Part shown: positions 1-25,632 of the stretch, one piece after another
Layout: every line of letters begins with the position of its first letter
How positions within the stretch are numbered: position 1 is the first letter of the stretch
IMG/VR virus record: IMGVR_UViG_3300043313_001732
Location: 1-25,632 of that record
Reading direction: 5' to 3' (one strand)
Source: a virus
Length of the DNA stretch: 25,632 nt
Position numbers and translations under genes: made by a program
Notes under the pieces: generated by a model
What the model saw: only the letters and a program-made list of their open reading frames with translations
Databases searched by the model: none
Told to the model about the DNA's origin: nothing

Positions 1-1508
1 AAGAAGGGGTGCCCGGCGCGATCGCCCTCGGCCGCGACGTCGTCCACATCCCCAAAGCCGTCAAGCAGATCGAGCAGATCAACAAACTGCCGATCGCCGA
101 GCAGAACCGGGTCCGCGCCGTCATGGGCGCCTCGGTCGGCCTGCGCGGCGCTCCCAATATCAAAGAGACGGAGGGCTTCCTCGACCCCGTCCGGTCGGCT
201 GCGCCGAAGCAGGCTTGGCGCCACGCTTGGGAGCTCGTCAACGGCTCGAAGATCTCGCGCTTCGACATCGCCCGCTCCGGTCGCTTCCGCGAAGTCGCCG
301 CCCTGGCCCGGATCGAGGGCGACTTCAAGCGGGCCAACAAGGGCTTCGAGGGGTGGCGCTACTCGGCCCGCAGCCTCTTCAAGAACGAGGCCCAGGCGGT
401 CAAAGATATGAAGGGCATGGACGGCGGGGAGCGCGCCCTCTACATCGCCGAACACCCGCGCCTGGGCGACAACGTCGTGAAAGATATGCGCGGCATCCTC
501 GGCAATTGGGACGCCTTCACCGTCTTCGAGAAGCACATCGCGCCCTTCGCGATCTTCTACCCGTTCCAGCGGTTCTCGGCGTTGTGGACGCTCTACCACT
601 TCCCGCTTGACCACCCCGCCGCGGCGACGGCGATGGCGATGCTGGGAGCGGTCAACGCGGCCGAAGTGCGCAAAGCGGCAGAAGCCGAAGGCGGGTCGCC
701 CTCGGTCGTCGATTACACCAAGCCGGTAATCAACGGGCGGTCGATCCTCCCCGCCGGCCAGCGCTTCTCGGCCGGGCTCGGATCGGTGCAGTCGGCGATC
801 CTCGAGGGCAAGCCGATGAAGGCGTTGCAGGGCCTCAACCCGGCCCTCGGGCTGCCGCTCGAAGCGCTCACCGGCAAGAACGCCTACACCGGGCAGCCGC
901 TCGGTGAACACGGCGCGGAGTACCTCGCTCGCGGGGCCGCCAACCTCTCGCCCTTCATGCGCTTCCTCGGCGTCCCCGAGCTCGGGCAGGGTGGCCCCTC
1001 GCCGGGCTCGCAGGCGTTCGCCGAGCAGGACCCGCTCCGACAGCAGCGCTCGCTCTTCAACCCCCTGATCGGCCAGAGCGTCAAGCAGTTCTCCAAGGAA
1101 AAGCGGCTCGAAAAAGACTTCCGCGACAAGTACGGCGAGGGCGACATCCCCGGCCCCTTCGACTCCGAGCTCGTGATCGACCTGCTCTACGGCAACAACG
1201 GCAACCCGAAGCCGGAGATGCTGCCCGACGTCCTGCGCAAGATCCACTCGGCCGAAGCCGCCGGCAACCGGGTCAAACGCGCCGAGGCTCCCTACTTGCC
1301 GAAGAGCAAGGATTTCTCCCAGCTCCAAAGCGAACTGCTCCGAGCGGTCGAAGACGCCTGGGAAACCGGGCCGGAGGCGACGCAGGGCGGCAAGTACAGC
1401 GGCACCCTCGCGAAGAAGCCGCTGCCGGGGCAGGGCAAGTACGGCGGGGCCTTCTCGAGCGGCGCCTCGAGCGGCTCGGGCAAGTACGGGGGGGCCTTCG
1501 GCGGATGA
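1..1508 (+). CDS. C-terminal part of a large virion-associated protein, 5' end cut
   Basis: The reading frame is open from the left edge of the window, so the GTG at 9 is not a proven start and the gene probably began upstream. About 500 residues are visible. The protein is mixed helical. At its centre is an aromatic stretch, HIAPFAIFYPFQRF followed by SALWTLYHFP, of the kind seen near the C-terminus of large polyvalent or internal virion proteins of phages; that resemblance is from memory and is inference. The last 45 residues are a Gly/Ser/Lys tail with three loose repeats of the type GKYxGxF or GKYxGxL. Its position directly upstream of membrane and lysis genes fits the end of a late structural region. 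The stop overlaps the next gene by ATGA. It could also be a tail or ejection protein; the exact role cannot be seen. Confidence 0.7.
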   Translation, partial: EGVPGAIALGRDVVHIPKAVKQIEQINKLPIAEQNRVRAVMGASVGLRGAPNIKETEGFLDPVRSAAPKQAWRHAWELVNGSKISRFDIARSGRFREVAALARIEGDFKRANKGFEGWRYSARSLFKNEAQAVKDMKGMDGGERALYIAEHPRLGDNVVKDMRGILGNWDAFTVFEKHIAPFAIFYPFQRFSALWTLYHFPLDHPAAATAMAMLGAVNAAEVRKAAEAEGGSPSVVDYTKPVINGRSILPAGQRFSAGLGSVQSAILEGKPMKALQGLNPALGLPLEALTGKNAYTGQPLGEHGAEYLARGAANLSPFMRFLGVPELGQGGPSPGSQAFAEQDPLRQQRSLFNPLIGQSVKQFSKEKRLEKDFRDKYGEGDIPGPFDSELVIDLLYGNNGNPKPEMLPDVLRKIHSAEAAGNRVKRAEAPYLPKSKDFSQLQSELLRAVEDAWETGPEATQGGKYSGTLAKKPLPGQGKYGGAFSSGASSGSGKYGGAFGG

Positions 1509-1873
1509 GCGGCGAGATCGCCCTGCGCGAATACGTCGATGCCATGTTCGCCGAGCGCGAGAAGGCGGTTGAAGCCGCCCTCGCCGCTCAGGAGAAGGCG
1601 GTCACGGCCGCCCTCGAGTCCTCGGATAAGGCGATCGACAAGGCCGAGGCGAACGCCGAGAAGTGGAGGGCGAGCGCGAACGAGTGGCGCGGGGCGATGT
1701 CCGACCGCGACCGCGAGTTGCCCTCCCGCCGCGAGGTCGAGGCAGCCTTCGAGGCGATCCGTGCCAGGACCGGCGTACTCGAGCGCCAGGTCGCCCGCGC
1801 CTACGGTGTCGCGGCCGGCGCGATCGCCCTCGCCGGCGTTGCCGTGGCGATCGTCCTGGCGGGATCTCCATGA
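1505..1873 (+). CDS. Coiled-coil protein with C-terminal membrane anchor
   Basis: This 122-residue protein starts at an ATGA overlap with the preceding stop. Residues about 1-70 are an alanine, glutamate and lysine-rich helix with near-repeats (EKAVEAALAAQ, EKAVTAALESS, DKAIDKAEANA), a clear 11-residue coiled-coil periodicity. Residues about 98-118 are one hydrophobic segment (AYGVAAGAIALAGVAVAIVL). Proteins of this build are common just before the lysis genes of actinobacterial phages. Their function is unknown to me; they may act in lysis timing or as virion-linked membrane factors. The next gene has a similar plan (coiled coil followed by one C-terminal membrane helix), so the two may be diverged relatives. 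Confidence 0.85.
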   Translation: MSGEIALREYVDAMFAEREKAVEAALAAQEKAVTAALESSDKAIDKAEANAEKWRASANEWRGAMSDRDRELPSRREVEAAFEAIRARTGVLERQVARAYGVAAGAIALAGVAVAIVLAGSP

Positions 1874-2133
1874 GCGTCGAGCAGCTCGAGCGCCAGGTCG
1901 GGGATCTCAACGCAACCGTCTTCGGTGTGCAGGGCGAGGGTGGCTTGCGCGGTGAGCTCCGCGAGTTGCGGGCGGAATTCCGCGCCTACCGAAAAGAAGA
2001 ACGTGATCGCCGCGAGGAGGACGCCGACAAGCGGGTGCTGGCCGCCCGCGCGATGGTGCTGGCGATGGGCGCCGCGCTGATCTCCCTGCTTGCAGTTGTC
2101 GTGACCCTAATCGGAATGGTGGTGGTGCAATGA
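1870..2133 (+). CDS. Small coiled-coil protein with one C-terminal membrane helix
   Basis: This 87-residue protein begins at the ATG that overlaps the preceding stop (ATGA). The N-terminal 55 residues are highly charged and helical (QLERQVGDLNATVFGVQGEG, then repeated E/R/K residues). Residues about 60-86 are a strong hydrophobic segment ending VVVTLIGMVVVQ. The motif QVGDLNATVFGV followed by a charged helix is typical of haemolysin XhlA-like or holin-associated phage proteins, so a helper role in lysis is plausible but unproven. An upstream in-frame start would lie far inside the neighbouring gene and is unlikely. Confidence 0.8.
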   Translation: MSVEQLERQVGDLNATVFGVQGEGGLRGELRELRAEFRAYRKEERDRREEDADKRVLAARAMVLAMGAALISLLAVVVTLIGMVVVQ

Positions 2134-2789
2134 CGACAGAGAGCCCGAAGCCCCTCAACCGACTCGAGGTTTGGGTAGCCGAGCACTCGGCCCCGGTCTT
2201 CGCGATCCTCGCGGTCCTGATCGTGCTCGCCGCGGTGGCGGTCTTCTACACCTTTCAGCAGTCCGGGGAAGCGCGCGATCAGGTCAACGTGCTCAAGCCC
2301 CAGGTGACGAAGGTGGCCGGGGCGATCTGCGATCAGCAGTCCCTCAAACACACCGACCGCGCCACCCGCTGCGCCGAGCGCATCCGCATCGGCCTCGTCA
2401 ACTGCAAGCGGGTCGAGCGCTGCCGGGCCGCTCTCCTCGCGGCGATCACCTACCCACCGCCGGCACACGCCGGGGCGCCCTCGAGCACCACGGCGATCAC
2501 CACGGCGCCGACCGAGAAAGGGGGTGCCACCCAACAGCCGTCTAACCACGGCCATCAGCAACCCGGCCCCTCCGGGGGCCAGCAGGAAGGCGGCCAGGAA
2601 GCGTCTCCGGCGCCCTCAGAGCCCGAAGGTGGCTCCGAAGGCGGCCAAGGCCAGGAAAGCCCAGGAAACGGCGCTCAGGGCTCCCAGGACGGCTCCTCGT
2701 CGTCCGGCGTGGATGTTGAAGTCTGCGCCCTTGAACGAACCTGCGTCGGCGTAGAAGTCGGCGTCGACCCGAAAGGACTCCTCCCATGA
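2130..2789 (+). CDS. Membrane-anchored protein with a long low-complexity tail
   Basis: The start lies in an ATGA overlap. The protein has 219 residues. A single transmembrane segment lies at about residues 20-42 (PVFAILAVLIVLAAVAVFYT), with a short cytosolic N-terminus. A cysteine-containing helical region follows at about 50-105, with four cysteines. Residues 106-195 are almost entirely Pro, Gly, Ser, Gln, Glu and Thr and are probably disordered. The last 25 residues hold two more cysteines (VCALERTC). The layout suggests a surface or periplasm-facing protein whose disordered linker crosses the cell wall. It is co-translated with its neighbours in the pre-lysis cluster. I do not recognise the family; a spanin-like role is only a guess. 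Confidence 0.75.
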   Translation: MTTESPKPLNRLEVWVAEHSAPVFAILAVLIVLAAVAVFYTFQQSGEARDQVNVLKPQVTKVAGAICDQQSLKHTDRATRCAERIRIGLVNCKRVERCRAALLAAITYPPPAHAGAPSSTTAITTAPTEKGGATQQPSNHGHQQPGPSGGQQEGGQEASPAPSEPEGGSEGGQGQESPGNGAQGSQDGSSSSGVDVEVCALERTCVGVEVGVDPKGLLP

Positions 2790-3328
2790 AGAAGCTCCCT
2801 CCCAGCGCGTCGCTACAGGCCCGCCTCGTCGCCGTCAATGCCGCGATCTCCGAGCAGGAGGACGCGATCGACGCGGCCCCCAAGGGCTCGCCGATCCGCA
2901 AGGCCGCCAAGCGGCAGATCCGCGTCCTCAAGAGGCGGCGCAAGAAGCTCCGCAAGGACCGCTTCAAGATGAAGGGCGCCACGGCGATCATCAAGTACGA
3001 GGTGATCCCGGTCCTCGTCGCGGCCGGGGTGCCGATCACGTCGCGCAAGCGCTTGGCGACCTTCGGGAATCCGAGCTCCGATCACTGGCTCGGCAACCGC
3101 GACGCCGACGCAGCGGACGGCGGCACCTTCTCCAACAACAACGAGCTCGGCAATCAGGTGGTCAACGCCCTCCGCAACACCAAGGGCTCGAGGATGTCGG
3201 GCTTCGTCGAGTTCGAGATCACCCGCTCCCACACCGGCTCCGAGGAGACGTATCGGATTCAGGTGATTACGGAACCGCACGGCACCGGGCCCCACATCCA
3301 CAACGGCTGCAAGCGGGTGTCGGCGTGA
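2786..3328 (+). CDS. Predicted M15-like zinc peptidase (cell-wall hydrolase)
   Basis: This 180-residue protein starts at an ATGA overlap. Residues 1-62 are a basic helical region. The C-terminal half carries motifs of the D-Ala-D-Ala carboxypeptidase/Hedgehog (M15) fold. SSDHWLGN is followed by AAD, giving His100 and Asp111 as likely zinc ligands in an S-x-H-x-x-G...A-x-D pattern with a four-residue insertion. Near the end, GPHIHNG has His170 and His172, as the last zinc ligand of M15 enzymes lies in an HxH motif. The gene directly precedes the amidase and overlaps it. The expected role is to cut peptide bonds of peptidoglycan during lysis or entry. The overall match is by motif only, so a non-catalytic relative is possible. 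Confidence 0.62.
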   Translation: MKKLPPSASLQARLVAVNAAISEQEDAIDAAPKGSPIRKAAKRQIRVLKRRRKKLRKDRFKMKGATAIIKYEVIPVLVAAGVPITSRKRLATFGNPSSDHWLGNRDADAADGGTFSNNNELGNQVVNALRNTKGSRMSGFVEFEITRSHTGSEETYRIQVITEPHGTGPHIHNGCKRVSA

Positions 3329-3948
3329 AGGCCCCCAAGGCGGATCTGACCCGCCTCGTCGTCAACCAGTCGAGCCGCGGCGGGGTCCGGCCGAAGATCA
3401 TCGTGCTCCACACGACCGAGGGGCACAACCGCCCAGGCGTCGGGGACCTCGCGGATCTCGCGGCCTTCTTCGACCGCTCCTCGACGGAGGCGAGCTCGCA
3501 CATCGCCAACGACGCGGAGGGGCACGATTGCCGGATGGTGCCCGACAATCGCAAGGCGTGGACGCAGGCCGAACTCAACCCGCCCGCGCTCTCGATCGAG
3601 CAGATCGGTTTCGCCGCCCAGGGCAAAGGCGACTGGTTCGAGGACGCCCCGCACCAGCTCGCCAACACCGCCCGCTGGATCGCGTGGTGGTCGAAGAAGT
3701 ACGGCATCCCGATTCAGCGGGGGATCACGTCCGGCACCACCATTCTCAAGCCGGGGGTGTGCTCGCACAAGCAGCTCGGCATCGCGGGGGGCGGCCACGT
3801 CGATCCCGGCACCGCCTACCCGTTCGAGTACGTCCTCGACCTGGCGCGGGTGTTCGCCACCCGGCGGGGAAGCAAGGCTCACAAGGCCGCGCTCGCCGAC
3901 GTCAACCGGGTCCGTCGACACTTCGGGCTCAAGCCAATCAACGACTAG
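3325..3948 (+). CDS. Endolysin, N-acetylmuramoyl-L-alanine amidase (Amidase_2/PGRP type)
   Basis: This 207-residue protein starts at a GTGA overlap with the peptidase-like gene. The Amidase_2 fold is recognisable from IIVLHTTEG (zinc ligand His29), SSHIAND around His59, SIEQIG (Glu92), and the C-terminal SHKQLGIAGGGHVDPG, where His148 or His158 and Asp160 complete the zinc site. Such enzymes cut the amide bond between muramic acid and the stem peptide. The last 35 residues are basic and helical (RRGSKAHKA...VRRHFGLKP) and may bind the wall. There is no signal peptide, and the holin follows 12 bp downstream, so export through holin lesions is the expected route. Confidence 0.92.
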   Translation: MKAPKADLTRLVVNQSSRGGVRPKIIVLHTTEGHNRPGVGDLADLAAFFDRSSTEASSHIANDAEGHDCRMVPDNRKAWTQAELNPPALSIEQIGFAAQGKGDWFEDAPHQLANTARWIAWWSKKYGIPIQRGITSGTTILKPGVCSHKQLGIAGGGHVDPGTAYPFEYVLDLARVFATRRGSKAHKAALADVNRVRRHFGLKPIND

Positions 3949-3960
3949 GAGAACCAGCAG

Positions 3961-4563
3961 ATGAAGCAGCTCATAAGCACGATCGGGGATCGCCTCCAAG
4001 CGCTCTTCCCGCCCAACCGCGTCATGCTCGTCGTCGCCCCCACCGTCACCGCGGGCTCCCTGTGGCTCTCAGCCTGGCTGACGGCCCACGTGCCCGGCGT
4101 CGAGCTCCCGGCCGGGGTGATCGCAGGGGCAATGGGTGTCGTCGGCCTGATCGCCGTGACGCTCTTCTACAAGTGGTTCGATCAGTGGCAGAGGGGCGAG
4201 CCGCTCACCGTCGAGGAGGATCTCAATCAGGCCCTCGACGAACTCGATCAGACGACGACGATGTTCTTCGCCGCCCACGGCACGGTGCAGGGAGTCGGAG
4301 CCGCGCTCGAGGATCTGCACGACCGGATCGCCAAAGGCTCGATCAACGAGGCCGAAGTCGCCAACGGCGTCGCCGGCATCCTCGACGTGATCGGGCAGTT
4401 CGTCGATACGCACTCGGTTGACGCCGACGTAGCCGAACCCGAGCCGATGGTCGCGGCCGAGGCATCCGTCCTCGACGCGGTCCCCGAGGCTCCGGCCGAG
4501 GCAGCGCCGCCACCACCCGCACCACCCGCACCACCCGCACCACCCGCGGCACCGACTGCGTGA
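3961..4563 (+). CDS. Holin with two membrane segments and a Pro/Ala tail
   Basis: A clear ribosome site (AGGAGAA at 3948-3954) precedes the ATG. The 200-residue protein has two hydrophobic segments, about 20-43 and 48-69 (AGVIAGAMGVVGLIAVTLFY). They are separated by a short turn, as in class II holins. A charged helical region follows, and then an Ala/Pro/Glu tail of about 55 residues ending in PPA repeats. Its position right after the endolysin supports the call. The role would be to form membrane lesions at a set time so that the amidase and peptidase reach the wall. The tail is unusually long for a holin. Confidence 0.82.
   Translation: MKQLISTIGDRLQALFPPNRVMLVVAPTVTAGSLWLSAWLTAHVPGVELPAGVIAGAMGVVGLIAVTLFYKWFDQWQRGEPLTVEEDLNQALDELDQTTTMFFAAHGTVQGVGAALEDLHDRIAKGSINEAEVANGVAGILDVIGQFVDTHSVDADVAEPEPMVAAEASVLDAVPEAPAEAAPPPPAPPAPPAPPAAPTA
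4512..4547 (+). repeat. Four tandem copies of the 9-bp unit ACCACCCGC
   Basis: The unit ACCACCCGC is repeated four times head to tail without mismatch. It encodes the PPA repeats at the end of the holin. Because the unit is a multiple of three, copy-number change would lengthen or shorten the tail without a frameshift. Confidence 0.95.
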
Positions 4564-4952
4564 ACCGAGCGCAGTTCGTCGTCAAGGGGCACCCCGCGCC
4601 GAAGGGCTCGAGGGTGTTTCTTGGCGGCGGGGCGAGCAAGGAGTCGAGCGACGGCTGCAAGCCCTGGGTCGAAGCGATCGCGATGTCCTGTCTCGGCCAG
4701 CGCCCCAAAGGCGTCGGCCTCCTCAAGCCGCCCTACAAGGTGGGCCTGCGCTTCGTTATGCCGCGCCCGGCCGGCCCGAAATACGACTGGCCCTCCGCTG
4801 ACGGGGATCTCGACAAGCTCGCTCGAGCGGTCCTCGACGGGCTGACGCAGGGGGGCTTGATCGTCGACGACCGGCATGTGGTGCAGCTCGACTGCTCTAA
4901 GGAATTCGCCGGGGCGGGCAAACAAACGGGTGTGTCGATCGTGATCCTCTAG
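4560..4952 (+). CDS. RusA-family Holliday junction resolvase
   Basis: This 130-residue protein starts at GTGA, overlapping the holin stop. The N-terminal VVKGHPAPKGSR and the core GDLDKLARAVLDGLTQGGL with IVDDRHV match the RusA pattern. Counting against E. coli RusA as I recall it, Asp70 and Asp72 correspond to Asp83 and Asp85, and Asp91 to Asp104. The catalytic Lys76 position is taken by Arg89. The enzyme would resolve branched DNA before packaging. It sits at the end of the lysis operon, away from the recombination genes, and is followed by a terminator. The family call is strong; activity with Arg in place of Lys is uncertain. Confidence 0.9.
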   Translation: MNRAQFVVKGHPAPKGSRVFLGGGASKESSDGCKPWVEAIAMSCLGQRPKGVGLLKPPYKVGLRFVMPRPAGPKYDWPSADGDLDKLARAVLDGLTQGGLIVDDRHVVQLDCSKEFAGAGKQTGVSIVIL

Positions 4953-4996
4953 ACTCACCCTCTCGGGTTCCCTTCGGATCTCGTTCATGCGGCATC

Positions 4997-5025
4997 GGCC
5001 TCTCACCTTCGGGTGGGGGGCCTTT
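4997..5025 (+). terminator. Rho-independent terminator after rusA
   Basis: GGCCTCTCACC pairs with GGTGGGGGGCC (11 pairs including two G-U) across a TTCG loop, followed by TTTG. It ends the lysis/RusA operon. Confidence 0.85.
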
Positions 5026-5058
5026 GTCGTTCTGCGGAGTTTGCGAAGTCGCCGCGGT

Positions 5059-5084
5059 TACGTGTACACCGACTCGGGTAGGGT
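5059..5084 (+). promoter_or_regulatory. Promoter with GTGTACAC palindrome for the moron-like gene
   Basis: TACGTGTACACC is followed after 8 bp by the -10 box TAGGGT (5079-5084). The perfect palindrome GTGTACAC is at 5062-5069, 9 nt before the -10 box. The same arrangement recurs near 7977 (leftward) and 19472 (leftward). There is no consensus -35, so the palindrome probably binds an activator or a repressor. The start of transcription would be near 5091, leaving a leader of about 33 nt with a ribosome site. Confidence 0.65.
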
Positions 5085-5123
5085 GGCCGCGACCAGTAAC
5101 CAACATCTCCGAAGGGAGAGCGC

Positions 5124-5768
5124 ATGAAGATCAAGGTAAGGGGGACGGCCGAAGGTGCTGTCGCCGACATCATCCAGCCCCCAGCCGAAAGGGACGGTCA
5201 GGTCGTCGGTGAGCCCACCGTCGTCAGTTCGACGGCGATTGCGGCCGGCGACGAGCTCACGCTCACCGTGCCGAGCCTGACTGACCCGGCGCAGATCGAG
5301 GTCGGCGACGTCGTTACGACCCCCGAGCAGCCCGCCGCAGAAGAGGGCGGCAGCGAGCCGGACGGCGGCACTCCCGAGCCGGCCGAGCCGGACGAGCCCG
5401 CGGCCGAGGAGCCCCAAGAGGACAGCGGCAGCCCCGCTGGCCTGGCGATCGGGCGGGTCGTGATCTACCGCTCGAAGACCGGCAAGTACGACCTGCCGGC
5501 GATCGTCAACTGCACCACGGCGACGCTCGACCCGGAGGGGGTCAAGCTCGGCCACGTGCCGGAGCTCAGCACCCCCGACGCCGTCCACCTGACCGTGTTC
5601 ACGTGCGGCAAGGAGGGCACGTCGCGGGAGGGCAACGTCGTCAACAACGAGGCCGCGGGAGGCTCCTACCAGGAGTTCAACATCCCGATGTCGGGCTTCT
5701 CCCCGGCGACGGCCACGGAAGGCGACGAGCCGCAGCCGGGCACCTGGCGGTTCCCCGAGCGGGTCTAG
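5124..5768 (+). CDS. Hypothetical two-domain protein, monocistronic (moron-like)
   Basis: The ATG follows a good ribosome site (GAAGGGAGAG). The 214-residue protein has an N-terminal beta-rich domain (about 1-68), an acidic Pro/Glu/Gly linker (69-108) and a C-terminal beta-rich domain (109-214). The C-terminal domain has the motifs GRVVIYRSKTGKYDLPAIVN and PGTWRFPE. Domains with a Val-rich start, 'PAIV' and a closing 'PGTW' are frequent in small phage hypothetical proteins, but I know of no function. The gene stands alone between two terminators, with its own GTGTACAC promoter. This suggests expression independent of the late operon, for example in a lysogen or early in infection. The strong linker could equally fit a virion decoration protein. 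Confidence 0.85.
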   Translation: MKIKVRGTAEGAVADIIQPPAERDGQVVGEPTVVSSTAIAAGDELTLTVPSLTDPAQIEVGDVVTTPEQPAAEEGGSEPDGGTPEPAEPDEPAAEEPQEDSGSPAGLAIGRVVIYRSKTGKYDLPAIVNCTTATLDPEGVKLGHVPELSTPDAVHLTVFTCGKEGTSREGNVVNNEAAGGSYQEFNIPMSGFSPATATEGDEPQPGTWRFPERV

Positions 5769-5789
5769 TACCCTCTCGGCCGACGACCT

Positions 5790-5847
5790 GCCCCGCCCCC
5801 CGCTGGCCTTCATACCGCCGGCAAGGGGGTGGGGCGGTCGCCCTTTT
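5790..5847 (+). terminator. Long hairpin terminator
   Basis: GCCCCGCCCCC (5790-5800) pairs with GGGGGTGGGGC (5825-5835) over 11 positions with one G-U. An inner GCTGGC/GCCGGC helix extends the stem, and CCCTTTTG follows. It closes the single-gene unit upstream. Confidence 0.8.
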
Positions 5848-5906
5848 GTCCGGCGGGCCGGACTTCCTCCCGGTTCCGTCCGCTGGACTTGTTCCCCTTT
5901 CGGGCC

Positions 5907-6104
5907 ATGAACGATCGGCCCCTCACCGACACTGACCGGCTCCTCGCCGCGGTGGGCTTCCTCTCCGAAGTGCGCGCTGCCGGCGTCGACTGCACCCTGA
6001 CGTCTCGCAGCCGGGAGGATCTTCGCCGCCTCGCCTCGAGCGGGGACGACGATGCCCTTGCCGAGCTCACCCGACGCCCCGAGCTCGAGCCGGCGGCCGC
6101 GTAG
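5907..6104 (+). CDS. Small hypothetical protein
   Basis: This 65-residue protein has an acidic helical composition (TDTDRLLAAVGFLSEVRAAG, then EDLRRLASSGDDDALAEL). The ATG at 5907 is chosen because upstream in-frame starts lie inside the terminator hairpin. No strong ribosome site is visible. It overlaps the next gene by one base. No family is recognised. Confidence 0.55.
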   Translation: MNDRPLTDTDRLLAAVGFLSEVRAAGVDCTLTSRSREDLRRLASSGDDDALAELTRRPELEPAAA

Positions 6105-6298
6105 TGGATCTCTTCGCTGACGCTGCCGGCGGCGTCGACGTCGTCGCGCTCGAGGCGATCCGCACCACCGGGAAGGCGAAACCCAAAGCGGTGACGATCG
6201 CCATAGCCCACGGCCTCGCCTACGACCCGCACGTGGACGGCCGACTGCGCCTTACGCCGGTCGGCCGAGAGAAGCTGCGCGCCGCCACCACCGTCTAA
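6104..6298 (+). CDS. Small hypothetical protein, possibly winged-helix
   Basis: This 64-residue protein starts at GTG, sharing one base with the previous stop (TAGTG). The pattern of a helix, AVTIAIAHGLAYD and RLRLTPVGREKL resembles the wing of a small winged-helix domain (GL-x-Y ... LT-x-x-G-R-E-x-L). Its 3' end overlaps the convergent gene on the other strand by 47 bp, so one of the two ends may be mis-set. Confidence 0.5.
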   Translation: MDLFADAAGGVDVVALEAIRTTGKAKPKAVTIAIAHGLAYDPHVDGRLRLTPVGREKLRAATTV

Positions 6299-6488
6299 AC
6301 CAGCGGCGTTGTCGGCGGCTCTCCCGGTTCTCGTCGATCACCTTGCGGAAGCCCTCGTCGTCGGCGTAGAGCTCGTCGAAGGCGGCTCGAGCGAGGCGCT
6401 TGTCTTCCGGGCTCGGCCGAGTGATCCCGTTGTACTGGCCCGCGGCGAGGCGGTCGAGGAGGGCCTGACGTCGGAGCTCGGGAATCAT
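6252..6488 (-). CDS. Small basic hypothetical protein
   Basis: This 78-residue protein is the last gene of the leftward middle operon, starting in an ATGA overlap with the gene before it. The first 55 residues are helical (LLDRLAAGQYNG, RAAFDELYADDEGFRKV). The C-terminus is very basic and Trp-rich (RRQRRWFRRWWRRAA), which suggests nucleic-acid or membrane binding. No family is recognised. Confidence 0.55.
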   Translation of the reverse strand: MIPELRRQALLDRLAAGQYNGITRPSPEDKRLARAAFDELYADDEGFRKVIDENRESRRQRRWFRRWWRRAASLGRPA

Positions 6489-6736
6489 CTTGGGGCGGGC
6501 AGGGCCAGCGGCGGGTCAAACTGCCGCCGGAGTTCGGTCACTAGGAGGATCGGCTCGGCGCCGAGGCTCTTGCTGTGGACGCCGAACCAGCGCGTCCCCT
6601 CCTCGTTGACCAGTTCGACGGTGTAGAGGCGATCGCCGCCGCTGCCTTGGATCGGCTCCGAGTAGCAGTCGAGGAGATCCCCAGGGCCGGCGGCCAGGGT
6701 CGCCAGTATCAGTAGGCGGGCCTCTTCGAGCGTCAC
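6485..6736 (-). CDS. Small hypothetical protein
   Basis: The GTG start overlaps the previous stop (GTGA), which excludes the longer upstream frame. The 83 residues form a helix (TLEEARLLILATLAAGPGD) followed by beta strands (YTVELVNEEGTRWFGVHSKS) and a proline-rich end. No family is recognised. Confidence 0.65.
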   Translation of the reverse strand: MTLEEARLLILATLAAGPGDLLDCYSEPIQGSGGDRLYTVELVNEEGTRWFGVHSKSLGAEPILLVTELRRQFDPPLALPAPR

Positions 6737-7137
6737 GGCATTGCTCGACGAAGCCACACGGTTCCGTTGGGCTCGAAGCGCCCCACGGTGAAGGCGACCA
6801 CCTTGCCCGGTCCCTCGCGGCGGTCCTCGATCGAGTAGTTGAGCACCGACAGGTGGCGGCCGCCAGTGTCCTCGAGGTAGAGCGCGTGGAGCTGGCGCAG
6901 CAGCGGCGGCGAGACGGCGATCGGGTGCTTCCTCGAGCTCGGCCCCTGCGGGAGCAGTTCGCGGGCCGCTCTGACCATCGCCTCTTCCTGGCAGCGCCAC
7001 GACCGCAACACCCGTTCCTCGAGCGACGGTGGCCCGAGACGGGGTCGATCGAGCTTTCGCCACACCCGCAGGTAGCCGTAGATCATCCCCATACCGAAGC
7101 CAGCGAAGAAGGCCGCGGTGACGACGGCGGCGATCAC
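6733..7137 (-). CDS. Membrane-anchored hypothetical protein
   Basis: This 134-residue protein starts at GTG in a GTGA overlap with the preceding gene. The first 25 residues are one transmembrane helix (VIAAVVTAAFFAGFGMGMIY), followed by a charged cytosolic part with a helix-rich middle. The C-terminus is VVAFTVGRFEPNGTVWLRR. Nothing in it points to a known activity. Confidence 0.7.
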   Translation of the reverse strand: MIAAVVTAAFFAGFGMGMIYGYLRVWRKLDRPRLGPPSLEERVLRSWRCQEEAMVRAARELLPQGPSSRKHPIAVSPPLLRQLHALYLEDTGGRHLSVLNYSIEDRREGPGKVVAFTVGRFEPNGTVWLRRAMP

Positions 7138-7355
7138 AGGTCGGCGCCGAAGTGCCGCGACAACGCCGCGGTGACGTGCGAGTTGGTCAGGTAGCCGGAG
7201 CGGTAGATGGCGCGGAGTTCGGCCCACTCGGCATCGGTCAGCGATTTCGCTCGAGGGGCGCCGCACCGGATGCAGACGGGGGTAGGGTCGCCGCCCCCGA
7301 TTCTCGAGTTGATCGTGAACCAATGGCGCTGATACCAGCCGCCCCCGCAGGCCAC
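7134..7355 (-). CDS. Small zinc-ribbon-like hypothetical protein
   Basis: The GTG start follows the upstream TAG directly. The 73 residues include C3, H11 and a CIRCGAPR knuckle (C28, C31), so one zinc site is likely. A short helical region follows (TDAEWAELRAIYRSG). Small proteins of this kind are frequent in actinobacterial phages, with unknown roles. Confidence 0.65.
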   Translation of the reverse strand: MACGGGWYQRHWFTINSRIGGGDPTPVCIRCGAPRAKSLTDAEWAELRAIYRSGYLTNSHVTAALSRHFGADL

Positions 7356-7613
7356 CTAGTAGCCCCTCTCGCGGTAGCGCTTGGGCTGCTTGTCAGCCGG
7401 CCAGTCGGGCGGGTAGACGTCTTCCTTGAAGCCTTCGCCGGGGCTCCATTCGTCTTCGTCGCTGCCCCGAGCCCAGCCGTTGTCGACCTGTAGGGCCTTG
7501 TGGTGGCCGCGGTGTTCCTCGCCGAAGACGGCGATCCCGGCCGACTCGTAGCCGCGCAGCATCCCCATCTCCACTTTGCAGTCGAGACAACGGGCAGAGA
7601 GGTTGAGGCCCAT
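7356..7613 (-). CDS. Small hypothetical protein with one CxxC
   Basis: The ATG follows the upstream stop without a gap. The 85 residues include CLDCKVEMGMLRG near the start and a hydrophilic, Trp/Tyr/Pro-containing C-terminus (EDVYPPDWPADKQPKRYRE). It may bind zinc together with histidines at about 34-38. No family is recognised. Confidence 0.65.
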   Translation of the reverse strand: MGLNLSARCLDCKVEMGMLRGYESAGIAVFGEEHRGHHKALQVDNGWARGSDEDEWSPGEGFKEDVYPPDWPADKQPKRYRERGY

Positions 7614-7964
7614 CTACGACACCCACCTTCGGCCGGTGCCGCCACAGTGTTCGCAGCCGGCGGCGTCGCAGTCGGGGCAGGGCGCGGTGCGCCGCGGCTC
7701 CTCGTCGAACTTGACCACGGCGAAGCGACGTTGGCGCGCGGTCGGGTCGATCCGCTTGCCGTCCTCGGTGAGAGCGGCGATGCCCTTGGTGTGGAGATCC
7801 TCGAGCGCGAGCGCGGCCTCCTCCTCGTTCGCCGCGGTGGCGACGATGAAGAGTTCGGTCGCGTAGGTGCGGCCGCTTCGCTGCCCGGCCATGAAGCTGA
7901 CTCGAGGGCCGCCCTCGAAGAACCTGCGCTGCACCGGGTGAAGGCGGAAGTCCCTGGGTTCCAC
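7614..7964 (-). CDS. Small protein with terminase-like P-loop remnant and DnaJ-like zinc finger
   Basis: This is the first gene of the leftward middle operon. It starts with GTG only about 7 nt after the -10 box, so its message is probably leaderless. The 116 residues fall into two parts. Residues 9-37 (PVQRRFFEGG...VSFMAGQRSGRTYAT) resemble the N-terminus of large terminases, with a Walker A-like AGQRSGRT in which the catalytic Lys is Arg32. The terminase of this phage reads VGGNRSGKSTAT at the matching place. Residues 96-110 are CPDCDAAGCEHCGGTG, a four-cysteine finger like half of the DnaJ zinc domain. There is no Walker B, so ATP hydrolysis is unlikely. It may be a regulator or decoy derived from a P-loop protein; this is inference. 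Confidence 0.7.
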   Translation of the reverse strand: MEPRDFRLHPVQRRFFEGGPRVSFMAGQRSGRTYATELFIVATAANEEEAALALEDLHTKGIAALTEDGKRIDPTARQRRFAVVKFDEEPRRTAPCPDCDAAGCEHCGGTGRRWVS

Positions 7965-7965
7965 G

Positions 7966-8003
7966 GCGAGGACCCTAGCAAATACGTGTACACATGGTAG
8001 GCT
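7966..8003. promoter_or_regulatory. Divergent promoter region around one GTGTACAC palindrome
   Basis: The palindrome GTGTACAC is at 7986-7993. Leftward, a perfect TAGGGT -10 box occupies 7977-7972, 8 nt from the palindrome, and the GTG start of the leftward operon is at 7964; this predicts leaderless translation. Rightward, TAGGCT (7998-8003) could serve the 8052 unit, but it is only 4 nt from the palindrome, so its use is less certain. One bound protein could thus control both directions. Confidence 0.6.
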
Positions 8004-8051
8004 GCCGCGATCCCGGCGTCAGGAACCGGGGCTACCGAAGGAGATCCAGCA

Positions 8052-8186
8052 ATGGCAACCGTCACCGCGAAATGCGTGGCCTGCGAAGCGCAGCGCCAGA
8101 TCAAGGAAGGCGAGGTCAAACCCGGCGAGCAGCCGATGTGCGAGAAGTGCGGCTCGCCGATGATCGCGATCGGAGCGAAATCGTGA
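8052..8186 (+). CDS. Very small zinc-ribbon protein
   Basis: This 44-residue protein is preceded by AAGGAGA (8038-8044). It contains two knuckles, KCVACEA and MCEKCGSPM, which together make a complete four-cysteine zinc ribbon. It resembles the DUF5679-type mini-ribbons of actinobacterial phages. It is translationally coupled to the recombinase (GTGA), so it may be a small partner, but no role is known. Confidence 0.75.
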   Translation: MATVTAKCVACEAQRQIKEGEVKPGEQPMCEKCGSPMIAIGAKS

Positions 8187-8785
8187 GCTCCCGACCCGAT
8201 CTCGTCACCCCCTGGGCCGACCGAGAGGAACTGCGCAAGCTGCTCCTCGCCGCCCGCGATAACCACCCGCGCGACTTTCTGCTCGTCGCCCTCCTCGGCC
8301 TCAACGGCCTGCGCGTCTCCGAGGCAATCGAGGCCGATGCCGAGGATCTCGGTAGCTCCGGCGGGCACCGCACCCTCCACGTGGTGCGCAAGGGCCGCAA
8401 GCGCGGCGTCGTGCCGCTGGCGCCGGTCGTCTGCACGTCGATCGACGAGTTCCTCGCAGGACGCACGGAGGGGCCGCTCCTGCCGCGCCTACACGCCTCC
8501 GGGGCGGTGTTGGAGCCCTTGGTCGGGATCTCCCGGCAGACGGCCTGGGATCGCGTCAAGGCCCTGGCTGACTGGATCGGCGTCAACCCCGACCTCTCGC
8601 CCCACTCCCTACGGCGCAGCTTCGTCACCCTCGCCTTGCAGGACGGGGCGCCGCTGCATCAGGTGCAGCTCGCGGTCGGCCACGCCTCGCCGACGACGAC
8701 GATGATCTACATGAAGGACGCGGGTGGCCTCGAGCACAACCCGACCTTCGAGTTGGCTGACTCTCTACTTCGAGTGGAGGGTTAG
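8183..8785 (+). CDS. Tyrosine recombinase, catalytic domain only
   Basis: The start is GTG in the GTGA overlap; longer upstream frames cross the promoter region. The 200 residues form a phage integrase/XerC-D catalytic domain with the full set of active-site residues. These are Arg44 (NGLRVSEA), Lys70 (VVRKGRKR), His141 and Arg144 (PHSLRRSF), His167 (VGHASPTTT) and the nucleophile Tyr176 (MIYMKD). The usual N-terminal core-binding (SAM-like) and arm-binding domains, about 100-180 residues, are missing. It may integrate the phage, resolve multimers or invert DNA. No excisionase, repressor or adjacent attachment site is visible. Confidence 0.92.
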   Translation: MSSRPDLVTPWADREELRKLLLAARDNHPRDFLLVALLGLNGLRVSEAIEADAEDLGSSGGHRTLHVVRKGRKRGVVPLAPVVCTSIDEFLAGRTEGPLLPRLHASGAVLEPLVGISRQTAWDRVKALADWIGVNPDLSPHSLRRSFVTLALQDGAPLHQVQLAVGHASPTTTMIYMKDAGGLEHNPTFELADSLLRVEG

Positions 8786-8787
8786 GG

Positions 8788-9030
8788 ATGGGCTTGCCGA
8801 GGGGGACCTGCATCGTCTGCGGTCAGGACGTCGCGATGCGCAACAACGGCGTCACCCGCGAACACCGGAAGCGGATCGACCCGAAGCTCGTGGGCGGCAA
8901 GTGCTCGGGCTCGGCGATGCGCTCGAGGGAGAGGATCGACGCGAAAGCCGATGCGAGTGTGGCCGAGCGAGAGGCCGCGGCTGCCTCGCCGGTCGTGCTC
9001 CTCCGGCCAGCTTCGGAGCCGGTGCCGTGA
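8788..9030 (+). CDS. Small hypothetical protein with CxxC knuckle
   Basis: GGAGGG (8776-8781) precedes the ATG. The 80 residues open with GTCIVCGQDVAM (Cys8, Cys11) and later have H26 and C39, so a small treble-clef zinc site is possible. The C-terminal half is an Ala/Glu-rich helix. It lies between the recombinase and a membrane protein in one coupled unit. Confidence 0.7.
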   Translation: MGLPRGTCIVCGQDVAMRNNGVTREHRKRIDPKLVGGKCSGSAMRSRERIDAKADASVAEREAAAASPVVLLRPASEPVP

Positions 9031-9260
9031 GCCGCCTGCTCGATACCGAGTGGGGCTTCCCGGCCCTCTACTTCGGGGCCGCGATCCTGATCTGCCTCGC
9101 CCTGTGGGCGGTGGGCGACGGGCGCGGCCCCAACGCCTTCCGCGAAGAAGTGAAGGCGGCCAAGATCCTGCTCGTCGATCGAGGGGAGCTCGGCGTCGAC
9201 TCGGCGCTGCGCACCCTCGACCCGGACGCCGTCGCTCGAGCCGAAAGCACGGTGCCGTGA
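9027..9260 (+). CDS. Small single-pass membrane protein
   Basis: This 77-residue protein starts at GTGA. A hydrophobic segment at about 10-29 (FPALYFGAAILICLALWAVG) is followed by a charged cytosolic helix. No family is recognised. It is coupled to its neighbours on both sides by GTGA. Confidence 0.7.
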   Translation: MSRLLDTEWGFPALYFGAAILICLALWAVGDGRGPNAFREEVKAAKILLVDRGELGVDSALRTLDPDAVARAESTVP

Positions 9261-9424
9261 AGCGCCCTTTTGACTGGCGCCGCGACTGCCCCGGTGACGT
9301 CGCGAAAGTGTGGCCGCCGGTCGCCGGCAGCGGTCGCGGCAAGGAGCTTTCGACGGAGGCGGTTGAAGAAGCTCGCCGCAAAATGCAGGGTCGCGGGTTG
9401 ACTCGTCGGGAGCGGCCAGCGTAG
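9257..9424 (+). CDS. Very small basic hypothetical protein
   Basis: This 55-residue protein starts at GTGA. It is basic (KRPFDWRRDCPGD, ARRKMQGRGLTRRERPA). It is the last gene before a terminator. Only coupling and codon use support it. Confidence 0.6.
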   Translation: MKRPFDWRRDCPGDVAKVWPPVAGSGRGKELSTEAVEEARRKMQGRGLTRRERPA

Positions 9425-9458
9425 GTTCTCCTCGCCTCGCCTCTCCCTGCCGGTCAGT

Positions 9459-9493
9459 AAAACGGGTCGTCCTTCGGGGCGGCCCGTTTCTTT
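9459..9493 (+). terminator. Rho-independent terminator
   Basis: AAACGGG pairs with CCCGTTT, with an inner CGTCC/GGGGCG region across a TTCG loop, followed by CTTT. It separates the recombinase unit from the replication operon. Confidence 0.88.
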
Positions 9494-9556
9494 CCGTCCG
9501 ACGCGGCCACCATCTTCCCCGCCGTGATTCAGGGTCACAGAGCGGTGGAGGAGTAG

Positions 9557-10294
9557 ATGGCCGGCAAGGTCGTCGGCTGGGCCTTCGAGCAGAGCCGAGA
9601 GCGCGAGCTCTCCCCCACGCAGCGCTTCATCCTCGTCGCCTACGCCGACAACGCCGCCGAAGCTGACGGCAAGTGCTGGCCCGACAAGGAGGAGATCGTC
9701 GAGAAGACGGGCTACTCCCAGGCAACGGTCTACCGGGCGATCAAGGAGCTCGAAGCCGCGGCGCTGATCGACTTCACCGAGGACTCGAAGGGCCGACCCT
9801 GCGCCTATTTGTCGGTCCCCTGGTTTTCTCACAGTGAGAAAGACGATTCTCAGGCTGAGAAAAATAATTCTCACAGTGAGAAAAGCACTAATAAGGGAAC
9901 CGTCAAGGAACCGTCACAGAGGAAGCGACCGAAAAAAAAGGTAGGGGGAAAAGTCGTTTCCGACGACGAGTTCGATCTCGCTGCTGCTGTTGTTTCGCTG
10001 TTCAATAGTTCCGCCGGCACCGAGCTCACGACCGAGGCGCACCTGACCCCGATCGTCGGCCGCATTCGCGAACGGCCGAAGCTGACCGCGGAGCAGCACG
10101 GCAAGATCGTCGAGGCGGTCTTCGCGGGCGAGCATTGGTGGACCGGGCCGCCGACGCCGAAGATCATCTACGGCAACCCCGCGATCTTCGAGCAGTCGAT
10201 CGAGCTGGCCCGCGACCGGGCGAAGAAAGCCACCAAGCGCTTCGACGTCAACGCCGAGGCTGAGCGCATCCGCCGCGAGCAGGGGCTTGGCTGA
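9557..10294 (+). CDS. Winged-helix replication initiator-like protein with embedded iterons
   Basis: GGAGGAG precedes the ATG. The 245-residue protein has an N-terminal winged helix-turn-helix (about 18-80: LSPTQRFILVAYAD, KEEIVEKTGYSQATVYRAIK), as in phage Rep/O-like proteins. A linker (91-130) holds three copies of a seven-residue repeat (SHSEKDD, SQAEKNN, SHSEKST) and then a basic stretch. The C-terminal domain has the Trp-Trp...TPK pattern seen in replisome-organiser C-termini. It is directly followed by DnaB, which the protein would load at the origin. The repeat is forced by DNA palindromes in the gene, so this gene probably contains its own origin, as lambda O does. A transcription regulator is the alternative. 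Confidence 0.82.
   Translation: MAGKVVGWAFEQSRERELSPTQRFILVAYADNAAEADGKCWPDKEEIVEKTGYSQATVYRAIKELEAAALIDFTEDSKGRPCAYLSVPWFSHSEKDDSQAEKNNSHSEKSTNKGTVKEPSQRKRPKKKVGGKVVSDDEFDLAAAVVSLFNSSAGTELTTEAHLTPIVGRIRERPKLTAEQHGKIVEAVFAGEHWWTGPPTPKIIYGNPAIFEQSIELARDRAKKATKRFDVNAEAERIRREQGLG
9825..9916 (+). repeat. Putative replication origin: three palindromic iterons plus low-GC flank
   Basis: Three 15-bp perfect palindromes lie at 9826-9840, 9847-9861 and 9868-9882. They are TTCTCACAGTGAGAA, TTCTCAGGCTGAGAA and TTCTCACAGTGAGAA again. Their starts are exactly 21 bp apart, two helical turns, so bound proteins would face the same side. An 11-bp-period direct repeat (GGAACCGTCA twice, 9896-9916) and a stretch with A-runs to about 9945 follow, the most AT-rich part of the window. 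This fits an initiator-bound iteron array beside an unwinding element. Confidence 0.75.
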
Positions 10295-11706
10295 TGGGCC
10301 GCGTGACCCGAAGTGTCGGCGGCCCGCCTCCGACTTCCCCGCCGGTCCAAGTGCCGCCGCAGAACATTGAGGCCGAGGAGGCGGTGATCGGCGCCATGCT
10401 TGTCGCGCAGCCGGCGATCAAACGGGTCCGCGGCGACGTCGGCTTGGTGGCCGCGCACTTCTACCTCGACAAGCACCGGCTGATCTTCGAGGCGATCTGC
10501 TCCGTCGCCGATCGCAATGGCACCGCCGACGAGCTGATGGTCAACGAGGAGCTCACCCGGCGCCAGAAGATCGACGAAGCCGGCGGCAAGCACTACGTCT
10601 CCGAGCTCGCCGCCAAGGTCCCTGCCGCCGGCAACGCCGGTCACTACGCCGAGATCGTCCTGCTCAACGCGCAGCTCCGGGCGAAGCTCCACGGCGGCCA
10701 GCTCATTCAGCAAGGCGTCTTCGAGGACGACCCCGAGAAGCAGGCCGAGATGATCCGCGACGGGCTCGAGCTCGCCACCGCCGACTTCACGGTGGACTCC
10801 GAAGTGACGTCGGGCGAGGCGATCCTCTCCGAGCTCTTCGACTACTTCGACACCCAGGAAGAGGGCGACGTCTTCGAGTTGCCCTGGCCGGATCTCAACG
10901 ACTGCGTGATCGGCGGCTTCCGCCGCAAGCAGATGTCGGTGCTGGCCGGGTGGACCGGAATGGGGAAGAGCTGGGTGCTCGATCAGATGCTCGCCGCCTT
11001 CACCGCGCAGGGCTACAAATGCGGCCTCTTCGCGACGGAGATGGGGCGCGAGGAGAGGGCGGCCAGGTGGTTGACGTCGGAGACGGCGGTGCCGCTCGAA
11101 AAGATCATGCGCAACCGCCTCGAGCCGAAGGATATGAAGCGGCTGCTTGAGGCGGCCAACAAACATCAGGCCCTCCCCTTCGACTACTTCGAGGCGTTCG
11201 ATTGGAGCGCCGACAAGATCGCCGAACGGGCGATGTACGGCGATTACGACATCGTCGCGATCGACCCGATCACCGAAATTCCCGGCTTCGAGAAAACCGA
11301 GCTCGCCGCTGCGATCACCCGGCGACTGGCCCGGCTCGCCTCGAGGGCCGAGTGCCACGTGATCGCCGTCGCCCACTTGAACCGGAACCGGCTGCGTGAC
11401 CCGAAGGGAGTGAAGCCGCGGCCGCTCTGCCTCGACCTCAAGGGCTCGGGCTCCCTCGAAACGCTGGCCCACGCCGTGCTCTTCCTGCACCGCAGCCAGG
11501 ACGAAGACGCGAACGTGCTGCCCGAGGGCGAGCTCTACTTCGACAAGGTCCGCAACGGCCTCAAGAAGTCGTTGCCGGTCTACCAAAACAGCCGCACCCA
11601 CCTCTTCTATCGACTGACGCCGCCACCGAAACATGAGCAGTCGGCGCTCGAGGTCGGCAACGTCGCGGAGCCGCCGCCCGGACACGACCAACGGAGGGAC
11701 GACTGA
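10294..11706 (+). CDS. dnaB: Replicative DNA helicase, DnaB family
   Basis: The start shares one base with the previous stop (TGATG). The 470 residues have the DnaB N-terminal domain (about 20-160, beginning PPQNIEAEEAVIGAML) and a RecA-like motor. Motor motifs are the Walker A GWTGMGKS (219-226), Walker B DIVAIDP (319-325), AVAHLNR (358-364) and the SGSLET motif near 385. The last 40 residues are proline-rich and poorly ordered. It unwinds DNA at the fork, most likely after loading by the upstream initiator. No separate DnaC-like loader with a Walker motif is present in the operon. Confidence 0.95.
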   Translation: MGRVTRSVGGPPPTSPPVQVPPQNIEAEEAVIGAMLVAQPAIKRVRGDVGLVAAHFYLDKHRLIFEAICSVADRNGTADELMVNEELTRRQKIDEAGGKHYVSELAAKVPAAGNAGHYAEIVLLNAQLRAKLHGGQLIQQGVFEDDPEKQAEMIRDGLELATADFTVDSEVTSGEAILSELFDYFDTQEEGDVFELPWPDLNDCVIGGFRRKQMSVLAGWTGMGKSWVLDQMLAAFTAQGYKCGLFATEMGREERAARWLTSETAVPLEKIMRNRLEPKDMKRLLEAANKHQALPFDYFEAFDWSADKIAERAMYGDYDIVAIDPITEIPGFEKTELAAAITRRLARLASRAECHVIAVAHLNRNRLRDPKGVKPRPLCLDLKGSGSLETLAHAVLFLHRSQDEDANVLPEGELYFDKVRNGLKKSLPVYQNSRTHLFYRLTPPPKHEQSALEVGNVAEPPPGHDQRRDD

Positions 11707-12260
11707 TGCTCGAGAAGTCCGACGCCCAGCACAAACGGGAAGCCGCGCGGGAGGGGGAGAAGCCGCCGAAGCGGAAGCGGAGATCCCCGATCACCCTGAT
11801 CCCAGGGACCGGCGGCAGGTCCTTCTCGAGGAAGCGTCGCGTCGTGATCGACGACTCGCCGCCGGCATCCGACGATCCCGCTCGGCTCCTCCGCGCCAGC
11901 CCCCACAGCACCGACTACAAGAAGATCCGCGACAGCTTCGACGAGGAAGGGGTGCCGCACGACGTCGGTGATCCCGCCGCGATCGCCGAGGCCGGGGAGG
12001 AGAGCGGCTACACGTCCTCGCCGAGCTCGGCCCTCTCCGGCGAGCCCGAGGCGATCTCGAAAGAGGCCCAGGAAGAAATCACCCGCCGGGCTCGAGAGAA
12101 AAAGGAGCGGGTCGTAATGTCGCCCCTCTACGAGATCGACAAGCTGCTCGAGAAGCTCGAAGCCGCCGGCCACTACAAGCCGGGGAAGATCCGGTTCATT
12201 CGCAAGTTGCTCAACCAGCTCGGCGAGGATGCGATGCGGTCGGCGGTCGATTCCGAGTGA
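11706..12260 (+). CDS. Hypothetical protein downstream of the helicase
   Basis: The start overlaps the helicase stop by one base (TGATG). The 184 residues start with a Lys/Arg-rich stretch (EKPPKRKRRSPITL) and have an acidic, Ser/Pro-rich middle that is probably disordered. They end in a compact helical domain (about 137-184: SPLYEIDKLLEKLEAAGHY, KIRFIRKLLNQLGEDAM). By position it might help load DnaB or bind single-stranded DNA, but no motif shows this. Confidence 0.75.
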   Translation: MLEKSDAQHKREAAREGEKPPKRKRRSPITLIPGTGGRSFSRKRRVVIDDSPPASDDPARLLRASPHSTDYKKIRDSFDEEGVPHDVGDPAAIAEAGEESGYTSSPSSALSGEPEAISKEAQEEITRRAREKKERVVMSPLYEIDKLLEKLEAAGHYKPGKIRFIRKLLNQLGEDAMRSAVDSE

Positions 12261-12514
12261 GTCCCTCGGCCGAGCGAGTCCAATGCCCCTTCTGCCTCGG
12301 GCACCCGAGGATCAAAAGCGACGGCACGATGTACGCCCACGACTACGGGCGCCCCGGTCTGCGGAAGCGCTGCCCCGGTGCTGGCCGCACCAAGGAGGAG
12401 GCGAAGGCCGAGCGCGAGGCCGCAAAGAGCGAGGGTCGGCGACCCACCGTTCTGTCCGGCCAGCCGGACAAGGTTGATCGCCCCAGCGAAGTGCGACCCG
12501 AGGACATCTTCTAA
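12257..12514 (+). CDS. Small zinc-finger protein
   Basis: This 85-residue protein starts at GTGA. VQCPFCLGHPRIK (CxxC), a downstream YAHDYG and RKRCPGAG give a likely C-C-H-C zinc site. A charged helix and a proline-rich tail follow. It is part of the replication operon and may bind nucleic acid. Confidence 0.72.
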   Translation: MSPSAERVQCPFCLGHPRIKSDGTMYAHDYGRPGLRKRCPGAGRTKEEAKAEREAAKSEGRRPTVLSGQPDKVDRPSEVRPEDIF

Positions 12515-12724
12515 ATGAGCGCGACCTGCAAGGACTGCAAAGAGACGATCCATTGGGCGGCGATCGACGGCCGCTCGCTCCCCTTCGAGCGCTGCCAGAT
12601 CGACAACCCCGGCGCCGTCTCGATCTACAAGCACGGCGGCACCTACCGCGCCGCCCCCCACCGAGGCCACCCCCACGTGCAGGCATATCGCCGGCACCAA
12701 TGCAGGAAGAGGAGATCCAAATGA
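12515..12724 (+). CDS. Small zinc-binding hypothetical protein
   Basis: The ATG follows the upstream TAA without a gap. The 69 residues have a TCKDCKETIHWAAIDGRS start and a HQCRKRRSK end. Paired cysteines, several histidines and a basic tail fit a small treble-clef protein that touches nucleic acid. The stop overlaps the nuclease start (ATGA). Confidence 0.72.
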   Translation: MSATCKDCKETIHWAAIDGRSLPFERCQIDNPGAVSIYKHGGTYRAAPHRGHPHVQAYRRHQCRKRRSK

Positions 12725-13692
12725 CCGTTGCGCTGACCGTGCTCGAGGGGCTCCCCGAGCTGATCCCGTCCGACGTGCAGAACCTCGTCGACCAAGAGGA
12801 CCGCGAAGGCCGCGCCTCCCTCTCGCACTCGTCGCTCAACACCCAGCTCGCTTGCCATCAGCGCTACGCCTACAGCTACGTCGACAAGATCGAACCGATC
12901 GCCAGGGCGGCCAGCCTTCGCCTCGGCGGGGCCTTCGCCAAGGCGACCGAGACGGGCGACCCTGCGGACGGCGTCGCGAAGCTCTCCGCGGAAGCGACGA
13001 TCCTCACCCAAGAGGATCAGGACCGGCTCACCGTCGACTGCGCGATCGTCACCGGGGCGGCCAGGGCCTACCTCGCCGCTTACGGCCGGCACGAGCGGCG
13101 AGAGTTCGGCTACCGGGTCCGGCTTCGCAACCCCGACACCGGGGCCTACTCGCGCACCTTCGACCTCGAGGGCTACGCAGACGGGCTCACCGACGACTGG
13201 ATGCTGATCGAGGACAAGCTCGTAGGGCAGATGCAGGCGGTGGCGATCAAGCGGTTGAAGCTCGACCGGCAGCTCGCCCTCGAGTGCTACGGGATCTGGC
13301 GGGCGACCGGCCACGAGATCACCGACGTCTCCTACCGCTTCACCCGCAAGCCGTCGATCAAGCAGAAGAAAACGGAGACGGTCGAAGAGTACGCCGAGCG
13401 GGTCGAAGCCGACTACGCCGAGCGGCCCGAGTTCTATCTCGTCGAGGAGCCGATCACCCGCAGCGCCACCGACCTCGTGCGGATCGAGGCTGAGCTCTGG
13501 CAATGGGCCGCCCAGCGGCGGGAGGCGTCGAGGGCGCGGATCTACCCGCGCAACTCGAGCCATTGCCACGACTACGGCGGCTGCCCCTTCTTGCCGCTCT
13601 GCGTCGGCGACCCCGACGCGCCTTCCCTGTTCAAGGAGAAGGTCCGAAGTGACCGTAAACCCAGCACCCAAAACGAGGAGGACAACGCATGA
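12721..13692 (+). CDS. PD-(D/E)XK exonuclease, RecB/Cas4-like, with predicted Fe-S cluster
   Basis: The ATGA overlap sets the start, giving 323 residues. LSHSSLNTQLACHQRYAYSY near the N-terminus matches the RecB/Cas4 opening 'S...L..C..R'. The nuclease core is GYADG (Asp154) and LIEDKLVG (Glu164, Lys166). Four cysteines, Cys45 plus Cys282, Cys288 and Cys294 (CHDYGGCPFLPLC), are placed as in the 4Fe-4S cluster that staples AddB/Cas4-type nucleases. Next to a Sak4 ATPase and an SSB-like protein, it is the likely exonuclease of the phage recombination system, producing single strands for annealing. A Cas4-related defence role is less likely because no cas genes or arrays are seen. Confidence 0.9.
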   Translation: MTVALTVLEGLPELIPSDVQNLVDQEDREGRASLSHSSLNTQLACHQRYAYSYVDKIEPIARAASLRLGGAFAKATETGDPADGVAKLSAEATILTQEDQDRLTVDCAIVTGAARAYLAAYGRHERREFGYRVRLRNPDTGAYSRTFDLEGYADGLTDDWMLIEDKLVGQMQAVAIKRLKLDRQLALECYGIWRATGHEITDVSYRFTRKPSIKQKKTETVEEYAERVEADYAERPEFYLVEEPITRSATDLVRIEAELWQWAAQRREASRARIYPRNSSHCHDYGGCPFLPLCVGDPDAPSLFKEKVRSDRKPSTQNEEDNA

Positions 13693-14477
13693 CGCTCCCC
13701 ACGGAGAAGTCCGCGCCGTCGCTCTCCCCCGCTCGGATCAAGGCCCTCCTCTATGGGCCGCCGAAGATCGGGAAGAGCACGTTCGCATCGAAGATCAACC
13801 CCGACAAGACGCTCTTCATCGCGACCGAACCGGGCCTTGGCTCGCTCGAGGTCTACCAGGCGCCCGTCTCCAATTGGGAGGAGTTCCTTGCGGTCGGCCA
13901 GGAAATCGCCGAAGACGCGAAGAAGGGCAAGGACCGGCGCTTCGACGTGGTCGCCGTCGACACGGTCGACGAGCTCTACCGCTTCTGCTCCGACTACGTC
14001 TGCGCCCAGCTCGGGATCAAGCACCCGAGCGACGCCGAATACGGCAAGGGGTGGTCGGCCGTCGCCGACGAGTTCCGACTGCGGATCGGCAAGCTCGCCA
14101 ATCTGGGGCTCGGGGTGTGGTTCATCTCCCACGCCGAGGATCGCGAGGTCAAGAAGAAAGTCGGCTCGAAGACGGTCACGCAGCCGACCCTCTCCGGCCA
14201 GGCCCGCAAGTTCCTCGTCGGCTTTGTCGACTTCATCTTCCTCGCCGAGTGGGAGGGGGAGGAGGAGAAGAGCAAGCGGGTCCTGCGGACCCAGGGCGCC
14301 GAGCACCACGAGGCCGGCGGTCGTGTCCCCGAGGACTCTGCCCCCCTCCCCGATCCGCTTCCGCTCGACGCGGTGATCCTCCGCAAAGAGATGGCGAAGT
14401 CGCTGGCGCCGCCGGCCGCGCCCGAGTCCGAGCCCGAGAAGCCCAAACCCGCGAAACAGGAGAAGAAGACCAAATGA
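13689..14477 (+). CDS. Sak4-type RecA-like recombination ATPase
   Basis: This 262-residue protein starts at ATGA. A RecA-fold NTPase is shown by the Walker A YGPPKIGKST (22-31), Walker B FDVVAVDT (85-92) and ISHAEDRE (146-153). The spacing is that of phage Sak4/AAA_24 single-strand annealing ATPases. The last 50 residues are Pro/Glu/Lys-rich and disordered. Sak4 proteins work with an SSB-like partner, which here is the next gene. With the upstream exonuclease it makes a complete homologous recombination set. Confidence 0.9.
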   Translation: MTLPTEKSAPSLSPARIKALLYGPPKIGKSTFASKINPDKTLFIATEPGLGSLEVYQAPVSNWEEFLAVGQEIAEDAKKGKDRRFDVVAVDTVDELYRFCSDYVCAQLGIKHPSDAEYGKGWSAVADEFRLRIGKLANLGLGVWFISHAEDREVKKKVGSKTVTQPTLSGQARKFLVGFVDFIFLAEWEGEEEKSKRVLRTQGAEHHEAGGRVPEDSAPLPDPLPLDAVILRKEMAKSLAPPAAPESEPEKPKPAKQEKKTK

Positions 14478-14995
14478 CGGATTACGCAGAGCGACTTGCC
14501 GAGATGCAGGACGTCTACGACGATGCCGAGGCGAAGACGTCGGGGGGCAGCGTCCCCGATGGCGACTACGAAGGCCAGATCGAGCGCTTCGACTTCTGGG
14601 AAAAGGAGGGCGGCGGCCCGCTCAAGCTGATTACCGAAATCAGCGTCACCGAGGGCGAGCACATGGGCCTCTCGGCGCCGAGCGTTTGGCACGAGCTCGA
14701 GGACCCCGACCGGATCGCCTGGACGAAGGGCTACTTGGAGATGCTCGGGCTCCAAGGCGTCGCCCTCGCCGATCTCCCCGAGGCGCTCGAGCCGCTGTGT
14801 GGCAAGGCGCGGGTGTCGATCCGCGTCACCACCACCGACAAGGGCGAGAAGAAGTACCGCAACACCTACGTCAACGAGCTGCTCGGCGAGGGCGAGGCGT
14901 GGACGGGCGGCGGCAGTAGCGACGTCCCGGCCGACTCCTCCGACTTTGCCGGTGCCGGCGGCGGCGGTGGTGGCGAAGACGACATCCCGTTCTAG
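14474..14995 (+). CDS. DUF669-like single-stranded DNA-binding protein
   Basis: This 173-residue protein starts at ATGA. A beta-rich core (about 25-140: DGDYEGQIERFDFWEKEGGG, TEISVTEGEHMGLS, VSIRVTTTDKGEKKYRNTYV) is followed by a Gly/Ser linker and the acidic tip EDDIPF. That tip is the hallmark of bacterial SSB C-termini, which bind partner proteins. DUF669 proteins occupy this place beside Sak4 or Erf in many phages. The expected role is to coat single-stranded DNA during replication and recombination. Confidence 0.85.
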   Translation: MTDYAERLAEMQDVYDDAEAKTSGGSVPDGDYEGQIERFDFWEKEGGGPLKLITEISVTEGEHMGLSAPSVWHELEDPDRIAWTKGYLEMLGLQGVALADLPEALEPLCGKARVSIRVTTTDKGEKKYRNTYVNELLGEGEAWTGGGSSDVPADSSDFAGAGGGGGGEDDIPF

Positions 14996-14999
14996 CCCG

Positions 15000-15542
15000 A
15001 TGGCGAAACGCAAAACCCCCGAGGAGCGAGCGGCCGAGAAGGCGTTTGCTGTCGAGGAGAAGATCAAGAAGGGGACGGGGGCGATCAAGCAGGTCTGGAT
15101 CGCCCTCGCCGGCCACCTTCACGAGTTCTACACCGGGCAGATGTGGACGGCGCTGGGCCACGAGAAGTTCGAGTCGTGGCTCGGCGATCCGGCCATCGGA
15201 TTGAAGCGCTCGCAGACCTACCAGTTGATCGAGGTCTACGAGGAGCTCGTCGTCAAGCGGGGTGTCTCGCAAGAGCAGCTCGCCGAGCTCGAGATGTCGA
15301 AGCTCGCCGTGGTGCTGCCGGCGCTGCGCAAGGGCGACGTCGAGCTCGAGGAAGTGCTCTCCGACTGCGAGGAGCTCTCGCGGTCGGCGCTGCGCGAGAA
15401 GTACGGCCAGTCGGTCCCGGCCGAGCGAATCCCGCTGACCGAGTGCGAGGACTGCGGGAAGATGTGCCGCGCCAAGAGCGAGGCCGAGGCCGAGGCCGTC
15501 GACCCGAATCAGATCGCATTGGAGGAAGTCGATGCCTCGTAA
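15000..15542 (+). CDS. DNA-binding-like phage protein with zinc knuckle
   Basis: The ATG at 15000 is 4 nt after the SSB-like stop. The 180 residues are mostly helical. The middle (about 33-125) reads like a ParB/DUF3102-type helix-turn-helix region: WIALAGHLHEFY, WLGDPAIGLKRSQTYQLIEV, SKLAVVLPALRKGDV. A zinc knuckle follows (TECEDCGKMC, Cys149, Cys152, Cys156). The role is probably in replication or gene control; no partner is identifiable. Confidence 0.75.
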   Translation: MAKRKTPEERAAEKAFAVEEKIKKGTGAIKQVWIALAGHLHEFYTGQMWTALGHEKFESWLGDPAIGLKRSQTYQLIEVYEELVVKRGVSQEQLAELEMSKLAVVLPALRKGDVELEEVLSDCEELSRSALREKYGQSVPAERIPLTECEDCGKMCRAKSEAEAEAVDPNQIALEEVDAS

Positions 15543-15651
15543 GAACCCCCACCGCGAGAGGCCGATCCGCCGCTCGAAGAAGTGGAAGCGGCGCCAGCGC
15601 AAGATGATCGCGCAGGGCCGCTCTCCCGTCGTCGTCGCGGACCCCCGTTGA
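15532..15651 (+). CDS. Very small, highly basic protein
   Basis: The ATG overlaps the end of the previous gene by 11 bp and is preceded by GGAGG (15521-15525). The 39 residues include about 16 Arg or Lys (PRKNPHRERPIRRSKKWKRR), as expected for a nucleic-acid-binding peptide. The TTGA junction to the next gene supports translation through this region. Confidence 0.6.
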   Translation: MPRKNPHRERPIRRSKKWKRRQRKMIAQGRSPVVVADPR

Positions 15652-16067
15652 CGATCGCCAAGCCACCGCCAGAGCTCAAGCACGAGTTCTGGCGGTGGGC
15701 GATGGCGAGGCGTTGCCCGGTCCCCTTCATCGACGGCAAGCCTGCGTGTTGGCTCGCGAGCTTCGACCCCTACGAGCGGCCCTGCACGAGCGACCGGCGC
15801 TGGCAGGCTTTCCACTTCTTCGGCAAGCAGGAAATCCGCACCCACCCGCCGCTCTTCGGCCTCTCCCCCGAGGAGTTCATGTACCTCGAATGGGACGCTC
15901 GCAACGCCGGGCCGGGGTGCCTCGTTCACCACGTCGCCTTCGACCATCAGGACGGCCGCGCCAAGGCCCTCGTCGTCCCTCGCCTGGCGCTGCCCGACGA
16001 CGTCGAGGAGTTTGTTGACGAACGTGGTCTGGAATCTCTAGCCGAACGCCGTTTTCCGGCCTCCTAA
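15648..16067 (+). CDS. Divergent HNH-type nuclease-like protein
   Basis: The start is probably TTG in a TTGA overlap; a longer frame would run through the basic mini-gene. The 139 residues resemble a family of phage HNH or DUF968-like proteins. Its pattern is paired cysteines early (RRCPVPF, KPACWL), then RWQAFHFFGKQEIR, DARNAGPGCLVHHVAFD and the tail LPDDVEEFVDERGLESLAERRF. GCLVHHVAFD holds a likely catalytic or metal-binding His pair. The sites are weaker than in classic HNH enzymes, so it may be inactive. It ends the replication operon. Confidence 0.6.
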   Translation: MTIAKPPPELKHEFWRWAMARRCPVPFIDGKPACWLASFDPYERPCTSDRRWQAFHFFGKQEIRTHPPLFGLSPEEFMYLEWDARNAGPGCLVHHVAFDHQDGRAKALVVPRLALPDDVEEFVDERGLESLAERRFPAS

Positions 16068-16357
16068 GCGGTAACATGGCGGTGCCCGCGCGCAGACCGC
16101 CCCCCATATTGGGCGGTCAAGCCAAGAGCCACTAGCGATAGTCGGTGCCTTGGGCCGCGAGGCAGAGGATCTCCTCCTCGCCCGCCGTCGTCGTTCCCTG
16201 GCGACACTCAAGGCGGCGGGAATCTTCAACCGGGCCGCGGCTCGCCGGAGCCAGTGGACCAAGCGACCGAGCGGATGCGCGCACACGGTGGTCCCTGGGG
16301 GACCGGCTTGCTGGGGCCGGACGGAGGGGATCACCACGGCGCCCGGTGAAGCAGCAC
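16068..16357. other. Non-coding stretch with consecutive hairpins
   Basis: No convincing gene is present; the open frames here are Arg/Ser/Pro-rich and look like shadows. Read on the plus strand, perfect or near-perfect hairpins follow one another. They include GACCGCCC/GGGCGGTC (16095-16118) and CCAAG/CTTGG enclosing ACTA-GCGA-TAGT with a GNRA-type loop (16122-16153). Next come GCGAGG/CCTCGC (16157-16181), CCCGCCG/CGGCGGG (16181-16220) and GGCTC/GAGCC near 16239-16252. The first may act as a weak terminator of the replication operon. High GC alone produces hairpins, so a functional RNA is only a candidate. Confidence 0.4.
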
Positions 16358-16464
16358 GGCGGTCGGGACGGTAGAGAAAGTCGTCGGGGCTCGAGCAGGA
16401 ACGTCGTAGCTGTCGCGACCTGCCTATTACCCCGGAGGGCCAGGTTCGACCCCTGGGGCCGCCA
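16358..16464 (+). ncRNA. tRNA-like element with expanded anticodon region
   Basis: A clear T-arm (CCAGG-TTCGACC-CCTGG, 16440-16456) is followed by GGCCGCC and A. GGCCGCC pairs over seven positions (one G-U) with GGCGGTC at 16358-16364, 107 nt away. Between them one can draw a two-base linker, a 3-bp D-like arm (GAC/GTC with a 10-nt loop containing GGTAGAG), a one-base linker and a 5-bp anticodon-type stem (TCGGG/CCCGG). The variable stretch is 4 nt. The 'anticodon loop' is 42 nt long and contains its own GCAGG/CCTGC stem. T8, A14 and a standard D-loop are missing, so it is not an ordinary tRNA. It may be a tRNA-like RNA, a degenerate tRNA or the tRNA-derived core of an attachment site. Confidence 0.35.
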
Positions 16465-16472
16465 CTACCACC

Positions 16473-16507
16473 CGTCCGGCCGGCCGGAATAAACGGTCAG
16501 CCGGACG
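16473..16507. terminator. Inverted repeat between convergent units
   Basis: CGTCCGGC (16473-16480) and GCCGGACG (16500-16507) form an 8-bp stem that includes the 12-bp palindrome CCGGCCGGCCGG region and the end of the leftward protease gene. It may stop transcription from either side, but there is no long T-run. Confidence 0.4.
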
Positions 16508-16955
16508 AGCGCTGTACCGGCTTCACGTAGCGGTCGCGCCGGTTGAGTTCGCGCAACCCGACCCGCTGGCAGAGGCCGGGGACGGCGACGACTTCGGGGT
16601 ACATCACGTTCGCCGGGTCGGCCGAGTGGCCGTAGCCGAGAAGGTGGCCGACCTCGTGAACCAGCACGGCGCAGGCCCGCTCGAACCAGCGCGGCCCGGC
16701 CAGGGTGCGGCGCAGGTAGAGGACGCACGGCGTCGGTTCGGTGGCGATGGTCGCCCAGCCCTCGGCTTCCTCGGGCATCGCCGCGTCGGCGACGATCTCG
16801 CGGTCCAGCGACGTGCAGTTGCCGGGCTCGGTGTGCCAGAAGCGCAGGGCCGTGTTGTAGGCCCGGTCGAGTTCGGGGGTGAACGGTGCCGCCCTCGCTG
16901 GCGCGGCAAGCGCCAGGAGGACGACGAGCGAGGCGATGCAGCGCCGAAAAATCAT
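16497..16955 (-). CDS. Secreted matrixin-like zinc metalloprotease
   Basis: This 152-residue protein starts at the ATG preceded by an ATGA-coupled neighbour. Residues 1-23 are a signal peptide (basic start, then LVVLLALAAPARA). The zinc signature is HEVGHLLGYGH (His100, Glu101, His104, His110). A metzincin Met-turn follows (NVMYP, Met118), so both hallmarks of family M10 are present. Four cysteines (47, 77, 95, 129) could form disulphides outside the cell. The domain is short for a matrixin. It is the last gene of the accessory operon. Likely substrates are extracellular or cell-envelope proteins; it may help infection, release or lysogen fitness. Confidence 0.88.
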   Translation of the reverse strand: MIFRRCIASLVVLLALAAPARAAPFTPELDRAYNTALRFWHTEPGNCTSLDREIVADAAMPEEAEGWATIATEPTPCVLYLRRTLAGPRWFERACAVLVHEVGHLLGYGHSADPANVMYPEVVAVPGLCQRVGLRELNRRDRYVKPVQRSSG

Positions 16956-17185
16956 GGCGCGGCGTTGGCAGTACCGGCCTCGCGGATCAGGCGGTTGGCG
17001 CGCTGTCGCAGGATCTCCCGCTCGGGCACCTGGCGGCCCTCTTCGAGCGTCAGCTCGGGATGGTCGCGGGCCTCTGCGAGAGCACGGCCGAGCCGCTGTC
17101 GCAGCTCTGCGCCGTGCGCTTCGTGGTCGTGGAGTTCCTGCTCGGTCGCGCCGATCTCTAGGCGGATCTGCTCGGCGGCTCTCAC
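16952..17185 (-). CDS. Small helical hypothetical protein
   Basis: This 77-residue protein starts at GTGA. It is almost entirely charged helix (AAEQIRLEIGATEQELHDHE, LRQRLGRALAEARD), so it is probably a coiled coil. It lies between two coupled genes in the accessory operon. No family is recognised. Confidence 0.65.
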   Translation of the reverse strand: MRAAEQIRLEIGATEQELHDHEAHGAELRQRLGRALAEARDHPELTLEEGRQVPEREILRQRANRLIREAGTANAAP

Positions 17186-17451
17186 TTGCAGATCACCTCG
17201 TACTTGGTGGTCCGGGTGACGGTGCGCTTGACCTCTGGCGCGCTCTCACCTTCGACGGTGAGCCGGAGGGTGATTAGCTCGCCACCCTCTTGCTCTTCCG
17301 GTTCACCGAGCACTAGCCAGGTGCGGCCATCGGGGGCAACAATGCGTTCCCCGCTGCTCAGGCTCTCGGCGTCCACGATCTCGGTCTTTCGGTTGAGTCG
17401 CGCGGTGAGTCCGGCGCGGCCCTCGGGCGTCGTCATATCTGGGCCGTTCAT
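17182..17451 (-). CDS. Small beta-rich hypothetical protein
   Basis: The ATG at 17451 is chosen for its GAAGGGAAG ribosome site; a longer frame adds only 11 residues. The 89 residues have a short helical start and then beta strands (AESLSSGERIVAPDGRTWLV, GGELITLRLTVEGES, VKRTVTRTTKYEVICK). No function is evident. Confidence 0.65.
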   Translation of the reverse strand: MNGPDMTTPEGRAGLTARLNRKTEIVDAESLSSGERIVAPDGRTWLVLGEPEEQEGGELITLRLTVEGESAPEVKRTVTRTTKYEVICK

Positions 17452-17485
17452 GGTGTCTTCCCTTCGGTTGGTTGGGTGCTGCAAG

Positions 17486-17515
17486 GGCGGCGCGAGAGTT
17501 GAGGCCCGCGCCGCC
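17486..17515. other. Intergenic stem-loop in the accessory operon
   Basis: A perfect 9-bp stem, GGCGGCGCG with CGCGCCGCC, encloses 12 nt. It lies between two leftward genes and just before a ribosome-site leader similar to those upstream of 18282 and 19428. It could be a transcript stabiliser or attenuator; there is no T-run. Confidence 0.5.
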
Positions 17516-17524
17516 GGGGTGCCG

Positions 17525-17686
17525 CTAGTCCTGCTCTTCTGTTTCCGGTTCGCTCTCTTCGAGCCAAGCGCCTATGTCGGCGTTGCCATCGAAGACTGCG
17601 ATTGCGTCTCGAGCCTGTTTGTCGGCGTCGGCCAGGTCGTCGGCGCTTACTTGAATGACGGCCGTGTATCGGTAGATGGTCGCCAT
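17525..17686 (-). CDS. Very small acidic hypothetical protein
   Basis: The ATG follows the upstream TGA directly and has GGGAGGAG upstream. The 53 residues (start MATIYRYTAVIQVSADDLAD, end EESEPETEEQD) resemble the N-terminus of the 125-residue product of 18365-18742. The shared pattern is tyrosine, a beta strand, V-x-A-(D/E)-x-L-(A/S)-(D/E)-A-D and later DG-x-A-(D/E)-IG. The two are therefore probably diverged copies. It is strongly acidic. Function unknown. Confidence 0.7.
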   Translation of the reverse strand: MATIYRYTAVIQVSADDLADADKQARDAIAVFDGNADIGAWLEESEPETEEQD

Positions 17687-18082
17687 TCAGATCTCCTCCC
17701 GGATCGCCCGTTCGCATGTGGTGATCGCCGGGGCGATGTGCGCCTCGTAGAGGCCCTCTGCGCCGACCTCGCCACGTAGGAAGGCGTTGATCTGCTCGGC
17801 GGTCGTCTCCTCGCGGTTGAGGATCACGGCGAGGACTTCCCGCATGATTTCGTAGCCCTCCAAGGGCTCCGTGTCGATACCCGGCAGAGCCGCCTTGTCG
17901 TCGTCGGTGAGACGACGCACGGCGTCCTCTAGCGAGTTCTTGTAGTCGATCAGCGTCTCAATGCTGCCCGTCTCGTCGTCGGTTGCGCTGTAGCCGACGC
18001 TCTCGGCTATCTGGGTGCAAGGGTCGAGCCGCTTAGGCCCGCCCAGGCCGTCAGCGCCGGCCATCTCGGATTCGGCGTTCAT
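17687..18082 (-). CDS. Acidic hypothetical protein
   Basis: The ATGA overlap fixes the start, giving 131 residues. The protein is acidic and mostly helical (ETLIDYKNSLEDAVRRLTDD, EGYEIMREVLAVILNREE, HIAPAITTCERAIREEI). There is no recognised domain. High acidity and small size would suit a DNA mimic or a binding partner, but this is speculation. Confidence 0.65.
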   Translation of the reverse strand: MNAESEMAGADGLGGPKRLDPCTQIAESVGYSATDDETGSIETLIDYKNSLEDAVRRLTDDDKAALPGIDTEPLEGYEIMREVLAVILNREETTAEQINAFLRGEVGAEGLYEAHIAPAITTCERAIREEI

Positions 18083-18282
18083 GCGGTCACCGCCGGGGCT
18101 TCGAGCAGCTCGTCGAGCAGCTCGTCGAGCAGCTCGTCGGCTTCCTGCGCCATCTGCGCGGTGCTCAGCGGCCCGGTGATGCCATAGCCCACATCGACCG
18201 CGAGAACCTCGTCGTTGCTGTACAGGTCGCCCATGCCGTCGCGGATGCAACGGAGGCGTTCAATTCGCTCTGCGAACTCCAT
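18079..18282 (-). CDS. Small acidic protein with a repeated helix
   Basis: This 67-residue protein has a ribosome site GAAGGGAG upstream. The C-terminus carries the repeat DELLDELLDELLE, made by three 12-bp DNA repeats. The N-terminal part is EFAERIERLRCIRDGMGDL. The repeated leucine/acid helix is likely to pair with another helix. Function unknown. Confidence 0.65.
   Translation of the reverse strand: MEFAERIERLRCIRDGMGDLYSNDEVLAVDVGYGITGPLSTAQMAQEADELLDELLDELLEAPAVTA
18103..18138. repeat. Three tandem 12-bp repeats
   Basis: GAGCAGCTCGTC is present three times without mismatch. It encodes the DELL repeats of the overlapping small leftward gene. A copy gain or loss would change the helix by four residues. 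Confidence 0.95.
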
Positions 18283-18300
18283 GCTGGGTGCTCCCTTCGG

Positions 18301-18320
18301 TTGTACTGCGTGTGGTACAA
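18301..18320. promoter_or_regulatory. Operator-like inverted repeat TTGTAC-N8-GTACAA
   Basis: The arms TTGTAC and GTACAA are perfect and separated by 8 bp. The two GTAC cores are 12 bp apart, the same spacing as in TGTACC-N6-GGTACA at 19457-19474. It lies 19 nt before the start of the 18282 gene. A dimeric regulator may bind both places. Confidence 0.5.
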
Positions 18321-18321
18321 G

Positions 18322-18365
18322 GCCGCGCCCCGGAGTCGAACCGGGGCGAGCGCTCCAAGCGCGGC
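18322..18365 (-). ncRNA. Minihelix resembling a tRNA acceptor plus T-arm
   Basis: Read on the minus strand, GCCGCGC is followed by 13 nt, then CCCGG-TTCGACT-CCGGG and GCGCGGC. The outer seven bases pair perfectly and the inner hairpin is a standard T-arm. D and anticodon arms are replaced by 13 nt containing the palindrome GAGCGCTC. It lies exactly between two accessory genes, the outer arm touching the upstream stop codon. It may be an RNA processing site, a stabiliser or a tRNA remnant. Confidence 0.4.
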
Positions 18366-18742
18366 TAGCTGATCGGGAAGGCGATCCGGTATTGGCCTAC
18401 CCGGTCCCCGTCTTCGTTGTGGATAGGCCCAGAGACGAAGCCGCCCGCTTCGAGCGACGGGCGGCAGTCGTCGACGAAGTGCGCGACCACCCCGGCGACC
18501 TCAGCGGGCGATTGGACGTGCTCCCCCATCGGCACCGTGAGCGCCAGTGTGGCGACGTCCTCGCCCTGGTCGTGGTCGTCTTCGGGCGGCTCGCCGGTCA
18601 GGTCAAGGCTCGGCGCGGCGTAGGTGCCGATCTCCGCACCGTCCACGTCCGTGCAGACCTCAGCGGCTAGCTCGTCGGCCTCACTCAGGCTCTCGGCCCA
18701 GACGGTCAACGTGGCCTTGTAGGTGAATTGGCGCGCGCTCAT
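18365..18742 (-). CDS. Acidic hypothetical protein, related to its neighbours
   Basis: This 125-residue protein starts in an ATGA overlap. It has two parts. The N-terminal part (about 1-55) resembles the 53-residue product of 17525-17686. The C-terminal part (about 60-125: VATLALTVPMGEHVQSPAEV, VAHFVDDC, EDGDRVGQYRIAF) resembles the middle of the 229-residue neighbour (FVLSIGLGNAAMSTAEDVQE, QCIDDG, ENGQVVGYWGLEL). The operon therefore seems to have grown by duplication. Function unknown. Confidence 0.7.
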   Translation of the reverse strand: MSARQFTYKATLTVWAESLSEADELAAEVCTDVDGAEIGTYAAPSLDLTGEPPEDDHDQGEDVATLALTVPMGEHVQSPAEVAGVVAHFVDDCRPSLEAGGFVSGPIHNEDGDRVGQYRIAFPIS

Positions 18743-19428
18743 CGGGCTTCACCCTCGTCGAGCACTTCCTGCAACGAGCCAGCGGCGACTAGGTGCCCCT
18801 CGCTGTAGGGCTCAGTGATGATTTCGATCCGGTTGCCCGGCATCGGTGCGGTTGTCTCGACCTTCTCGAAGCCGTCGCCGATCTTGATCCGCTGCCCCGG
18901 CGTCAGGTCGCGAGCCTTGACGAAAGCCGTAGGAGGCGGCGGTAGCTCCAACCCCCAATACCCGACAACCTGCCCGTTCTCATCGAAGACGTTGCCGTCA
19001 CGTTCACCATCGTCGATGCACTGAGCGATTCCCGATAGGGCCTCCTGCACGTCTTCGGCGGTGCTCATGGCTGCGTTGCCTAGACCGATCGAGAGGACGA
19101 AGCCAGATTCGCGCTTGCGGTTCTCTTCGCGGACGTAGCGCTCGGCATCGCCACGTATCCAGAAGTCGGCTCGACGGTCGCCCGCGTAGTCGCGGACTTC
19201 GTAGGGCAGCCGGTCGGGATTGGCGACAGGGTCAGCGTCCTGCATCTTCCACGGCTCGGGGTTCTCATCAAGCAGTTGCTCGGCTTGCTGCATGATCGTG
19301 TCGTCGTCGAGCCTGCCAGCCTGAGACTCAAGGCCGGTGAGCCCTAGATCCTCAAGCTCGGTGATGCTGAACTGCTCGACGTTGCCCGCCGCTACTTCGC
19401 GTAGGGCCTTCCTCGTCTCGGTGTCCAT
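18739..19428 (-). CDS. Hypothetical protein, first gene of the accessory operon
   Basis: The ATG at 19428 has a ribosome site GAAGGGAG; a longer frame would cross the promoter. The 229 residues contain an N-terminal acidic helical part (about 1-60), a central domain shared with the next gene (about 108-162) and a C-terminal beta-rich part (about 168-229). The last part, LTPGQRIKIGDGFEKVET to GNRIEIITEPYSEGHLVAAG, looks like a small SH3-like or Hint-like barrel found in other actinobacterial and phage proteins. No catalytic residues are evident. Confidence 0.72.
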   Translation of the reverse strand: MDTETRKALREVAAGNVEQFSITELEDLGLTGLESQAGRLDDDTIMQQAEQLLDENPEPWKMQDADPVANPDRLPYEVRDYAGDRRADFWIRGDAERYVREENRKRESGFVLSIGLGNAAMSTAEDVQEALSGIAQCIDDGERDGNVFDENGQVVGYWGLELPPPPTAFVKARDLTPGQRIKIGDGFEKVETTAPMPGNRIEIITEPYSEGHLVAAGSLQEVLDEGEAR

Positions 19429-19456
19429 GCTGCTCCCTTCGTAGGTGCTGCGTTCA

Positions 19457-19524
19457 TGTACCAGCGACGGTACACCATCGCGAGTACACGTAGCAGAGGA
19501 TCGAGGGAACGTGGACACATGTAC
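19457..19524 (-). promoter_or_regulatory. Promoter and operators of the accessory operon
   Basis: On the minus strand, TACGTGTACTCG, 8 bp and TACCGT (19472-19467) repeat the layout of the promoter at 5059-5084, including the 9-nt gap from GTGTACTC to the -10 box. The -10 box overlaps the inverted repeat TGTACC-N6-GGTACA (19457-19474). A further GTGGACACATGTAC lies at 19511-19524. Overlap of operator and -10 box suggests repression. Confidence 0.55.
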
Positions 19525-19993
19525 GAGTCCGCATCCTCACTGGCTCGACAGTCAGCGGATGGCGCGTTGGCTCTACGCGCGACGCAGCAAATGCGCGCGA
19601 GCCTTGGTCGGACATAACCCCGGGAATGTCAACCCTTCGTTGGCTCTGCGCTTGGGGATGGTCGAGCGATGATCGAGAGGACCCGCAAAACCACCCTCGA
19701 TCACGTACCGCAGGCGGCACATTCAGGGGGGGAGGGGAGTGGCGATCCCGCGCCGCCACGCCACCTATATATCTCCACCCTGCTCTACGCGATTTGGCCC
19801 AAAGAGCGGCTATGTGTACACGTCCGACCCCCAGAGTCGCTAGGGTGCCGAGCCGAGGAATCGCCGGACAGCTACGGGGGCGGCACACTCCCCAGGGCAC
19901 GGCGTAGGGCCTCGGCTTCTAGACCCTGGCGGTCGTGCCGGAGTCGAGGCCCGCTCTCACCCCCAGGAACCCAGCACCAACCGGAGGAGAGAC
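19525..19993. other. Intergenic region between accessory operon and ubiquitin-like gene
   Basis: No convincing gene is seen. A possible 37-codon frame (19559-19672) and one starting at 19669 have poor composition. GC is lower than in neighbouring regions, and the stretch includes CACCTATATATCTCC near 19760. A promoter with a GTGTACAC site lies near its right end. Nothing else is recognisable. Confidence 0.5.
19811..19846 (+). promoter_or_regulatory. Candidate promoter with GTGTACAC for the 19994 operon
   Basis: GTGTACAC (19814-19821) precedes TAGGGT (19841-19846) by 19 nt. That is about one helical turn more than at the other GTGTACAC promoters. The predicted leader to the GTG at 19994 is about 140 nt. 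Confidence 0.5.
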
Positions 19994-21511
19994 GTGGAGA
20001 TCGCAGCCCCGCAGTTCGAGATCGGCAGCATCGTCGAGCCCACCCCTGATGCCGCGATCAGACCGGCGGGTCGGGTCGGCCGCGTTGAGTCGAGGGGGTG
20101 GACCGAGTTCCGCGATCAGCCGGGGTACTGGCGCTACACGGTCAGGTGGCCCGGCGGGGGCACGTCGAGCGAGGACGACAAGCACTTGCAGACCTCGGAC
20201 GTGATCGCCTGCGACTTGAAGGTCGTCGTCAGCGGCGCCCCGATCAAGGTTGAGACGAACACCACGGCGACCGTCGACGAGCTGATCGAGCAGGTTCTCC
20301 TCAAGGGCGGCATCGCGACCCACGAAGGCGCGGTCAAGTGGGAGCTCCGCACCGAGGCCGGGAGGCAGCTCACGCATCTTGTCGGGGACGGGGATCTCGT
20401 CGACGGCGAGACGGTTCTCTTCCTCGATCCCGAGGTCGGCGGTGGTGGCGAGCGTGGCGCGGAAAGCCCCGCTGGCCCGGTGGGGGTGCCCGGTTACATC
20501 TACCCCGATCCGACCAGCGGCACCGAGGGGGGCTGGCAGGGGACGCCGCCCGCGGAGGGCACCCGGCGCAAGCTGATCCTCGACACGCTCGAGCGGACGG
20601 CGCTGAGCTACGTCCCCGGCCGCAGCACCGCGATCCACTTCGCCGACGCGATCGAGTCGGCGCTGCTCGAGCTGACGATCGACGAGGAGGCGCGCGAGCG
20701 TCGCGCTTCGATGGAGCGCCTCGACGTCTCGGCCGAAGAATCCAACTCCCGCGGTGGGCGCGAGCTCCGCATCGTGCTGGCGCCGAACCCCGACCGACGC
20801 GATCCCTCGTCGATGGTCTTCGTCGAGATCGACAACGAGAAGGGCACCAGCGTCGGCGGATTCGAGCGTCGCGAGGTCGACGGGAAGACCCACATCGTGA
20901 TCCCGGTGCCGTTCCCGGTCGGGCCGGTCGGGGTGAAGTGCGCCAGGGGCGGCACCCACGCTTGGCCTCGCAACCCGAACCGCGACGGGAGGAGCTGCTT
21001 GAAGTGCGGCACGTTCCCCGAGGAAGCGGGCTTCTCGTTCCGCGACGATGCCTGGGTGACGGAGGTTGCCTACCAGGCCGCGGGCGCCGCGACCCGGCCG
21101 CTGCTCGAAGACCACCCCGACTACGTCTTCCCGGCCGAGCGGGTGCAGGACGCGGTCGCCTATCTCCTCGAGACGTTCGGTGTCCCGCGGGCCTGCCACG
21201 GCTGCCAGGAAGAGCAGCTCGAGCACGGCCGCGCGGAGGCTATGGACGCGCCGGGCGAGGACCGCGGCGACGACGCGCCCGCCCAGGGCGACACCGTCCC
21301 CGACGAGTTTTCCTGCGCCACCGTGGCCTGCGAACGGCTCATGGATCGGTTGGAGGAGGGGCCGGTGCCCAACGCCGCCGAACTTGCCCGCGTGATCGAC
21401 ATCCTGCGCCACGGCAACGGCGCCGCCTACCGCCTCAGCCCGGCGATGGCCGAGGCCCTCGGCGGGATCGAGGACCGGCTCTCGGAGATCCGCGACGGGG
21501 TGCGCGACTGA
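19994..21511 (+). CDS. Ubiquitin-like (beta-grasp) domain protein with zinc ribbon
   Basis: GGAGGAGAG precedes the GTG. The 505 residues fall into at least four parts. Residues 1-70 are beta-rich with aromatic residues (SH3-like). Residues 73-152 resemble DUF2604-type ubiquitin-like proteins: LKVVVSGAPIKVETN, then TVDELIEQVL, KWELRTEAG and ETVLFLDPEVGGGG. The last strand ends in Gly149-Gly152, as in ubiquitin relatives. Here more protein follows, so processing after Gly-Gly would be needed to free it. Residues 190-300 are mixed helix and strand. Residues 316-338 form a zinc ribbon (Cys316, His322, CLKC 335-338), with a later CHGC at 401-404. No E1, E2 or JAB peptidase gene is visible nearby. 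Domain calls are by eye. Confidence 0.75.
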   Translation: MEIAAPQFEIGSIVEPTPDAAIRPAGRVGRVESRGWTEFRDQPGYWRYTVRWPGGGTSSEDDKHLQTSDVIACDLKVVVSGAPIKVETNTTATVDELIEQVLLKGGIATHEGAVKWELRTEAGRQLTHLVGDGDLVDGETVLFLDPEVGGGGERGAESPAGPVGVPGYIYPDPTSGTEGGWQGTPPAEGTRRKLILDTLERTALSYVPGRSTAIHFADAIESALLELTIDEEARERRASMERLDVSAEESNSRGGRELRIVLAPNPDRRDPSSMVFVEIDNEKGTSVGGFERREVDGKTHIVIPVPFPVGPVGVKCARGGTHAWPRNPNRDGRSCLKCGTFPEEAGFSFRDDAWVTEVAYQAAGAATRPLLEDHPDYVFPAERVQDAVAYLLETFGVPRACHGCQEEQLEHGRAEAMDAPGEDRGDDAPAQGDTVPDEFSCATVACERLMDRLEEGPVPNAAELARVIDILRHGNGAAYRLSPAMAEALGGIEDRLSEIRDGVRD

Positions 21512-21564
21512 TGGCCCGCGCAACCTCAACGGGGGGGGGGGGGTACTCACATGCCCGCCTCTGA
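21511..21564 (+). CDS. 17-codon frame through a poly-G tract, possibly the true start of the next gene
   Basis: The ATG shares a base with the preceding stop (TGATG), the junction used twice more downstream. As read, it ends after 17 codons. If the G-run were one base shorter, the frame would run directly into the 21551 gene and add 13 residues (MARATSTGGGGTH). It is therefore either a slippery leader or an assembly error. Confidence 0.4.
   Translation: MARATSTGGGGYSHARL
21531..21543 (+). repeat. Homopolymer of 13 G
   Basis: Thirteen consecutive G bases lie 7 nt before the ATG of the next gene. The run is long enough for polymerase slippage or sequencing error, and it could also act as an extended ribosome site. 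Confidence 0.95.
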
Positions 21565-21829
21565 GCCGATCCCGATCACGGACGCCTTCAAGGTCTGCTT
21601 CGAGCGGTTGCTCGAGAGCCACGGCGACGCGAGCCCGGAAGAAATCACCGACACCGTCGCCCGCGAGTACGGCATCCCGCTCGAGTCGCTCAACGAAGCG
21701 ATCGCCCGCCAGGTGCCGGTCGTGATGCTCTACGCCGCCGCCTTCGGGCCGGCTCGAGCGATCGGGGCGAGCAACATGGGCGCCTTCATCGCCGGGGTGG
21801 CCTGGGAGCAGTCGAGGTCGGCCACGTGA
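21551..21829 (+). CDS. Small helical hypothetical protein
   Basis: This 92-residue protein uses the ATG just after the poly-G tract. It is helical (DAFKVCFERLLESHG, PEEITDTVAREYGIPLESLN, AAAFGPARAIGASNMGAFIA). The middle could be a short helix-turn-helix. The stop overlaps the next start (GTGA). See the poly-G feature for a possible longer N-terminus. Confidence 0.7.
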   Translation: MPASEPIPITDAFKVCFERLLESHGDASPEEITDTVAREYGIPLESLNEAIARQVPVVMLYAAAFGPARAIGASNMGAFIAGVAWEQSRSAT

Positions 21830-22002
21830 CCCGCGCCGAGCGCGAAGAGAAGGTGATCGAGGCCGTGCGCGGCTACCTGCCGGACGTCAAGCTCGGTAGC
21901 GGGGTCGTGATCCAGATCGAGGCTTGCGCCGAGCCCGAGAAGCACGACGGCGCGCTTTTCACCGTCACCCAGGCCCGCGACCGCTTCGCCTGCCGCCGCT
22001 GA
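21826..22002 (+). CDS. Very small hypothetical protein
   Basis: This 58-residue protein starts at GTGA. An N-terminal helix (TRAEREEKVIEAVRGYLP) is followed by beta strands (GSGVVIQIEACAEP, ALFTVTQARDRFACRR). It shares a base with the next gene (TGATG). No family is recognised. Confidence 0.65.
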   Translation: MTRAEREEKVIEAVRGYLPDVKLGSGVVIQIEACAEPEKHDGALFTVTQARDRFACRR

Positions 22003-22199
22003 TGGCCCGCCTCGAGGATCTCCCCGCCGATGCTCTCGACCAATGCGGCGAGTACAGCCCGCGGGGGAATCGGTGCTCGAAGGAAGCCGACCACGGCGGT
22101 CAGCACAGCTTCGAGGAAGCGATTCCGGTAGGCCCGGTGATCCACTGTCCGTTTGACGCCGGCCACGACAACGGCACCTATGGCGGGGGGTGGGACTGA
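22002..22199 (+). CDS. Small Cys/His-rich protein
   Basis: This 65-residue protein has Cys15, Cys25, a DHGGQH cluster at 30-35 and later Cys49 and His54. The spacing fits a small zinc site, common in phage proteins of this size. TGATG couplings lie on both sides. Confidence 0.68.
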   Translation: MARLEDLPADALDQCGEYSPRGNRCSKEADHGGQHSFEEAIPVGPVIHCPFDAGHDNGTYGGGWD

Positions 22200-22534
22200 T
22201 GGCCCGCCAGCGCAAGGCCGGCGAGACGCTCGAGGAGCTCACCAAGGACGGCGGCGCGGTGCGGCTGCCGAAAAAGAAGCAGCTCGCCCTCCCGCACATC
22301 GTCGAAGAGTTCCTCTCGCTGACGATCTCCGAGCCCGACAGCTACTCGACGATGTCGGAGCAGAAGCAGGCCGAGATCGACCGGGAAATGATCGGCTTCG
22401 CCAAGGGGCAAGAGAAGCTCCGCGAGTTCATCGCCCTCTGCGGCGTCGACGCGATCGCCGACCTGGCCGACGTCCGTGACGATCGCCAGCCGCGGCCGCA
22501 GGACGTAGGGGGCCTGCGCGTGTGGATGAGGTAG
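22199..22534 (+). CDS. Hypothetical protein
   Basis: This 111-residue protein begins at TGATG. The start is basic (ARQRKAGETLEEL, PKKKQLALPHIVEEF). The rest is helical (SEQKQAEIDREMIGFAKGQE, KLREFIALCGVDAIADLADV). It lies a few genes before the terminase. No family is recognised. Confidence 0.68.
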   Translation: MARQRKAGETLEELTKDGGAVRLPKKKQLALPHIVEEFLSLTISEPDSYSTMSEQKQAEIDREMIGFAKGQEKLREFIALCGVDAIADLADVRDDRQPRPQDVGGLRVWMR

Positions 22535-22656
22535 AGCCGCATTGGGCTGACGTCCTCGGCGGTGCGGCCTGGCTGATCGTCGTCCTCGAGATCGACCTCC
22601 TCTTCTTCGTCGGTGTCGTCCGCGCGCTCGAGGCGCTCGAGGCGGCGCTCTCGTGA
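22522..22656 (+). CDS. Very small membrane protein
   Basis: This 44-residue protein starts at GTG, overlapping the previous gene by 13 bp. One hydrophobic segment (VLGGAAWLIVVLEIDLLFFVGVV region) is followed by a short charged helix. The GTGA coupling to the next frame supports it. Confidence 0.55.
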   Translation: MDEVEPHWADVLGGAAWLIVVLEIDLLFFVGVVRALEALEAALS

Positions 22657-22745
22657 GCCCCTACCTTTGGGTACTCGGCTACGGCGTCGTCCTGGGCGGC
22701 TCCGTCGTCTACCTCGTCCACCTATTCGTGGAGGTCTTGCTGTGA
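22653..22745 (+). CDS. 30-residue membrane peptide
   Basis: It starts at GTGA and is almost entirely hydrophobic (SPYLWVLGYGVVLGGSVVYL, then VHLFVEVLL). It is coupled by GTGA to the next gene. With the previous gene it could form a small membrane pair. Confidence 0.5.
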   Translation: MSPYLWVLGYGVVLGGSVVYLVHLFVEVLL

Positions 22746-23059
22746 GCAACCACCCCGAAGACTGCCCTTGCGTCAACTGCAACCCGACCGCCTGCACCGA
22801 TTGCGGGATGGCCTCGCCGGGCGGCACCCACTTGAACGAGCGCGGGATCTGCCGCCACAGCCGGGCTTGCACCGGGCGGCAGATGCTCAAGGCCGGCGCT
22901 CCCGTCGAGGCGGCCGCGGCACACGCTCAGGGCCTCGATCGCGATGCCGGCGGTGTGGCGCCCGAGCTCACGTTGACCGAGGGCGAGCTCCGCGAGGGCA
23001 AGTCGCACTTCCCTGTCGACGAGTGGCCCTTCGACGACGATCCGCCCGACCCCCTCTAG
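22742..23059 (+). CDS. Cysteine-rich zinc protein
   Basis: This 105-residue protein starts at GTGA. The first 45 residues hold eight cysteines (DCPCVNCNPTACTDCG, then CRHSRAC), enough for two zinc sites. The rest is an Ala-rich helix and an acidic C-terminus (DEWPFDDDPPDPL). The role is unknown; the position before the terminase genes suggests DNA-related work. Confidence 0.7.
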   Translation: MSNHPEDCPCVNCNPTACTDCGMASPGGTHLNERGICRHSRACTGRQMLKAGAPVEAAAAHAQGLDRDAGGVAPELTLTEGELREGKSHFPVDEWPFDDDPPDPL

Positions 23060-23062
23060 CTG

Positions 23063-23323
23063 ATGGCATTCGGCCCCCTCAAGCGCGGTCCCCAGACCGA
23101 CGACCCGATTGACCGCCAGTTCAAGATCCGCGTCCGCGCGGCCGACCTCGAGACGATCGAGCGCATGGCCCGCGACGGCGTCACCCTGCCGGAGCGGAAG
23201 ATCCCGCCGGGCTCGAGCAAATCCGAGCTCACCCGGATCGCCCTCGGCCTCGACGACCCGCCGGACACCACCCCCGGCAAGAACGCCCTCGACGAGCTGA
23301 CCCGGAGGGTGCGCAAAACCTAA
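23063..23323 (+). CDS. Small ribbon-helix-helix-like protein
   Basis: The 86 residues contain RQFKIRVRAADLETIERMAR, then a loop and SKSELTRIALGL. This strand-helix-helix order matches CopG/Arc-type DNA-binding proteins. It could bind as a dimer near the packaging site or act as a local repressor. The call is by pattern only. Confidence 0.6.
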   Translation: MAFGPLKRGPQTDDPIDRQFKIRVRAADLETIERMARDGVTLPERKIPPGSSKSELTRIALGLDDPPDTTPGKNALDELTRRVRKT

Positions 23324-23341
23324 CCAGCGAAAGGAGGGCGA

Positions 23342-24157
23342 ATGCCGCCGAAGCGTGACTACACGGCGAACGAAATTGATCTCGCGCTCGCGGCCTTCGC
23401 CCTCGAAGGTGGCCGTCAGAAGCCGACCGAGAAGCTCCTCCGGGCGGCCGGCGTCAAGGTTCCCTTTGGCACTCTGCGCGGCTGGGCCTACGAAATCCAC
23501 GCCGACCGCTACCAGCAGATCTTGCTCGAAGTCGAAGAGCAGGTCCGCTCGCGGATGGCCGACGACTACCACCGCCTCGCCCGGATCTCGACCGAGCTCT
23601 CCGAGGACGTCCTCCGCAGGATCAAGGAGACGCTCGAGCGCCGCGACAAGGAGTTCAAAGAGGCCGACGAGAAGCTCGTCGACGCCGAACGGCGCCTTGC
23701 CGAGATCAACACCCTGATCGACCTCGATCAGCGCGAGCTCGCCACTTCGATCGAGCTGCCCGACGTCGACTCGTTGATCGAGGAGATCCTCGCCAACCCC
23801 GGCGACCTCGAGCTCGACCCGATGGTGGTCGCCAAGTTGAATGGGGCCTACAAGCGCCGCGGTGAGATCGTCGCCGAGATCGAAGGCGCGTGGAAGCGCC
23901 GGGCGGCCGCCGAGATCACCCTCAAAGAGCTCGGCAAGGTTCTCCACGAGTCGGCCGTCATGGGCGGCGTCTCCACCGAAAAGCTCCAACTGCTCACCGG
24001 CCAGGCGACCGATCGCGTCGAACACAGCTTCCCCGAGTTGCAGCGCGCGCTCGAGGCGAAGGGCATCCGCCTCGCGGTCGGCCAGGGCGCCCCTCGAGCA
24101 GCGTTGCCGGCGGCGTCCCCGGTGATCGACCTGCCCTCCAAGGCTGCCGATGGTTGA
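23342..24157 (+). CDS. Terminase small subunit-like protein
   Basis: AAGGAGGG precedes the ATG. The 271 residues have an N-terminal helix-turn-helix-like region (about 7-60: TANEIDLALAAFALEG, EKLLRAAGVKVPFGTLRGWA). Long charged helices (70-200) follow, including a coiled-coil stretch, and then a helical C-terminus. This build and the 8-bp overlap with the large terminase support a DNA-recognition subunit of the packaging motor. It is longer than many small terminases (usually 100-200 residues). Confidence 0.78.
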   Translation: MPPKRDYTANEIDLALAAFALEGGRQKPTEKLLRAAGVKVPFGTLRGWAYEIHADRYQQILLEVEEQVRSRMADDYHRLARISTELSEDVLRRIKETLERRDKEFKEADEKLVDAERRLAEINTLIDLDQRELATSIELPDVDSLIEEILANPGDLELDPMVVAKLNGAYKRRGEIVAEIEGAWKRRAAAEITLKELGKVLHESAVMGGVSTEKLQLLTGQATDRVEHSFPELQRALEAKGIRLAVGQGAPRAALPAASPVIDLPSKAADG

Positions 24158-25632
24158 GCTCGCGGCGGGGCTCGAGCTCGAAGTCGACGACCCGGCGCTG
24201 CTCGAGGACCCCGAGGTTCTCGAACTGCTCTCCAAGGCCAACGAGTCGATCGAGGAAAACCCCCTCTACCGCTACGTCCCCCACGAGCGGCAACTGATCT
24301 TCCACCAGCACCGGGTGAAGACCAAGGCTTTCGTCGGCGGCAACCGCTCCGGCAAGTCCACGGCCACCGTGATCGACTGCCTGATCCAAGCCATCGACGT
24401 CGATCAGATCCCCCCCGACCTCGCCGGCTATCGGCTCTGGCCGAAGGGGACGAAGTTCAAGTGCCGCTTCATCACCCCCGACTACGGCAAGCCCTTCCAA
24501 TCGCTCGTCGAGGCGATCCAGATGTGGGTGCCGCCGTCGCAGCTCAAGGGCGGGTCCTGGGAGACGGCCTACAAGGACAAGGACCACATCCTCGCCTTCG
24601 CCAACGGGTCGGTCTTCGACTTTATGACCACCGAACAGCCGAGCTCCAAGCACGGCGGCTCGGCGCGTCACCGCATCGTCTGGGACGAGGAGCCGCCCGA
24701 CACCGAAGAGGGCGAACGGATCTACACCCAGGCCCGTATGCGGATCGCCGACTACCACGGCGACATGCTCTGGGGCTTCACCCCGATCTCCGAACGGCTC
24801 GGCTGGGTCTTCGACGAGATCTACGAGCAGGCGGTCGAAGACGGCGAGGAGCTCGGCGACCGGGCCTGGCTCAACGAGGAGGCCGGCCTGCTCTTGGTGC
24901 AGGCGTCGATCTACGAGAACCCGCATCTCTCCGAGGAAGGCCGCGAAGACGCGATCGCCGGCATCCGCGCCGACCAGCGCGACGCGGTCGTTGACGGCAC
25001 CTTCACCAACGCGAAAGGCTTGGTCTACGAGACGTTCGAGGCCGCGGTCGGTGGCCTGCACGTGGTGCCCGAGGAGTGGATCGACAAGGATCTCGTCGGC
25101 AACCTCGAACACCTCGACACGATCGACCCCGGCCAGGTCGAGACGGCGATCCTCTTCACCGGCATCGACAAGCACGGCCGCGTCGTCGTCTACGACGAAC
25201 TCACCCTGTCGGGCCGCACCGCCGTCCCCGAAGCGGCCGCGGAACGGATCAACAATCTCCGCGAAGGCTGGGGCCTGGGGCCAGTCTGCAAATACAACAT
25301 CATCGACCCGGCCGCGCGCTCGAGGGACCTGGGCTCGGGGGAGCGGGTAGGCGAGCAATGGATCGCCGCCGGCATCCCTGTGATCTACGGCAAGAACGAT
25401 CTCGAGGCCGGCTGCATGGAGATCGAACGTCGCTTCAACCACACCATCGACGACGGCGAGGGCGGCCGCAAAGCCTTCCCGCTGATCGTGATCTCCTCCA
25501 AGTGCGTCGGCCTGATCCGGCAGCTTCGGAAATACCGCAAGAAGCCCAAGGAGGACGGCAGCTTCGGGGTGGTCAAGAAAGACGACCACAAGCCCGACGC
25601 GCTCCGCTACGTCTGCATGGAGCGCCGCGTCC
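24150..25632 (+). CDS. Terminase large subunit, 3' end cut
   Basis: The ATG at 24150 overlaps the previous gene by 8 bp, and the frame stays open to the right edge (494 codons seen). The ATPase part has the Walker A GGNRSGKS (63-70), Walker B HRIVWDEEP (Asp179, Glu180) and the coupling-motif region MLWGFTPIS. The nuclease part begins near ILFTGIDKHGRVVVYDE, and DHKPDALRY near the edge fits a late catalytic motif of the RNase H-like nuclease. It translocates DNA into the head and cuts it. The C-terminal end is missing. Confidence 0.95.
   Translation, partial: MVELAAGLELEVDDPALLEDPEVLELLSKANESIEENPLYRYVPHERQLIFHQHRVKTKAFVGGNRSGKSTATVIDCLIQAIDVDQIPPDLAGYRLWPKGTKFKCRFITPDYGKPFQSLVEAIQMWVPPSQLKGGSWETAYKDKDHILAFANGSVFDFMTTEQPSSKHGGSARHRIVWDEEPPDTEEGERIYTQARMRIADYHGDMLWGFTPISERLGWVFDEIYEQAVEDGEELGDRAWLNEEAGLLLVQASIYENPHLSEEGREDAIAGIRADQRDAVVDGTFTNAKGLVYETFEAAVGGLHVVPEEWIDKDLVGNLEHLDTIDPGQVETAILFTGIDKHGRVVVYDELTLSGRTAVPEAAAERINNLREGWGLGPVCKYNIIDPAARSRDLGSGERVGEQWIAAGIPVIYGKNDLEAGCMEIERRFNHTIDDGEGGRKAFPLIVISSKCVGLIRQLRKYRKKPKEDGSFGVVKKDDHKPDALRYVCMERRV

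Follow-up and report, generated by a model that had tools for sequence, protein, structure and literature searches.

Origins of replication that lie within the gene of their own initiator protein are a known kind. In ori-lambda, near-perfect 19-bp inverted-repeat iterons are located in the middle of the O gene, each bound by one O dimer, and are followed by a 40-bp A+T-rich region (PMC5043065, PMC7466680). In Stx phages, extra iterons lengthen the O protein by 13 residues, and synonymous changes in the iterons abolish transformation by origin plasmids (PMC7466680). The SPP1 initiator gp38 binds the repeats of oriL, which are contained in gene 38 itself next to an AT-rich unwinding element (PMC6316719), and phage MD8 is also described as having repeats in its O-like gene (PMC8508860). 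The iterons of plasmids are bound by Rep proteins in monomeric form (PMC5043065).

Here, we analyze a stretch of viral DNA (the window, a virus record of 25,632 bp) in which the segment 9825–9943 very probably constitutes the core of a replication origin inside its own initiator gene, with iterons of the lambda-O type; protein binding, dimerization, melting and helicase loading at this core are steps that we infer. What differs from the described systems is a DnaB-like gene replacing P, the perfect symmetry of the iterons, their exact phasing, and the element GAACC(G/C)TCA. The evidence supports the anatomy of the locus, conservation at the level of DNA, and the generality of sites in the linker of the initiator.

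Comparison with described origins

In lambda O/ori-lambda and the Stx origins, as with the putative origin of the window, the origin is placed in the initiator gene after the DNA-binding domain, and several inverted-repeat iterons adjoin an AT-rich stretch. The initial annotation had likened the window to lambda O/ori, which agrees with our analysis, but its further statement that palindromic iterons distinguish the window from lambda does not hold: in lambda, too, each iteron is a near-perfect inverted repeat and is bound by an O dimer (PMC5043065, PMC7466680; lambda sequence), and the layout in the window is therefore the lambda layout. The two systems differ in other respects. The dyads in the window are perfect over 15–17 nt, have another sequence and are phased at 21 bp, whereas those of lambda are imperfect 19-bp dyads with a spacing of 20, 24, and 23 bp (L029); the iterons in the window are followed by GAACCGTCA repeats, which lambda O lacks; and the downstream gene encodes a DnaB-like helicase rather than the loader P.

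SPP1 shares with the window an initiator gene that holds the repeats of its own origin and an AT-rich element adjacent to them, but its repeats are direct, its helicase loader gp39 is a separate protein, and it has a second origin, oriR. The Pseudomonas and Stenotrophomonas phages TC7 and CUB19 have an HTH-type O-like gene with repeated linker DNA followed by GAACCGTCA-type repeats, as in the window; however, their iterons are of the CACCCCCGCAGNNNNTGCACC type, and TC7 carries a P-like gene downstream. Iteron plasmids (P1, F, RK2, R6K) likewise combine helix-phased arrays of initiator sites with an AT-rich region. In contrast to these plasmids, the window has palindromic sites inside coding sequence, and no Rep-type initiator domain was found, HTH_36 being the sole Pfam match of the initiator protein above the curated cut-off.

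Architecture of the initiator locus

The features of the locus are listed in Table 1. The assignment of the gene as a replication initiator in the initial annotation is borne out by the Pfam match, by matches to PHROG 270, 1032, and 391 ('replication initiation', 'O-like'; best, PHROG 270 at 2e-12, with PHROG 391 at 1e-11), and by the DnaB-like helicase gene that comes next. In the AlphaFold2 model, residues 1–90 resemble winged-helix folds with Z scores of 9–11; the model is poor beyond the winged helix, with low confidence for the remainder and a mean pLDDT of 45.5, and the linker directly behind the winged helix is predicted to be disordered (pLDDT about 25).

Table 1 Features of the putative origin and its gene neighborhood in the window
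Feature	Position	Strand	Evidence or remark
O-like replication initiator gene, 245 aa (stop included)	9557..10294	+	HTH_36 3.8e-10; PHROG
Winged-helix DNA-binding domain (HTH_36, residues 17–70)	9605..9766	+	Pfam and AlphaFold2 model
Lowest-GC 120-nt segment (41.7%), candidate unwinding region, overlaps iterons	9824..9943		GC windows
Iteron 1, 17-nt palindrome TTTCTCACAGTGAGAAA	9825..9841		Conserved in L002, L009, L003, L004, L021
Iteron 2, palindrome TTCTCAGGCTGAGAA	9847..9861		Center base variable among homologues (A to P in L002)
Iteron 3, palindrome TTCTCACAGTGAGAA	9868..9882		Sequence
Second element copy 1, GAACCGTCA, read G-T-V-K	9897..9905	+	Sequence, tandem scan
Second element copy 2, GAACCGTCA, read E-P-S	9908..9916	+	Sequence, tandem scan
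A8 tract	9932..9939	+	Sequence
C-terminal tail FDVNAEAERIRREQ of initiator	10241..10282	+	Sequence comparison; function inferred
DnaB-like replicative helicase gene	10294..11706	+	DnaB_C 1.2e-27, DnaB 7.4e-26

The stop codon of the initiator gene overlaps the start codon of the helicase gene, and a DnaB-like helicase gene directly follows the initiator in all five homologous contigs checked (L002, L003, L004, L005, and L009); in none of these, nor in the window, is there a P-type helicase loader gene directly downstream. The tail FDVNAEAERIRREQ is almost invariant in the window and L002–L005, where the domain preceding it is of two unrelated types. It is retained where the middle domain differs and, in L005, also where the winged helix is another one, and is a candidate for a helicase-contact tail.

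The three iterons are perfect palindromes with a free center base, situated in the linker after the winged helix. Their 15-mer palindromes begin at 9826, 9847, and 9868, i.e., at a spacing of exactly 21 bp, and the peptide encoded over them reads SHSEK, SQAEK, and SHSEK. Positions and translation agree with the in-gene palindromes and seven-residue peptide repeat described earlier, and the 11-bp direct repeat and A-rich stretch reported to follow them correspond to two copies of GGAACCGTCA with a period of 11 bp and the A8 tract. The candidate unwinding region has the lowest GC content of the contig (mean 67.6%, s.d. 4.2 for 120-nt windows; next-lowest 120-nt window, 56.7%), and it overlaps the iterons, not being confined to the DNA next to them. 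A switch in GC skew, which had been put forward as a mark of the origin, is not clearly seen at 9825–9943, the profile being weak and irregular; for a 25.6-kb contig with no completeness estimate this is a weak test.

Short perfect palindromes are typical of operators, and the winged-helix fold of the initiator resembles the MarR, Fur, and LexA proteins. The sites could accordingly be operators at which the winged-helix protein, or another phage regulator, represses transcription within the gene (autoregulation by roadblock), with replication starting elsewhere. We consider this unlikely given that the sites are inside an O-like gene adjoining a DnaB-like helicase gene, that they coincide with the AT-rich minimum of GC content, that three phased sites are accompanied by a second element common to other initiators, and that lambda provides a precedent for exactly such a layout. 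Operator and origin roles of the palindromes could also coexist.

The triple palindrome is not due to chance. Three palindromes with arms of at least 7 nt within 60 bp did not occur in any of 100 simulations from a first-order Markov model of the contig. When the same peptide was recoded with the codon usage of the contig, one palindrome (arm of at least 6 nt) arose in 0.15% of 30,000 trials, and no trial yielded two or more; the palindromes are built from codons that are rare in the contig, such as TCT (3%) and AGT (1%).

Conservation of the sites in homologues

Three TCYCANNNTGRGA sites with a spacing of 20–21 bp are present in six homologues counting the window, the others being L002, L009, L003, L004, and L021, and the sites of these five have at most one mismatch to TCYCANNNTGRGA and at most one broken pair per site. 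The reading frames across the sites vary. The window, L002, and L009 have site frames 0/0/0 at a spacing of 21/21 bp, L003 has frames 1/0/0 at 20/21 bp, and L004 and L021 have frames 1/0/2 at 20/20 bp, with the peptides VPQ.., S.., and FPTVG or RPTVG. The palindrome is retained over peptides as different as SHSEK, VPQGD, FPTVG, and RPTVG. The clades differ at the fourth half-site base, which switches on both arms from TTCTCA/TGAGAA to TTCCCA/TGGGAA, so that the dyad is kept while E changes to G, and the center of the middle site is GGC, GCC, or GAG in different homologues. Since the palindromes persist while frame and peptide change, the comparison supports conservation of the DNA sites, and not of the peptide, and agrees with the proposal in the initial annotation that the DNA site constrains the protein sequence. 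This comparison had been set beforehand as a test, with a protein repeat that is kept where the palindromes are lost as the outcome speaking against that proposal. The reverse was found, i.e., the palindromes stay where the protein repeat has disappeared, and no homologue keeping the repeat without the palindromes was found among L002, L009, L003, L004, and L021.

These results also bear on an explanation at the protein level, according to which a disordered linker grew by DNA slippage and the palindromes are a by-product of the repeated peptide. The linker is indeed repetitive and, as described above, predicted to be disordered, but palindromes almost never arise on synonymous recoding, and the sites of L003, L004, and L021 persist despite a changed frame and peptide. 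Such an origin of the palindromes has next to no probability in our assessment, and we reject it on the basis of the frame-shifted homologues unless these represent independent inventions.

In two further homologues, L005 and L028, the C-terminal domain is the shared one, but the winged helix is of another kind and the linker contains other dyad repeats, of the CCGGTC..GACCGG type and 24 bp apart. The sites thus travel with the DNA-binding domain.

Viral contigs were also scanned for tandem palindromes, defined as two TTCTCANNNTGAGAA sites 4–8 bp apart. The scan retrieved six contigs, and in five of them (L006, L007, which equals L002, L009, L010, and L011) the sites are in the linker of a winged-helix-type gene; for L006, L010, and L011 this assignment was made by reading the translations, L006 having no Pfam match and L011 matching a phage C-terminal family. 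The reading frame again differs from site to site in L006 (SQNEN / LLKMRT). At L006:3464-3595, a 330-aa gene that has no Pfam match contains an array of four or more TTCTCAAAATGAGAA palindromes that are not all in one frame. The TTCCCA-type scan also matched unrelated contigs with triple palindromes that are not in long ORFs, so that a palindrome alone is no proof of an initiator. These matches (L012, L014, L016, L017, and L020) are TTCCCAAGGTGGGAA-type triple palindromes with similar spacing, and a small membrane-type protein is common to the contigs; they represent a different system with a similar site.

The GAACC(G/C)TCA repeats

The direct repeat GGAACCGTCA behind the iterons has a 9-bp core, GAACCGTCA, and no further copies are present in the contig. 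The second copy starts 11 bp after the first, which places it in another reading frame. When viral contigs were searched for GAACCGTCA N{0,6} GAACCGTCA, at least 120 stretches were identified (loci L063–L182). Among the matches listed, 76 of 120 have the tandem 36–116 aa (median 68) behind a winged helix that belongs to the same ORF; of the 44 of 120 listed that have no detectable winged helix in the ORF, the majority are microsatellite-like repeats or initiator genes truncated at the end of a contig. A control scan using a synonymous spelling of E-P-S (GAGCCGTCG in tandem) yielded no winged-helix ORF among the 120 matches listed, a set dominated by simple repeats, and with the spelling GAACCCTCA, 17 of 31 matches are behind a winged helix.

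Among 53 non-redundant initiators taken from the matches listed, exact copies are read as E-P-S (71 copies), N-R-Q/H (21), and T-V (17), and the spacing is mostly 10, 11, or 12 bp; a frame other than E-P-S is used by 27 of 49 genes among the matches listed. GAACC pairs at such spacing are present in 10 of 32 initiators that were picked without using the motif, whereas synonymous shuffling predicts 2.1, and the remainder of the loci about 0. The cultured phage CUB19 has two exact GAACCGTCA copies in the T-V frame, and cultured phage TC7 has a GAACCGTCA-type array with one exact copy. The occurrence of GAACC(G/C)TCA in all three frames, and in initiators with unrelated iterons, identifies it as a shared DNA element.

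It is quite possible, if somewhat short of probable, that GAACC(G/C)TCA repeated every 10–12 bp behind private iterons is a second, shared origin element that is read by a conserved partner. Such a partner would be a host replication factor, the helicase, or a shared single-strand-binding function, and our best guess for the role of the element is a landing or melting site. Compared with the palindromes, it is the more novel part of the locus and appears to be undescribed in the open literature searched; none of the papers listed by a full-text search deals with phage replication, which is weak evidence of absence.

Dyad sites in diverse initiators

A protein-based search of 396 genomes, supplemented with viral loci, provided 75 non-redundant initiators among the matches listed, a sample that contains relatives despite redundancy filtering, and C-terminal regions from 26 genes served as controls. 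Iterons were scored as a pair of dyad sites at a distance of 15–36 bp within the 330 nt that follow the winged helix, relative to synonymous shuffling of the same gene. Iterated dyads were detected at p ≤ 0.05 in 40 of the 75 initiators (32 at p ≤ 0.01) but in only 1 of the 26 controls; roughly half of the initiators in the survey thus fail the test. The palindrome sequence differs from gene to gene, and for a few genes it was the GAACC element that the test picked up as the repeat. Similarity of the sites is predicted by similarity of the winged helices (Mantel r = 0.27, 0 of 2000 permutations), although r falls to 0.16 (5 of 2000 permutations) when the family of the window is left out; this is a correlation that common descent on one gene could produce as well as coevolution.

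The dyad periods cluster at 17 and 20–24 bp. Together with the spacing of 20–21 bp, or two helical turns, that is kept in the homologues of the window, this argues against conservation at the RNA level, where hairpins formed by the palindromes in the initiator mRNA would control translation or stability. The stretch does fold at −42.2 kcal/mol compared with −28.5 kcal/mol for shuffled sequences (z = −3.9), but any DNA palindrome would fold likewise, and no Rfam family was matched. We regard a role in RNA as highly improbable.

In a separate, prophage-like locus (L051), a short winged-helix protein ends in SLRELSSPTGG peptide repeats that are encoded by four identical GGGAACTGAGTTCCC palindromes 33 bp apart.

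Proposed mechanism

In the origin that we propose, the N-terminal winged helix probably binds as a dimer to each 15–17-bp palindrome. At a distance of two helical turns from one another, the three dimers would occupy the same face of the DNA and bend it in an O-some-like manner, whereupon the adjacent AT-rich stretch would melt. The C-terminal part, with its conserved tail, may then bring in the DnaB-like helicase, whose gene comes next. The SHSEK/SQAEK repeat of seven residues would be a side effect of having DNA sites in a linker that is flexible and under no constraint, and the pair of GAACC(G/C)TCA elements just downstream, one helical turn apart, would be part of the same origin, probably as a landing or melting site common to many of them.

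Sequence alone thus shows the linker of a phage initiator gene to be DNA first and protein second, with sites that outlast changes in the reading frame above them. Wide use of the frame and dyad test would make origins predictable from O-like initiator genes, with the sites directly behind the winged helix, and testing the specificity of initiators for their sites on a large scale becomes possible. The shared GAACC(G/C)TCA element suggests a common step after initiator binding that is not seen in the textbook case of lambda, and provides a concrete sequence to mutate.

Genomic context

Nucleotide searches of phage records and sequence searches of solved structures returned no matches. The genome scan for a host, which did not identify one, returned a single distant winged-helix relative in Jiangella muralis. 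Promoter and terminator scans gave no informative sites, and the tRNA scan found none. Upstream of the initiator gene, at 9460–9489, there is a hairpin, AAACGGGTCGTCC-TTCG-GGGCGGCCCGTTT, that looks terminator-like by eye and was not called by the terminator scan. Genes for a tyrosine integrase, a PD-(D/E)XK exonuclease, and a Sak4-like protein are found on either side of the replication genes (7994–8785 and 12553–14477), as in a temperate phage module.
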